Shown: piece by piece, positions 1 through 64,000 of the stretch
How positions within the stretch are numbered: the stretch's first letter is position 1
How the letters are laid out: every line of letters begins with the position of its first letter
Source of the DNA: Clostridiaceae bacterium
GTDB lineage: Bacteria > Bacillota > Clostridia > Acetivibrionales > DTU013
Assembly: GCA_012519745.1 (NCBI GenBank)
Contig: JAAYPO010000062.1
Span: forward strand, 1 to 64,000
Direction of reading: 5' to 3'
DNA: 64,000 bases
The notes under the pieces: generated by a model
The model's database searches: none
Told to the model about the DNA's origin: nothing
What the model saw: only the letters and a program-made list of their open reading frames with translations
Made by a program: the position numbers and the translations under genes

Positions 1-1
1 A

Positions 2-79
2 CGTGACAGCGGTCTCAAGGCCCACAACACGATAGATCTCCAGACCTGGCTTAAGATGGGTTTCCGGGAGTTCGAGTGA
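2..79 (+). CDS. C-terminal end of an unidentified CDS cut by the window edge
   Basis: Open frame from the window start ...RDSGLKAHNTIDLQTWLKMGFREFE* ending TGA at 77-79. Confidence 0.5.
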   Translation, partial: RDSGLKAHNTIDLQTWLKMGFREFE

Positions 80-95
80 CAATTAAATAATAATG

Positions 96-124
96 TTGAA
101 ATATTTTATCGAATAATGTAAAAT
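96..124 (+). promoter_or_regulatory. Sigma-A-like promoter upstream of MCP gene
   Basis: TTGAAA (96-101), 17-bp spacer, TAAAAT (119-124). Confidence 0.5.
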
Positions 125-233
125 TATTTTAATACAGATATCTCATTCAAAATATATGAAAAAATTGTATGTTGATAGTTAGTACAGCGATTCTTTGTTT
201 GAATCATTATTTTACATGAAAGGATAAAGTCCG

Positions 234-1451
234 ATGGTAAAATTATGGGGAAAACGATTAGGTGTGCCTGTTGCAGCGGAACTGATACTATTATTTCTGT
301 TATTACTGATTCTATATGGCACACTGAAGGAAGGCAGCACAACACTTGATATCACCATGACGATAATGGCTTTCATTGCATTATCAGCCAATTCTTTGCA
401 GATCATTTCTACTATCTCTGCCTTAAAGGAAACAAAAATTCTTACTGATCAAATTAAATCAACAGAGGATATTGGTTCACTGAGGGACAGCTTGCTTGTT
501 AACAATAGAAAAAGTTATCATGCAAAAAAGCTTGCTGAAAGCGTGCTGGAAATAATCAAAAAATATGGATCAGTGACCAATTTCACTAAAGATGATGTTG
601 ATGAGATAGTCGGTAAGTGCAATGAATTGCAGGAATTGTTCCAGGATATCAGCAATGTGAGTACCAGTTCGGAAAATTTAGCAAGCATAATGAAGGACAC
701 GGCAGACACCTCAGAGAATATTGCCGCGGCCACACTTGATATTGCCGGTTCCGCTCAGAATATCACTGACAAGACATCACAGGGAGTACAAGTCGCAGAT
801 GAAATAAGCGAAAGGGCGCGGGATATAAACAACCGGGTCGTTGAATCGCAGCATAAAGCGCAGCAAATATTTAGTGAAGTAAAGCTGGAGCTTGAGAACG
901 CCATCGATGAGGCCAAAATCGTAGAACAAATATCGATTTTATCGGACTCCATCATAAAGATAACTGCTCAAACAAACCTCCTTGCGCTAAACGCAAATAT
1001 AGAAGCAGCAAAAGCCGGCGATGCAGGAAAAGGGTTCGCAGTAGTTGCAAATGAGATCAGGAAGCTTGCTGAGCAGTCCAAGCAGGCGGTTTCAAAAATC
1101 CAAAGCATAAATGCACAGGTAGAGACATCGGTGCGTAACCTTTCAACATGTTCGATCAGGATCCTCAACTTCATGTCGAATGATGTAAACGATGATTATA
1201 CTTCCATGTTGGAAACTGCTCGAAAATATAGTGATGACGCCATGTTCATTAATGATATGGTGAACGGGTTCAATCTGACATCAAAAGAGCTTTTGACGAC
1301 AGTGGACAATGTACTTGCGTCAATTGACAACATATCACTGGCATCGAGCACAGGCGAAAAGAGAATAAAGGATATCAGAAAAAGTATGGAGTCGATAGCA
1401 GACAGGTTTGGAGCTATTCTCGAGAACCTGAAAATATCACTGCGTATATAA
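234..1451 (+). CDS. Methyl-accepting chemotaxis protein, two N-terminal TM segments and no obvious extracellular ligand domain
   Basis: MCP signalling hairpin [43 protein letters not shown]; hydrophobic N-terminus. Confidence 0.93.
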
Positions 1452-1479
1452 AATCAATAAATTTACAGGAGGTAGTGAA

Positions 1480-1872
1480 ATGTCACAATGGAAACTTGAG
1501 GTTTATGACATTCCAGGCAAAAAAATCGTCAACACAGAAGGCATTGGACAGGCAACTGCAGCTGATGTCAGAAAGGTCACAGAGTATGTAGTCAAAAAAG
1601 GGAAGAGCTTTGGCGGTAAATGGGGATATATACCCATGATCGAAAAGATGGACCCCATATTTGATGCAGAAACGCAGAAGGAATTTGCCAAAATGCATCA
1701 GCTCTGTGAGGAGTCAGGATGTATTGCGTTTGGATTTGTTGCCGGAGGCCTTGCAGCAATAAAGGTCCAGGCAAAACGGCACCAGCAGGCATCACATGCC
1801 GAAGGGATCCAGACCGAATACTTCAGGACCCGCGAAGAAGCTATAGAATGGATGGAATCCCTTGGCCTTTAA
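1480..1872 (+). CDS. Small STAS/SpoIIAA-like domain protein, probably co-transcribed with the MCP
   Basis: 130 aa; C-terminal EYFRTREEAIEWMESLGL resembles SpoIIAA-like/STAS family ends; RBS ggaggt upstream; 28 bp after MCP. Confidence 0.5.
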   Translation: MSQWKLEVYDIPGKKIVNTEGIGQATAADVRKVTEYVVKKGKSFGGKWGYIPMIEKMDPIFDAETQKEFAKMHQLCEESGCIAFGFVAGGLAAIKVQAKRHQQASHAEGIQTEYFRTREEAIEWMESLGL

Positions 1873-1915
1873 AAAAGAATGACGCAGGCTTGACCACATC
1901 TGATAGGAGAACACA

Positions 1916-2359
1916 ATGCTAAAGCTATTGTCCTGGGCAACTGTTATATTATGGATGGCTCTAATATTTTTTCTCTCAGCCCAGGCTGCAGAGCAGTCAG
2001 ATCAACTGAGCTCAGGGATTACCGAAAAAATCGTACAGGCTGTTGAAAAAGTAATTCCGGATGTGGGATTAGTTACAGAAAACATGAATCATATCGTGAG
2101 AAAATATGCTCATTTTTTCGCATATCTTATGCTTGGAGCATTAACCGTCAATGCGTTTTGTACTAGTGGCGTATGTGGATTCAAAGGCATAGCAGCAGCG
2201 GTGATAGTGTGTGTACTCTATGCCATCTCAGATGAGATCCATCAAATTTTTGTTCCGGGCAGGAGCGGCCAGTTTTCAGATGTTCTATTAGACAGTGCAG
2301 GTGCGGTGATAGGGGCGTTTGTTGTTGGAAATTTACGAAGCAAACCGCGAAAGACTTAA
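1916..2359 (+). CDS. VanZ-family membrane protein
   Basis: VanZ-like pattern: SAQAAEQSDQLSSGIT..., HIVRKYAHFFAYLMLGAL, ISDEIHQIFVPGRSGQFSDVLLDSAGAVIG. Confidence 0.9.
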   Translation: MLKLLSWATVILWMALIFFLSAQAAEQSDQLSSGITEKIVQAVEKVIPDVGLVTENMNHIVRKYAHFFAYLMLGALTVNAFCTSGVCGFKGIAAAVIVCVLYAISDEIHQIFVPGRSGQFSDVLLDSAGAVIGAFVVGNLRSKPRKT

Positions 2360-2424
2360 GTTGTGGCAGACAGCTTCTGCTCAGGAATAAAAGATCAGAC
2401 TGAAATGCATAAGGAGATGATATA

Positions 2425-3222
2425 GTGAACATATCTTTTATCTACTATCCGGAGGGCAGGAAAAAGGCACTGACGATGAGCTATGATGATGGTCAGATAT
2501 TTGACAGAAGGCTTGTAGAGGTGTTCAACAGGTATGGAATAAAGGGGACCTTCCATCTGAATTCGGGCTTGCTGGATGGTGATGTTTTCATAAAAGCTTC
2601 TGAGGTCAGTGAGCTTTATAAAGGACATGAAGTATCGGCCCACTCTGTGACACATCCTTATCTGACTGGGATTCCCGCAGATATAGCCGCATCTGAGATG
2701 ACGGAGGACAGGAGAAGGCTGGAGGCTCTGGTTTGCTACCCTGTACGCGGCATGTCATATCCCTTCGGTGCGTACAGCAATGAGCTGATGACAACGCTTC
2801 CCCGCTTGGGAATAGAGTATTCAAGGACAGTAAATTCTCATGGAGGGTTCCAGCTGCCCGACAATTTCATGGCATGGCATCCTACCTGCCATCACGGACA
2901 GGATCTTATGGAGAAGGCCAAGGTATTCAAAAACCATCTGTCCTGGTCCAAGATGCCGCTTTTCTATGTTTGGGGCCACAGCTTTGAGTTTGACAGGGAG
3001 GATAATTGGGATCTGATAGAGGAATTCTGCAAGGTGGTTTCAGGCGACGAGTCAGTGTGGTACGCCACAAATATTGAGATTATGGATTACATAAAGGCAG
3101 TAAGGGGATTAAGATTCAGTGTTGATTGCAGGATCGTGAGCAATCCTTCCGCAACACCTGTATGGATAGGAGTAGACGGCGGACCTGTAAAGATTGGAGC
3201 AGGGCAGACCGTTAAGCTTTAA
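2425..3222 (+). CDS. Polysaccharide deacetylase family protein
   Basis: NodB-type motifs ALTMSYDDGQIFDRRLVEVFNRYGIKGTFHLNSG and HEVSAHSVTHPYL. Confidence 0.9.
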   Translation: MNISFIYYPEGRKKALTMSYDDGQIFDRRLVEVFNRYGIKGTFHLNSGLLDGDVFIKASEVSELYKGHEVSAHSVTHPYLTGIPADIAASEMTEDRRRLEALVCYPVRGMSYPFGAYSNELMTTLPRLGIEYSRTVNSHGGFQLPDNFMAWHPTCHHGQDLMEKAKVFKNHLSWSKMPLFYVWGHSFEFDREDNWDLIEEFCKVVSGDESVWYATNIEIMDYIKAVRGLRFSVDCRIVSNPSATPVWIGVDGGPVKIGAGQTVKL

Positions 3223-3228
3223 TAATAG

Positions 3229-3254
3229 GGGGTCAGGCTTGCAAGCCTGACCCC
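3229..3254. terminator. Perfect 26-bp palindrome between convergent genes; probable bidirectional terminator or REP-like element
   Basis: GGGGTCAGGCTTGCAAGCCTGACCCC equals its own reverse complement. Confidence 0.6.
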
Positions 3255-3258
3255 GCTC

Positions 3259-4332
3259 TTATCTTTTCACCCGCGCATTTCCTTCGAAAATGCTCCAGAC
3301 CTGTGCTTCATCGACAGGCTGTCCGTAGTCCTCGGCAACTGTGACGACCAGTGCGCCGGTCGCCCATGCGAACTGCGGCCACCTTTCAGGCTCCCAGCCC
3401 TTCAGTATGGAGTAGAGCAGACCTCCGACGAACCCGTCGCCGCCGCCGATGCGGTCATATACAGAGATCTCACGGGGTTCGATCACGTACCAGTCATCGT
3501 TGTAAAGCATTATATTGCCCCAGAGGTGAGTGTTTGCATTTATCACCTCCCGGAGTGTCGTTGCAAAAACCGATACATTGGGATATGCATTTTTTACCCG
3601 GGCGATCATAAGCCTGAAGCTGTCGATCTTTTTGCACAGGCTGCAGCCTCCGGCTTCAGGGCCTTCTATACCCAGCGCCAGCTGGAAGTCTTCTTCGTTG
3701 CCTATCAGTATATCTGAAAGGGCTGCTATTTGCGAGAAGGTGCTTCGCAGCTCTTCCTCACGGCCTGCCCAAAAGGAGGCCCTGTAGTTGAGGTCGAAGC
3801 TTACTTTGGTACCATGCTCCTTGGCAGCCTTAGCCAGATCAAGGCAGAACTGACTCGTTTCATGGGACAGGGCGGCAATCAGTCCGGACAGGTGCAGGAT
3901 TGCAACACCTTCCCTTCCAAAGATCCTGTCTATATCAAAATCACTGGTATTCAATGTACGTCCGACTTCTCCTGCGCGGTCATTCAACACCCGGGGACCT
4001 CTCATGCCATAACCGCTGTCTGCGATATTGAACTGGTGCCTGTAGCCCCAGGGACCTCCCTGCGGGACTTCCGGACCCTCATATTCAATGTTGCGCCTGC
4101 GCAGCTCGCTTTTTATGTACTGTGCGATCTCACTGTTTTTTACGAATGTCGTCAGCAGCCTGACTCTCATTCCAAGCGAGGCTGCTATGTTGCCAACATT
4201 GGATTCTGCGCTGGTTGCCTGCATTGTGTACAGATTGCCTGTGTGCACAGGCTGACGGTTGAAGGGTGTTATCCTGACACCCATGCTGGTTGGCATCACG
4301 AGCTGATATGTACAGTCGTTTCTCAATTGCAT
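3259..4332 (-). CDS. PfkB-family sugar kinase (2-dehydro-3-deoxygluconokinase-like)
   Basis: PfkB signature DRIGGGDGFVGGLLYSIL near C-terminus; KdgK-like layout; divergent from uronate genes. Confidence 0.8.
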   Translation of the reverse strand: MQLRNDCTYQLVMPTSMGVRITPFNRQPVHTGNLYTMQATSAESNVGNIAASLGMRVRLLTTFVKNSEIAQYIKSELRRRNIEYEGPEVPQGGPWGYRHQFNIADSGYGMRGPRVLNDRAGEVGRTLNTSDFDIDRIFGREGVAILHLSGLIAALSHETSQFCLDLAKAAKEHGTKVSFDLNYRASFWAGREEELRSTFSQIAALSDILIGNEEDFQLALGIEGPEAGGCSLCKKIDSFRLMIARVKNAYPNVSVFATTLREVINANTHLWGNIMLYNDDWYVIEPREISVYDRIGGGDGFVGGLLYSILKGWEPERWPQFAWATGALVVTVAEDYGQPVDEAQVWSIFEGNARVKR

Positions 4333-4659
4333 CCTTCTTACCTCCTGGTATTCATTCTATTTACCTGTGTTCGGGCAGGGCAGCGATCCAGGTCGGGATG
4401 GTCTCCTGATGTCATATGCTGCTAATATTTCTGAACATTCTATATATTAATACAGCGGGCTGCTTTTTTCAATGAGAGGGGCGGCATAGAGCAATATTTA
4501 CATGATATCAAGCAATTAAAGCAAGGATTAAAGCCGCATGGTACATTATAATTGTAGTATATGGTACCGGCATGTCCATGATCGGGCATTCGGGCCTGAA
4601 ATTCGACGGACTTTTTTTGAGACGATGCATAATGGGTAAACTATATTAAGCAGAGGAAT

Positions 4660-5493
4660 GTGAGGGTAAATATGGATTTATTCAGTCTGACAGTAAAAAA
4701 AGCTGTATTGCTCGGAGGCGGGGGCGTGCTGGGCGCCGCCATGGCAAAGGGACTGCTGGAGGCGGGAGCTGATGTGGCAGTCTGCGATCTTGATCCGGCA
4801 AGAGCTCAGGCCGTCGTTGATGTGATGCCAAAGGGGGCATCAATGGCCAAAGCGTACAAGATAGATGCAATGGACTCCGCCAGCATCAAATCGACTGCAA
4901 AAGATATTTTCTGCGATTTTGGAGGAGTGGACATACTTGTCAATGCAGTGGGCGGCAATATGAAAGCAGCTACAACATCAGAAGAGGTTTCTTTCTTTGA
5001 TCTAAACGGTGATGTGCTGGAAAAGGTGGTAAGATTAAATCTTATGGCAGGTGCAGTGTTGCCAACTCAGGTTTTCGGCAGGGAAATGGTAAAGAATGAG
5101 GAGGGAGGAGTCATAATCAATATTTCCTCTATGAACTCCTTCAGGCCTTTGACCCGTATCCCCGGCTACTCGGCAGCCAAGGCCGCGGTAAGCAATTTTA
5201 CCCAGTGGCTGTCGACAGATCTTGCAAGACAGTATGGGGACAAGATAAGGGTCAATGCAATTGCACCGGGATTCTTTCTGACAGAGCAGAACCGATACCT
5301 GCTGACAGATCCTGAGACAGGCGGATTTACACCCAGAGGAAGGACAATAGTCGAGCACACTCCCATGGGCAGGCTGGGGCAGCCGGAGGACCTTGTAGGG
5401 ACGCTTGTGTGGCTGTGCTCTGATGCGTCGAGGTTCGTCACAGGTATAGTTGTGCCGGTGGATGGAGGATTTTCGGCGTTTTCGGGAGTTTGA
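4660..5493 (+). CDS. SDR-family oxidoreductase, probable D-mannonate oxidoreductase (fructuronate reductase, UxuB/YjmF-like); start may be 4672
   Basis: [14 protein letters not shown] nucleotide-binding motif, YSAAKAAV catalytic motif; context with uxaC. Confidence 0.8.
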
Positions 5494-5528
5494 CGATATG
5501 TTATTATTCAAAGAAGGAGTGTGCTGGC

Positions 5529-6980
5529 ATGAGTAAACAGGATATAGGAGTGATAGGCCTTGCGGTCATGGGCAAGAATCTGGCACTGAATATTGAGAGT
5601 AAAGGTTTCTCAGTATCGGTATACAATCGTTCCAGAGAAAAAACCGATGATATGCTGGAGGAAACAAAGGGGAAAAATGTTGTCGGAACTTACAGCATAA
5701 AGGAATTTGTTGAATCACTGGAGCCGCCCAGAAGGATCATTATAATGGTCAAGGCCGGCAAACCGGTGGATGATACCATAGAGCAGCTCAAAGAGCATAT
5801 CTCCCGGGGAGATATAATTATTGATGCAGGTAATTCTTATTTCGGAGATACCATAAGAAGAAGCAGGGAGCTGGAAGCGCAAGGGTACAGGTTTATCGGC
5901 ACAGGTGTTTCAGGCGGAGAGGAAGGAGCCCTCAACGGGCCTGCGATCATGCCCGGCGGAGAAAGGGAGGTTTACGATATAGTAGCCCCCATTCTCACTG
6001 CCATTTCGGCAAAGGTAGATGGAGAGCCGTGCTGTACATATATCGGAACAGATGGTGCAGGTCATTATGTGAAGATGGTGCACAACGGTATCGAATATGG
6101 TGATATGCAGCTTATCTGCGAAGCATATTCTCTGTTAAAAAATATGCTGGGAATGTCTGCCCAAGAGCTGCACGATGTCTTTGCCGAATGGAACAAGGGG
6201 GAGCTGGACAGCTATCTCATCGAGATCACAAGTGATATATTCTCCAAAAAGGACCCTGAGACGGGAAAACCGATGGTGGATGTGATACTGGACAAGGCAG
6301 GCCAGAAGGGTACCGGCAAATGGACCAGCAAGAGTGCGCTGGATCTGGGCATAGCTACGCCTGTCATCACCGAGGCTGTATTTGCGCGCTGCCTGTCTGC
6401 AATAAAGGATGAGAGAGCTGCCGCAAGCAAGGTGCTCAGAGGACCTGCCGGATACAAATTTGAAGGGGACAGGAACGGATTCATAGAATCTGTCAGACGT
6501 GCCCTCTATGCAAGCAAGATATGTTCATATGCCCAAGGGTTTGCGCTGATGAAGGCCGCTTCTGTGGAATATGGCTGGCAGCTCGACTATGGCAGGATCG
6601 CAATGATATTCAGGGGGGGCTGCATCATAAGAGCCCAGTTCCTCCACAGGATAAAGGAAGCCTACGATAATGATCCGGAGCTGGCTAACCTTATGCTGGA
6701 TCCATACTTCGAGGAGATACTCGAAAATTATCAGGCAGACTGGCGCAGGATCGTTGCAGCAGCAGTTGGAGCAGGCATACCTGTACAGGCGATATCAAGT
6801 GCAGTCTCATATTTTGACAGCTACAGGAGTGAAAGTCTGCCTGCCAACCTGCTCCAGGCACAGAGGGACTACTTCGGAGCTCATACCTTCGAGCGCATCG
6901 ACAAGCCCCGGGGAGAATTCTTTCACTTTAACTGGACGGACCATGGTGGGAAGACTTCGGCTTCCACATATACAGTGTAG
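5529..6980 (+). CDS. gnd: 6-phosphogluconate dehydrogenase, decarboxylating
   Basis: [80 protein letters not shown]; start moved to ATG 5529. Confidence 0.95.
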
Positions 6981-6994
6981 GATATTTTGGTGAG

Positions 6995-8323
6995 GTGAAA
7001 CCGGCTATGGTGGATTTTGTTAAGAAAGATCCTGATATCAAGGACATCATTGTGAGAGAAAAGAGTGGAAGCGGCATACATGAGGGTGAGATACGCAGTG
7101 TACTGGAGCAGAGCATCTCAGAATACCTCAGAAGCCCCGGCCGGAATAAAAGAGTGCTTCTGATACCGCCTGATTTTACAAGGATGCATTCCGGTGCGGG
7201 GAAGATCACAGCCATTTATTATGAGCTGTTAAAGGAATGCTGCCAGGTAAACGTGCTGCCTGCTCTTGGAACTCACGAGCCAATGACGGACTCCGAGATC
7301 GATGAGTTTTTTGAAGGAACGATACCCCATGATGCTTTTATTGTACATAACTGGAGGAAGGATGTAGTCAGGATCGGACAAGTGCCGGCTGACTATGTAA
7401 AGGAGATCTCTGAGGGGCTTGTGGCAGAGCATATTGATGTCGAGGTGAACAGGCGGATCGCAGATGGCTCCTATGACCTTATTATTTCTATCGGGCAGGT
7501 GGTGCCTCATGAGGTAGTAGGGATGGCGAACTATAGTAAGAATATCTTTGTTGGCTGCGGCGGCAGCAGTATGATCAGCCAGTCCCACATGCTCGGTGCT
7601 TTTTACGGCCTCGAGAGGATCATGGGACGCGACCGCTCACCTGTGCGAAAGGTATTTGATTACGCACAGGAGCATTTCTTAAATACCATACCGCTGATGT
7701 ATGTGCTGACCGTGACTACACAGTCCGAGGGCAAAGTGGCGATCCACGGCCTGTTTGCCGGAAACAGCCGGAGAATCTTTGAGGAGGCTGCCGCACTCAG
7801 TCAGCAAAAAAACATTATCTTTGTTGAGAAGCCATTAAAGAAGGTCGTCGTTTATCTGGACGAAAGGGAATTCAAAAGCACCTGGCTTGGAAACAAGGCC
7901 GTTTACAGGACCAGGATGGCTATTGCCGACGGCGGGGAGCTGATTGTGCTGGCACCCGGTGTCAGGAAGTTCGGAGAGGACGACGAGAATGACAGGCTTA
8001 TCCGAAAATACGGCTATGTTGGCAGAGAAAAAGTGCTGGAGCTTTGCAAAAAAAACGACGACCTTCGGAACAACCTTTCTGTGGCGGCACATCTTATCCA
8101 TGGTTCGTCAGACGGCAGGTTTTCCATCGTATATGCGCCTGGGAAGCTGGCAAAGCAGGAGACTGAGGGTGTGAATTTCAAGTATGTGTCTCTTAAGGAC
8201 GCTGTGAAGCGCTATGACCCAAAGCACCTGAAGGATGGCTTCAATGTAATGGAGGACGGAGAGGAAATATATTATATCAGCAATCCGGCGCTGGGACTCT
8301 GGGCTTGCAGGGACAGATTCTGA
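6995..8323 (+). CDS. LarA-superfamily (nickel-pincer) hydroxyacid racemase/epimerase homologue
   Basis: LarA-like LLIPPDFTRMHS, LGTHEPMTDSEIDEFFG-type region, PHEVVGMANYSKNIFVGCGGSSMISQSH; GTG start at 6995 or ATG 7007. Confidence 0.85.
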   Translation: MKPAMVDFVKKDPDIKDIIVREKSGSGIHEGEIRSVLEQSISEYLRSPGRNKRVLLIPPDFTRMHSGAGKITAIYYELLKECCQVNVLPALGTHEPMTDSEIDEFFEGTIPHDAFIVHNWRKDVVRIGQVPADYVKEISEGLVAEHIDVEVNRRIADGSYDLIISIGQVVPHEVVGMANYSKNIFVGCGGSSMISQSHMLGAFYGLERIMGRDRSPVRKVFDYAQEHFLNTIPLMYVLTVTTQSEGKVAIHGLFAGNSRRIFEEAAALSQQKNIIFVEKPLKKVVVYLDEREFKSTWLGNKAVYRTRMAIADGGELIVLAPGVRKFGEDDENDRLIRKYGYVGREKVLELCKKNDDLRNNLSVAAHLIHGSSDGRFSIVYAPGKLAKQETEGVNFKYVSLKDAVKRYDPKHLKDGFNVMEDGEEIYYISNPALGLWACRDRF

Positions 8324-8426
8324 GACGGCAGAGGGCCTGCAGGGCAGCGGAGCTTTGAGATGCACAAGGACAGCAGGTGCGATGGCCGGTCATAAAGCAA
8401 ATAAGTTTATGTGAGGTACATGTGGA

Positions 8427-9833
8427 ATGAAAGAGTTTATGGACGAAAATTTCCTGCTGCAGAATGAGACCGCGGTCAGGCTTTATCACGAGCATGCGAA
8501 GAACATGCCCATAATCGACTACCATTGTCATCTGAATCCGCGAGAGATCGCAGAAAATAAAAAATACAGTAATATCACAGAGATCTGGCTCGGAGGCGAC
8601 CATTACAAATGGCGTGCCATGCGTATAAATGGTGTGGATGAGAGGTATATTACCGGCGGCGCCGATGACAGGGACAAATTCTTCAAATGGGCTGAAACGA
8701 TTCAGTACTGTATTGGAAACCCGCTGTATCATTGGACGCATCTAGAGATGAGGCGTTTCTTTGGGATAGATCAGCTGCTGTCGCCTGAAACTGCCGAAGA
8801 AATCTGGATTAAATGCAATGAACTGCTCAAGCAGGACGGATTCTCGGCGAGAGAGCTCATCAGGCGATCGAATGTCAAGGCCTTATGCACGACAGATGAT
8901 CCTGTCGATACACTTGAGTATCATGATGTGATAAGAAGGGATGAGTCTTTTGGTGTCAAGGTGCTTCCGACATTCAGACCCGATAGGGCGATCAACATTG
9001 AAAGGGCAGGATTTGCCGAATGGCTGGCGAAGCTTGAAAAAGCATCGGGATCAGGTATAAGGAACTACAGTGATTTTAAGGATGCCCTGCTGGGCAGGCT
9101 GAACTATTTTAATGAAATGGGCTGCAGGATCTCCGATCATTCACTTGAGCCTCCTGTTTATGTTGACTGCACCGAGGCCGAGGTCTCCGCTGTTTTTGGC
9201 AAGGCTCTGGCAGGGAAGGCTCTTGCGATTGATGAAATAAAGAAATACAAGAGCAATCTGATGACCTTCCTTGGCACACAGTACCGCAGTATCGGGTGGG
9301 CAATGCAGCTGCATATCGGCTGTCTGAGAAATAACAACTCACGGCAATTTAGGCTGCTGGGGCCTGATGCAGGATATGACGCCATTGACGATATGAGTTT
9401 TGCATCGGCGTTGTCAAAACTGCTGGACAGTATAGAGGTCAACGGCGGACTGCCTAAAACCATCCTTTACTGTCTCAACCCAAGGGATAACGAAGTGATA
9501 GGCACTATTGCCGGATGTTTTCAAGGCGGCGGCATTCCCGGCAAGATACAGTTCGGGTCGGCATGGTGGTTCAATGATCAGCTGGACGGAATGAGAAAGC
9601 AAATGACCGCATTGGCCAATACAGGCCTGCTGAGCAGGTTTGTTGGGATGCTGACAGATTCCCGGAGCTTTTTGTCCTACACTCGCCATGAATATTTCAG
9701 AAGGATCCTTTGCAGCATACTCGGAGGATGGGCAGAAAACGGCGAGGCACCAAATGATATGAAGCTGCTGGGAAAAATGGCAGAAGACATAAGCTATAAT
9801 AATGCAAATAATTATTTCGGATTTGATGCATGA
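8427..9833 (+). CDS. uxaC: Glucuronate isomerase
   Basis: NMPIIDYHCHLNPREIAEN, WLGGDHYKWRAMR, KALCTTDDPVDTLEYH, LPTFRPDRA. Confidence 0.95.
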   Translation: MKEFMDENFLLQNETAVRLYHEHAKNMPIIDYHCHLNPREIAENKKYSNITEIWLGGDHYKWRAMRINGVDERYITGGADDRDKFFKWAETIQYCIGNPLYHWTHLEMRRFFGIDQLLSPETAEEIWIKCNELLKQDGFSARELIRRSNVKALCTTDDPVDTLEYHDVIRRDESFGVKVLPTFRPDRAINIERAGFAEWLAKLEKASGSGIRNYSDFKDALLGRLNYFNEMGCRISDHSLEPPVYVDCTEAEVSAVFGKALAGKALAIDEIKKYKSNLMTFLGTQYRSIGWAMQLHIGCLRNNNSRQFRLLGPDAGYDAIDDMSFASALSKLLDSIEVNGGLPKTILYCLNPRDNEVIGTIAGCFQGGGIPGKIQFGSAWWFNDQLDGMRKQMTALANTGLLSRFVGMLTDSRSFLSYTRHEYFRRILCSILGGWAENGEAPNDMKLLGKMAEDISYNNANNYFGFDA

Positions 9834-9966
9834 TTTAGCTGCAGCGAGCAGGAGCAGATTTTCCGAGAGTTAAAGGCAGGGAAGGAGACCTGTCTTTCCT
9901 ATTTCCAGGAAATACCATATAACTCCAGAAATGAGCTATCCTTATATAGTAACCATACATTAAGTA

Positions 9967-10287
9967 TTGAGGGGCTATATGAGGAAGCTGATAAAATCAA
10001 TAATAATACTGTCAGTTTTCGATGCGGCAGCTACTATTGCAGGTATCGAATTTAACTATATCAGTGAAGGCAATCCTGTTGTTGCGTCATTTGTGATCCA
10101 GGATCCCTTTGTGGTTTGTACCTTCGTATGTGTGATCGTTGTAGCTCTTATTTTGCTGGTATACCGATTTGGGAAAAAGATACGCTGGATAAAATACAGT
10201 CTTTACCTGATACTTGCCGTAAAAGCGGTGGTTGTATGCCTGCATGTGACAATGATCGCACTGGCTGTCGGAAAAGGGCTCATTTGA
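9967..10287 (+). CDS. Small hydrophobic membrane protein of unknown function (DUF5658-like)
   Basis: 106 aa with about three hydrophobic segments. Confidence 0.5.
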   Translation: MRGYMRKLIKSIIILSVFDAAATIAGIEFNYISEGNPVVASFVIQDPFVVCTFVCVIVVALILLVYRFGKKIRWIKYSLYLILAVKAVVVCLHVTMIALAVGKGLI

Positions 10288-10408
10288 TCTGTTTATTTTC
10301 ATGTTCAGTTGCTATCAGCGATAAAAATGGGATAAAATAAAGCAGGATAGTTGTACATCAGCTGTGTTGCGTACATTATTTATTTACATAAGTATGGGAG
10401 ATAATATT

Positions 10409-11203
10409 ATGCCGGAGAAAAAATACAGCTTCAACGACCTGTTGGAGATAATGGAAAAGCTGCGGGGAGAGGGCGGATGTCCCTGGGACAGGGAGCAGAC
10501 TCATGACAGCCTGCGTATCTATATGATCGAGGAGACATATGAGGTTCTCGAGGCGCTGGATGCAGGGGACAAGGACAAATTCTGCAACGAGCTTGGTGAT
10601 CTGCTGCTGCAGATAGTGTTCCATGCACAGATCGCCAGGGAGAATTGCGATTTTGACATAGGGGATGTGACAACGGAGGTTTGTCAAAAGCTGATATCGA
10701 GGCACCCGCATATTTTTGGAGATGTCAGGGCGGATACAGCCGATAAGGTAGTTGAGAATTGGGAGGCAATAAAAAAGAGGGAGAAAAAGCTGAAAAGTCA
10801 GACTGGTGTACTCAAGGATGTGCCTTCAAATCTTCCGGCATTGATGCGAAGCTACAAGGTCCAGCAAAAAGCAGCCCTGGTGGGATTCGACTGGGACGAT
10901 GTAGAAGATGCATTCAACAAGGTGGACGAGGAAATACAGGAGTTGCGGGATGTATATAAGAGTAATAATGTGGAAAGAATTACTGATGAATTGGGAGATG
11001 CATTCTTTGCTCTCGTCAATGTGTCCAGGTTCCTCAAGATCCAGCCGGAGCTGGCTCTTAACGGAACTATCGGCAAATTCATCAGACGCTTTGAGTATAT
11101 CGAACAGCAAAGCGCAAAAGCAGGCAGGAAGCTTGAAGATATGAGCCTGGCGGAGATGGATGAACTCTGGAACGAAGCAAAGCATAAGCTCCCGCAAAAG
11201 TAA
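10409..11203 (+). CDS. mazG: Nucleoside triphosphate pyrophosphohydrolase MazG
   Basis: LRGEGGCPWDREQTHDSLRIYMIEETYEVLEAL, ELGDLLLQIVFHAQIA; start set to ATG 10409. Confidence 0.95.
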   Translation: MPEKKYSFNDLLEIMEKLRGEGGCPWDREQTHDSLRIYMIEETYEVLEALDAGDKDKFCNELGDLLLQIVFHAQIARENCDFDIGDVTTEVCQKLISRHPHIFGDVRADTADKVVENWEAIKKREKKLKSQTGVLKDVPSNLPALMRSYKVQQKAALVGFDWDDVEDAFNKVDEEIQELRDVYKSNNVERITDELGDAFFALVNVSRFLKIQPELALNGTIGKFIRRFEYIEQQSAKAGRKLEDMSLAEMDELWNEAKHKLPQK

Positions 11204-11230
11204 TTGCCGATAAGTATAGGAGGGAATTGG

Positions 11231-11506
11231 ATGAATAAATCCGAATTGGTAAGGAGTATGTCTGAGAAGGGCGACATAACAAAAACAGACGCGGAGAAGG
11301 CATTGAATGCTTTTATGGAAAGCGTCGAAGAGGCGCTGGTCAATGGTGATAGGGTCCAGCTGGTAGGTTTCGGGACATTTGAGGTAAGGGAGAGGGCTGC
11401 CAGGAAGGGCAGAAATCCCCAGACAAAAAAGGAGATAACCATTGAGGCATCAAAGGCGCCTGTATTTAGAGTCGGGAAGGCTCTGAAGGATATGGTCAAT
11501 AAATGA
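11231..11506 (+). CDS. hup: HU-family DNA-binding protein
   Basis: [14 protein letters not shown]...[48 protein letters not shown]; start set to ATG 11231. Confidence 0.97.
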
Positions 11507-11617
11507 CCTTATCTGCAGGTGATATGAGCCGGATCGGTTGGCGGGGCAGTACAGGACCGTTTGTGAAAGTGGTCCGGAGCAAGCATTAACAAGACAGAGT
11601 ATTGAGGGGATGTTTTT

Positions 11618-11857
11618 ATGAGGATCGATAAGTACTTAAAGGTCTCCAGGCTGATAAAGCGGCGCACGCTTGCAAATGAGGCCTGTGAAGCAGGGCGTGT
11701 TTCGATAAACGGAAAGACTGTCAAACCCGGAGCAGAAGTCAAAATAGGAGACATGATCGAAATACGTTTTGGAAGCAGCCTGACAAAGGTCGAGGTCACA
11801 TCAATCGCAGAACATGTAACAAAAGAGGGATCTAAGGATATGTATGTGATCAGATAG
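11618..11857 (+). CDS. rqcP: S4-domain RNA-binding protein RqcP (YabO)
   Basis: MRIDKYLKVSRLIKRRTLANEACEAGRVSINGKTVKPGAEVKIGDMIEI; context hup-rqcP-yabP. Confidence 0.93.
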   Translation: MRIDKYLKVSRLIKRRTLANEACEAGRVSINGKTVKPGAEVKIGDMIEIRFGSSLTKVEVTSIAEHVTKEGSKDMYVIR

Positions 11858-12048
11858 CACGCAGCTGCGGCCCTGAACTGCAGAATATGTGGAGAAAATC
11901 CCTGAAGGGTTTGTATTTACGCCCCGATGGGATTTCTTCGTTTTATGGCAGCTGGCATTATATTTATTGTACATGCATATATATTAATGTACACAGCCAT
12001 GTATTCTTGCATGTAACTGGCCAATCAGCTATAAATGGGAGGGTCGAA

Positions 12049-12342
12049 ATGATCGAGGATAAGAAAATTCCAAAGCCCAAGGTCCAGAACATCATTCTTG
12101 AAAACAGAGAAAAGCTGAATGTTTCAGGCGTTATAGATGTAGAGAGCTTTAATGACGAGTGTGTAATAGTCGATACCGAGCTTGGGGTACTGATCATAAA
12201 AGGTGTAGATCTGCACATAAACAAACTCAATATCGACAGCTCGGAGCTTGGGATCGAAGGGGAGATCATCAGCTGTGAGTATTCTGACAGGGAAGGATCG
12301 AGGAACAAGGGTGGAGGATTCTTCGCCCGGATGTTCAAATGA
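12049..12342 (+). CDS. yabP: Sporulation protein YabP
   Basis: NIILENREKLNVSGVIDVESFNDECVIVDTELGVLIIKGVDLHINKLNIDSSELGIEGEI; start set to ATG 12049. Confidence 0.93.
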   Translation: MIEDKKIPKPKVQNIILENREKLNVSGVIDVESFNDECVIVDTELGVLIIKGVDLHINKLNIDSSELGIEGEIISCEYSDREGSRNKGGGFFARMFK

Positions 12343-13004
12343 TACTGTCGGTCAGCGAGCAGGTAATAGTATTTTTATGGACAACGGTATGCGGCATGGC
12401 AGCTGCATTTGTCTATGATCTGTTCAGGATATTCAGAAAGGCTGTGAAAACCGGCAGCCTGGTGACCTTTGTACAGGATGTGCTGTACTGGCTCATTGTT
12501 GCTGTCATCATGTCTATCACCGTTTTCTACAGCAACGACGGTGAGCTCAGGGGTTTCTTATTCCTTGGTGCCTTTATAGGAGCTGTGTTGTATGCTCTGA
12601 TGTTCAGCCGGGTGATAATGAGTTCATCGCTATTCATTATTAAAGTGACAGTAAAAACAATAAAGATCATATCATTTATTGTGTCGTACCCTTTTAGAAT
12701 GCTGCTAAGGCTGATTGCTATACCTGCACGCAAGTTGGCAGAGATAAGTGCATCTGAAATCAGGAAGGCAAGAGAAAAAAGCAGGGCAAATAAAGAAAGG
12801 GCAAGGGCGGAGAAAGCAATCAGAGCGGCAGCAAGGGCGGAGAAATCAAAAAGCAATAAAGCTAACAGGCCTAAAGCAGATAATGATAAAACAAGCAGGG
12901 TGAAACTAAGCAAAAGGATGAAGCGAAAGGTGAAATCGATACTCGCCGGCAGGGTGTTCAGCCGGAAAAAGAGGAAAATCAGCCGAAAAGCGAGCATTTT
13001 ATGA
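12339..13004 (+). CDS. yabQ: Spore cortex biosynthesis protein YabQ with long basic C-terminal tail
   Basis: VFLWTTVCGMAAAFVYDLFRIFRK...VQDVLYWLIVAVI; overlaps yabP by 4 bp. Confidence 0.9.
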   Translation: MILSVSEQVIVFLWTTVCGMAAAFVYDLFRIFRKAVKTGSLVTFVQDVLYWLIVAVIMSITVFYSNDGELRGFLFLGAFIGAVLYALMFSRVIMSSSLFIIKVTVKTIKIISFIVSYPFRMLLRLIAIPARKLAEISASEIRKAREKSRANKERARAEKAIRAAARAEKSKSNKANRPKADNDKTSRVKLSKRMKRKVKSILAGRVFSRKKRKISRKASIL

Positions 13005-13170
13005 AGATTTCAGCCGGTGAAGCAGGATTTTTGAAGGCCGCATAGAATTTATATAATATGTGGGCATTTCTATCAAGATATGCCGGGAAAAAGACGATAC
13101 TATCATACATATGAGTAAAGTGCAATTGAGTAACAGGAGATGAAATCTCCATACCGGGGAGTATCAGCTG

Positions 13171-13449
13171 ATGAAAAAAAACAAGAAGTCAACAGTAGGA
13201 GTATATGTTTTACTCGTAATATTTCTTTATTTATCATATATCGCTGTGAGCCAGCAGAAATTGCTGTATGCCAAAGGCCTTGAATTGGTCAGGATCGAGG
13301 ACAAAATAGAGCACGAAAAAGAGCTGAATGAAATATTGGCAAAAGAAAAAGAAATGATACAAAGTGATGAATATGTAGAAAAAATTGCCCGGGAAAAACT
13401 TGGAATGGTGAAGAAAAATGAAAGGGTTTATGTAGACATCGGCAAATAG
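13171..13449 (+). CDS. divIC: Septum formation initiator / DivIC-like
   Basis: One TM plus coiled coil; ...SDEYVEKIAREKLGMVKKNERVYVDIGK. Confidence 0.88.
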   Translation: MKKNKKSTVGVYVLLVIFLYLSYIAVSQQKLLYAKGLELVRIEDKIEHEKELNEILAKEKEMIQSDEYVEKIAREKLGMVKKNERVYVDIGK

Positions 13450-13492
13450 CACATCTTCTTCTAAAAATCTTGTAACGCCTATATATACAGGC

Positions 13493-13521
13493 TTGACGAA
13501 TATTTCCATATACTATATAAT
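13493..13521 (+). promoter_or_regulatory. Sigma-A-like promoter upstream of the S1 gene
   Basis: TTGACG, 17-bp spacer, TATAAT. Confidence 0.7.
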
Positions 13522-13601
13522 CGAATTGCTAATTTAAGGAGCGGATAGCAGCCCATAATGAATGACAGTGACTGTTTTGCATAAGGAGGATCTTTTTTTG
13601 T

Positions 13602-14027
13602 ATGCTTGTTGAGGTTGGTAGCATAGTCGAGGGAAAGGTATCCGGAATAACAAATTTTGGAGCCTTTATCCAACTGCCTGGTGGAAAAACAGGATTGGTT
13701 CACATTTCTGAGATCGCTGAGGAATACGTCAAGGACATCAAAAATCATTTACATGAAAATCAGGAAGTCAAGGTAAGAGTACTTTCGATGGATAACGGTA
13801 AAATAAGCCTGTCTATAAAAAAGGCCATCGAACGCAATACTGCTCCCAGGACAGCCAGACCGCCCGCTGAGATAGATTGGGGCAAAAATGCCAATGAGGC
13901 CCTGTCATTTGAGGATCGCCTTGCAAAGTTCATGAAGGACAGCGACGAAAGGATCCATGATCTAAAAAAGAACTTCGAATCAAAGCGGGGAAGCGGTGGA
14001 TACCGCAGATCCGGTCAGTATTTCTAG
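13602..14027 (+). CDS. yabR: S1 RNA-binding domain protein (YabR-like)
   Basis: LVEVGSIVEGKVSGITNFGAFIQLPGGKTGLVHISEIAEEYVKDI. Confidence 0.92.
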   Translation: MLVEVGSIVEGKVSGITNFGAFIQLPGGKTGLVHISEIAEEYVKDIKNHLHENQEVKVRVLSMDNGKISLSIKKAIERNTAPRTARPPAEIDWGKNANEALSFEDRLAKFMKDSDERIHDLKKNFESKRGSGGYRRSGQYF

Positions 14028-14051
14028 GGAATTTGTGGAGGTATGTTCCAC

Positions 14052-14080
14052 TTGCTTTTAGATAGAGGCGGTGTTATTAT
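14052..14080 (+). promoter_or_regulatory. Promoter for tRNA-Leu
   Basis: TTGCTT, 17-bp spacer, TATTAT; 20 bp before the tRNA. Confidence 0.5.
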
Positions 14081-14100
14081 ATTGTAGTTATATTTTATAT

Positions 14101-14188
14101 GCCGAAGTGGCGGAACTGGCAGACGCACAGGACTTAAAATCCTGCGGCCCTTAAAGCCGTACCGGTTCGATCCCGGTCTTCGGCACCA
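14101..14188 (+). tRNA. tRNA-Leu(UAA)
   Basis: GCCGAAG...CTTCGGC acceptor stem, A + CCA encoded, anticodon stem CAGGA/TCCTG with loop CTTAAAA, long variable arm, GGTTCGATCCC T-arm. Confidence 0.96.
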
Positions 14189-14235
14189 GATATGGGATCG
14201 GAAGCATCTTGAATGTTGCCCGGTCCTTATTTTTT

Positions 14236-14349
14236 ATGGAGCCTGAAAAGCTGCAGCCTGGAGAAGCCCTTAACGATGATGAAGGCGTCCGAAATATGAA
14301 AAACCTCAGGCAGAATATGGCCTGGCTGCTAAAGAAGATACATGCATAG
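14236..14349 (+). pseudogene. C-terminal remnant of a flavodoxin/NADPH-dependent FMN reductase-like gene
   Basis: MEPEKLQPGEALNDDEGVRNMKNLRQNMAWLLKKIHA* resembles the C-terminal helix of flavodoxin-family proteins; no N-terminal domain upstream. Confidence 0.4.
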
Positions 14350-14487
14350 AAAAGTATGCATAAATACATGAGAATAGGCATAAGCATTTTGGTAGAGTAA
14401 TTGGGAGCGCGGCGGCGATTTCAGGGTAGAGTTTATTTTTTTCAAATGAGGAAGGCTTACGAGGGAAATATTGTCGGCTGAATTTTC

Positions 14488-14516
14488 TTGACTTCCTGTA
14501 ATCCTTGTGCTATCCT
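14488..14516 (+). promoter_or_regulatory. Promoter for tRNA-fMet
   Basis: TTGACT, 17-bp spacer, TATCCT. Confidence 0.6.
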
Positions 14517-14571
14517 AAATAGGCACAGTAAGTGCGGGACGTATTTGATTAACAAAATAATTTTTTAACGA

Positions 14572-14648
<77 letters not shown>

Positions 14649-14653
14649 AAACA

Positions 14654-14701
14654 GATACCGCAGATCGATACAATGTTATCTTTCTGCGGTATCGTTTTTT
14701 T
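14654..14701 (+). terminator. Rho-independent terminator after tRNA-fMet
   Basis: GATACCGCAGA / TCTGCGGTATC 11-bp stem followed by GTTTTTTT. Confidence 0.85.
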
Positions 14702-14723
14702 ATACTCTGTAAGCCTGACCCAG

Positions 14724-16754
14724 TTACACCTTGAATTTTGCCACTACTTCCAAGAGACGGTCGGCGCTTTCCCTGGAGAGGTCCGCTTGTCTGAGGACCT
14801 TGCCGGATGTAACGACGACCTCGGATGCCTTTTGGGCGATGTTGGTCGTGCCATTGGCGCCTTCATTTGTCGCATTGGTTATTTCATCAATAGCCTGCAT
14901 TATGTTGTGTATAGAGGCCAGCAGTTCTTCTGAAGTCGCGCTAAGATCGCTGACAAGTTCGCCTACTGTATTGGCGTCACTGTTGTATTGCTCAGCAGAT
15001 GATAGCATTGTGTCATAGTCCTTGTTAACGTCCTCGGACATGAAGGTCAGCAGCTCGTTTGCACTATCCGACAGGTTCTTTACAGAGGCGACGACGGTTT
15101 TCGTTTCGCTTTGGATCTGCATTACTGCCACCTTAGACTCCTCGGCCAGCTTTCTTATTTCTTCGGCTACCACACTGAAGCCTTTTCCGTTTTCTCCTGC
15201 TCTTGCAGCTTCGATTGCCGCATTTAGTGCCAGAAGGTTTGTCTGTGCGGCTATCTGCATGATAGTTTCAGAGAAAATACCGATATTGTCCACTGACTTT
15301 GACTCCTCTAGCGCTCTTTGCAGTCTTTCACTGGTTTGATTGAAAATATCGGCAGCATTCTTTTTCGAGGAATAGAAGTTGTTCTTAATATGCTCGGCTC
15401 TATTGTTTATATCATGTGCTGTGGCTGCTCCGTTGGATGCTTTTTCCGCGATGGACTCCACTGCCGATTCTATCTCAACGGAGGTAGCGTTCATTTCTTC
15501 AGATGAAGCTGCTGTTTCCTGCATACCGGCGGAAAGCTGCTCGGTGGTTGCCGATACCTCCTGTATATCGTTGTTAAGACGGAAGATATATTCCTTTACC
15601 TTGTTTACAGAAGCTTCCACTCCTTGCGACTCTTCCCTCACCCTTGTTATGATTTTTCTGAACTCGTCCTTCAGGTGCATTATCGAGGTTGTCATTCTGC
15701 CGATTTCATCATTTTTACCCGCTGCAGCCTTTATGCTGTCCGTATCTTCACAGGCAAGGTCAAGCTCAGCCATTTTGCCGGCCATATCTGTCACTGCGGA
15801 TATTGGCTTTGATATCGAGCCGGATATGAAGAAGGCTGCTATCAGGCTGACAATTGTGAAGAAAATGAGTATGATGATCGTGTAAATGCCCAGCTGATAC
15901 ATGCTTTCAAAGATTTCCGATTGTGGTGCCGTGACACCCAGATACCAGTCCAATCCCGGTATAGAGGTGAAGCCCATGAGCTTCTCTGCTCCTCTGAATG
16001 AGTAAGAGCCCTTGCCGGTCTCTCCATTCACCATCCTTTTGTGTAAGCTCACCAGCTCTTTCAGTGACGGATCCTCCTGCAGTTTTTCAAAGCTGTTGTA
16101 CATGTCAATGACCATGGACCGGTCCTCGTGAGAAACTACAGTGCCCTGGCCATTGATTATAAAGGAGTTGCCCATCTTTCCATACTTGACACCGTCCGTT
16201 ATTTCGGATATGGTTTCAGCCGAAACCGCCGCTGTCAGCACACCGGCTATCTTTCCATTATGATATACAGGTACTGCATACACGACGACGACAGAATTGT
16301 CATTTTTACTCACAAGGGGATCGGAAATGACCCTTTCACCCTTGGCAGCCCTGATGAAGTAATCCCTCTCTTTCAGATTATTGGTATTTCCATCCGTAGT
16401 TCTGCCATTGCCCTCAAGATCTACGACAGTCATTCTCACATAGTCATTTTCCCTGACTTCTTCCATCAATATCTGAAGCTTTTCCTCCCATGGACTGCTC
16501 ATATCTGATATTTTGCTGTTTCGTGCGATAGTTTCCATCACATCAAGATATCTGGCAACTTGTTTTTCTACAATGTGTGATCCATTTTCAGCCATCTGGA
16601 CCAGGGACTCCTCGATCTTGTCCTGTAGTATCCACGATCCCAGGAAGTACATGATTCCCCCAAGGGTGAGGCAAATAATCAGAGACATGCCGCCGATAAT
16701 CAGCATTAATTTGAGTCTGATGCTTCCTGCTCCTGATTTTTCCATAGCCCGCAT
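14724..16754 (-). CDS. Methyl-accepting chemotaxis protein with extracellular Cache-type sensor and HAMP
   Basis: N-terminal TM, about 270 aa Cache-like extracytoplasmic region, [43 protein letters not shown]. Confidence 0.95.
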
Positions 16755-16932
16755 AATATTTCTCCTTATTAGTTGAAGTTATTTTATTAAATTGTAGGCA
16801 GCTAATAAAACACATATCAGTCAACATAAAATAAATGCGGCCATTACGGGACATACCGCAAGCTGACTAGTGTTTGTCACAATTCTATTTCCCAGACCAT
16901 GACAAGTCTAAACACAATTTTGAGCCTGACTC

Positions 16933-16961
16933 TTGATTTAAATATAATCCTGTGGTATAAA
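16933..16961 (+). promoter_or_regulatory. Promoter for amino-acid ABC operon
   Basis: TTGATT, 17-bp spacer, TATAAA. Confidence 0.5.
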
Positions 16962-17046
16962 TATATCATCGATTTAGCGTGGTAAAGCGACAAAACATTA
17001 AATCGTTACCAAAAATTAGTCAGAATGTTGTGGGGGAGAGACAAAT

Positions 17047-17883
17047 ATGAAGAAGATAGTAAAAGTATTATCCATGGTGCTGGCATTGGTCATGCTGGCG
17101 GCTCTGCTGCCGGGGTGTGCATCAAAGGCGGATTCCGATTACAAGTACATAAAGGATAAAGGGACTATGATAATAGGTATCACCCAGTATCCGCCGATGA
17201 ACTTCTATGATGACAGCGGCAAACTGACAGGGTTTGATACCGAGCTTGCCGAGGCTGTTTGTGCCAAGCTAGGCATCAAGGCTGAATTCATTGAGATCAA
17301 CTGGGATTCCAAGGAAGTCGAGCTCAATTCAAAGAATATCGACTGCATATGGAACGGAATGTGCATCACTGAAGAGCGCAAGCAGAATATGAGCATTTCC
17401 GACCCATACATGAACAATGAACAGGCAATCGTTATGAAAGCAGACCGTGAAGATGAGATCATGAAGAGTGTAGATGGACTGACACTGACAGCGGAAGCCG
17501 GATCTACCGGCGAGGGCAAGGTAGACGGGTCTATAAAGGATGATGGGACTCAGGATGTTTCGGCAAAAGAATACTTTGCAAAATGCAACTATGTTCCTGC
17601 GGATTCAATGGCCAAGGCATTGATGGAGGTCAAATCAGGAACTGCCGACATGGCTATCGTAGATGCTACTCTCGCACTGTACAATGTTGGGCCCGGTACT
17701 GATTTTGAAGATCTGGTCGCAAACACCGATATCAACTTTGGCGCTCAGCAGTTTGGTATTGCATTCCGTAAGGGAAGCGATATGACTGCAAAGGTCAATG
17801 ATGCCATCAAGGCACTTTCCAACGATGGTACGGTAAGCCCCATAGCTGCAAAATATGGTCTTGAGGATGCGCTTATCAAATAA
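17047..17883 (+). CDS. Amino-acid ABC transporter substrate-binding lipoprotein
   Basis: Lipobox LLPGCAS; SBP_bac_3 pattern GTMIIGITQYPPMNFYDDSGKLTGFDTELAEAVCAKLG. Confidence 0.93.
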   Translation: MKKIVKVLSMVLALVMLAALLPGCASKADSDYKYIKDKGTMIIGITQYPPMNFYDDSGKLTGFDTELAEAVCAKLGIKAEFIEINWDSKEVELNSKNIDCIWNGMCITEERKQNMSISDPYMNNEQAIVMKADREDEIMKSVDGLTLTAEAGSTGEGKVDGSIKDDGTQDVSAKEYFAKCNYVPADSMAKALMEVKSGTADMAIVDATLALYNVGPGTDFEDLVANTDINFGAQQFGIAFRKGSDMTAKVNDAIKALSNDGTVSPIAAKYGLEDALIK

Positions 17884-17904
17884 AGCACTTGCTCTGAAAT
17901 AACA

Positions 17905-17947
17905 GGAAGTCTCCATCGGGGTCTTCATGATTCTTATGGAGGCTTCC
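17905..17947 (+). repeat. Long hairpin between substrate-binding and permease genes
   Basis: GGAAGTCTCCAT / ATGGAGGCTTCC 12-bp arms (one G-U), 19-nt loop. Confidence 0.75.
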
Positions 17948-17968
17948 TTATTATTCGGGAGGAGCGTT

Positions 17969-18604
17969 ATGTATCATATCACATCTCTTTTTGAAGGATT
18001 CTGGCTCAATATAGAGCTGTTTATCCTTACATTGATTATGTCGCTGCCGCTGGGACTGGTGATCACCTTTGGATCCATGTCCAGATTCAGGCCGGTAAAG
18101 TGGTTTGTCAAAACCTTTGTGTGGGTCATCCGCGGCACTCCGCTGATGCTGCAGCTTTTTGTCGTGCTGTACGCTCCGGGGCTCCTGTTCGGAGTTCCGA
18201 TGAAGTCCAGGATGACGGCTGCGCTCATAGCATTTGTCGTTAACTATGCTGCGTATTTTTCGGAAATATACAGAGGCGGCATAGAGAGCATATCAAAAGG
18301 ACAGTATGAAGCCGGAGCGGTTCTGGGCATGACTAAAGCCCAGGTGTTTTTCAAGGTCGTTCTCATGCAGGTCGTAAAGAGGATCGTTCCTCCGATGAGC
18401 AATGAAATCATCACCCTTACTAAGGATACTGCTCTTGCCCGCGTGATCGGACTTGCCGAGATCATTATGGCAGCCGAGCGCTTTACCAAGCAGGGTCTGA
18501 TCTGGCCGCTGTTTTCGACGGGATTGTTTTTCCTGGCGTTCAACGGTATCCTGACGCTCCTTTTAGGCAGGCTGGAACGCAAGCTGGATTATTTCAAGGT
18601 GTAG
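17969..18604 (+). CDS. Amino-acid ABC transporter permease
   Basis: HisM/GlnP-like FVWVIRGTPLMLQLFVVLYAP, EIYRGGIESISKGQYEAGAVLGM; start set to ATG 17969 after GGGAGGAG. Confidence 0.92.
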   Translation: MYHITSLFEGFWLNIELFILTLIMSLPLGLVITFGSMSRFRPVKWFVKTFVWVIRGTPLMLQLFVVLYAPGLLFGVPMKSRMTAALIAFVVNYAAYFSEIYRGGIESISKGQYEAGAVLGMTKAQVFFKVVLMQVVKRIVPPMSNEIITLTKDTALARVIGLAEIIMAAERFTKQGLIWPLFSTGLFFLAFNGILTLLLGRLERKLDYFKV

Positions 18605-18616
18605 GAGGACCGACTT

Positions 18617-19411
18617 ATGCCAATACTGGAAGTTGCCAATATCAATAAAAGGTTTGGAAATGTGGAAGTGATCAAGGACATCAGCTTCAGCCTGGAAAAA
18701 GGTGAGACCCTCTCTATCATCGGCTCCTCAGGAAGCGGAAAGACGACGCTGCTGCGCTGTCTGAATTTTCTTGAGATACCCGATGCCGGTACTATCACCG
18801 TTAAGGGTGAAACGATTTTTGATGCTGCAGATCCCGAATCCAGAAGCGAAAAGGGACTGCGGGACAAGCGTCTTCATTTTGGTCTGGTCTTTCAGTCTTT
18901 TAATCTCTTTCCGCAGTACACTGCTTTACAGAATGTTACGCTGGCTAAGATGCTGCTGGCAAAGGAACGTCCGGATTACAAGGCGGAAAAGGACAAGATC
19001 AGCGCGGAAATAACTCAGAGTGCAAAAGCGATCCTTGACAGTGTCGGGTTATCCGGCAAGCTGGATTACTATCCTCACCAGCTATCAGGAGGTCAGCAGC
19101 AGCGTGTGGCCATAGCCCGTGCACTTGCGTTGGATCCTGATATCCTGTGCTTTGACGAGCCGACTTCTGCACTCGACCCGGAACTTACGGGAGAAGTGCT
19201 TCGCGTCATTCGTGAGTTGGCCGACAGGAAGACCACAATGATAATCGTAACGCACGAGATGTCCTTTGCAAGGCAGGTGTCGGACAATGTGCTGTTCATG
19301 GACGAAGGAGTCGTTGTGGAATACGGCCCGCCGGAGCAGGTCATAGGCAATCCAAAAGAAGAGCGTACGAAGCAGTTTCTTGAGCGCTATTTTGAAGATG
19401 AGAATAACTGA
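18617..19411 (+). CDS. Amino-acid ABC transporter ATP-binding protein
   Basis: IGSSGSGKTTLLRCLNFLE, LSGGQQQRVAIARALALDPDILCFDEPTSALDPEL. Confidence 0.95.
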   Translation: MPILEVANINKRFGNVEVIKDISFSLEKGETLSIIGSSGSGKTTLLRCLNFLEIPDAGTITVKGETIFDAADPESRSEKGLRDKRLHFGLVFQSFNLFPQYTALQNVTLAKMLLAKERPDYKAEKDKISAEITQSAKAILDSVGLSGKLDYYPHQLSGGQQQRVAIARALALDPDILCFDEPTSALDPELTGEVLRVIRELADRKTTMIIVTHEMSFARQVSDNVLFMDEGVVVEYGPPEQVIGNPKEERTKQFLERYFEDENN

Positions 19412-19420
19412 TGCAGTAAA

Positions 19421-19459
19421 AAAAGGACTGAAATCGGTATCGCACCGGATCAGTCCTTT
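19421..19459. terminator. Bidirectional terminator between convergent genes
   Basis: AAAGGACTGA...TCAGTCCTTT with inner ATCGGT/ACCGGAT pairing. Confidence 0.8.
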
Positions 19460-19496
19460 GGTTTGTGTTCAGCAATATCAAGTACCATAAGCAGCT

Positions 19497-20747
19497 TTAT
19501 TTGTATTTCTCGGCTGCGGCGATCTTTACTGCCAGCGGAAAGAGCTCCATAACCAGCTTGAGCTCCGATAACGGCGGCAGTGTGGGTGCGATACGTATCG
19601 TGCTGTCCTTCGGGTCAAAGCCCCCGGGGTAAGGTGAGCCGGCAGGAGTAAGCGTCACGCCTGCCTCACGGCACAGTTCCACGATACGGCGGGCACATCC
19701 GTCAGGGGCATAATAGCATATGAAATAACCGCCTTTTGGTCTGCTCCAGCTTCCGATACCGGACAGCTCGCTATCGAGTACTTCAAGTACATACTCAAAC
19801 TTTGGGCGAATGATTTGCGCATGTTTTGCCATATGCGCTTCAACCGCTGCCCTGTCAGGCAGAAAGCGTGTATGACGCAGCTGGTTCAGCTTGTCGTAGC
19901 ATACAAGCTGATATGTCAGCAGAGCAGTATGGCGGGCTATATTGGCAGGGCTTGCTCCCATGGCAGATATACCGCCGCCTGCAAAGGTGATCTTCGAAGT
20001 AGAGGCGAACATAAGGACTCTGTCAGCGTTTCCGCAGGCAGCACAAGCTTCATATATATTTTTCAGACTGTCCCTGTCATTTTCATAAAGATGATGGACG
20101 CAGTATGCATTGTCCCATATGATACGAAAATCGGGGGCCGCTGTTTTCATGGCCGCAAGGCGGTCCACAGTTTGGTCACTGTATGTGATGCCGGAGGGGT
20201 TGCTGTACATAGGGTTGCATATAAAGCCCTTTACCTCCGGATCCAATGCAAGGCGTTCGACCTCTTCCATATCAGGACCGGAAGCCCCAAGCTGCACCGG
20301 CAGCATCTGTATGCCAAGGGTTTCGCACATGTGGAAATGCCAATCATAACCGGGCACCGGGCATATGAATTTTACCCGCGGAATTCTGGCCCATGGGGTA
20401 TCACCCTCCATTGGACCGCATATAAGAGCGCGTGTAAGCGCGTCGTGTATCAGGTTTATGCTTGAATTGCCGCCGACTATGACCTGGTTTGCCGGGATGC
20501 CCAGCAGTTCTCCAAACAAACGCTTTGCTTCAGGTATACCGGTGGTGTCACCGTAATTCCGAACGTCGATACCGTCTTCAGAGATGAAGTTATAGTCAGA
20601 TTCAAGCATTGGCAATGAAAGGTCTAATTGTGCTTTCTCCGGTTTTCCCCGGGACATGTCCAGTTTCAGGCCTCGATTCTTGAAGGCCTCGTATCTGTGC
20701 CAAAGCTCGTCCAATTTATTTGATTCCATACTTATTTCTCTTTTCAT
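19497..20747 (-). CDS. Aminotransferase, aspartate aminotransferase subclass Ic/MocR-like fold
   Basis: KNRGLKLDMSRGKPEKAQLDLS, GGNSSINLIHDALTRAL, FASTSKITFAGGGISAMG. Confidence 0.88.
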   Translation of the reverse strand: MKREISMESNKLDELWHRYEAFKNRGLKLDMSRGKPEKAQLDLSLPMLESDYNFISEDGIDVRNYGDTTGIPEAKRLFGELLGIPANQVIVGGNSSINLIHDALTRALICGPMEGDTPWARIPRVKFICPVPGYDWHFHMCETLGIQMLPVQLGASGPDMEEVERLALDPEVKGFICNPMYSNPSGITYSDQTVDRLAAMKTAAPDFRIIWDNAYCVHHLYENDRDSLKNIYEACAACGNADRVLMFASTSKITFAGGGISAMGASPANIARHTALLTYQLVCYDKLNQLRHTRFLPDRAAVEAHMAKHAQIIRPKFEYVLEVLDSELSGIGSWSRPKGGYFICYYAPDGCARRIVELCREAGVTLTPAGSPYPGGFDPKDSTIRIAPTLPPLSELKLVMELFPLAVKIAAAEKYK

Positions 20748-20811
20748 GCCCTTATTTTTTTTATATCGTTATATCCTGGCTTCTTATTAACATAATGCCG
20801 GGAGCGGCGCT

Positions 20812-22110
20812 CTATTTTCTTTTTACCCTTGGAAGAGTTACCGATCCATTGGGCATCAGCAAAACGTCTCCGGAGAGCTTACCGCCGCACAGCTTAGATG
20901 CAAGTTCAAGTGCCTCATCAAGGCTGTGCACTATGTGCATATTGGTTTTAGCAAAGTTGTTGGCATTTAGGTCTGTAACATAGATAAAGGTATACTTCTC
21001 AGCAGTGTCCGCATAAAGGTAACCGGTATGGGCCCCGATAGAATAGCGCTCCCGCAGAGCTTTTTCCCTGTCGGTCATATTGTCATAGCCTGTGATCTGT
21101 TTTTCGGTTTCGGGGGAGCCAAAGCCCTCCCGGCTCTCTGAGAGCATGATCATGACTCCTCCCGGATCTGTACATTCCAGCATGTGACAAAGCGTTTTCA
21201 GGGGCTGGTATACATTCATATCCTTGGGATATCCGCCTGCCGACGCGATTACCACAGGGTAATGCCGGTCGATATCGACACTGTTCATATCATCAACCAG
21301 CCGGCACGCTGCGGCATGGGCTTTTACCATATCGCCTGCAAATGCTTTGAGGGTCTTGTAATTATCATCTGTTACTATATTTATTATGAAACATGGGTCA
21401 AGCATCAGAGCGCCTTCCAGCATGTCAAGGTGAAGCGGGTTGTCTTCCATGTTGCCGCTCTTTACAAGAGAATTGCCTCCGCTGCCGAGTCCAACGTTAA
21501 GTGAGAGCGAGTGGTTTGCCTGCACGGTGTCCCTTGCCGCAATACCGGGTATTACGCTTTTGCGGCCTCCGCTGAAGCCGGCAAGAAAATGGTGCAGCAC
21601 GGCGCCGATGAGGATGACACGGTCGCTGTCAACGGCGATTGAGTTGAGTTTGACGGGCGTTCCGCGGCTTGTCGTACCCATATACGTAAGATTGTTTTCA
21701 TCCGTGCAGTTGTGATCTAGTACTTTTATACGATCATATATCCTATCGCCGACAAGCTTGCGCAGTTCTGCACCGGTCTGAGCGCGGTGCGTACCACGGG
21801 CGCTTATGACAACGACATCCTCATCTCTGACGCCAGCGGAGCCCAGTCTGTCCAGGAGGACATCCAGTATCATACCGGGATTCTGCCAGCTTCGTGTACT
21901 GTCGCTGATGATGATGCATACCTTTTCTCCCGGTTTTACAATATTCTCGATCCTGCTCGTTCCGATAGGATTGTCCAGCGCTTCCCCGATCAGCTCCCGA
22001 GGTGTTCCAGCGGGCAGCTTGACCGGGTTCGGCTCCAATACCAGTTTGATTTGCTCGTCGGGCAGATTGACCTTGAATTCACGGTCGCCGTATTTAAGAT
22101 AATAAGGCAT
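20812..22110 (-). CDS. larA: LarA-family nickel-dependent hydroxyacid racemase homologue
   Basis: HHFLAGFSGGRKSVIPGIAARDTVQANH, IISDSTRSWQNPGMILD, SARGTHRAQTGAELRKLVG. Confidence 0.92.
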   Translation of the reverse strand: MPYYLKYGDREFKVNLPDEQIKLVLEPNPVKLPAGTPRELIGEALDNPIGTSRIENIVKPGEKVCIIISDSTRSWQNPGMILDVLLDRLGSAGVRDEDVVVISARGTHRAQTGAELRKLVGDRIYDRIKVLDHNCTDENNLTYMGTTSRGTPVKLNSIAVDSDRVILIGAVLHHFLAGFSGGRKSVIPGIAARDTVQANHSLSLNVGLGSGGNSLVKSGNMEDNPLHLDMLEGALMLDPCFIINIVTDDNYKTLKAFAGDMVKAHAAACRLVDDMNSVDIDRHYPVVIASAGGYPKDMNVYQPLKTLCHMLECTDPGGVMIMLSESREGFGSPETEKQITGYDNMTDREKALRERYSIGAHTGYLYADTAEKYTFIYVTDLNANNFAKTNMHIVHSLDEALELASKLCGGKLSGDVLLMPNGSVTLPRVKRK

Positions 22111-22444
22111 TTTATCGGATCTCCTTCTGTGCTATGCTGCAGATATCATCTTCTCCTCCGGGAAGTCGTACAGTAACTAAAATCCTCTCTGCGGCCTGAA
22201 AATGATAAATTTGATATTAATATATCACAGGTGACATATGCGCGCAATGTGATGTGGCTTTGTCGATAGATCAGCGGCAATATGTATTTATTCATGGCCT
22301 TACAGGAATCATCATTGATTATTGCAAGATACTAGGAATATTGTATAAAAATGCATAAAAAGATATAATATTTGTACAATCTGTATTATATGTGAAATGA
22401 AACATAATGATGTATTTCATGAATGAGTCAAATGGAGGGGTCAA

Positions 22445-23482
22445 ATGAGAAATATCAAATTGCTTTTTCTTGTTGTTGCAATTCTTCTATGCTGTATTAC
22501 AGTAACAGCGAATGCTGAGACTATATTCAAAGATGTGAATTCGTTTGACGAGGCAAATTTTATTGATATTCCGGATGACTGGAGCAAGGATAGTATAAAG
22601 CTGTGCTATACTATTGGTCTTATGAGCGGTCGCGGCAATCAAAGGTTTGCTCCGAACGAACCTGTTACATTAGCAGAAGCTATTACCGTGGCAGCAAGGA
22701 TCCGGGACAAATTCTCAGGCGGAGAAGGAGTTTTTTCATCGGGCAGTGCAAAATGGTATGACAACTCAGTGGATAGCGCAATAAAAGCTGGTATCATATC
22801 GCGGAATCAGTTCAATGACTTGGATGAAAATGCAAATCGTTCAGAAGTTGCCGCTATTCTGGCAAATGCACTGCCGGAGTCAGAGTATGCAAAGATCAAT
22901 AGTATTGAGAAAATACCTGATGTGGGTGAGTCAACAAAATATGCGGCGGATATATTAAAACTGTACAATGCAGGTATTATCAGCGGTAACGATGAATATG
23001 GGACATTCAGTCCGAACCGTACTATCACAAGGAAGGAGCTGTCTGCTATCATATGCAGGCTGGTTTTTCCAGAAAAGCGCCGCAGCTTTACGCTGCAGGA
23101 TAAGCCGAAAGGCCCTGTTATGGCATATGCTTCCGACGATCCGATTGGCAGAAAGCAGGTATTGGAGCATGACTATTTCATGGTGTCTGCCGACAAGCTT
23201 GTAACAGATCACTATTGGAAGGATAATGACTATCCGTTCCCTTCCGAATATGATCCGGCATGGGCTGAGCTGGACACACAGAATATCACCAGCGCTGACA
23301 TGTTTAGAAAGTGCCTGATAGCGCAAATGATGCAGAAGGTTGAAACAATCAAGCTGCGGACCACAAAAAGCGGTGCATACGGCGGACATGCCTGCATCTT
23401 TGCTATTCAAACGGGATGGTCCACTATATCAGGTAAATATGACAGCAAAACAAAGCAGTATATTTATTGGGTCGAGTATTAG
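22445..23482 (+). CDS. S-layer homology (SLH) domain protein with an unassigned C-terminal domain
   Basis: Signal peptide; SLH-like repeats (IPDDWSKDSIKLCYTIGLMSGRGNQRFAPNEPVTLAEAI; DVGESTKYAADILKLYNAGIISGNDEYGTFSPNRTITRKELSAII). Confidence 0.85.
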   Translation: MRNIKLLFLVVAILLCCITVTANAETIFKDVNSFDEANFIDIPDDWSKDSIKLCYTIGLMSGRGNQRFAPNEPVTLAEAITVAARIRDKFSGGEGVFSSGSAKWYDNSVDSAIKAGIISRNQFNDLDENANRSEVAAILANALPESEYAKINSIEKIPDVGESTKYAADILKLYNAGIISGNDEYGTFSPNRTITRKELSAIICRLVFPEKRRSFTLQDKPKGPVMAYASDDPIGRKQVLEHDYFMVSADKLVTDHYWKDNDYPFPSEYDPAWAELDTQNITSADMFRKCLIAQMMQKVETIKLRTTKSGAYGGHACIFAIQTGWSTISGKYDSKTKQYIYWVEY

Positions 23483-23508
23483 GAGTGACTGTGGGGCGAG
23501 TGATATAT

Positions 23509-23548
23509 TTCAGGCTGGATTATTACTATCCTCATAGTCCGGCCTGAA
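23509..23548 (+). terminator. Possible terminator after the SLH gene
   Basis: TTCAGGC..GGA / TCC..GCCTGAA imperfect stem; no strong T tract. Confidence 0.4.
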
Positions 23549-23674
23549 TAAAGCTATTTCTGCCCCCAAACTTTATTAATTCTTTATATTTCCTTTCTTT
23601 GGTTTTAATTTTTTCAAGCTACACTCTTAACAGTGGCAGCAATGCTGCAGAAAAAAATTAGGAGTGTGGATCAT

Positions 23675-24634
23675 ATGAAAAACAAGAAATTCTTAACCAT
23701 TATTGCAGTTGTGGTCATGAGCGGTCTGCTGCTTACAGCGGGCGCCATGGCGGCCAATCCTGCAGGAAGTGCCTATGAGCAGTTCAAGTCATTGCTCGAT
23801 CAGGATCATGAGAGCAATGAAAATGCGACAGTAAATGTGTCCATGTCCGTTACGGATAATGGCAAAGCGGTGGCTGCTCTCGATGGCAGCATGAAGGTTG
23901 ATAAGCAGATCGACAAGATGAGCGGGATCTTCCAGATATCAGGGAAGACAGAGAAGTCCTTTGAAATTTACAAGGATAACGATGATGTCCTTCTTCACCT
24001 GGCAGGGTCCGAAAACTGGTACAAGACAGCCCATAAGGATGAGGAGTCAGAGGACGAAGAAGAGTTTGGCAGGCGTTTTGGCAGAGACAAGAGAGAGGAT
24101 GCCGGTGAAAACAAGCAATTAAGAGAAGCGTTCCTTGATACTATAATGGGTGAGTACAAGAATCAGGTCAGTATGACTGAATCCAACGGCCTGCGTACAT
24201 TTTCTCTGAGCTTTGACGAAGGCAATATGCCTATATTGCTGCAGACAGTATTCCAGTTATCAGACGACCACAACGAAAAAGAAGATGCGGCTCCGGCAGA
24301 TTTGAGCCTTCTTCCCCAGGAACTGCAGGATGCCTTTGCCGACCTGAAGAACTGCGAATATGATGTTGAATTAGTCGAGAAAAAGCTTGAGAGAATCGAA
24401 ATCTCCATTACAGTTGACGAACAGAACGAACTCAAGGCAATGGGTATATCAATGAGCTGCTCAGGTACTGACGCTAAAGGAGCTGATCATTATCTGGATG
24501 TCGATTTCTCAATAGAAATATCTGAGGTCGGAACTACTATTGCCGATGAGGCAGATCCTGATCCTGCAAAAATAACAACTATCGATGGTGATGCTCTTAA
24601 AGATGCCGGCAGAAGGCATTGGGGAAACGACTGA
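23675..24634 (+). CDS. Secreted protein of unknown function upstream of ABC/TCS genes
   Basis: Signal peptide MKNKKFLTIIAVVVMSGLLLTAGAMA; beta-rich DUF-like body; start set to ATG 23675. Confidence 0.6.
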   Translation: MKNKKFLTIIAVVVMSGLLLTAGAMAANPAGSAYEQFKSLLDQDHESNENATVNVSMSVTDNGKAVAALDGSMKVDKQIDKMSGIFQISGKTEKSFEIYKDNDDVLLHLAGSENWYKTAHKDEESEDEEEFGRRFGRDKREDAGENKQLREAFLDTIMGEYKNQVSMTESNGLRTFSLSFDEGNMPILLQTVFQLSDDHNEKEDAAPADLSLLPQELQDAFADLKNCEYDVELVEKKLERIEISITVDEQNELKAMGISMSCSGTDAKGADHYLDVDFSIEISEVGTTIADEADPDPAKITTIDGDALKDAGRRHWGND

Positions 24635-24662
24635 TGCTCAGGTATTTGTACCGATGCTCTCG

Positions 24663-24688
24663 AGGGTTGGGCAGTAATGCCCAGCCCT
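24663..24688 (+). terminator. GC-rich hairpin upstream of the ABC operon
   Basis: AGGGTTGGGCA GTAA TGCCCAGCCCT. Confidence 0.5.
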
Positions 24689-24720
24689 TGAAGGTTTGAA
24701 TAACACGGTGGAGGCTAGTA

Positions 24721-25494
24721 ATGAGTGAGATTATTAAAGTGAAAAATGTCACTAAGAAATATAAAAATACCAGAGGGATAGAAAATGTGTCCCTGACGAT
24801 GGAGCAGGGAGAGATCCATGTGCTGCTCGGTGCCAATGGTGCGGGAAAGAGTACGCTGATGCGTGTGATCGCTGGGCTTTTGATACCGGATTCTGGAGAA
24901 ATACTGTACTGTGACCCGGACATGAACTACAGCGAAGATACGGGCTGCCTGACAAATAATCATACAGGTGACCTGAAGGCGCGGCTTTTTGCCGGAGGCT
25001 TTCTCATCGAGCAGCCGGAGCTGTTTGGCTATATGACAGCTTATGACAACCTTCTGCAAAAGGCCGGATATTATCCGGATGGAAGGGACAGCGCTGAAGA
25101 AGCCTTGCGGGAAGTGGGACTGGCCGACAGACGTAAAGAAAAGGTAAGAAATTTTTCTACAGGAATGAAGCAAAGGCTTGGCATAGCGATGGCGCTGACC
25201 GGCCGACCTAAATATCTGGTGCTTGATGAACCTGCAGCCGGTATGGATATCGAAGCCCGCTCAGAGCTCGATCAATTGCTGCAAAGACTCAGGAAGGACG
25301 GTGTTTCGATCCTTCTCAGCACGCATCTCGTTCACGAGGCTGCAGATATTGCAGACCGGATAACTGTTATTCATGATGGCAGGGTGCTTAGAAGCTGTTT
25401 GAAAGAAGACTATATGCAGGAGGGAAAAAGCCTGGAAAGGTGGTATCTTGAGCAGATCCGCGTATCAGCAGGCAGATCGGAGGCAATGGTATGA
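24721..25494 (+). CDS. ABC transporter ATP-binding protein (BcrA/LanF-like)
   Basis: LLGANGAGKSTLMRVIAGLL, NFSTGMKQRLGIAMALTGRPKYLVLDEPAAGMD. Confidence 0.93.
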   Translation: MSEIIKVKNVTKKYKNTRGIENVSLTMEQGEIHVLLGANGAGKSTLMRVIAGLLIPDSGEILYCDPDMNYSEDTGCLTNNHTGDLKARLFAGGFLIEQPELFGYMTAYDNLLQKAGYYPDGRDSAEEALREVGLADRRKEKVRNFSTGMKQRLGIAMALTGRPKYLVLDEPAAGMDIEARSELDQLLQRLRKDGVSILLSTHLVHEAADIADRITVIHDGRVLRSCLKEDYMQEGKSLERWYLEQIRVSAGRSEAMV

Positions 25495-26234
25495 AAAGCT
25501 TTGGTATTACATTAAGGAACGAATTTATCAAAATGCTGCATCGCAAAAAATTATATGCGGGAATGATCATTGCCGCTGTCATACCACTGGCGGTTGTTGC
25601 GGCAAATGTGCTTGCACTGGGATGGAACAATGCAGTTGTGTATCGTGAGGATCTGTTCCGGCTGGTGCTTGGTGTTTATACACCGCTGATCCTTCCGTTG
25701 TTCGCAGTATCTCTGGTTGCCGATGCATTTACAGACGAGCAGTCAAAGGGCAGCATGAGAATGACCATCCTTATGCCCGACAGCAGGACCGGTCATTTTG
25801 CAGCAAAGGTGGCATGTGCTGTTGCAGGGGCGTTAACGATGCTGTTGACACTCTGGACAGCGAATCTGGCATTTGGCCTGATGCTTCCTTCGAGGGGGAA
25901 TTGGCTTTTGTCTGTGGGGATGTCCATCCTTCAGGCCCTGGGATCACTGTTTCCGATCCTTGTCGTTATTGGATTTTCGGTTCTGGGGGCGCAGATCATT
26001 AAAAGCGCCAGCGGACTGTTGCTGACGTTGATCGGTCTTGCACTGGCAATGGATATAAGCCGGCTTTGGATCGGTGAGCTGAATGGTTTTCTGCCTGTGA
26101 ACTGGCTGGGTGCAGGGGCAGGCTTTATATATCTTCCAATCGGGAGCTTATTAATCACACTTTTGTCGATGCTTCTTTGGACGGTTTTTACATGCGGGCT
26201 TGCGTTGCTCAGGTTTGAGAGGCGGATGGTATAG
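25491..26234 (+). CDS. ABC transporter permease (ABC-2 type)
   Basis: About six TM segments; DAFTDEQSKGSMRMTILMP; overlaps the ATPase gene by 4 bp. Confidence 0.85.
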   Translation: MKSFGITLRNEFIKMLHRKKLYAGMIIAAVIPLAVVAANVLALGWNNAVVYREDLFRLVLGVYTPLILPLFAVSLVADAFTDEQSKGSMRMTILMPDSRTGHFAAKVACAVAGALTMLLTLWTANLAFGLMLPSRGNWLLSVGMSILQALGSLFPILVVIGFSVLGAQIIKSASGLLLTLIGLALAMDISRLWIGELNGFLPVNWLGAGAGFIYLPIGSLLITLLSMLLWTVFTCGLALLRFERRMV

Positions 26235-26304
26235 TGGCCGGCGGCACAGTATTCACAAAATGGAAATATTAAGATAGTATTGTATAATACGAGGGGTGCA
26301 TTAT

Positions 26305-27870
26305 ATGTCGACAAGGGTCAAGATCTTCATATCGTATCTTATTATGGGTATAGTGCCGCTGTTCCTGTTCATTGGTGTCATATCCATTGTTGCTCTCACG
26401 TCAGTAGCAAGCAACCCCTTTCTGATGAGCATTTATGAAAATCATGAGAACATATTCAAAAGCATCAATGATCTGTCCAGGATGGAGATGCTGGCACAGG
26501 AAAACCCGGAGAGCTTGTTTGACAAGGATATGCTTTCCGGCATAGATAAAAGCATTTCAGACTATCATGTCGGGATGATCCTGGTAAATGGCGAGAATGA
26601 GCTGTACTATGCTTCCGGTATCCTTGATGAACAGGGCATGGTGCAGAAAATTACGGCAGCCCGATTTGATGAGACAGATATGCGGGAACGTTTTGACAGT
26701 GAGCATTTTATGTCTGCGAACTATCACCGGCTTGAGGTTGACAGCAGGTTTCTGGTGCTGGGAAGGGATCTGGGAAATGACTCCGGAACACTTTACATCG
26801 CCATTGAGACCGGGCCGACAAAGGAAGTGTCCGACAAGGTGCTCAAAAGATTCATATATTTGCTGTTCGTTACCACGTTGGGGCTGATTTTGTTCATGAC
26901 TTTCATGGTCACGCGAAGCATGATGCATTCGCTGGATATGCTGAAGAACGGAGTCCGTCATATTTCGGAGGGCGATCTGGATTTCAGCATCAGGACAAAA
27001 AAACGGGACGAGGTAGCCCGGGTGGTCATGGCCTTCGAGGAAATGAGACTCAGGCTGAAGGAATCCATCGATGCCCAGGTCAGAGAGGACGAGAGCCGCA
27101 GGGAGCTTGTGGCAAATATATCTCACGATCTGAGAACTCCTGTCACTGCAATAAAGGGATATGTTGAGGGTCTGATAGATGGCATGGCCAACACACCTGA
27201 GAAGATGGAAAGGTATACAAAGACAATACTGAGCAAGACCATTGCCCTTGATCGAATGATAGATGATTTGTTTTTGTATTCCAGTCTGGATGTCGGCAAG
27301 GCGAATTATCATTTTGAAGCAGTAAGTGCTGCGGACTTTTTCAGGAGTTTGTGCAATGAAACGAGACTGGATCTTGAGGAAAAGGGCTTCGAAGTTCAAT
27401 GCAGCTTTGATATACGGCCGGATACAATTGTAAGTATCGACCGGGGCATGATTCAAAGACTGCAGCACAATCTGACCGAGAATGCTGTCAAGTACTGCAG
27501 AGAAACCGACAGAAGGGTAGTGCTCTCGGCTGTTGAACAAGACGGTACTGTTGTTTGCTCTACGGAGGATAATGGCACAGGTATACAGGCAGATGCTCTG
27601 TCGAATATATTTGAACGCTTCTACCGGGCTGATGCCGCGCGCACCTCTACTATTGGCGGGACCGGGCTGGGCCTTCAAATATCCAAGAGGATCGTCGAGG
27701 ACCATGGGGGCAGGATATGGGCAGAGAGCAGCTATGGCGAGTTTACACGCATTTCCTGGACGCTTCCGGTCATGGCGGAGGCGGGGAATGAGGTTTTAGG
27801 AAGCGCCGATCCGCAGGTTGCAGGACGCAATGGTGCAGGCCCTGACGGCGCTCGCTCAGAGAGACAGTGA
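26305..27870 (+). CDS. HAMP-domain sensor histidine kinase
   Basis: HAMP; H-box VANISHDLRTPVTAIKGYVEGL; N-box LTENAVKYC; G-box GGTGLGLQISKRIVEDHGG. Confidence 0.95.
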   Translation: MSTRVKIFISYLIMGIVPLFLFIGVISIVALTSVASNPFLMSIYENHENIFKSINDLSRMEMLAQENPESLFDKDMLSGIDKSISDYHVGMILVNGENELYYASGILDEQGMVQKITAARFDETDMRERFDSEHFMSANYHRLEVDSRFLVLGRDLGNDSGTLYIAIETGPTKEVSDKVLKRFIYLLFVTTLGLILFMTFMVTRSMMHSLDMLKNGVRHISEGDLDFSIRTKKRDEVARVVMAFEEMRLRLKESIDAQVREDESRRELVANISHDLRTPVTAIKGYVEGLIDGMANTPEKMERYTKTILSKTIALDRMIDDLFLYSSLDVGKANYHFEAVSAADFFRSLCNETRLDLEEKGFEVQCSFDIRPDTIVSIDRGMIQRLQHNLTENAVKYCRETDRRVVLSAVEQDGTVVCSTEDNGTGIQADALSNIFERFYRADAARTSTIGGTGLGLQISKRIVEDHGGRIWAESSYGEFTRISWTLPVMAEAGNEVLGSADPQVAGRNGAGPDGARSERQ

Positions 27871-27887
27871 TCTGATGAGTTTTTGGG

Positions 27888-28619
27888 ATGATGTTTTGTA
27901 ACGAAGCGATGGGGGTTATATGTAAAATGCCTGACAGTATTCTGATAGTTGAAGATGATATAAGCATAGCAGAGCTTATACGGGATTACCTTGAAATAAA
28001 CGGAATGAAGGCTGACATGGCCCATACCGGGAAAACCGGGCTTGCCATGGCGCTGGAGAGAGGCTACGATCTGGTTTTGCTCGATCTGATGCTGCCGGAA
28101 ACAGATGGCTTTGAGGTGTTGAAAAGGATCAGGGAGGTCAAGGATACACCTGTTCTTCTTGTATCTGCAAGGCGTGAGGATATCGACAAGATCCGAGGTC
28201 TCGGCCTCGGCGCGGACGATTATATCACCAAGCCCTTCAGCCCCGGTGAACTTGTGGCCAGAGTAAAGGCCCACCTGGCGCGGTTCAGGCGGCTGACCGG
28301 GAAAACCGTATCCCGGGAGGTAACTATCAGGGTAAGGGGCATGGAGATAGATCCGGACGCAAGGACTGTAAAGGTGGATGGTAAGCTGGCATATCTGACT
28401 TCAAGGGAGTTTGATATACTGCTGTTCCTGGCGAGGAACCCAAACAAGGTTTTCTCCAAGGATCAGCTTTTTGACCGTATCTGGGGCCTAGAGTCACTTG
28501 GAGACACCAATACGGTCACTGTACACATAGGCAAGATCCGCGAAAAAACAGAAAATGACCCCAATAACCCCAAATACATAGAAACGGTCTGGGGCGCAGG
28601 CTATCTGTTCAGGATGTGA
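27888..28619 (+). CDS. OmpR/PhoB-family response regulator
   Basis: Receiver ILIVEDDISIAELIRDYLEI, LVLLDLMLPETDGFEVL, and winged-helix DTNTVTVHIGKIREKTE. Confidence 0.95.
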   Translation: MMFCNEAMGVICKMPDSILIVEDDISIAELIRDYLEINGMKADMAHTGKTGLAMALERGYDLVLLDLMLPETDGFEVLKRIREVKDTPVLLVSARREDIDKIRGLGLGADDYITKPFSPGELVARVKAHLARFRRLTGKTVSREVTIRVRGMEIDPDARTVKVDGKLAYLTSREFDILLFLARNPNKVFSKDQLFDRIWGLESLGDTNTVTVHIGKIREKTENDPNNPKYIETVWGAGYLFRM

Positions 28620-28782
28620 GCAGATACAGTGATCCATGAAGATGTTCCTTCTTCTTTGGCTGGAGGATATAAAAGGGAATCATACCATGTTACTGAAATT
28701 GACATATATGTGAAAAAAGTATACTCTATTATTAAGACTTATGTCAATAAAAGCTATCTATGATAAACTCTATTAATATGAG

Positions 28783-30324
28783 GTGACGGTTATGAGACTG
28801 TTCAATCTAGATACCAGCCAGGCGGAAAAGGACGGAAATCTGGCCTTCGTAAACATGATCGAGAACCACAAAAGGGCACTGCGGACGCTGCTCATATTTT
28901 TGGCCGTAATAATAACGGCAACGTATGGAACTGTTCTTGCAGGAAAATCATCTGAAGGCTTCACACTCGCAAGTGCTACTGCCGCAGCTTCAGTTATGCT
29001 TTTTATAATGGCTGCAGATATAGTTCTTATACGGTTCACTCTTACTAAACCATGGAGCAAGTATATCATGGTTTTTTCATCATTGCTGATAATTGTTGTC
29101 GCCAGAGCATCTACACATGTGCATGAGACCATATCCATGCTCTATTTTTGCATTATACTATCCCTATTATATAACGACCTTGTACTTACGCTATTAACAT
29201 GTTTGCTGGCAGTACTAAGCGACGCTGCATTGCTATTTTTCATCTCTGAGCTCAGGCTTGATACCTTCTCGGAATATGCAATACGCTATTTTTCATTTGT
29301 TTTCGCAGGTATAGCAGCCGTCTCCGGTTCAATAGGCATAAACAAGCTGTTTGGCATCGCCGCTGATAACCAGAGAGAGCTCAGAGAGAAACAGGATACG
29401 CTGGATGGAATCATGAATAAGATAAGAAAAATAGCCGCAGCTTTATTTTCCAATACTACTGTGTTGAGGAAGGATATCGATGAGACTACAACTACTTCTG
29501 AAAGAATTGTCGAGTCATTTTCTCAGATCAGCACAGGAATCGAAAACAGTACCCAATCTGTTGTCGATGTCACCGAGTATACAATAGAGTCAAATGCTTC
29601 ACTTGAGCAGGTGACAGGGCTGTCAAGGAAGCTCAGTGATGAATTTGTCGAAACGACGCGCATGGTGAATGAGGGCGTCCAGGAAATAAGAGAGATGAGC
29701 CAGCAGATGCAGATACTGTTTGACTCAATGAATTCAGTGCAGCAAACAGTCGTCGATCTCAGAGACAGAATGCAGGATATCGAGAATTTCCTTGGTGCTA
29801 TTACCGGCATCTCAGAGCAGACCAACATGCTGTCACTCAATGCTTCTATAGAAGCCGCAAGGGCGGGAGAAAACGGCAAAGGCTTTGCAGTGGTCGCCGA
29901 GGAGATCCGTAAGCTTGCCGACCAGTCTGCCCATACCGTCAAGATGATACAGAATATAACATCATCCATCCAGAGCACTACCGAGATTGCGTTGAATGCC
30001 GTAAACCGCGGAGCGAATGCAGTCACTGTGGGAAGAGAGAAGCTGGCCAGTGTGGATAGCAAGTTTGACTACATTTCAAATTCCGTGAATGATGTAAATG
30101 AGGGATTGGCCGAAGAGGTTTCATTGATCAGCGGGACCCTTGGAAGATTCAGTGATGTGCAGACAAAGCTCGAAGGTGTGGCGTCAGTATTTGAGGAGCA
30201 TACTGCTACATCACAGGAGATACTGTCTTCTATTACCATACAGAAGCAGATAATGGAGGAGCTTCTCAACAAGGTGAGATTGATCGACGATATGAGCCAG
30301 GAACTGAACGATACAGCGCAATAA
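28783..30324 (+). CDS. Methyl-accepting chemotaxis protein with multi-TM N-terminus
   Basis: Roughly six N-terminal hydrophobic segments; [39 protein letters not shown]. Confidence 0.93.
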   Translation: MTVMRLFNLDTSQAEKDGNLAFVNMIENHKRALRTLLIFLAVIITATYGTVLAGKSSEGFTLASATAAASVMLFIMAADIVLIRFTLTKPWSKYIMVFSSLLIIVVARASTHVHETISMLYFCIILSLLYNDLVLTLLTCLLAVLSDAALLFFISELRLDTFSEYAIRYFSFVFAGIAAVSGSIGINKLFGIAADNQRELREKQDTLDGIMNKIRKIAAALFSNTTVLRKDIDETTTTSERIVESFSQISTGIENSTQSVVDVTEYTIESNASLEQVTGLSRKLSDEFVETTRMVNEGVQEIREMSQQMQILFDSMNSVQQTVVDLRDRMQDIENFLGAITGISEQTNMLSLNASIEAARAGENGKGFAVVAEEIRKLADQSAHTVKMIQNITSSIQSTTEIALNAVNRGANAVTVGREKLASVDSKFDYISNSVNDVNEGLAEEVSLISGTLGRFSDVQTKLEGVASVFEEHTATSQEILSSITIQKQIMEELLNKVRLIDDMSQELNDTAQ

Positions 30325-30400
30325 CCGCAGCGACAACAAGACCTGTGACATGATGTCGCTTCTCGTGGGGATATCACAGTTCGTACGGCGATATCAAAGC

Positions 30401-30568
30401 TTATGAGGTGCTGTATACATCCAATACTCCGGCAACGTAGCCGTCATAGCCTGACCTTGCCAGCAGCAGGGCTATCTTTGATTCAAAAAAATTAGAAATA
30501 CAATAAAGGATGGGTGTACATTTTTTTAAGTTTTGGGGCAGATTGGTTACATAATCCAGAGTAATATG
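30401..30568 (-). pseudogene. Truncated rhodanese-like domain remnant
   Basis: Minus-strand frame HITLDYVTNLPQNLKKCTPILYCISNFFESKIALLLARSGYDGYVAGVLDVYSTS*, rhodanese-like (PILVYC...S..A..LARSGY); in-frame stop immediately upstream, no start codon. Confidence 0.5.
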
Positions 30569-30737
30569 CTATTATCACACTGGATGATTAACCATAATCC
30601 TTTTTTTACTCAATTATTATCGGACAACTGTCTCAAAAGTTCAAATTTTGCACAGTAGCCTCCTGTGGTAGCATGATATTTAGTAGCAGTATGATTCATG
30701 ACAGCAATATAAATAAGACGAACCAAAAGGAGCAGAA

Positions 30738-31382
30738 ATGTACGAATTAGTTATTTTTGATATTGACGGAACAATGATCGACACTGAGAAGGTAGTAAGG
30801 GAATCTTACAGCTATGCGATGTTTGAGGAATTGGGGCGGCCGCTGACAGACAGGGAACTGTCCCTCGCCTATGGAATACCGACAATGCAGGCTGTGGAGA
30901 GACTTGGAGCACGTGATACAGATGCTGTTGCCCGCAGATACTTCGATAGCCTCTTTAAGGCTTTCAGGGCGGGAGTCGATATCTTTGAGGGTATTACTGA
31001 TGCATTGGAGGAGCTTAAAAAGCGCGGGATAAAGTGCGGCATCGTTACTTCAAGAAACAGGGAGGAGGTGTCCAGCGACACTTCACTCAAGTCGCTTCTG
31101 AAGTATTTCGACCATGTGGTGTGTGCTGAGGATACTGTAAAGCATAAACCGGAAGCGGAGCCTGTGCTCAGGCTGGCTGAGATATCCGGGATCGGATTGC
31201 CTGGGATGATGTACCTGGGCGATACTCTCTATGATTATTTGTGTGCGAAGAATGCAGGTATCGATTTTGCACTTGCGCTGTGGGGTGCAAGAAATACGGA
31301 TGGGATAGAGCCGGACTATATGCTGGAGAAACCGTCCGGTCTGCTGGACTTATTCAGGCAGGCCGATTCCAATGATAAATAA
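30738..31382 (+). CDS. HAD-family hydrolase, phosphoglycolate/beta-phosphoglucomutase-like
   Basis: VIFDIDGTMIDTEKVV; GIVTSRNREEV; YLGDTLYDYLCAKNAGID. Confidence 0.92.
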   Translation: MYELVIFDIDGTMIDTEKVVRESYSYAMFEELGRPLTDRELSLAYGIPTMQAVERLGARDTDAVARRYFDSLFKAFRAGVDIFEGITDALEELKKRGIKCGIVTSRNREEVSSDTSLKSLLKYFDHVVCAEDTVKHKPEAEPVLRLAEISGIGLPGMMYLGDTLYDYLCAKNAGIDFALALWGARNTDGIEPDYMLEKPSGLLDLFRQADSNDK

Positions 31383-31496
31383 AAAAGGCATGTCGGTCCA
31401 GGGATGATCGATATAGGTCGGACAGGCCGGTATGGTCATATAGACGAAGCGATAGTTAGAAGGAATCTTTTCCTTTGAGGTCGGGCATTGCTGTTG

Positions 31497-31525
31497 TTGA
31501 CATATACAAAAAAGAAATTTACAAT
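31497..31525 (+). promoter_or_regulatory. Strong sigma-A-like promoter for FGGY kinase - DeoR operon
   Basis: TTGACA, 17-bp spacer, TACAAT. Confidence 0.8.
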
Positions 31526-31558
31526 AAAAAGTAGTAATAAACAGCAATAAACGATAAA
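31523..31558 (+). promoter_or_regulatory. Candidate DeoR-family operator repeats
   Basis: AATAAAAAGT / AATAAACAGC / AATAAACGATAAA direct repeats just downstream of -10. Confidence 0.55.
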
Positions 31559-31570
31559 GGAGATTCTGCG

Positions 31571-33091
31571 GTGAGTTCATATATTATTGGAATAGATATT
31601 GGAACACAGGGAACAAAGGCTGCGCTGTTCAACGAAGACATGGAACTGGTAACGACCGCTTTTGAGGAGTCCAGACTGATCTCTCCAAAGCCGGGGACGG
31701 TGTGGCAGGAGCCGGACGACCTTTACCTGTCCTGCGCCAGAACGATAAAGGAGCTGCTTGACAAGTCGGGCACATCACCTGCAGATGTGAATGCGATAGG
31801 CATAGACGGTCAGATGGCAGGTATAATGGGCGTGGATGAGAAGGGTCAGGCCTCCACATACTTTGATTCGTGGCTTGATACCAGGTGCGGCGGGCAAATG
31901 GAGGAAGTGCGTGCCCGTGCGGGAAAAAGGATAATTGAGCTCAGCGGCGGCCCGGCGTCATATGTCCACGGCCCCAAGATACTCTGGTGGAAGCATGAGC
32001 ATCCTGAGGCGTATAGAAAGACTGCTAAATTCGTATTGCCCCATGCATATGTAGTTGGCAGGATGACCGGCCTTTCAGGCGAAGAAGCATATTTCGACTA
32101 CACTCATCTCCATTTTTCATGTCTTGCGGATAATGCAAACAAGAAGTGGTCGGATGAGCTGCTGGAAACATTTGATATAGACAAGAGCAAGATGGCACGG
32201 ATAGTGTCACCTTTTGATGTGATGGGAAAGATCACAGCAGAGTTTGCTGCAGTCTCCGGACTGATCGAGGGCATACCGGTAGTTGCAGGATGTGGTGATA
32301 CGGCTGCCAGCACGTTTGGCTCAGGCATGTTCGAGAGAGAAATGATACTGGACTGCGCCGGTACGGCATCCGTATTGTGCAGTGTTGTGGACACCTATGT
32401 TCCTGATACGGAGCATGAAACACTCACTATGATGAGAAGCCCTGTGGATGGCCTTTTCCTTCCATTGGCTTATATAAACGGCGGAGGCATGTGTATACGC
32501 TGGTTCCGTGATACGCTGAGCGGAAGGCCTGCCGCCGGTTACAAGGAAATAGATGCCGAAGCTGCGGCCATCGATCCGGGAAGTGAAGGGCTCATATTCA
32601 TACCTCATTTTTCCGGAAGAGCGCTGCCGAGCAACACCAATCTCAAGGGAGCCTGGCTTGGACTTGATTTCAAGCATACCCGCGGCCATATGTACCGCGC
32701 TGTGATGGAATCGATAGCGTATGAGTACAGATACTATCTTTCGGTATTACGCAGCCTGCATCCCGAAGACAGCTTCAACAACATGCTGACTATCGGCGGA
32801 GGAGCCAAGTCTGCGCTTTTCAACCAGATAAAGGCTGATGTGCTGGGAGTTGACGTCACGACCTTTGAAACGGGTGAGACTGCCCTTTTGGGAAGTGCTG
32901 TAATAGCCGCTTACGGAACAGGAATGTTGTCGGATTATAGGAAGCCTATACAAAAGGTTATGAAAAAGGGTGCGGAATTCGTTGCTGATATGTCAAGACA
33001 CAATAGCTACAGCCCTTATGCAGAGGCATATCTGAAGGCTATTGATCAGGTAACTCCGTTTTATGAAAATAATGACTTAACGAGGCAATAG
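31571..33091 (+). CDS. FGGY-family carbohydrate kinase (xylulokinase-like)
   Basis: IIGIDIGTQGTKAALF; IGIDGQMAGIMG; TIGGGAKSALFNQIKADVLG; GTG start. Confidence 0.92.
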   Translation: MSSYIIGIDIGTQGTKAALFNEDMELVTTAFEESRLISPKPGTVWQEPDDLYLSCARTIKELLDKSGTSPADVNAIGIDGQMAGIMGVDEKGQASTYFDSWLDTRCGGQMEEVRARAGKRIIELSGGPASYVHGPKILWWKHEHPEAYRKTAKFVLPHAYVVGRMTGLSGEEAYFDYTHLHFSCLADNANKKWSDELLETFDIDKSKMARIVSPFDVMGKITAEFAAVSGLIEGIPVVAGCGDTAASTFGSGMFEREMILDCAGTASVLCSVVDTYVPDTEHETLTMMRSPVDGLFLPLAYINGGGMCIRWFRDTLSGRPAAGYKEIDAEAAAIDPGSEGLIFIPHFSGRALPSNTNLKGAWLGLDFKHTRGHMYRAVMESIAYEYRYYLSVLRSLHPEDSFNNMLTIGGGAKSALFNQIKADVLGVDVTTFETGETALLGSAVIAAYGTGMLSDYRKPIQKVMKKGAEFVADMSRHNSYSPYAEAYLKAIDQVTPFYENNDLTRQ

Positions 33092-33162
33092 ATTACCACC
33101 GCCTTTATAGGCGGGGGGAGTATGTCTCAGTAATATAGAAGAGCATAAAAGGAGAAAACGCA

Positions 33163-33963
33163 ATGGCAAAACAGACAGGGGGTATGCTGGCCCATGTGCG
33201 TCAGCAGGTTATAGCCGAGCTTGTCAACAAAACGGGAAATATTACAGTAAGTGATCTTTGCGAAAGATTCAATGTATCTCCCGCAACCATCAGAAATGAT
33301 CTGCGGAATCTGGAAGGCCGCAGGATCATCAAGCGTACCCATGGCGGAGCAGTAAGCTCAACCAAAACAGTTGCCGAGCTGAGCACTGTGCAGAAGGAGA
33401 TCAGAAACATCAGCGAAAAGAGGGCTATTGCCCAGGCTGCCCTCGAATTCATCCAGGAGGGCGATGCAATAGCCCTTGATTCAGGAACTACTGCATTCGA
33501 ACTGGCAAGGCTGCTGGGGTCTTTCAAGAATCTGACTGTAGTGACCAATGACCTTCAGATCGCATCATGGCTGGAGCAGAAGACAACAGTGACCATAATG
33601 CTTGCAGGAGGACTCGTCAGGCGTAATTTCCGCTGTACGTCGGGACAGTCAGCCCTGGATATGCTCTCGATGCTTCATGTGGACAAAGCTTTTGTGGCAG
33701 TGAACGGCGTGAGCATAAAGAATGGCCTGACAACACCTGGAATGGACATGGCCTGCATAAAAAAGCAAATGATCGATTCTGCCGACAAGGTGATACTGCT
33801 GGCTGACAGCAGCAAGATCGAGAGAACTGCATTTGTGACATATGCTCCTGTTTCGCTGGTGGATGTGCTGATAACGGATGAACAGGCGGACAGCAGTTTT
33901 GTAGATGCAATGCGCGGAGCAGGCGTAAATGTTGTTACGGCCAAGCTTCCGGTAACAGGATGA
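33163..33963 (+). CDS. DeoR-family transcriptional regulator
   Basis: ITVSDLCERFNVSPATIRNDLRNLEGRRIIKRTHGGA; DeoR sensor domain AIALDSGTTAFELARLL. Confidence 0.95.
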   Translation: MAKQTGGMLAHVRQQVIAELVNKTGNITVSDLCERFNVSPATIRNDLRNLEGRRIIKRTHGGAVSSTKTVAELSTVQKEIRNISEKRAIAQAALEFIQEGDAIALDSGTTAFELARLLGSFKNLTVVTNDLQIASWLEQKTTVTIMLAGGLVRRNFRCTSGQSALDMLSMLHVDKAFVAVNGVSIKNGLTTPGMDMACIKKQMIDSADKVILLADSSKIERTAFVTYAPVSLVDVLITDEQADSSFVDAMRGAGVNVVTAKLPVTG

Positions 33964-34145
33964 GACAGGCAACAGGATGTATCGTCAGCGATACATAACG
34001 TCGATTCGAATACAAGGCGAAGAGCCTGTACAGATTTAGCAATATGCCCCATAGATATGCATGGTTGTTTTTAGCAGCCATGCATTTTATTTTCAGAAAT
34101 TATCGTTCAGGTGCTCGTGAAAGCAGAAAAATAGGTCAATACGAA

Positions 34146-34175
34146 AATAAACGATAGAAAACAATAAAAAACGAT
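34146..34175 (+). promoter_or_regulatory. Candidate DeoR-family operator repeats
   Basis: AATAAACGATA (34146) and CAATAAAAAACGAT (34162-34175); ACGAT elements exactly 20 bp apart. Confidence 0.55.
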
Positions 34176-34203
34176 TGCGTAACGCTAATCAAAGAGTTAT
34201 AAT
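34175..34203 (+). promoter_or_regulatory. Promoter upstream of Gfo/Idh operon
   Basis: TTGCGT, 17-bp spacer, TATAAT. Confidence 0.65.
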
Positions 34204-34237
34204 AAAGAAAAAGTAACTTAACAGGAGCTAACCGAAG

Positions 34238-35257
34238 ATGAGCAAACGTGAATTAGGTATTTGTTTGATTGGATGTGGACGTGCAGGAATGATACATGCA
34301 CGCAATTTCATGAATAAGGTCCCGGGTGCACGGATGACTGCGGTGGTAGATGTTGTTGAAGCTGCCGCCAGGTCAGCAGCCGAGGAATTGGGGATCGACA
34401 AATGGTACACGGACTACAGACAGGTCCTCAATGATGAGACAGTGGACGCTGTAGTAGTAGTTTCTCCAACCAATCTGCACAGAGATATAGTTATTGATTG
34501 TGCAAACGCGAAAAAACACATATTTTGTGAAAAGCCAATGGCTATGAACACCACGGAATGCGATGAAATGATCGAGGCATGTGAGAGAAATAATGTTAAG
34601 CTGCAAATAGGCTTCATGCGCCGTCACGATCTGAGCTTCAAAGAAGCAAAGAGGCTTTTGGATGAGGGAGCTATCGGTGATCTGGTACAGATACACTCAT
34701 GCACCCGCGGTCCGAGCAAGCCGCGCCCGTGGATGTACGATCTGAAAAAATCAAACGGTATACTGGCAGAGGTAAACAGCCACGATATCGACTCTATCCG
34801 TTGGTTTGCCGGCAGTGAAATAAAAGAACTGTATGCAGTTGCGGGCAATTTTAGAAATCCTGAAGCCAGAGCTGAGTATCCTGATTATTATGACAGCGTT
34901 CTAATGAACGGGGTCTTCGAAAACGGAGTACAGTTTTCAATAGATGGTGCGGCCTATGTGCAATACGGTTATGATTCGAAAATGGAGATCGTCGGAACAA
35001 AGGGCGTCCTCCATGTGGGGCGTTCCGATGCTAATTTTGTAAAGTGTACGACGGTGGAAAACGGCACCTCGACACCATTTATAAACAGCTGGATGACACT
35101 GTTTATCGATGCCTATCTCTCAGAGGACACTGCTTTTGTAGAAGCAATAAATAATGATACACCGCCCAGGGTGACGGGTTGGGACGGCAGACAGGCCGTG
35201 AGCATCGTTGAAGCAGGCAATCAATCTATTATGACAAAAAACATCGTAAGACTCTAA
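34238..35257 (+). CDS. Gfo/Idh/MocA-family oxidoreductase (inositol 2-dehydrogenase-like)
   Basis: GICLIGCGRAGMIHARNF; HIFCEKPMAMNTTECDEM; AEVNSHDIDSIRWF. Confidence 0.93.
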   Translation: MSKRELGICLIGCGRAGMIHARNFMNKVPGARMTAVVDVVEAAARSAAEELGIDKWYTDYRQVLNDETVDAVVVVSPTNLHRDIVIDCANAKKHIFCEKPMAMNTTECDEMIEACERNNVKLQIGFMRRHDLSFKEAKRLLDEGAIGDLVQIHSCTRGPSKPRPWMYDLKKSNGILAEVNSHDIDSIRWFAGSEIKELYAVAGNFRNPEARAEYPDYYDSVLMNGVFENGVQFSIDGAAYVQYGYDSKMEIVGTKGVLHVGRSDANFVKCTTVENGTSTPFINSWMTLFIDAYLSEDTAFVEAINNDTPPRVTGWDGRQAVSIVEAGNQSIMTKNIVRL

Positions 35258-35294
35258 TGCACAAATAAACAATGATCATGGAGGAGGGGTATCA

Positions 35295-36338
35295 ATGCTT
35301 AGCTTGAAGTTGTATGGGCCTAATGATATCAGACTGGTGGAAACAGAAGTACCGGTCATAAATGATAATGAGCTGCTGCTGAAAACTGATGCTGCAGCGA
35401 TATGCGGCACAGATATCAGGATGTGGCAGAATGGGTACAAGGGAGTGGATGAGGAGCATCCGCTGATACTGGGACATGAGTTTTCCGGAACCATCGTGAA
35501 GGCCGGCAAAAATGTTCCATTCTACAAGGAAGGGATGCAGGTCGCAATACAGCCCAATATCGGCTGCGGCATTTGTGAGCGCTGTGTATCGGGTAATTTC
35601 CACCTTTGTGATGATTATAGGGCTTTCGGTATAAATATGGACGGAGCGTTTGCGGAATATGTCCGCATACCGGGCGATGCAGTACTTCGTGGCAATCTGA
35701 TGCTGCTGCCGGAGGGTGTGACTCCTGCTGAAGCCGCTGTGATAGAACCTCTTTCATGTGCATACAATGGATTTACCAAGTGCTTTGTGCAACCGGGCGA
35801 TTATGCTCTGATAGTAGGTGCGGGTCCTATAGGGAGCAGCCATGCGATGCTGCTGCATATGGCCGGCGCATCGGTACTGATGAACGACCTGTCTCAGGAT
35901 CGGCTGGATCAGTGCAAGCAAATCATGCCGTATATCGAGACCTACTGCGGAGATAACCTTGCCGGCTTTGTAAAGGAATGGACCCGTGGAAGAGGTCTGG
36001 ATATCGCCATCACAGCATGTCCGGTGCCCCAAGTCCAGTCGGCTATGATCCCGTTGATGAACTATGGCGGCAGAGTCAATTTTTTCGGCGGTATCCCCGC
36101 AAACAAGCAGCCGGTTCCAATCGACACCAATATAGTACATTACAAGGAGCTGTATCTGACGGGCTCGACCAGATCGAGCATTGCTCAGTTCAGAAAGACG
36201 CTGGAGTTTGTCTCTCAGGGTCTGCTGAATGTTGAGAGCATGATATCCCACCGATATGGATTGAAGGATATTCTGACCGGCTTTGAGAATGCCAGACAGG
36301 CCATGGGTATCAAGCATGTTATTGAATTTGGAAAGTAA
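35295..36338 (+). CDS. Zinc-dependent medium-chain dehydrogenase
   Basis: AAICGTDIRMWQNGY; LGHEFSGTIVKAGKNV; structural zinc motif GCGICERCVSGNFHLC; ALIVGAGPIGSSHAMLL. Confidence 0.94.
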   Translation: MLSLKLYGPNDIRLVETEVPVINDNELLLKTDAAAICGTDIRMWQNGYKGVDEEHPLILGHEFSGTIVKAGKNVPFYKEGMQVAIQPNIGCGICERCVSGNFHLCDDYRAFGINMDGAFAEYVRIPGDAVLRGNLMLLPEGVTPAEAAVIEPLSCAYNGFTKCFVQPGDYALIVGAGPIGSSHAMLLHMAGASVLMNDLSQDRLDQCKQIMPYIETYCGDNLAGFVKEWTRGRGLDIAITACPVPQVQSAMIPLMNYGGRVNFFGGIPANKQPVPIDTNIVHYKELYLTGSTRSSIAQFRKTLEFVSQGLLNVESMISHRYGLKDILTGFENARQAMGIKHVIEFGK

Positions 36339-36386
36339 TCATTTTGCAGCATTATATAAACAATATGTGTGATGGAGGTTTGATAT

Positions 36387-37715
36387 ATGAAAGTTCGTCT
36401 GGTTCCATTATATTTTGCAGAGACAAATGAACGTGAAAGACAGGAATTCCAGGAACAGATGGCACGACTTCGCGATTTCTACGGAGATGTGGCGGAATTT
36501 CTTACAGAGGTGCGCTTGGGAGACCCTATACCCGAGGCAGATGCCGTATTGTTCCCTCAGTTGATTTTTGCAGCGTTTCGCCATGATGATGAGCTGAAGG
36601 CCTGTGGTCTGCCCATGGTGGTACTGACGTCCCGCTTCGGTACAGTTGAAATGTGGGACTGGGAAATAGTCACATACCTTCGCGACATTGGATGCACCGT
36701 TTTTTCACCATATAGTATGGAAATGGCAAAAACAGTACTGAGGGCGATAGCAGTAAAACGCACTCTCAATGCCGGCGCCAAATTCCTAATGTTTCAGGAT
36801 TCTCCCGGAGAAGGCATGCAGGCAAATATATTCAAGCGCTTCTACTGGTGGGAGAAGGAGAGCACTGAAAAGATGGAGGAGGTCTTTGGCTGCAAGCTGA
36901 TATACCGCAGCTGGAAGGAAGTAGGCGACCGTGCAAGACAGATATCAGATGAAGAAGCACTAAAGGTAAGCGCAGACTGGAACATCAAACAGGAAGGTGT
37001 ATCCGAAATGGCGTACCTTCGTGCAGTAAAGATCTATATTGCAGTAAAGGAAGTTATTGATGAAATCGGGGATGTGGCAGGTGTAGGTTCAAACTGTCTG
37101 AATGAGTCGTTCAATTGCGATACTACGCCATGTCTTGCCTGGAATATGCTCTTTGAGCGTGACAATATCATATTCGCATGCGAAGGAGACACCCTGACAC
37201 TTCTATCGACATATATAATAAACAGATCGCTGGACAAGCCGATAATGATGACCAACCTGTATCCGTTCCTGGTCGGAATGGCCGCGCTTGCACATGAGCG
37301 CATTGACAAATTCCCAGATATAGAAGATCCTGATAACCATGCATTGGGAGTCCATTGCGGATACTTTGGCCTGGCAGCCAGGAGCTTCTGTACAGAGTGG
37401 ACACTGCGCCCCAAGGTCCTGGAAATAGTCAATGACGATGCGATAGTAGTTGACTGCCGTATGCCCAAGGGCAAGGTAACTTTAGCAAAAATATATCCCG
37501 GCTTCAGGAAGCTCAGTGTAATAGAGGCTGAGATCGAGGATTATGTTCAGTATCCAGGATCCGATTGCAGGAATGGCGCACTGATCCGTTACAAGGACGG
37601 GCATAAAGTGATGGATGCTCTTTGCTCGCATCATTCGCTGATAATCACAGGGGATGTCAGACCACAGCTGAGGCAGCTCGCCAGAGTCTTTGGCTTTGAT
37701 GTAACCGAACTGTGA
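36387..37715 (+). CDS. L-fucose/L-arabinose isomerase-fold family protein (COG2407-like), substrate unknown
   Basis: 442 aa FucI-like layout: GVGSNCLNESFNCDTTPCLAWNMLFER, ...FGLAARSFC, C-terminal HHSLIITGDVRPQLRQLARVFGFDV. Confidence 0.7.
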   Translation: MKVRLVPLYFAETNERERQEFQEQMARLRDFYGDVAEFLTEVRLGDPIPEADAVLFPQLIFAAFRHDDELKACGLPMVVLTSRFGTVEMWDWEIVTYLRDIGCTVFSPYSMEMAKTVLRAIAVKRTLNAGAKFLMFQDSPGEGMQANIFKRFYWWEKESTEKMEEVFGCKLIYRSWKEVGDRARQISDEEALKVSADWNIKQEGVSEMAYLRAVKIYIAVKEVIDEIGDVAGVGSNCLNESFNCDTTPCLAWNMLFERDNIIFACEGDTLTLLSTYIINRSLDKPIMMTNLYPFLVGMAALAHERIDKFPDIEDPDNHALGVHCGYFGLAARSFCTEWTLRPKVLEIVNDDAIVVDCRMPKGKVTLAKIYPGFRKLSVIEAEIEDYVQYPGSDCRNGALIRYKDGHKVMDALCSHHSLIITGDVRPQLRQLARVFGFDVTEL

Positions 37716-37892
37716 AGCCGCCTCTTGATTGGCAATGGAACTGAGATGGATTATATGTTACTGAATATGAAAATAAAGGGGCATATTCCGGGAAATTCTA
37801 TTGTTTATTAGCGGTAGTTTGTTGATATTTGTTGGAATTGGAAGCATGTCAATAAAAATACTGCACAAATATTATCGAAATTTAATGTATTT

Positions 37893-37903
37893 TATCGTTT
37901 ATT
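37893..37903 (-). promoter_or_regulatory. Candidate DeoR-family operator (minus orientation)
   Basis: TATCGTTTATT = reverse complement of AATAAACGATA; second TATCG at 37873, exactly 20 bp upstream. Confidence 0.55.
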
Positions 37904-37904
37904 A

Positions 37905-37933
37905 TTGACAGGTTGAGTTTCAGCTGATATATT
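37905..37933 (+). promoter_or_regulatory. Consensus sigma-A promoter for TIM/ABC operon
   Basis: TTGACA, 17-bp spacer, TATATT. Confidence 0.8.
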
Positions 37934-37962
37934 AAATTGTGAGAACTGATTATAACGAGGCG

Positions 37963-38088
37963 ATGGATGTTTTACCCAAACTGATGATGGATACCGATTC
38001 GGCTCAAGCGCTGGAAACACCTGCTACCTCGTTAAAACCCACAGAGAAAGAAAAAATCTCTGTGATCGAGAATTTTTCTCAAGGATGA
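37963..38088 (+). other. Small ORF (41 aa) inside a structured 5' leader
   Basis: MDVLPKLMMDTDSAQALETPATSLKPTEKEKISVIENFSQG*; weak RBS; lies between a consensus promoter and the first operon gene. Confidence 0.35.
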
Positions 38089-38208
38089 TATGTTATAACA
38101 AGTTGAAAGAATTGGACACATTGGGAATCAAAAGGAAGCACTAGAGAAGCAGCAGAATTTTCTGCAGATGAATGAGAAAAAACACAGTAACAGACGGAGA
38201 AATTGATT

Positions 38209-39054
38209 ATGATGATTGGTGCTAGTTCTTATATATGGGTATCTCCCTTTACTACTCAAAAAACAGACCAGCTGGCTCATGCCAGAGATATTGGCTTTGA
38301 TGTATATGAGATCGCTGTTGAAGAGCCTGATGCTATAGATGAAAATGAAGTATATGAAAAAGCGCAGCGTGCAGGTATAGCTGTACATGTGTGTGGAGCA
38401 TATGGCGAAACCAGAGATATAAGCAGCGATGTGCCAGAGTATCGTGATAATGGAATGGCATACGGGAAGCGTCTGATAGACATGGCAGCAGTCCTTAAGT
38501 CACCATATGTTGCAGGTCCGATGTATGCTGCAGTGGGAAGGACACGTTTGGCATCAAAAGCGGAAAAAGAGCGCCAAATGGACCTGGCCGCAGCGAATAT
38601 GAGAAAGCTTGCTGCCTATGCAGCAGACAAGGGCGTATTGCTGGCAATAGAGCCGCTCAACAGATTTGAGACAGACTTTATTAATACTGTCGAGCAGGGG
38701 CTGGACTTTCTGGATAGAGTAGGGAGCGACAATGTAGGTTTCCTGCTTGATACCTTTCATATGAATATTGAAGAAAAATCCCTGACGGAGGCGATCCGCA
38801 TGGCAAAGGGAAAAATATTCGACTTCCACGCGTGTGCTAATGACCGCGGTACTCCGGGCCAGGATCATTTCGACTGGGAGGCGATCCGCAGTGCACTGGA
38901 AGATGCTGATTACAGCGGACCTATCGTTATAGAATCATTTACTCCAGAAATAAAGGAAATAGCAAAGGCAGTATCACTTTGGCGTCCATTGGCTGAGAGC
39001 CCGGACAGCCTTGCCCGGAACGGTTTGCAATTCCTGCGCTCCGTATTCGGATGA
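38209..39054 (+). CDS. Sugar phosphate isomerase/epimerase (xylose isomerase-like TIM barrel)
   Basis: LLAIEPLNRFETDFINTVEQGLDFLDRVGSDNVGFLLDTFHMNIEE; FHACANDRGTPGQDHFDW. Confidence 0.93.
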   Translation: MMIGASSYIWVSPFTTQKTDQLAHARDIGFDVYEIAVEEPDAIDENEVYEKAQRAGIAVHVCGAYGETRDISSDVPEYRDNGMAYGKRLIDMAAVLKSPYVAGPMYAAVGRTRLASKAEKERQMDLAAANMRKLAAYAADKGVLLAIEPLNRFETDFINTVEQGLDFLDRVGSDNVGFLLDTFHMNIEEKSLTEAIRMAKGKIFDFHACANDRGTPGQDHFDWEAIRSALEDADYSGPIVIESFTPEIKEIAKAVSLWRPLAESPDSLARNGLQFLRSVFG

Positions 39055-39064
39055 CCATTTTTGA

Positions 39065-39088
39065 CACATACGGCATATGCCGTTTGTG
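39065..39088. repeat. Palindrome upstream of sugar-binding-protein gene
   Basis: CACA T ACGGCATATGCCGT T TGTG. Confidence 0.8.
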
Positions 39089-39122
39089 ATATAAAAACCT
39101 TTCCAGATTAAGGAGGAAGAAA

Positions 39123-40145
39123 ATGAAGAAATTATTCGTAGTTGTACTGTGTTTGGTACTCGCATTAACAGCTGTAGCATGTTCTTCACAGAAGCCGGCC
39201 GATGATAAGACTCCGGCCCAAACTCCGGCCCAAACTCCGGGCGAAACTCCGGCAACAGCTGAAAAAGGCCTTATCGGTATTACAGTTCCTGAAGCACCTA
39301 CAGGCTGGGTCGCAGCGGTACAGTGGGCAGCTGACCAAACAGCAAAGAGACTGGGCTTGAATTATAAGCTCCTGGTTTCAGCAGATGAAAACACCCAGGC
39401 AAATCATATCGATGAATTGATCCAGCTTGGATGTGAGACAATCGTTCTGATGCCGCATAACGATACACTCGGTACTGCTGCACAGAAGATCAAGGATGCA
39501 GGCATCACTCTGATCAACTTTGACCGTACTCTCGGAGCAACAGAGCCTGATTACTATGTGGCAGGCGACAACTATCAGATGGGCGTTATAGGCGCTGATT
39601 ATATCGCTGAGAAGCTTGGCGGCAAGGGCAAGGTAGTTATTGCCAACATACCGGCATACGGCGAAATATTCAATACACGTGTTAAAGGCTTCAGAGATAC
39701 AGTTGCTGAAAAGTATCCTGAGATCGAGATCCTGCAGGAATACGGAGCAGAAAACGGTGCTCCCGAAACAGGTCTGCGTATCATGACTGACGTACTGACA
39801 GCTTATCCGGATGGAATAGATGCAATCTACTCAACAGACGATGAACTTTCCATCGGTCTTATCCAGGCAATAAATGAAGCCGGACGTATGAAGGACATCA
39901 AGGCTATCACAGGCGGCGGCGGATCACAGGTATACTTCAAGGTAATGGAGCAGTATCCTGAAATGGCTATATCTTCACAGACATACGATCCCTACATGAT
40001 GATCAAATGTGTTGAGATAGCAGCAGGTCTCCAGGAAGGCAAGACTTATGATGCAAAAACCATAATCCCTGCCAAGACTCTTGACCTGGGAACCTACAAG
40101 GCATGGTTGGACGAGAACCACATCACACCTGACGCTCCTTACTAA
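39123..40145 (+). CDS. Sugar ABC transporter substrate-binding lipoprotein (ribose/RbsB-like)
   Basis: Lipobox TAVACSS; LIGITVPEAPTGWVAAVQWAADQTAKRLG; periplasmic-binding type 1 fold pattern. Confidence 0.93.
   Translation: MKKLFVVVLCLVLALTAVACSSQKPADDKTPAQTPAQTPGETPATAEKGLIGITVPEAPTGWVAAVQWAADQTAKRLGLNYKLLVSADENTQANHIDELIQLGCETIVLMPHNDTLGTAAQKIKDAGITLINFDRTLGATEPDYYVAGDNYQMGVIGADYIAEKLGGKGKVVIANIPAYGEIFNTRVKGFRDTVAEKYPEIEILQEYGAENGAPETGLRIMTDVLTAYPDGIDAIYSTDDELSIGLIQAINEAGRMKDIKAITGGGGSQVYFKVMEQYPEMAISSQTYDPYMMIKCVEIAAGLQEGKTYDAKTIIPAKTLDLGTYKAWLDENHITPDAPY
39210..39253 (+). repeat. In-frame 12-bp minisatellite in lipoprotein linker
   Basis: ACTCCGGCCCAA x2, ACTCCGGGCGAA, ACTCCGGC encoding TPAQTPAQTPGETPA. 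Confidence 0.9.
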
Positions 40146-40186
40146 GATATAGCAGCACAGGAAATCAAACGATAAAAACTGATATG

Positions 40187-40208
40187 GGAGACGGCGTATG
40201 CCGTCTCC
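40187..40208 (+). repeat. Hairpin between substrate-binding and ATPase genes
   Basis: GGAGACGGC GTAT GCCGTCTCC perfect 9-bp stem. Confidence 0.85.
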
Positions 40209-40332
40209 TGTATAAACTTTGAAGGATATAAGCAAAAACAGGTAATTTGATTATTTTTAGCAGTAATTAATACTTCAACCAAACAGAGTCACAGTGTCGC
40301 TGTGATTTCGAGAAATTAGCGAGGAGACTAAC

Positions 40333-41844
40333 ATGGAAAATTGCTCATTGCAGATGAAGGACATTGTTAAATCGTATAATGGAGTTACGGTTTTAAAAAG
40401 TGTCAGTCTCAATGTGCGGCAGGGCGAAATCCACGCACTGTTAGGCGAAAACGGGGCAGGCAAAACAACGCTGATGAATATTCTAGGTGGAGTAGTTCAG
40501 AAGGATTCGGGTGAGATCTCGCTGTTCGGGAAACCGGCAAAGATCACCACGCCTGCTGAATCCCAGGCCCTTGGCGTTGCATTCATACATCAGGAGCTGA
40601 ATGTTGTAAATGACCTGATGGTTTATGAAAATTTGTTCCTTGGGCGCGAATTGTATAAAAAAACCGGCGTTCTCGATGCAAAAAGAATGTGCGAGGAAAC
40701 TGAGAAGGTATTCAAGAAGATGAATGTTTTCATTGATCCCAGAAAAATGATGAGTGATCTGGAAACATCCTACAAGCAGGTCGTGGAAATTGCCAAAGCA
40801 TTGCTGATGGATGCCAGGCTGATCATAATGGATGAGCCGACGACATCACTGACACAGAAGGAAATTGACAATGTTTTTAAAGTAATAAGAGGTTTGACTA
40901 AGGAACATGGAGTAACTGTAATATTCATTTCGCATAAACTCGGCGAAGTTGTTGATTTTTGTGATAGCTACACTGTATTACGGAATGGTGAAAATGTATC
41001 TTCCGGCAGCATAATGCAGGAAAATGGTGAGAAGATCAGCCAGACGGATATCGCCAAGATGATGGTCGGCAGGGATGTTCTCAATCAACAGGTATATGTT
41101 GAGCACGAAATCGGCGAGCCATTACTTGAAGTAAAGGACATGACGGTCGGCACCTGTGTAAAGTGCGTGAGCTTCCATCTCAAGGAGGGAGAGATCCTTG
41201 GCATCACAGGATTGCTGGGTGACGGAAAGGATGAGATGGTACGTGCTTTGTTCGGTGACTTGCCGCATACCGGCACGGTATTGAAAAATGGAAAGCCGTT
41301 GAAGGTCAAGCACCCTTCAAAAGCAAAATGCCAGGGCATAGGGTATTTACCGCCTAACCGTAAGGAAAACGCAATTATCAAGGACTTGTCCGTTCAAGAT
41401 AATATTACTATTACAGCGCTTGAAAAATGCCGCAGAGGGGTCGCGCTGAGCAAGAAAAAGGAACGTACTGTTGCGCAGGAATTTGTTGAGAAGCTGCGTA
41501 TCAAGGCAGACAATATACAAAACAGGATAACAAGCCTGTCCGGCGGAAATCAGCAGAAGGCTGTTTTATCAAAATGGCTCAATGCAAAACCGGATATCAT
41601 GATAATGTCCAACCCGACCCAGGGTGTTGACGTTGGAGCAAAGAATGAGATCTATGCCGAGATAATGAAGCTTGCCAAGCAGAAAATAGGCGTCATCGTT
41701 ACCTCGGGAGAAGCTCAGGAGATAATCAAGCTGTGCGATCGCGTACTTGTCATGTATCACGGCGAGCTGCGCGGTGAACTGAGACGGGATCAGCTGACAG
41801 AGGAGAATATCATGATACTTTCAACAGGCGGCAGCCTAAACTAA
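40333..41844 (+). CDS. Sugar ABC transporter ATP-binding protein (dual ATPase, RbsA/MglA-like)
   Basis: LLGENGAGKTTLMNILGGV; two ABC domains; LSGGNQQKAVLSKWLNAKPDIMIMSNPTQGVDVGAK. Confidence 0.95.
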   Translation: MENCSLQMKDIVKSYNGVTVLKSVSLNVRQGEIHALLGENGAGKTTLMNILGGVVQKDSGEISLFGKPAKITTPAESQALGVAFIHQELNVVNDLMVYENLFLGRELYKKTGVLDAKRMCEETEKVFKKMNVFIDPRKMMSDLETSYKQVVEIAKALLMDARLIIMDEPTTSLTQKEIDNVFKVIRGLTKEHGVTVIFISHKLGEVVDFCDSYTVLRNGENVSSGSIMQENGEKISQTDIAKMMVGRDVLNQQVYVEHEIGEPLLEVKDMTVGTCVKCVSFHLKEGEILGITGLLGDGKDEMVRALFGDLPHTGTVLKNGKPLKVKHPSKAKCQGIGYLPPNRKENAIIKDLSVQDNITITALEKCRRGVALSKKKERTVAQEFVEKLRIKADNIQNRITSLSGGNQQKAVLSKWLNAKPDIMIMSNPTQGVDVGAKNEIYAEIMKLAKQKIGVIVTSGEAQEIIKLCDRVLVMYHGELRGELRRDQLTEENIMILSTGGSLN

Positions 41845-41862
41845 TTTTTGGGGGACGTTAAA

Positions 41863-42846
41863 ATGCAAAATACAATTACAAAGCAGAGGGTCGGTCTGAA
41901 TTCTCTGAAAAAGTTTGCAAGCGGCAACAGTATAGTACTTGTAGTGCTTGCGATGATATTTGTTGCAACTCTGGCTGAGGGTACGCAGTTTTTATCGCTG
42001 CAGAATTTCATGAACATTTTGCGAAATCATTCTGTTATCGGCATAATTGCACTGGGTATGTCCTTTGTCATTATTTCAGGCAATATAGACCTTTCGGTCG
42101 GTGCACAAATGGTTGCTGTAGCAGCAATTACAGTTTCGTTTGTTAACAGTACGGGAAATGTTGTGGTTGGCATAATAATCGCCATTCTCTCAGGTTGTCT
42201 GATGTCAACTGCAACCGGCATTATCGTGACAAAGGGACGTGTGCCTTCTTTTATTGTCACACTTGGCATGCAGTATATATATCGCTCTCTCAGCATGTTC
42301 TTCATGTCAGGCGGCGGTTTTTACCTTGACAAGACGAAGGCGCCATTTTATACGCAGATCTCAAACTACAATCTTTTTGGCAAGATCCCAATGTCTGTTA
42401 TATACTATGCGCTGATGTTTGTATTGTTCTGGTTCATATCCAGGTATACAAGGCTGGGCCGTCACATATATGCTGTCGGTTCTAACGAAAAAGCCACACG
42501 CCTTTCAGGTATAAATACAGATCGTATCAAGATACTTGCATTTACGCTGCTGGGTCTTGCGATATCGGTTGCAGCTGTCGTTGAAAGCTCCAGGATGGGA
42601 TCTATAAACTCTACATCTTCAGGTAACGCATATGAGCTCAATGCCATCGCAATGACAGTAATAGGCGGTATCTCCATGGAAGGCGGAAAAGGAAGGATAT
42701 CCGGAGCTCTGTACGGCATGCTGATACTTGGGATAATCAACAACATGATCACTTTGCTGGGTGTGAATGTTTATCTGATCAATGCCTTTAAGGGATTGAT
42801 CATAATAGGTGCAGTTCTCCTCCAGAGAAAGGACAGAGAACTTTAA
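41863..42846 (+). CDS. Sugar ABC transporter permease (RbsC-like)
   Basis: SVIGIIALGMSFVIISGNIDLSVGAQMV; GRHIYAVGSNEKATRLSGI; start set to ATG 41863. Confidence 0.93.
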   Translation: MQNTITKQRVGLNSLKKFASGNSIVLVVLAMIFVATLAEGTQFLSLQNFMNILRNHSVIGIIALGMSFVIISGNIDLSVGAQMVAVAAITVSFVNSTGNVVVGIIIAILSGCLMSTATGIIVTKGRVPSFIVTLGMQYIYRSLSMFFMSGGGFYLDKTKAPFYTQISNYNLFGKIPMSVIYYALMFVLFWFISRYTRLGRHIYAVGSNEKATRLSGINTDRIKILAFTLLGLAISVAAVVESSRMGSINSTSSGNAYELNAIAMTVIGGISMEGGKGRISGALYGMLILGIINNMITLLGVNVYLINAFKGLIIIGAVLLQRKDREL

Positions 42847-42859
42847 TCCGGACTGTTAG

Positions 42860-42899
42860 CCAATTTTCCGGCCGGTCTGTATGCCGGCCGGGGAATTGG
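42860..42899 (+). repeat. 16-bp stem hairpin downstream of permease gene
   Basis: CCAATTTTCCGGCCGG / CCGGCCGGGGAATTGG (two G-U pairs), 8-nt loop. Confidence 0.85.
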
Positions 42900-42938
42900 T
42901 AAAGAATAAATATTATTATAAACAGGAGGGTTATACAC

Positions 42939-43799
42939 ATGAAGATCGGTATTGACAGTTATTGTTTTCACAGACTTTTTGGTGAAGTCTATGATTTTCA
43001 GGAACAGCCTGAAAAGCTAAAAACCGTGGATGATTTCCTTGAGTTTGCCAAAAAGCTCGACGTAGATGGCGTTTCACTTGAAACCTGCTTTTTGCCAAGC
43101 CTTGATGAAGGTTACCTTAAGGAACTCGGAGCAAAGGTAAAGGAATACGGGTTTGATTCAGTGTTTGCCTGGGGACATCCAAATGGGCTGGAAAGAGGGC
43201 TCAACCCTGATGCGTTTGAAGAAATGAAAGAGCTGATACCAAAAACGCGTCTGCTGGGCACTGATGTAATGAGAATAACCGGTTCTGCCTTCGATTGGCG
43301 GCATGAGAATCATCGTGACCATATAGCAAGGCTCATACCAATGTACAAAGAAGCCACAAAGATAGCCGAGGCCCACGGTGTGAAGCTGGCCGCTGAAAAT
43401 CATCTGGACTATACCTCCGATGAGATGCTCGAGATGATAGAGGCGGTAAATTCTCCAAACTTCGGTATCAACTTTGACACGGGAAACTTCCTCCGACTGC
43501 TGGATGACCCGGTGGCCGGCATGGAAAAGCTCGCTCCATATGTATTCTCAACACATATCAAGGACCTGAAGCTGCATCCCACAGCAAAACCGACAGATTG
43601 GTATTTCTTCTGCGGAGTACCTGTAGGTTTTGGCATGGTCGACAACTACAAGCTGGCTGAACTGCTCAGCAAGGCAGGCTACAAGGGATTCCTTGCGGTG
43701 GAGATCGATGCACCGGCTCCTGAATGGCTGGGCATGGAAGAAGAAGCCATAGCCATAAGTGTTAAAAATCTGAGAAAAATCGGTGCGAAGTTTGCTTAA
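42939..43799 (+). CDS. Sugar phosphate isomerase/epimerase (TIM barrel)
   Basis: IGIDSYCFHRLFG; VKLAAENHLDYTSDEMLEMIEAVNSPNFGINFDTGNFLRLLDDP; THIKDLKL. Confidence 0.92.
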   Translation: MKIGIDSYCFHRLFGEVYDFQEQPEKLKTVDDFLEFAKKLDVDGVSLETCFLPSLDEGYLKELGAKVKEYGFDSVFAWGHPNGLERGLNPDAFEEMKELIPKTRLLGTDVMRITGSAFDWRHENHRDHIARLIPMYKEATKIAEAHGVKLAAENHLDYTSDEMLEMIEAVNSPNFGINFDTGNFLRLLDDPVAGMEKLAPYVFSTHIKDLKLHPTAKPTDWYFFCGVPVGFGMVDNYKLAELLSKAGYKGFLAVEIDAPAPEWLGMEEEAIAISVKNLRKIGAKFA

Positions 43800-43937
43800 G
43801 ATGGTATAAATCAGATATACATATAAGATCCGGATGAAGGACCCAGGATATTCAGGCACATGGTATGCTACAAATGATCGCCCGGGGGCATGATATGGAT
43901 CGAACAGGTATATCATAATGCAGCAGGAGGCTTTATA

Positions 43938-45110
43938 ATGGGAAAAAAGAAGCTCAACGTCGCAATGATAGGCGGCGGATTTATGGGAAAAGCCCACAGC
44001 AATGCATGGCGCAGGGTCGGTGAATTCTTCGATACTGACTATGAGATCGTATTGAAGGTAATCGCAGGCAACAAGACCCCCCTGGAAGACTTTGCAAAGC
44101 GCTGGGGCTATGAAGAAGTGACATATGACTGGCGCAGTGTAATGGAACGGGACGACATAGATATCGTTGACATCGGAACACCTACCTTTGAGCACAAGGA
44201 AATGTCGATTGCCGCTGCTAAAGCAGGCAAACACATAGTTTGTGAAAAACCCTTCACACTCACCTATGACGATGCAAAGGAAATGGTGGAAGCAGTTGAA
44301 AAAGCCGGCGTGGTCCATTATCTGAACCACAACTACAGAAAGGCTCCGGCCGTATCTTATGCAAAGCAGCTCATCGATGAAGGCAGGATAGGGACTGTGT
44401 ATCATTGGCGGGGCGCATACCTGCAGGACTGGATAACAGACCCGAACTTCCCGCTCTCATGGCAGCTGCAAAGGGATAAAGCAGGGGGAGGCCCGTTGTT
44501 TGACCTTTCATCCCACGCGGTGGATCTGGCCCGCTTTTTGATAGGAGAACCTGAAGCTGTCACTGCAGTCAATAAGACGTTCATTAAGAAACGTCCGCTG
44601 CCAGGTGCAGGGGCTACGGCATTTACAGCAGGTACGGGCGCGAGTACGACAGAGATGGGCGATGTCGAGGTGGATGATGCATCCTTTGCAATAGCCGAGT
44701 TTGAAAACGGTGCTCTGGGCAGCATCGAGTCATCGAGATTTGCAGTGGGAAGAAAGAATTACAACGATTTTGAGCTCTATGGCAGCAAGGGAGCATTGAG
44801 GTTCAATCTGGAGCGCATGAATGAGCTCGAGTTCTTCGACTTCACTGAAAAAGGCAGAGAACAGGGTTACCGCAGGATACTTGTAACCGAAGCGGATCAT
44901 CCCTATCTGTCGGCATGGTGGCCCTCCGGGCATATAATCGGTTACGAGCACACATTTGTCAATGCATTCTATGACTTCCTAAATGCAGTAGCAGGCAAAG
45001 GCGTGATCAAGCCCGACTTCCATGACGGAGCTCAGATAATACGCATTCTTGAAGCGATTCGCAAGTCCAGTGACGAAGGACGCAGAGTCACCATAGACGA
45101 AATAAAATAG
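43938..45110 (+). CDS. Gfo/Idh/MocA-family oxidoreductase, levoglucosan dehydrogenase-like subgroup
   Basis: LNVAMIGGGFMGKAHSNAWRR; HIVCEKPFTLTYDDAKEMV; YLQDWITDPNFPLSWQLQRDKAGGGPLFDLSSHAVDLARFLIGEPEAVTAV; start set to ATG 43938. Confidence 0.9.
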   Translation: MGKKKLNVAMIGGGFMGKAHSNAWRRVGEFFDTDYEIVLKVIAGNKTPLEDFAKRWGYEEVTYDWRSVMERDDIDIVDIGTPTFEHKEMSIAAAKAGKHIVCEKPFTLTYDDAKEMVEAVEKAGVVHYLNHNYRKAPAVSYAKQLIDEGRIGTVYHWRGAYLQDWITDPNFPLSWQLQRDKAGGGPLFDLSSHAVDLARFLIGEPEAVTAVNKTFIKKRPLPGAGATAFTAGTGASTTEMGDVEVDDASFAIAEFENGALGSIESSRFAVGRKNYNDFELYGSKGALRFNLERMNELEFFDFTEKGREQGYRRILVTEADHPYLSAWWPSGHIIGYEHTFVNAFYDFLNAVAGKGVIKPDFHDGAQIIRILEAIRKSSDEGRRVTIDEIK

Positions 45111-45205
45111 CGAACAGGGTATACAGTAAGAAATGTAACAGGATATGCAGCATAGACGCAGCAATAGATACATCAGCAACTGAATAACAACACAGGACTG
45201 AATCA

Positions 45206-45236
45206 AATGAAGGCGCATCAATGATGCGCCTTCATT
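45206..45236 (+). terminator. Rho-independent terminator at the end of the sugar operon
   Basis: AATGAAGGCGCATC AAT GATGCGCCTTCATT perfect 14-bp stem. Confidence 0.8.
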
Positions 45237-45274
45237 GTATTTCATTGTGTCGGCCAGGCTTCTTGTTATTTCTA

Positions 45275-45303
45275 TTGATTATTTTTGCAGAAAAAGCTAT
45301 AAT
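45275..45303 (+). promoter_or_regulatory. Promoter for AMP-binding ligase gene, -10 inside an inverted repeat arm
   Basis: TTGATT, 17-bp spacer, TATAAT. Confidence 0.7.
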
Positions 45304-45356
45304 GTTATTACTAAGACATATCACCAGGTCATATAATTAAGTAATAACATTATAGC
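45296..45356. repeat. Perfect 17-bp inverted repeat with 27-bp spacer
   Basis: GCTATAATGTTATTACT (45296-45312) and AGTAATAACATTATAGC (45340-45356). Confidence 0.95.
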
Positions 45357-45393
45357 AAAGCCAAAGCTGTGAGTTTCTGATTCGTACCAAGTA

Positions 45394-47241
45394 ATGGAGG
45401 GTGTTATGATGACAGGTATCGAAATAATTGCAGAGAATGGAAGAAGGACAGTAAGAGGACTCGGATATTATGAGCCCAGAGTTGTCAAAGATATCAGAGA
45501 GCTTGTCAGAGGAAGTGCTGAAAGGTATGGCGAGAAGCCTGCCTTCAAGATAAAAGACAAGCAGGGCATCATAAAAGGTAAAACATACAGGGAGCTGGCT
45601 TCAGATGTTGATTGTCTCGGAACTGCTCTGGTATCTCTCGGTCTCAGAGATCCTCGGATGTCTATAATTGGAGAGAACCGATATGAATGGGCAGTGTCCT
45701 ATTTTGCCATTGTCAACGGCACAGGGATCGCTGTGCCCCTCGACAAGTATCTGCCCCAGAACGAAGCGGAGAACCTTATTGCCAGGGGCAGGGTAGAAGT
45801 GATCTTCTACAGCCCGGCATATCATGGGATGATGCTTGATATCGCTGCGAAAAACCCAGGCATGAAATATTTCATTTGTATGGAAAGAAGCAGTGATAAT
45901 ACTGCGGACGATCCCAGGTTCATAGCACTGCCCGATCTTATAGAGCAAGGCAGGAAGCTGCTGGATGACGGCTGCAGATCCTTTATAGACGCAGAAATTG
46001 ACAGGGAAAGGATGTCTGTACTGTTGTTCACCTCAGGTACGACGAGTATGTCAAAAGGAGTAATGCTGTCCCATGCGAATCTGGCAGCCAATGTGACATC
46101 CATAACTACAGTGATAAAGGTGTATCCAACCGATACACACCTTTCACTGCTCCCTTACCATCACACCTTTGAGAATACCGTGGGATTGATGTTCATGCTG
46201 CACAGCGGTGTTTGCATAGCATACTGTGATGGTATCAAGCACATCGTCCAGAATTTAAAGGAGTATAATGTTACGATCCTGGTGGCAGTACCTGCTATTT
46301 TTGAAGCGATGTACAGAAAGCTGCAAGAGGGTATCAGGAAATCCGGGAAGGAAAAGCTGTTAAACACAATGATAAAGGTGTCGGATGCGCTCAGGGCTGT
46401 AGGGATAGACCTTAGGAGAAAGCTTTTTAAGAGTGTTTTTGCGCAACTGGGACCCGGTCTGAGGGTAGCAGTATCAGGTGCTGCAGCCCTTGACAGGGAA
46501 GTGGTCATTGGTTTTGACAAAATAGGCTTCAGATTGCTTCAGGGATATGGACTTACTGAGGCAGCACCTGTTATCGCGACAAACAATGATCATATCAATG
46601 TGCCTGGAACTATAGGATATCCGATGCACGGTATCGAAGTGGCCATAGATTCGCCTGATGAGAACGGGATCGGAGAAATAATATCACAGGGCGGCAATGT
46701 CATGATCGGCTATTACGAGGATCCAGCCGCAACAGATGATTCCTTTACTGAGGACGGCTGGCTCAGGACAGGTGATATTGGGTATATCGATGAAAAAGGG
46801 CTCATCAGGATAACCGGCCGGGCTAAATCCATGATAGTGCTGAGCAATGGTAAAAAGGCATTCCCTGAGGAATATGAAATACAGCTCAACAATATCCCAG
46901 GTGTCAAGGACTCATTTGTCTGGGGGAATACTGCACCTGATGGAGATGTGCAGATCTGCGCGAAGCTGGTCGTCGACAAGGATAACGCAGGTGACGGCAA
47001 GGGTGGTCTTCTGCCGGAAAAGGAGCTTGCGGCGAGGTTTGAGGCAGCTATTAGGGATATCAATAAAACTGTGCCCCAGTATAAGGTGATACGTTACTTT
47101 GTGATGACTGAGGAGGAGCTTGTAAAGGCTAACGGGATCAAGACCAAGAGGCACATCGAGCAGGATAAGGTCAGGAAAATGCTGGCGGAAGCCGGTGTTG
47201 AAATGCGAAGGGTCAGCGGACGATTTATTGAGAGACTGTGA
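45394..47241 (+). CDS. AMP-dependent long-chain acyl-CoA synthetase/ligase family protein
   Basis: LLFTSGTTSMSKGVMLSHANL; GYGLTEAAPVIATN; GWLRTGDIGYIDEKGLIRITGRAKSMIVLSNGKKAFPEE. Confidence 0.93.
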   Translation: MEGVMMTGIEIIAENGRRTVRGLGYYEPRVVKDIRELVRGSAERYGEKPAFKIKDKQGIIKGKTYRELASDVDCLGTALVSLGLRDPRMSIIGENRYEWAVSYFAIVNGTGIAVPLDKYLPQNEAENLIARGRVEVIFYSPAYHGMMLDIAAKNPGMKYFICMERSSDNTADDPRFIALPDLIEQGRKLLDDGCRSFIDAEIDRERMSVLLFTSGTTSMSKGVMLSHANLAANVTSITTVIKVYPTDTHLSLLPYHHTFENTVGLMFMLHSGVCIAYCDGIKHIVQNLKEYNVTILVAVPAIFEAMYRKLQEGIRKSGKEKLLNTMIKVSDALRAVGIDLRRKLFKSVFAQLGPGLRVAVSGAAALDREVVIGFDKIGFRLLQGYGLTEAAPVIATNNDHINVPGTIGYPMHGIEVAIDSPDENGIGEIISQGGNVMIGYYEDPAATDDSFTEDGWLRTGDIGYIDEKGLIRITGRAKSMIVLSNGKKAFPEEYEIQLNNIPGVKDSFVWGNTAPDGDVQICAKLVVDKDNAGDGKGGLLPEKELAARFEAAIRDINKTVPQYKVIRYFVMTEEELVKANGIKTKRHIEQDKVRKMLAEAGVEMRRVSGRFIERL

Positions 47242-47355
47242 AACCAGTATCGGCCATTGGAGATCAGAAAAAGCGGGACAGCCGGCGTTGACATTTAGCT
47301 TTCATGACAATAAAATGAATACGAATAACGAACAAAGCTAAAGCAGAGGTATGGC

Positions 47356-48288
47356 ATGATATATACAGTTACGCTGAATCCTGCGGTGGACAAAACTGTG
47401 GAGATAAACGATTTCTCAGCGGGGAAGGTCAACAGGGTATCATCCGTCAGGCTTGATGCCGGAGGCAAAGGCATCAATGTATCAAAAGTGATATCGAGCC
47501 TTGGCGGCAGGAGCATTGCCATGGGCATACTCGGAGGTGCCTCCGGAGGCTTTATAAAGGATTACCTGGATTGCCGGGGAATAGACAGTGATTTTGTGTT
47601 CATTGATGAAGAAACCAGAACAAACCTAAAGGTCGTGGACAGCCTCAAGGGTACCAATACCGATATCAATGAACCCGGTCCGCTTGTGAACAGCGATGAT
47701 CTCGATATGCTGCTTCAAAAACTTCTTGACAGAGTAAGGGAAGATTCCATCGTAGTCTTTTCGGGAAGTGTGCCGGACAACCTGGATAAAACGATATATG
47801 CCCGCTGGATCGGTGAGATAAAGGAAAAGGGTGCGGCAACAATACTTGATGCTGACAGAGAGCTGCTGAAGAACGGCATCAAAGCAGGCCCATATCTGGT
47901 TAAACCGAACATATATGAACTAGGGGAGATTTTCGATACTGCCATAGAGGAAGCAGAACAAGCTGAAAGATATGCAAGGCAGCTTGTAGTGGATTTCGGG
48001 ATAGAGCTGGCAGCGGTTTCACTTGGTGAAAAGGGCGCTCTTTATGTGGATAAAAAAAGGTCACTGCTGGCTCACGGCATAAAAGTGGATGTGAAGAGCA
48101 CTGTCGGGGCAGGAGACGCATTGGTGGCTGCTCTTGCATATTCCATTGATACGAAGGCTGGATTTGAGGCGGCTGCCAGACTGGCGACGGCCTGTTCTGC
48201 GGCTAATGTCACCACAGCCGGCACCCAGGCCGCCGATTGGTCATTGATCGATGATCTGCAAGAACGAGTCGTGCTTGAGTATTTGTAA
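47356..48288 (+). CDS. PfkB-family hexose kinase (1-phosphofructokinase/tagatose-6-phosphate kinase-like)
   Basis: MIYTVTLNPAVDKTVEINDFSAGKVNRV; GGKGINVSKVISSLGG; STVGAGDALVAAL. Confidence 0.9.
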   Translation: MIYTVTLNPAVDKTVEINDFSAGKVNRVSSVRLDAGGKGINVSKVISSLGGRSIAMGILGGASGGFIKDYLDCRGIDSDFVFIDEETRTNLKVVDSLKGTNTDINEPGPLVNSDDLDMLLQKLLDRVREDSIVVFSGSVPDNLDKTIYARWIGEIKEKGAATILDADRELLKNGIKAGPYLVKPNIYELGEIFDTAIEEAEQAERYARQLVVDFGIELAAVSLGEKGALYVDKKRSLLAHGIKVDVKSTVGAGDALVAALAYSIDTKAGFEAAARLATACSAANVTTAGTQAADWSLIDDLQERVVLEYL

Positions 48289-48344
48289 TGTATGTCTCTG
48301 CTTACTGCGCATCAGCCGCGGTGATCTCAGCCGTATAATTGAAG

Positions 48345-49730
48345 CTACATCCTGCGGGCAGCTTCGTAGGCCAGGTCGGAACGCTCGCATTCTTCGTCGG
48401 TCAAGGTGAGCTGATAGCACAGCGGACTGCCCTTCATCCTCTCAGAGGCGAAGCTCAGACCGTTGGTCCGAATGTCCAGGAAGGGGTGGTCGATCTGCTC
48501 CGGGTCTCCAATCAGAACGATCTTGGTGTTTTTGCCTGCTCGGGTGATGATCCCCTTCACCTGCTTTGGCGTCAGGTTTTGGGCCTCATCGATTATGACC
48601 CACTGCTTTACGATGGAACGGCCTCTTATAAAAGCAATAGCCTCTGCACTGATCACCTTTCTGTCAAAAAGCTCATCTATCTTGTCCTTTAGCTCTTTCT
48701 CGCTGGTGTAGCGCTCGCTTTCATCTGCATCCACCAACACTTCCAGGTTGTCTATGACAGGGCGCAGGAATGGTGCGATTTTTTCCTGTTCCGTACCTGG
48801 AAGGAAGCCGATATCCTCATCAAGCTTAACATTGGGACGGCACACGAGTATTTTTCTGTATGGCGGATCGCGGTCGCCCAGTATCTTTTGAAGACCTACT
48901 GCAAGAGAGTAAAAAGTCTTTGCCGTTCCTGCAGGACCTTTGGCTATCACAAGGGGCGCTTTTTGGGCGTCCATCATCAAGGCCTCCTGGAAAAATTTCT
49001 GACCGGCGTTTCTTGGTGTTATTCCAAAGGGGTGCTCATGTGCGAAATTCAGAGGTACGATCTCCCTGCCGTCAAATCTGGCAAGGGCTGTCTGTTTTTC
49101 ATTTGAGACCGAGTGTATCACCAGGAACTGATTGGTGACCAGTTCGGCGGGGACATTTTGGTTTGTTGCCGTGTTGAAGCAGAAAACATCTTCAGCAAGC
49201 AGCCTTGACTTGCTATAGAACTCATCCAGCTTCTGTGCGTCAGTATAAACGTCAAGGCGTCCCTTGTACTGCTCATCATAAACAGGGGCTTGCTCATTGA
49301 AAAAGTCCTGTGCCGTTATTCCGAGGACGTCTGCCTTGATCCTTGCAAACACGTCCTTGGATATCAAAAATACTCTTTCTCCTTTTTCGTGGAGGCCTTT
49401 GCAAACCTTCAGGATCCTGTTGTCATTGACATTGCCGACCCAGCTTTCCGGCAGCTTTACTTCCTGATAGTTCATCTCGATCCTGAGAGTACCGCCGTTA
49501 TCCAGCATGATGCCGTTGTTCAGGTTGCCCTTTTCCCTCAGCCCGTCGATTATCCTGGCGACCTGCCTGGCATTGGCACCCAGCTCTGAGTTGTCTTTCT
49601 TGAATTTGTCGAGTTCTTCAAGTACGACTTCAGGTATGACGACGATGTTATCGTCGAAGGTGAAGAGTGAATAAGGAGTTTGCAGCAATACATTGGTGTC
49701 CAGGACAAACGTTTTTTTCGTGTTCTTCAT
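48345..49730 (-). CDS. PIN-PhoH family ATPase (PhoH2-type)
   Basis: PIN-like N-terminus FVLDTNVLLQTPYSLFTFDDN; PhoH VIAKGPAGTAKTFYSLAVGL, IIDEAQNLTPKQVKGIITRAG. Confidence 0.93.
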   Translation of the reverse strand: MKNTKKTFVLDTNVLLQTPYSLFTFDDNIVVIPEVVLEELDKFKKDNSELGANARQVARIIDGLREKGNLNNGIMLDNGGTLRIEMNYQEVKLPESWVGNVNDNRILKVCKGLHEKGERVFLISKDVFARIKADVLGITAQDFFNEQAPVYDEQYKGRLDVYTDAQKLDEFYSKSRLLAEDVFCFNTATNQNVPAELVTNQFLVIHSVSNEKQTALARFDGREIVPLNFAHEHPFGITPRNAGQKFFQEALMMDAQKAPLVIAKGPAGTAKTFYSLAVGLQKILGDRDPPYRKILVCRPNVKLDEDIGFLPGTEQEKIAPFLRPVIDNLEVLVDADESERYTSEKELKDKIDELFDRKVISAEAIAFIRGRSIVKQWVIIDEAQNLTPKQVKGIITRAGKNTKIVLIGDPEQIDHPFLDIRTNGLSFASERMKGSPLCYQLTLTDEECERSDLAYEAARRM

Positions 49731-50024
49731 CAGTAATCACTCCTGTTTGATCTTAAGTTGTGAAAAACTGCATTGGTAAACACCTGGATGTCTAGGGATG
49801 AAAACCTGCTTATATTCAGATTATACCATATGAAATTGCATGTATATAGTAGATTTAACATTTATGATACAACAAACGAAACCGGATATGCCGGAGTGTG
49901 ATGCAGAAAACTTGAACCGCAGCCAATTCCGGGGAAATAATTCACATGTATCACATGCTTTAATTTCCCCGAATTTTCATATATACTAATAGGACAGCAT
50001 CTCATGAAACGGTGATTCGAGCGT

Positions 50025-50894
50025 ATGAAAACTGTAGTAAATGAAAGAACGAAATCGATAGTATTTCTTGTTATAACTGCCACCATGTGGAGCCTTGGCG
50101 GACTTCTCATAAAATCTGTAGATACCAACCCGATGGCAATAGCAGGTGTGAGAAGCGGCATATCCGCTGTTATAATACTGGCAGCTACAGGCAAGCCGAA
50201 GCTTAACTGGTCATTTGCACAGATCGGCGCAGCATTGTCCTATACCGGATTGGTACTGCTGTTTGTGGCGGCTACAAAGAATACTACAGCTGCAAATGCG
50301 ATCCTGATACAATACACGGCTCCGGTCTATGTGGCTCTTTTGAGCGCCTGGTTCCTCAAGGAGAAGGTCAAGCTGCTGGACTGGCTGACGATTGGCATTG
50401 TTATGGGCGGAATGATCCTGTTTTTTGTAGATGAACTGAGCATGGCAGGAGTATTTGGAAATCTGCTTGCTGCAGGCAGCGGAATCTGCTTTGCCTTCTT
50501 TACCGTGTTTATGCGCATGCAAAAGGAAGGCTCACCGATCGAATCCGTACTATTAGGAAACATAATCACCGCTCTTATAGGGATACCATTTATATTCACT
50601 GATATACCCGGAACTGCAGGATGGATAAATCTTGTGGTACTGGGGGTAATACAATTGGGACTCCCCTATATACTGTACTCTATGGCTATAAAGCATGTCA
50701 CTGCCCTGGAAGCCAGCCTGATACCAGTGATCGAACCAATGCTCAATCCCGTATGGGTCTGGCTGTTCATTGGTGAAGTTCCCGGCCTGTGGGCACTGGT
50801 GGGAGGCGTTATTGTAATGGCTGCGGTCACAATAAGGTGTGTTGTCCCGCTGCGCAATAAAACAGCTGTAATAAAAAGTGATATTAAAGCATGA
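50025..50894 (+). CDS. EamA/DMT-superfamily transporter
   Basis: Ten hydrophobic segments; MWSLGGLLIKSVDTNPMAIAGVRSGISAV; HVTALEASLIPVIEPMLNPVWVWLFIGE. Confidence 0.93.
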   Translation: MKTVVNERTKSIVFLVITATMWSLGGLLIKSVDTNPMAIAGVRSGISAVIILAATGKPKLNWSFAQIGAALSYTGLVLLFVAATKNTTAANAILIQYTAPVYVALLSAWFLKEKVKLLDWLTIGIVMGGMILFFVDELSMAGVFGNLLAAGSGICFAFFTVFMRMQKEGSPIESVLLGNIITALIGIPFIFTDIPGTAGWINLVVLGVIQLGLPYILYSMAIKHVTALEASLIPVIEPMLNPVWVWLFIGEVPGLWALVGGVIVMAAVTIRCVVPLRNKTAVIKSDIKA

Positions 50895-50918
50895 AGCAGG
50901 ATGTCTTTTTTCGCATAA

Positions 50919-50950
50919 AAAGACCCGGTACCTGTGGATACCGGGTCTTC
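50919..50950 (-). terminator. Terminator downstream of tRNA-Arg (minus strand)
   Basis: AAGACCCGGTA / TACCGGGTCTT stem; on the minus strand followed by a T tract. Confidence 0.8.
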
Positions 50951-50961
50951 TGTGATAAATG

Positions 50962-51038
50962 TGGTACGCCCGACACGATTCGAACGTGCGACCTGCGGTT
51001 TAGGAAACCGACGCTCTATCCTGCTGAGCTACGGGCGC
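50962..51038 (-). tRNA. tRNA-Arg(CCU)
   Basis: Reverse complement GCGCCCGTAGCTCAGCAGGATAGAGCGTCGGTTTCCTAAACCGCAGGTCGCACGTTCGAATCGTGTCGGGCGTACCA; loop TTCCTAA. Confidence 0.96.
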
Positions 51039-51148
51039 ATGTATCAACGAAATATAATTTTACAATGATTCGGCCCGTATGTCAAGCCCTTCAAAATAGC
51101 AAACTATGGCACTATCAAGAAGATAAATTTATCATCCAATAGGAGTTG

Positions 51149-51176
51149 TAAATATTGCGCTGCAATATGCCGATAA
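51149..51176 (+). promoter_or_regulatory. Candidate sigma-D (sigma-28) promoter upstream of FnIII-SLH gene
   Basis: TAAA, 16 bp, exact GCCGATAA. Confidence 0.4.
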
Positions 51177-51207
51177 ACATACTGGAATATGCTTTTGGAG
51201 GGTTATC

Positions 51208-54200
51208 ATGAGTCGTGGGAGAAGACGAAACAGTTCAGACAGGAAGTACTTGTATATCAAGGATCCGGAAAAAATACATTCAGACAAAAGCAACACGGAT
51301 ACCAACAAAATGGTAAGAAGAAATTTCGTCAAGGTGTTTCTATTTTTGTTTGTAATAATGGTCTTTTTCCTGATATATTCACGAATAGCCAACGGCGCAT
51401 CAGACATGGGTCTGAATGCCTACACGCTGAGCCCTGATACGGACACAAAGGTCAGGCTTGAGTGGTCATCCGTCCCCGGAGCAAGGGTCTACCGGCTGTA
51501 TAGGGATGAAGGTGTCGGTGAAGCCGAGATAGCATCTATCGATGTCGACACCGTATTGGATCCGCTGTCATACAATGATACGAATCTAAAACCCGATACA
51601 CAATACGTATATACGATCAGATCATATTCCAACGCAGCAGGAACGCAGTTGCTTGAGGGAGGTACTGATGAGGCATATGTAAGGACTACGGCGATGATCC
51701 GACCTTATGGGCTGCGGGCAGTATATGATATCAATTCCAGGAAAGCGTATCTTACCTGGAACCATTCCACCCTTGCCGGAAGCAGTATAATCTGCCGTTA
51801 CGAGAGCGGCCAACCGATGACTGAGCGGGATGTACCTCAAACGTCATCGGCGGAAGAAAGTGTCTATGGTCCGCACCCTGTGGATTTTGCGGTCAAGACT
51901 AAAGCGGCATTTGCCGGGTATGGAGTATCAGAGGCATCTGATAAGGTGAAGGTAGTACCTATCACAGCGCCCTCAATAAAAGCCGAATACATAAATCAAA
52001 GCACTGTAAAAATATCATGGGATAACAGTAGATACATCAACCTGTTCCAACTGGAAAGTTCAAGGTGGGACGAGGCTGCATCATCATGGGGCAGCTGGAC
52101 AATCACGTCATCATCACTGTCCGGTGCCGGATCGACAAGTACTGTCACTATAGGCGGAAAATACAGATATAGACTGAGCGCCAAGAGCGGAAGCGGCTAT
52201 ACCGGCGTGAGCAACATAACGGAGTACGTCAGCAATCTGGCCGCACCCTCCGATTTGACCGCAAACATCGTTACAAACGGGCGTATAGACCTGTCATGGA
52301 CAAATGGTGCCGGAAATGACGGCAGTCTGCAGGTATGGCGTAAAGCCGGAGGAAGCAAGGACAGCGGTACCTACTCGCTGCTGGATACTTTGAGCAATAG
52401 AGAGAATTCGTATATCGACCTGTTCAGTCTCGTTCCCGGAACAACTTACCATTACAAGGTCAATGCCGTCGATGCTTCCGGTAATTATTCAGACTCTGCT
52501 TATACAGCTATAACCGCTGCTGTCTCTGCCGCTCCTTCATCGCTTCGTGCAAATGTCATTTCAGCCGATGGTATCTCCCTTATTTGGAACGACAATTCAA
52601 ATAATGAAGGAGGCTTCAAAATCGAGAGGTTTGATGAAAGCTCGATGGCATTTTCCGAAATTGCCACTGTTGGTACAAATACAGCAACATATACAGATAC
52701 AGGTGTGGTTTCCGGAGAAACATACATCTATCGGGTCCGTTCATACAATATCATGGGCAATTCCCCATACTCCAATGAAATCATCGTAAACGCCTGGGAT
52801 CCGGCTGCGCCTACCACTCTTACTGTCACACCGGTTTCCTCCACCAGGCTCGATCTGGCGTGGAACTATTCCGGTACCGAAAACTACAATACCATCATCG
52901 AAAGAAAGACCGGAGCGGAAGGTAAATGGGAGTTCCTATACACAACGGCAGCAGGGGTCTTAAAATACAGCGATACAGGCTTGTCACCGAATACAAGAAA
53001 TTTTTACAGGGTCAGAAAAGCATTGGGGACAGGCTCGGCGGGCATTCCATATCCCAATAATGAAATAGGTATCGGAGCCTATACCTATCTTGGCAACATC
53101 CATTTGTCAGGGGATGCATATTCCAATAATACCATACGCCTGAGCTGGTCGGGCAATAATGAAAGAGCAGATATCATCATTGAAAGAAAAATGGCCAACG
53201 GCAGCTTCAGTGCCTTGACCACTGTCGGACCGGACACGAACTACTGGACCGACACCACCGGTCTGGTGCCGGGAGCATCCTATACATATCGGGCAAAGGC
53301 CAGGACGGTGACCAATGAATCATTATATTCGGCTGAACTGACAGTTCGCAATTATTATCTGGAGGCGCCGTCGAACCTTACGATCTCGGTAGATGCCGAC
53401 CAGAATGTCAACCTCAGCTGGCAGGATAACTCCGCTGATGAGACCGGCTTTGAAATATGGAGATATACATACGGGAAAAGCACATATTCCCAATATGCGA
53501 TTGTGGGACAGAACGCCACATCCTTTAAGGATGTCAATGTAGAAAAGGGTGCCCAATATATGTACCTGGTAAGGGCATATGTCACATCGGACGGACTTTA
53601 TTCATCCTTTACGAATTCTGTATCAATGGGAGTGGGTCTGATAAGCCCTCCTGTCAACCTGAACTACAAATACATCTCAGACACCCAGGTATTACTTGAG
53701 TGGACCGACACCTCCGATAATGAGGATGGTTTCAAGATTGAGCGAAGGATCGGGACTGATGGGGTGTGGACTACTTTATACTGGGTCTCGAAGAACCAGA
53801 AATCATATAATGTCACAGGGCTCAATCCCTACACCAACTATTATTTCAGAGTAAGAGCGTACAACAACAGTCTGAATGCTGATTCCGTCAGTGAGGATAT
53901 CCTGGTTTCTTTTGCATCACCCAGGAAGCCCACTAATGTTACAGCAGTTTCAATATCAAGTACTCAGGTCAAATTATCATGGAAGGACAACTCTGATAAC
54001 GAGGAAAAATTCAGGATTTTACGTAGTACCAGGTCAGGCGGCACATTTGCTGCAATTGCTGAAGTCGGCAAAAACATAGTTACATATCTGGACAATACTG
54101 TACGGGCAGATACGAATTATTTTTACAAGGTTGAGGCGGTCAATTCAATAGGCCGCTCCGAAAGCAGCTCTGAGGCAGGTGTAAGGACAAATATTAAAGT

Positions 54201-54762
54201 GCGTTTTACAGATACAAAAGGTGTGCCGTGGGCAGAGGAGGCCATAGAGAATATGGCAGGAATGGGCATATTAAAAGGAGTAACGGACACGCTGTTCAAA
54301 CCCGGCAATGTCATAACCAGGGCAGAATTCACTGCGGTGGTCGTAAGGGCATTCAATCTTGAAACGGCACCTGTTGGAAGCCTGGCCGATGTGAAATCGG
54401 ATAAGTGGTATTACAGCGAGGTAATGATCGCTGAAAACCTTGGAGTGATATCAGCTGACGCAAATAACAGGTTTTATCCCGAGTCACCCATAACAAGAGA
54501 AGACATTTCATTGATGATCTTCAAGGCTCTGGAGGCTTCGGGCAGGAAATATTCATTACATGACAACTCGGTGCTTGAAAAATTCATAGACAAGGATCAA
54601 ATATCACCACATGCTGTGTCCAGCATGGCAGCACTTGTGGGAGAGGGAATAATAGAAGGCCTGCAGGGAAATGCCGTAGGACCCAAATACGCCGCAACGA
54701 GGGCACAGGCGGCGGTGTTCGTGTACAGGGCACTTACAAAGACCGAGCCGGGGGATGAATAG
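51208..54762 (+). CDS. Large surface protein with about ten fibronectin type III-like repeats and C-terminal SLH domains
   Basis: Repeats of APSxLxxxxxxxxxxxLSWxDNSxxExGFxIxR; C-terminal KGVPWAEEAIENMAGMGILKGVTDTLFKPGNVITRAEFTAVVVRAF and further SLH; N-terminal hydrophobic segment. Confidence 0.9.
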   Translation: MSRGRRRNSSDRKYLYIKDPEKIHSDKSNTDTNKMVRRNFVKVFLFLFVIMVFFLIYSRIANGASDMGLNAYTLSPDTDTKVRLEWSSVPGARVYRLYRDEGVGEAEIASIDVDTVLDPLSYNDTNLKPDTQYVYTIRSYSNAAGTQLLEGGTDEAYVRTTAMIRPYGLRAVYDINSRKAYLTWNHSTLAGSSIICRYESGQPMTERDVPQTSSAEESVYGPHPVDFAVKTKAAFAGYGVSEASDKVKVVPITAPSIKAEYINQSTVKISWDNSRYINLFQLESSRWDEAASSWGSWTITSSSLSGAGSTSTVTIGGKYRYRLSAKSGSGYTGVSNITEYVSNLAAPSDLTANIVTNGRIDLSWTNGAGNDGSLQVWRKAGGSKDSGTYSLLDTLSNRENSYIDLFSLVPGTTYHYKVNAVDASGNYSDSAYTAITAAVSAAPSSLRANVISADGISLIWNDNSNNEGGFKIERFDESSMAFSEIATVGTNTATYTDTGVVSGETYIYRVRSYNIMGNSPYSNEIIVNAWDPAAPTTLTVTPVSSTRLDLAWNYSGTENYNTIIERKTGAEGKWEFLYTTAAGVLKYSDTGLSPNTRNFYRVRKALGTGSAGIPYPNNEIGIGAYTYLGNIHLSGDAYSNNTIRLSWSGNNERADIIIERKMANGSFSALTTVGPDTNYWTDTTGLVPGASYTYRAKARTVTNESLYSAELTVRNYYLEAPSNLTISVDADQNVNLSWQDNSADETGFEIWRYTYGKSTYSQYAIVGQNATSFKDVNVEKGAQYMYLVRAYVTSDGLYSSFTNSVSMGVGLISPPVNLNYKYISDTQVLLEWTDTSDNEDGFKIERRIGTDGVWTTLYWVSKNQKSYNVTGLNPYTNYYFRVRAYNNSLNADSVSEDILVSFASPRKPTNVTAVSISSTQVKLSWKDNSDNEEKFRILRSTRSGGTFAAIAEVGKNIVTYLDNTVRADTNYFYKVEAVNSIGRSESSSEAGVRTNIKVRFTDTKGVPWAEEAIENMAGMGILKGVTDTLFKPGNVITRAEFTAVVVRAFNLETAPVGSLADVKSDKWYYSEVMIAENLGVISADANNRFYPESPITREDISLMIFKALEASGRKYSLHDNSVLEKFIDKDQISPHAVSSMAALVGEGIIEGLQGNAVGPKYAATRAQAAVFVYRALTKTEPGDE

Positions 54763-54782
54763 GGATGGGCCGTATCCGCCGG

Positions 54783-55598
54783 CTAAATGGAATATCGCTT
54801 TCTAAGGGCTTCCACATGTGCATAACGGTCAGCATAAACGAGCCTGGATGCTGCATCCTTGTCCAGGACAACTGTGATCCCGCCGCTGTGAAGCTGGATA
54901 GCTGATGCAGTGATCTGTGAAGTGACAGGCCCTTCGAGAGCCTTTGCCACTACCTCCGCCTTTTTTATACCGCTTGCCAGCATCATTATGTTTCTTGCCT
55001 CAAGGATCGTACCTATGCCCATGGTAAGGGCGAAGTGAGGCATATCCTCCCTTGCCGTGCCGGCATTCTTGTAAAACATCTCATAATTATCATCAAGGGT
55101 CTGCTTTGTCAACGCCTGGACTCTTGTCCTGGACGCCAGTGAGGAACCGGGCTCGTTGAAAGCCCAATGACCGTCGCCCCCAATACCCAGCAGCTGAAGG
55201 TCGATGCCGCCTGCTCTTTTGATCTCATCCTCATACCACTTACAGAGTTTCCCGGGATCCTTCGCCCTGCCGTCGAGAACGCTGGTGTTTTCCTTCTTGA
55301 TATTTATATTTTTAAAAAGCTCTTCATACATGAATCTGGCATAGCTTTGATCTTCATTATAGGGTTTGGACAGGTCCAGTCCTATGCCAAGATACTCATC
55401 CAGGTTGAAGCACCTGACATTGGAGAAGTCCAGGCCTTCGTCCCTGTGCATTCTGATGAGCTCCCTGTATGTACCGATGGGTGTACTGCCCGTTGCCATC
55501 CCAAGAACACAGTCGGGCTTTGACCTGATCAATCCGGCTATGATCCCTGCGGCGTATCTGCTCATTTCATTATAATTTTCTCTAATGATAATATTCAT
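54783..55598 (-). CDS. nagB: Glucosamine-6-phosphate deaminase
   Basis: VLGMATGSTPIGTYRELIRMH; VRCFNLDEYLGIGLD; LLGIGGDGHWAFNEPGSSLASRTR. Confidence 0.95.
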   Translation of the reverse strand: MNIIIRENYNEMSRYAAGIIAGLIRSKPDCVLGMATGSTPIGTYRELIRMHRDEGLDFSNVRCFNLDEYLGIGLDLSKPYNEDQSYARFMYEELFKNINIKKENTSVLDGRAKDPGKLCKWYEDEIKRAGGIDLQLLGIGGDGHWAFNEPGSSLASRTRVQALTKQTLDDNYEMFYKNAGTAREDMPHFALTMGIGTILEARNIMMLASGIKKAEVVAKALEGPVTSQITASAIQLHSGGITVVLDKDAASRLVYADRYAHVEALRKRYSI

Positions 55599-55759
55599 TT
55601 GATATGATTCCTCCTCACAGCAAATACTGCATTACAGCCTACAAACATTTTATGTACTAACGCCCGGCAATGTCAAGAAAAAATATTTCCACCGTGATCT
55701 GTAATATCGGTGCGCAATGTGATATGTATCCAATGATAGAAAATACATTAAATACCATA

Positions 55760-55788
55760 TTGACAAATAAATGGAAAATTAATATAAT
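55760..55788 (+). promoter_or_regulatory. Promoter for LacI-family regulator gene
   Basis: TTGACA, 17-bp spacer, TATAAT. Confidence 0.8.
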
Positions 55789-55798
55789 TATAATGTGA

Positions 55799-55810
55799 GC
55801 AAACGGTTGC
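55799..55810. promoter_or_regulatory. LacI-family operator near +1
   Basis: GCAAACGGTTGC, matches GCAANCGNTTGC-type palindrome. Confidence 0.65.
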
Positions 55811-55856
55811 GCAGTTTAAGAATTAATAAAACAGAGTTAATTGGGAGGTGGAGGTT

Positions 55857-56867
55857 TTGCCGGTCACGATAAATGATATCGCAAAAGCAGCTAATGTGTC
55901 ACCTTCCACTGTCTCAAGGACCATTGCCAACAACCCCAGGATAAGCGAAAAGACTCGTGAGCGCATATTCAAGCTGATGAAGGAAATGAACTACCACCCG
56001 AATATGATCGCCCGCTCTCTGGCAAACAAGTCTACAAAGATCATCGGTGTCATTGTCACAGGATCTGCCGAAAAAGCCTTTCAGCATCCGTTTTTCCCCG
56101 AGATTCTCAGCGGGATCGCATCAGGGGCATATAAAAGCGGGTATAAGATACTCATTTCAAGTGTGAACAGCGCACAGGAGGAGAAAAAGGCCGTATCTGA
56201 GTATGCGATGAGCGGGATAACGTCAGGTATTGTCCTGCTTGCATCACGAGTGAGGAATACATCAGCAGACGAGCTTAGGCAGATGGATTTCCCGTTTGTC
56301 GTGGTGGGGAGGCCGGAAAACGAATGTGATGTCAATTGGGTGGACAATGACAATGTGCGGGTTGGGCATGACCTGACAAGACATTTTTTAGAAAATGGCC
56401 GCAGGGAGGTGGCATTTCTGGGTGCTTCACCGGAGTTCACCGTGACCTCCGACCGTCTTGAGGGATATAAAAAGGCACTGACGGAAAACGATATACCTGT
56501 AAGGGATGAATTGATCGTAAACGGCAAGTTCGTAGATGATACCGGATATGGACTCATGAAGGAGCTGCTGGACAGGGGCATCAGACCCGACGGTGTGATC
56601 GCCTGCGATGATCTGCTTGCGTTCGGAGCTATCAGATGTTTGCAGGAAAAGGGATTCAGGGTACCGGAGGACATCGCAGTCGCCGGTGTAAACAATGTAC
56701 CCCTGGATGAATATTTCGATCCCCCGCTGACTTCCGTCGATGTAAATGCATTCAGCCTGGGTGCGAAAGCATTTGATTTGCTGATCACCAACATGACATC
56801 TGAGCACAGGAGCATAGACAGGGCCATCGTTCCGGCAAGGCTCATTGTCAGAAAGTCGACAGTATAG
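55857..56867 (+). CDS. LacI-family transcriptional regulator (maltose-type)
   Basis: VTINDIAKAANVSPSTVSRTIANNPRISEKTRERI; start probably TTG 55857 (or GTG 55848). Confidence 0.95.
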   Translation: MPVTINDIAKAANVSPSTVSRTIANNPRISEKTRERIFKLMKEMNYHPNMIARSLANKSTKIIGVIVTGSAEKAFQHPFFPEILSGIASGAYKSGYKILISSVNSAQEEKKAVSEYAMSGITSGIVLLASRVRNTSADELRQMDFPFVVVGRPENECDVNWVDNDNVRVGHDLTRHFLENGRREVAFLGASPEFTVTSDRLEGYKKALTENDIPVRDELIVNGKFVDDTGYGLMKELLDRGIRPDGVIACDDLLAFGAIRCLQEKGFRVPEDIAVAGVNNVPLDEYFDPPLTSVDVNAFSLGAKAFDLLITNMTSEHRSIDRAIVPARLIVRKSTV

Positions 56868-56892
56868 CTATAAAGGTATTTTTTCGACCTTT

Positions 56893-56910
56893 TGTGCAAG
56901 CGTATGCACA
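56893..56910. promoter_or_regulatory. Second LacI-family-like operator
   Basis: TGTGCAAGCGTATGCACA palindrome with 6-bp perfect arms; GCAANCG core. Confidence 0.55.
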
Positions 56911-57000
56911 ACAGATGCAATATAACACTACAGCTCTGAAAAATAAGCAGTATCGGGTAAAAAGCAGAGCACGAACACTTCAGTCAGACTGTAAGGCACG

Positions 57001-57094
57001 CATCAGGTGTCCACCAGGCACTCAAAAAACACACATCAGGTACTCATCATGCACAAACACACATCAGATATACACCGGGTACGCATCAGGTACA
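57001..57094 (+). repeat. Degenerate 11-bp tandem repeat array
   Basis: CATCAGGTGTC / CACCAGGCACT / (11 nt) / CATCAGGTACT / CATCATGCACA / (6 nt) / CATCAGATATA / CACCGGGTACG / CATCAGGTACA. Confidence 0.75.
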
Positions 57095-57163
57095 GCTTAT
57101 CTGGGTTAAAGAGACAGGGAGTCTTTTTAATAGTGTTCCAATAATTTAGAAGGAGGCTTCAAT

Positions 57164-58513
57164 ATGATTAAGAAGATCGCATACAAAAGACTATTGCCGC
57201 TTTTAATAACTGTGGTCATGATGCTTGGTGTTATTGCCGGATGCGGCACAGATACCAAGGTTGTTGGAGAAACCGAAACAGATGATGCTCCGGTCCGGCA
57301 GACACCGCCCGCAACTGATACTCCGGACCAGCCGGCAGAACCGGATGTGACGCCGGAGCCTGAAGGCTTGCAGCCCGAACCGGGAGCGGTACTTAAGATT
57401 TGGGACTCGGAAGGGCCAGAGGGCAACTGGCTGATGGAAGTTACAAAACAGTTCACGGATAAGTATGGGGTAGAGGTAACATACGAACCTGTTGGGCACA
57501 CGGATTCTCCGGCCAAGATGAAGACCGACGGACCGGCAGGTCTCGGAGCCGACGTTTTTTCAGCGCCCCATGACCACCTGGGAGGACTGGTGACCGCCGG
57601 ACTGGTTTATCCGAACGATGTATCAGATCCTGCTGAATATATGGATGCCGCAGTCCAGGGTACCTCCTACGACGGCGTATGGTATGGCTATCCGGTAGCA
57701 ATAGAGACTTATGCACTGTTCTATAACAAAGATCTTGTGGCTGAGCCGCCAAAAACCTTTGATGAACTGATAACATTTTCAAAGAGCTTTAATGATATAA
57801 AGAACAACAAGTACGGCTTCATGATGGAGGCCGCTAATTTCTATTACATTTATTCATTCATGAGCGGATATGGAGGATATGTATTCGGAAATAACGGAAC
57901 GAATAGAAACGATATAGGCCTTAACAGCCCTGGCGCTGTGGAGGCATTGAAATTCCACCAGTCACTGAAGGAAATACTGCCCCTTAACACTGCCGATATC
58001 AATTATGATATAAAGAGCGCACTTTTCAATGAAGGCAATCTTGCATTTGATATCGATGGACCCTGGGCGATCAGGGGCCACATGGATGCAGGCGTCAACT
58101 TTGGCATCGCCCCGCTGCCGCTGCTCCCCAACGGGAAGAATCCCCAGTCCTTCTCCGGTATAAGGGCATTCTATGTCAATTCCTATACAAAATACTCGAA
58201 TGCGGCCATGCTGCTGGCTCAGTTCCTGACATCGAAGGAATTGCTTGCCGACAGATTCACCAACACGAACCAGATACCACCCCGTAAGGACCTGTTGGAC
58301 GATCCGGCGATCAAAAATGATGAGTATTCTGCCGCTATACTCAATCAGGCACAGTACGCCCAGGCAATGCCGAACATACCCGAAATGAGCTCGGTCTGGA
58401 CGCCGATGGCCACAGCTCTCGAAGAGAACTGGAACAAAGGCGGTGATCCGAAGCCGCTGTTGGATAATGCGGTCAACTCCATACAGGATGCGCTGGCTGC
58501 ACAGAGCCAATAA
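57164..58513 (+). CDS. malE: Maltose/maltodextrin-type ABC transporter substrate-binding lipoprotein
   Basis: Lipobox VIAGCGT; LKIWDSEGPEGNWLMEVTKQFTDKYGVEVTYEPVGHTDSPAKMKTDGPAGLGADVFSAPHDHLGGLVTAGLV. Confidence 0.9.
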   Translation: MIKKIAYKRLLPLLITVVMMLGVIAGCGTDTKVVGETETDDAPVRQTPPATDTPDQPAEPDVTPEPEGLQPEPGAVLKIWDSEGPEGNWLMEVTKQFTDKYGVEVTYEPVGHTDSPAKMKTDGPAGLGADVFSAPHDHLGGLVTAGLVYPNDVSDPAEYMDAAVQGTSYDGVWYGYPVAIETYALFYNKDLVAEPPKTFDELITFSKSFNDIKNNKYGFMMEAANFYYIYSFMSGYGGYVFGNNGTNRNDIGLNSPGAVEALKFHQSLKEILPLNTADINYDIKSALFNEGNLAFDIDGPWAIRGHMDAGVNFGIAPLPLLPNGKNPQSFSGIRAFYVNSYTKYSNAAMLLAQFLTSKELLADRFTNTNQIPPRKDLLDDPAIKNDEYSAAILNQAQYAQAMPNIPEMSSVWTPMATALEENWNKGGDPKPLLDNAVNSIQDALAAQSQ

Positions 58514-58527
58514 TAGATGATGGTTCG

Positions 58528-58561
58528 GGCAGGGAAAGTCGATTGCCCGGCTGTCCCTGCC
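58528..58561 (+). repeat. Hairpin between malE and malF with alternative pairing
   Basis: GGCAGGGA (58528) / TCCCTGCC (58554); alternative CGGGCA (58526) / TGCCCG (58544). Confidence 0.65.
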
Positions 58562-58595
58562 TTGGTTACATTATTCCGGAAGGGTGTGAATGTGT

Positions 58596-59897
58596 ATGAA
58601 CAGCCATTCCAAAAAAGCAGGATTGCTTTCTGTCATTTTCATGGGTCTGGGTCAGCTTTATAACAGGCAGTACATCAAGGGTGGATTTTTTGCGCTGATA
58701 GAGCTGGGCTATATCATTTTCCTCGCACCGTATACGGTAAACAGTATCCGGGGCTTAGTAACGCTCGGCAGTACACCGCAGAAAATGGTCAAAGGCAGGA
58801 TCATACAAGGAGATCACTCAATCTTCCTGATGGTGTTCGGAATTATTTCATTGATAGTGCTCTTTATGTTTATAGTTTTCTACATCATCAATGTCAGGGA
58901 TGCCATGCGGGTCGGTAAAAACAGAGACAACGGACTTGATTCCAATTCTGTGATAATTTCTCTTAGGAATTTGTCTGAAAAAGGATTTCCATATATTTTG
59001 CTGACGCCTGCTGTTGTTTTCACACTATTTTTAACGGTTGTTCCTCTGACATTTGGAGTTATGATCGCATTTACCAACTACTCCAGCCCGAACCACCTGC
59101 CGCCCAGATCACTTGTGGATTGGGTCGGCTTTCAGAATTTCATAAACCTGTTCAAGCTGCCGTCCCTTGGCAAGACCTTCGCAGGCGTCGCGTTATGGAC
59201 CATTTCATGGGCGATTCTTTCAACGCTATCGACATTTTTAGTCGGACTTGTGTTTGCGGTTATCATAAATGCAAACAAGATAGCGCTGAAAAAATTCTGG
59301 CGTTCTATTTTCATCCTGCCATGGGCTGTTCCTGGGTTCATATCCATACTGGTCATGAGGAATATGTTCAATGGGCAGTTTGGGCCGATAAACAAATATC
59401 TGACAGCCATAGGTATGGCTCCGGTCCCATGGCTGGCTGAGCCGATGTGGGCCAGGATCACCTGTCTGCTGGTCAATCTGTGGCTGGGATTCCCGTATTA
59501 CATGGCAATGATGTCGGGCGTACTGACGGGCATACCTCGGGATCTGTACGAGGCGGCTTCCATAGAAGGAGCCAGTGCTTTTCAGAAGTTCAGAAAAATA
59601 ACGCTGCCGCTGGTGCTGTTTGCTACGGCTCCGCTGGTGATAAATGGATTTGCATATAATTTCAACAACTTTACATTGATATACCTGCTGACCAGCGGTA
59701 ATCCAACAAATAATGAATATTTCTACGCCGGAAACACTGATATTTTGCTGTCGTGGCTGTATAAGCTCACCCTTGAGCAGAATCAGTTCCATATGGCGGC
59801 TGTTGTTTCCATCATCGTATTTGTCTTTATTGCATCGATTTCCGCATTCAATTATATGAACACAAAATCTTTCAGAGAGGAGGATATGGTACAATGA
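58596..59897 (+). CDS. malF: Maltodextrin ABC transporter permease (MalF-like)
   Basis: ILTPAVVFTLFLTVVPLTFGVMIAFTNYSSP; EAASIEGASAFQKFRKITLPLV; start may be 58590 or 58596. Confidence 0.92.
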   Translation: MNSHSKKAGLLSVIFMGLGQLYNRQYIKGGFFALIELGYIIFLAPYTVNSIRGLVTLGSTPQKMVKGRIIQGDHSIFLMVFGIISLIVLFMFIVFYIINVRDAMRVGKNRDNGLDSNSVIISLRNLSEKGFPYILLTPAVVFTLFLTVVPLTFGVMIAFTNYSSPNHLPPRSLVDWVGFQNFINLFKLPSLGKTFAGVALWTISWAILSTLSTFLVGLVFAVIINANKIALKKFWRSIFILPWAVPGFISILVMRNMFNGQFGPINKYLTAIGMAPVPWLAEPMWARITCLLVNLWLGFPYYMAMMSGVLTGIPRDLYEAASIEGASAFQKFRKITLPLVLFATAPLVINGFAYNFNNFTLIYLLTSGNPTNNEYFYAGNTDILLSWLYKLTLEQNQFHMAAVVSIIVFVFIASISAFNYMNTKSFREEDMVQ

Positions 59898-60838
59898 AAA
59901 CTTCTGACACCCAAGGGCAGGCCGGGATAGCTGCCAATGCCGATGGGACCGGTATCGCCCCGGATGCAGGAAGCAATGTGAGTCCTGCTCCTAAAAGAAA
60001 AAAACACATTGATATCAGAGGTCGGATCGTCAGGTTTTTCATATATATCCTTCTGGCGGTAACGGCTGTCACTTCGATCTACCCTATACTTTGGATCGTC
60101 ATGTCATCGTTGAATCCAGGCAATGCACTGTATTCATCCACGCTGATCCCGAAACGCCTGACGCTGGTCCACTATTCGGAGCTTTTTATAAAAAGGGATT
60201 TTGGACTGTGGTACATGAACACGCTTAAAATCGCGGTCCTTACAATGCTGCTTTCTGTCGTTCTGGTCATCATCACGGCATATGCGTTATCCCAGTTCAG
60301 ATTCAAGGGAAGGCGGTTTTCATTGATGACGATGCTGATACTGCAGGCGTTTCCAAATTTCATGTCCATGATAGCCATTTACCTGCTTCTGCTGCAGCTC
60401 AACCTCCTGGATTCGCATTACGGCCTTGTGCTCGTCTATGCAGGAGGAGCTATCCCGGGAGGCGCCTGGCTCGTAAAGGGATACTTTGACGGCATACCCA
60501 GGTCTATCCCGGAAGCGGCCAAGATAGATGGTGCGTCAAGCGCGACCATATTCAGAAAGATCATGATGCCGATGTCGACACCGATCCTTACGTTTGTTGC
60601 CCTGTCTAACTTTATTGCGCCCTGGATGGATTTCATAATGGCAAGGCTTGTACTGAGATCAGCCGCTAAAAAGACACTGGCCATCGGTTTGTATGAGATG
60701 GTCTCCGGCAGGATGAACACTGAGTTCACAATGTTTGCAGCAGGCGCGGTCATGGTCGCAGTACCTATTACGGTGCTGTTTGTGTTCCTGCAAAGGTTTA
60801 TGATACAGGGACTGGCGGAAGGAGCATCCAAAACCTGA
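59894..60838 (+). CDS. malG: Maltodextrin ABC transporter permease (MalG-like)
   Basis: SSLNPGNALYSSTLIPKRLTLVHYSELF; IPRSIPEAAKIDGASSATIFRKIMMPMSTPIL. Confidence 0.93.
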   Translation: MKTSDTQGQAGIAANADGTGIAPDAGSNVSPAPKRKKHIDIRGRIVRFFIYILLAVTAVTSIYPILWIVMSSLNPGNALYSSTLIPKRLTLVHYSELFIKRDFGLWYMNTLKIAVLTMLLSVVLVIITAYALSQFRFKGRRFSLMTMLILQAFPNFMSMIAIYLLLLQLNLLDSHYGLVLVYAGGAIPGGAWLVKGYFDGIPRSIPEAAKIDGASSATIFRKIMMPMSTPILTFVALSNFIAPWMDFIMARLVLRSAAKKTLAIGLYEMVSGRMNTEFTMFAAGAVMVAVPITVLFVFLQRFMIQGLAEGASKT

Positions 60839-60890
60839 TATATGGTCTATGTGAGTAATTAAGCTGCAAGTGTACTTTTGGAGGTATTTG

Positions 60891-62801
60891 ATGAACTACG
60901 AAGCTATCTATCATTCAACTGATTCACAATACTGTCATGCTATCGACAAAAATACTGTCGTTATAAGGCTGCGAGCCAAAAGAGGCGACCTTGAGGAATG
61001 TGTCGTCTGCTACGGTGACAGGGTCTATCCAAGGGAAGAGGTCCGTGTGGATACGGCTCAGATGCGTATAGCGGCTTCGGATAGATTCTTTGATTACTTT
61101 GAAGCTGTCATATACACTGATTTGACTCGTCTTTGCTACTATTTCATTCTTTCCGACGGCAGCATGTCGGCTTACTATTATGGATATGACTTTCATGACA
61201 AGCTGGAATTCAACAGGAACCTGTACTTCCAGCTTTCATATATAAGGGAGGAGGATATCGCGGATGTACCCGAATGGGCAAAAAGGGCCGTGATATACCA
61301 GATATTCCCCGACAGCTTCGCCACATCAAGGGGATTTTTGTCAGGCGAAGGACTGAGGATCCCGCTGCCGGTCAGTGATACGGTGGGATCAGGTAAGTCC
61401 GAATCAGGCAGCTCCGATGGTATAGATGCAAATATGATAGATACGGGCGGCGTCCACAGCAGTGAAGAAATGGACAATAGAAAACATTTGTACAGCAGCA
61501 AGCCCATATTGTATAGTAAGGGTAAGCTAGGAGGCACACTCAGAGGTATTATTGACAATCTTCCATATCTTGAAGAACTGGGAATCAACTGCATCTACCT
61601 TACACCGATTTTTACTGCGGGGGAGTATCATAAGTATGATACCATCGATTATCTCTCCGTGGATCCCTGTTTTGGTGATCTCCAGACTCTGAAGGAGCTG
61701 GTCGCACGCTGCCATCAGGCAGGCATCAGAGTCATCCTTGACGGGGTCTTCAACCATTGCGGTGCCGGCTTCTTTGCATTCAGGGACGTGATTGAAAAAG
61801 GAGAAGCTTCAGAGTATAAAGGCTGGTTTTTCATTAAAAGCTTCCCTATCAGCATTGACGAGCCCAATTATGATACTTTTGCATATGTGTGGAATATGCC
61901 CAAGCTAAATACCGGAAACAGGGAAACAGCCGAGTACTTCATCAATGTGGGCACTTACTGGATCAAAGAGGCCGATATAGACGGCTGGCGGCTGGATGTA
62001 GCCAATGAGGTGAACCATGATTTCTGGAGAGAGTTCAGAAAGGCTGTCAGGGCTGTGAAGCCTGACGCGTTCCTGCTGGGAGAGATCTGGTTCGATGCCC
62101 CGGAATGGCTGGGAGGAGACCAGTTCGATTCGCTTATGAACTACGGCTTTTCATATGTCTGCGCCGACTTTTTTGCTAAGCGCATCATTAGTGTGAAGCA
62201 GTTCAGTGACAGGATCGGTTATCTTTTGATGAGGTATAAGAAGAATGTACAGTATGTCCAGATGAATCTGCTTGACAGTCACGATGTGCCAAGATTCCTT
62301 TCACTGGCAGGAGGCGATGTCAGGCGGCTCAAGCTTGCTGTTCTGTTCATGATGACCCATATCGGTGCTCCCAATATATTTTATGGAGATGAAAAGGGTC
62401 TTGCCGGCATGACAGAAGATGATTACCGAAGGCCTATGCAGTGGGAGGATACGGAGCATTCGAGTGATATATTGAACTATTACAAGAAACTCATAGCCAT
62501 AAGGAAAGAGTACATTGAACTGATGCTTGGGGACTATGTCACCCGGGATGTGGATATAACTGCAAACACGTTGGTTTTCTCACGTGAGGCCAATGGCGAA
62601 AGGATTTATGTGATCATTAATAACAGTGAATTCCCTGTTCGATACATGCTTGACGTTTCGGATGAGGTCTCCTGTGATGGAAATTCTATGAGCGCTCTGG
62701 AGCTGATGAGCGGCAAGATACATAAAATCAAGGATAGCAGAGTTTACCTGGAGCTTGACGAGTTGAGCGGAATGATTGTCAAAGTGATTGCTGAGCTCTG
62801 A
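60891..62801 (+). CDS. GH13 alpha-glycosidase (neopullulanase/cyclomaltodextrinase-like)
   Basis: VIYQIFPDSFA; GINCIYLTPIFTAGEYHKYDTIDYLSVDPCFG; VILDGVFNHCG; IDGWRLDVANEV; LGEIWFDAPEWL; LLDSHDVPRFL; start set to ATG 60891. Confidence 0.95.
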   Translation: MNYEAIYHSTDSQYCHAIDKNTVVIRLRAKRGDLEECVVCYGDRVYPREEVRVDTAQMRIAASDRFFDYFEAVIYTDLTRLCYYFILSDGSMSAYYYGYDFHDKLEFNRNLYFQLSYIREEDIADVPEWAKRAVIYQIFPDSFATSRGFLSGEGLRIPLPVSDTVGSGKSESGSSDGIDANMIDTGGVHSSEEMDNRKHLYSSKPILYSKGKLGGTLRGIIDNLPYLEELGINCIYLTPIFTAGEYHKYDTIDYLSVDPCFGDLQTLKELVARCHQAGIRVILDGVFNHCGAGFFAFRDVIEKGEASEYKGWFFIKSFPISIDEPNYDTFAYVWNMPKLNTGNRETAEYFINVGTYWIKEADIDGWRLDVANEVNHDFWREFRKAVRAVKPDAFLLGEIWFDAPEWLGGDQFDSLMNYGFSYVCADFFAKRIISVKQFSDRIGYLLMRYKKNVQYVQMNLLDSHDVPRFLSLAGGDVRRLKLAVLFMMTHIGAPNIFYGDEKGLAGMTEDDYRRPMQWEDTEHSSDILNYYKKLIAIRKEYIELMLGDYVTRDVDITANTLVFSREANGERIYVIINNSEFPVRYMLDVSDEVSCDGNSMSALELMSGKIHKIKDSRVYLELDELSGMIVKVIAEL

Positions 62802-62926
62802 GATCTTAGCAAGCAGGGGACGATGGCATTGATTGAGAAACAGGCTATAGTCCCGATAACGATTCAGTCCATTGCTAATTGAACCAGGAAAAGCAGATCG
62901 ATAGCAGATCTATTATGGAGGATTTT

Positions 62927-64000
62927 ATGTCTGCCAGATTTAAGTTTGTGTTTTTTCAGGCTAAGGTTATACAAATACTGATATTTATGTTTGTTGTGTC
63001 AACACTTTTGTTGACTTCAGGGTGCAGTTCAAAGGAGCGATTGCCGCTCAAAACCGGAGATGCAGAAATTGAAGGGCAGAATTCGCCAGCGTCTGTGAGT
63101 GATGAAGCTTCCAGCACGGATCAGTCTGATGCGAAAAATGCCACATTAGCATCGGATACCTCAAGGGCCAATGTTGCGCCGTCTGCAGCTGATACTCCGG
63201 TAACGGGTGTGTTTCCTGATGTGGACAGGAAACCGCGCGTGATTGAAAACAAGTACGGCATCTATTACGAAATTTTTGTCAGGTCCTTTGCCGATTCTGA
63301 TGGCGACGGCATCGGTGATATAAAGGGCATGACCTCAATGCTGGATTACCTTAATGATGGCAATTCTCAGACTGACACCGACCTGGGTGTGAACGGCATA
63401 TATCTGATGCCTGTGAATGTATCTCCCAGCTATCACAAGTATGATGTGATCAACTATTATGAGATCGATCCGGAATATGGCTCGATGGAGGATTTTGAGC
63501 TTTTCCTGACAGAAGCACATAAACGTGGTATGAGAGTCATAATGGATCTTGCTGTAAACCATACAAGCAGTGAGCATCCATGGTTCAAAGAGTCGGCCGC
63601 TTCCTCCGGCAGCCCGTACAGGGATTATTATAACTGGGCATACGATGATACGGAAGGCTATGATGTCAAGAGCGTCCTTTCTTCCGGAAGCAAAATATGG
63701 CACAGCCTCAACGGCAGCTATTATTACGGTTATTTCTGGAGTGGGATGCCTGATCTGAATTATGACAATCCCAAAGTGAGAGAAGAGATAAAGAATGTGG
63801 CGCGTTTTTGGCTGGAGAAGGGCGTGGACGGCTTCAGGCTGGATGCTGCAATGCATATTTACGGAGTGTATGAAAAGCCTGTCGGCACCAGGCTGCAGGA
63901 GAAGAATATCCAATGGTGGAAGGAATTCGGGTCGGCTGCCGAGCAGATCGATCCCGATGTTTATCTGGTTGGTGAGGTCTGGGACAAAACTTATGCGATC
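62927..64000 (+). CDS. GH13 alpha-amylase lipoprotein, 3' end beyond window
   Basis: RBS ggagg, ATG 62927; lipobox LLTSGCSS; YYEIFVRSFADSDGDGIGDIKGM; RVIMDLAVNHTSSEHPWF; VDGFRLDAAMHIY; YLVGEVWD; no stop in window so absent from ORF track. Confidence 0.93.
   Translation, partial: MSARFKFVFFQAKVIQILIFMFVVSTLLLTSGCSSKERLPLKTGDAEIEGQNSPASVSDEASSTDQSDAKNATLASDTSRANVAPSAADTPVTGVFPDVDRKPRVIENKYGIYYEIFVRSFADSDGDGIGDIKGMTSMLDYLNDGNSQTDTDLGVNGIYLMPVNVSPSYHKYDVINYYEIDPEYGSMEDFELFLTEAHKRGMRVIMDLAVNHTSSEHPWFKESAASSGSPYRDYYNWAYDDTEGYDVKSVLSSGSKIWHSLNGSYYYGYFWSGMPDLNYDNPKVREEIKNVARFWLEKGVDGFRLDAAMHIYGVYEKPVGTRLQEKNIQWWKEFGSAAEQIDPDVYLVGEVWDKTYAI

Follow-up and report, generated by a model that had tools for sequence, protein, structure and literature searches.

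The window, a stretch of 64,000 nucleotides from a Clostridiaceae bacterium, contains three operators that are genuine and evolutionarily conserved, at the promoters of a gene cluster for which "rare-sugar cluster" is a fair label. Each operator is an array of three to four tandem decamers (consensus YRATAATAAA) with an exact spacing of 10 bp. Judging from sequence, the DeoR-type repressor encoded within the cluster itself almost certainly binds these operators, and the protein at 33163-33963 very probably acts as the local repressor on the three arrays. The first-pass annotation had proposed an autoregulated DeoR regulon of three units that share an 11-bp word. The regulon gained support, with arrays conserved together with deoR at orthologous promoters and absent near distant DeoR proteins. 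The definition of the operator was corrected from the 11-bp word to the 10-bp-phased decamer array, and a proposed fourth copy at 40163 was dropped.

Organization of the cluster

The genes lie on the forward strand in three transcription units. Unit 1 starts with an XylB-like sugar kinase of the FGGY family (31571-33091), followed by the presumed operator binder (33163-33963). The earlier assignment of the latter to the DeoR family is confirmed by an N-terminal DeoR helix-turn-helix domain (PF08220, 71.6 bits for a cut-off of 21) and a C-terminal DeoRC sensor domain (PF00455, 175.8 bits for a cut-off of 31.8). The genome encodes three DeoRC proteins, this one and two others. A terminator-like hairpin with a T-rich tail (34057-34085, forward strand) closes unit 1 and stands between it and unit 2. 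The latter encodes an IolG-like dehydrogenase of the Gfo/Idh/MocA family (34238-35257), an IolM-like zinc alcohol dehydrogenase (35295-36338), and a protein of 442 amino acids (36387-37715). Unit 3 begins, after a gap of around 490 bp (37716-38208), with a D-tagatose/psicose 3-epimerase-like gene (38209-39054) and continues with the genes of a ribose-type sugar ABC transporter, i.e., binding protein, ATPase, and permease (39123-42846). A search of the cluster region against Rfam gave no match.

The three promoters described in the first-pass annotation are indeed present, all on the forward strand. That of unit 1 (TTGACA-17-TACAAT, 31497-31525) matches the consensus at 11 of 12 positions, and its TTGACA is kept in all seven aligned loci. 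The promoter of unit 2 (TTGCGT-17-TATAAT, 34175-34203) was read by eye and has a poor -35 box that matches three of six positions; its TATAAT is kept in five of five aligned loci. The promoter of unit 3 (TTGACA-17-TATATT, 37905-37933) is conserved. Among the promoter-like matches in the region, the two with TTGACA rank highest. Just downstream of the -10 box of unit 3 lies TGATTATAA, which is kept in four loci.

The operators are arrays of phased decamers

The 11-bp word AATAAACGATA occurs exactly at 31546-31556 and 34146-34156 on the forward strand and at 37893-37903 on the reverse strand, i.e., at the three promoters where it had been reported. It turned out to be only a part of a larger operator, namely the junction between two decamers (AATAAA followed by CGATA). 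The register is best seen at the middle site of contig 72 in the congeneric genome G002, which reads CGATAATAAA CGATAAAATT CGATAAAAAA CGATTG, with four copies of CGAT that follow one another every 10 bp exactly. Applied to the sites of the window, this register gives four-unit arrays. Operator 1 (31522-31561, forward strand) reads CAATAAAAAG TAGTAATAAA CAGCAATAAA CGATAAAGGA and spans the region from the -10 box to the ribosome-binding site. Operator 2 (34142-34181, forward strand), with CGAAAATAAA CGATAGAAAA CAATAAAAAA CGATTGCGTA, overlaps the -35 box of unit 2, and operator 3 (37868-37907, reverse strand), with CAATAATAAA CGATAAAATA CATTAAATTT CGATAATATT, runs into that of unit 3. The 20-bp distance between duplicated CGAT cores, noticed before at sites 2 and 3, is correct and corresponds to two steps of the array. 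A period of 10 scores highest at all three sites (25.5-37.5 bits), a period of 11 reaches at most 1.9 bits, and a period of 9 is also near zero.

Two other places in the cluster were considered. The weaker copy at 40163, which had been listed as a further site, scores 10.3 bits with three units and 7.8 with four, has no conserved counterpart in G002, and falls within the transporter operon; we rejected it as a fourth operator. A weak candidate auxiliary operator, CGCTAATAAA CAATAGAATT (37794-37813, reverse strand), scores 18.2 bits as two units, which equals the shuffle maximum. It aligns with (A/G)CG(A/C)TAACAAA in three relatives, at another distance.

Frequency of the motif and controls

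The genome comprises 3.07 Mb in 138 contigs. With one mismatch allowed, AATAAACGATA has seven matches in the window for 1.08 expected, a number that none of 100 shuffles reached. The first-pass annotation had suggested a motif search in the genome and in orthologous clusters. Three of the seven exact copies in the genome fall within this 6.4-kb stretch, upstream of genes, and arrays recur in relatives (see below). The other four exact copies are inside open reading frames, lack arrays, and were rejected as operators. One-mismatch matches are no commoner across the genome than those of the reversed control. As a genome-wide detector, AATAAACGATA alone, or a pair of decamers with up to three mismatches, is too loose, with counts near those of the reversed control. 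The longer 17-base form CRRNAATAAACGATARA occurs exactly three times in this genome, always in the cluster. Across the 58 genomes of the order, its exact matches are in the clusters of this genome, G002, and G003, plus two elsewhere; the 50 genomes that belong to other families of the order have only two.

We then scanned the 64-kb window with a weight matrix built solely from the decamers of relatives. Operator 3 scored 42.1 bits, operator 2 38.2, and operator 1 34.7; the next-best place in the window reached 8.7 bits and the best of 60 dinucleotide shuffles 22.3. Since orthologous operators share descent, we also dropped each operator class in turn from the matrix. Operator 1 scored 17.4 bits (best elsewhere 7.3) when the kinase operators were left out, operator 2 34.9 (best elsewhere 9.5) without the iolG operators, and operator 3 31.2 (best elsewhere 8.5) without the iolO operators. 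Hence, the three operators resemble one another and not merely their orthologs. In this test operator 1 has the lowest score, its 17.4 bits being under the shuffle maximum of 22.3, which comes from a different matrix.

At the scale of the genome, the two best decamer-pair matches of the pattern search are both in this cluster. Its four-unit arrays score 32.6-42.7 bits, against at most 13.2 for the other loci fetched from this genome, and none of the latter emerged as a further member of the regulon. The other two deoR loci have no strong array: the best at L129 scores 10.3 bits with four units, and L128 is not among the top matches.

Conservation across relatives

In congeners, arrays precede the orthologs of the kinase, iolG-like, and epimerase genes. 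Operator 3 is nearly invariant in four loci, where the spacer between the -35 and -10 boxes has diverged. The kinase operator is kept in congeners, where its CGAT core is changed to CGAA or CGCA, as well as in a different genus of the same family (31.0 bits at L039).

The arrays extend to a second family (L049, L050, and L135), whose DeoR proteins are 51-52% identical to that of the window and whose gene order is different. We scanned these loci with a matrix holding none of their data, for which the shuffle maxima were 12-18 bits. Arrays were found just upstream of the kinase gene (28.1 bits in L049, 19.4 in L050, and 23.0 in L135), just upstream of the IolG-like gene (15.0, 20.9, and 21.0 bits, respectively), and near the binding-protein gene (18.5 bits in L049 and 14.8 in L135). 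In L049 and L050 a phosphotriesterase-like frame, identified by eye, comes after the IolM-like gene and replaces the 442-aa protein and the epimerase. In G828, whose DeoR is 49% identical, an array of 17.8 bits precedes deoR itself. At 44-45% identity (L138, L139, and L051) no array exceeds the shuffles of the locus, and in G139 (46.8%) a match of 20.3 bits, for a shuffle maximum of 18.7, lies around 2.8 kb downstream of deoR. The lineage of this DeoR is rare: at E <1e-70, a sample of 399 genomes from across the phylum yielded it only in the genome of the window, and at E <1e-60 it was present in 5 of 391 genomes across the class.

Regulatory model

Operator 1 precedes the kinase-deoR unit and does so in relatives as well, which is the arrangement of local autoregulation; with deoR in unit 1, behind operator 1, the circuit would be autoregulated. 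All three sites lie over a promoter or 5' UTR, the position of a repressor. Site 1 falls between the -10 box and the ribosome-binding site and the other two sites overlap the -35 boxes, which makes repression the likely mode. A protein on site 1 could hardly do anything but impede transcription; repression is thus the parsimonious reading of all three sites. In the proposed mechanism, DeoR would bind the three arrays, whose 10-bp spacing would place all repeats on one face of the helix. At site 1 it would cover the -10 box and the transcription start of kinase-deoR, and thereby regulate its own synthesis; at sites 2 and 3 it would cover the -35 boxes of the dehydrogenase/isomerase and epimerase/transporter units. 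A sugar or an intermediate of the pathway would free DeoR from the DNA. By analogy with a characterized regulator (see below), this inducer is probably a ketose or a ketose phosphate. A more elaborate version, in which DeoR assembles cooperatively on four phased decamers plus the auxiliary upstream operator and controls an undescribed rare-sugar/cyclitol pathway (with the orphan enzyme of L-arabinose-isomerase fold, the IolM-like dehydrogenase, and the ketose 3-epimerase), is conceivable but rather unlikely.

Chance matches in AT-rich intergenic DNA, which the first-pass annotation had named as the finding that would speak against its proposal, could be suspected from the four exact copies of AATAAACGATA elsewhere in the genome and from one-mismatch counts no higher than in the reversed control. 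Yet as an origin of the words shared by the three promoters they are contradicted by the shuffles of the window, and also by the leave-one-operator-out test, the 10-bp phasing, and the conservation across two families, so that we give this explanation a practically negligible probability. It is also improbable, though less so, that a different regulator, either another DeoRC protein or an unrelated factor, occupies the arrays, deoR being a mere neighbor. The genome does encode two further DeoRC proteins, but their loci lack a strong array, and the arrays accompany this particular deoR across two families while being absent near more distant DeoR proteins.

The same DeoR might instead activate units 2 and 3, whose arrays coincide with the -35 box or precede it, a position compatible in itself with activation. 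We consider this very improbable: at site 1, downstream of the -10 box, a protein on the DNA would stand in the way of transcription, and in a related study the sites of DeoR-family regulators, which fall on promoter elements or 5' UTRs, were read as repressor sites (PMC8579813).

Comparison with known regulators

The motifs of DeoR-family RhaR regulators are direct repeats with a periodicity of 10-11 bp (PMC3870299), and the three arrays are direct repeats of this kind. RhaR of Chloroflexus aurantiacus was shown by EMSA to bind a 38-bp tandem of four sites with the consensus TCGAAA and is released by the ketose L-rhamnulose (PMC3870299). It is, like the presumed regulator described here, a local sugar regulator of the DeoR family with a tandem of four short sites; the repeat (YRATAATAAA here), the gene set, and the phylum are different. 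In Caldicellulosiruptor bescii every DeoR-family site falls on a promoter element or in a 5' UTR, and the AxgR site of Caldicellulosiruptor is a tandem repeat (PMC8579813). AxgR, UxaR, and RhaR of that genus are likewise local regulators in sugar clusters, with sites over promoters or 5' UTRs, but their clusters serve other substrates; we compared them by description. In Thermotoga maritima, the regulator of inositol catabolism, IolR, belongs to the ROK family (PMC3750489). The targets described here resemble the inositol genes of that species (iolG, iolM, and iolO), whereas their regulator is of the DeoR family instead of ROK. IolR of Bacillus subtilis is a DeoR-family protein whose operator is an A-rich tandem of 11-mers. 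It shares the family with the regulator of the window; its 11-bp unit and the sequence of its repeat are different. The operator is a tandem-repeat array of the type known for DeoR-family sugar regulators, and the control that it would exert is local and of an ordinary kind. For a subfamily of DeoR proteins (around 49% identity or more), these results define a DNA motif and a regulon that can be tested.

The pathway and the 442-aa protein

The regulon joins the sugar kinase, the two dehydrogenases, the orphan protein with an isomerase fold, the epimerase, and the transporter into one pathway, and thus offers a handle on its substrate. We considered the inositol pathway and do not claim it, since the enzymes fall under the curated NCBIfam cut-offs: the IolG-like protein has 287.7 of 355 bits, the IolM-like protein 185.3 of 450, and the IolO-like protein 151.5 of 300. 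By its sequence, the product of 38209-39054 qualifies as an IolO/psicose-epimerase-like protein.

The 442-aa protein has no sequence match in Pfam, NCBIfam, or the PDB; congeners share it at 89-91% identity. An AlphaFold model of the protein, made from six sequences, has a mean pLDDT of 70. The predicted fold is of the L-arabinose isomerase type: Foldseek matched the model to L-arabinose isomerases with a best E-value of 9e-18, a TM-score of around 0.5, and 11-14% identity. Further downstream, 43932-45107 encodes a second Gfo/Idh dehydrogenase, which is closest to levoglucosan dehydrogenase, under the cut-off (392 of 650 bits).

In genome G002 the cluster is present twice and almost in full (L036 and L037), each copy with its own deoR and operators, which could reflect either a true duplication or a metagenome bin of mixed strains. 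Both copies keep a hairpin (GGAGACGGC-GTAT-GCCGTCTCC) that lies in the window at 40187-40208, between the binding-protein and ATPase genes, and is perhaps an mRNA stabilizer or a partial terminator. An inverted repeat upstream of the ATPase gene (TCACAGTGTCGCTGTGA, 40289-40305) is also present in contig 72 of G002 and, in an altered form, in its contig 97.
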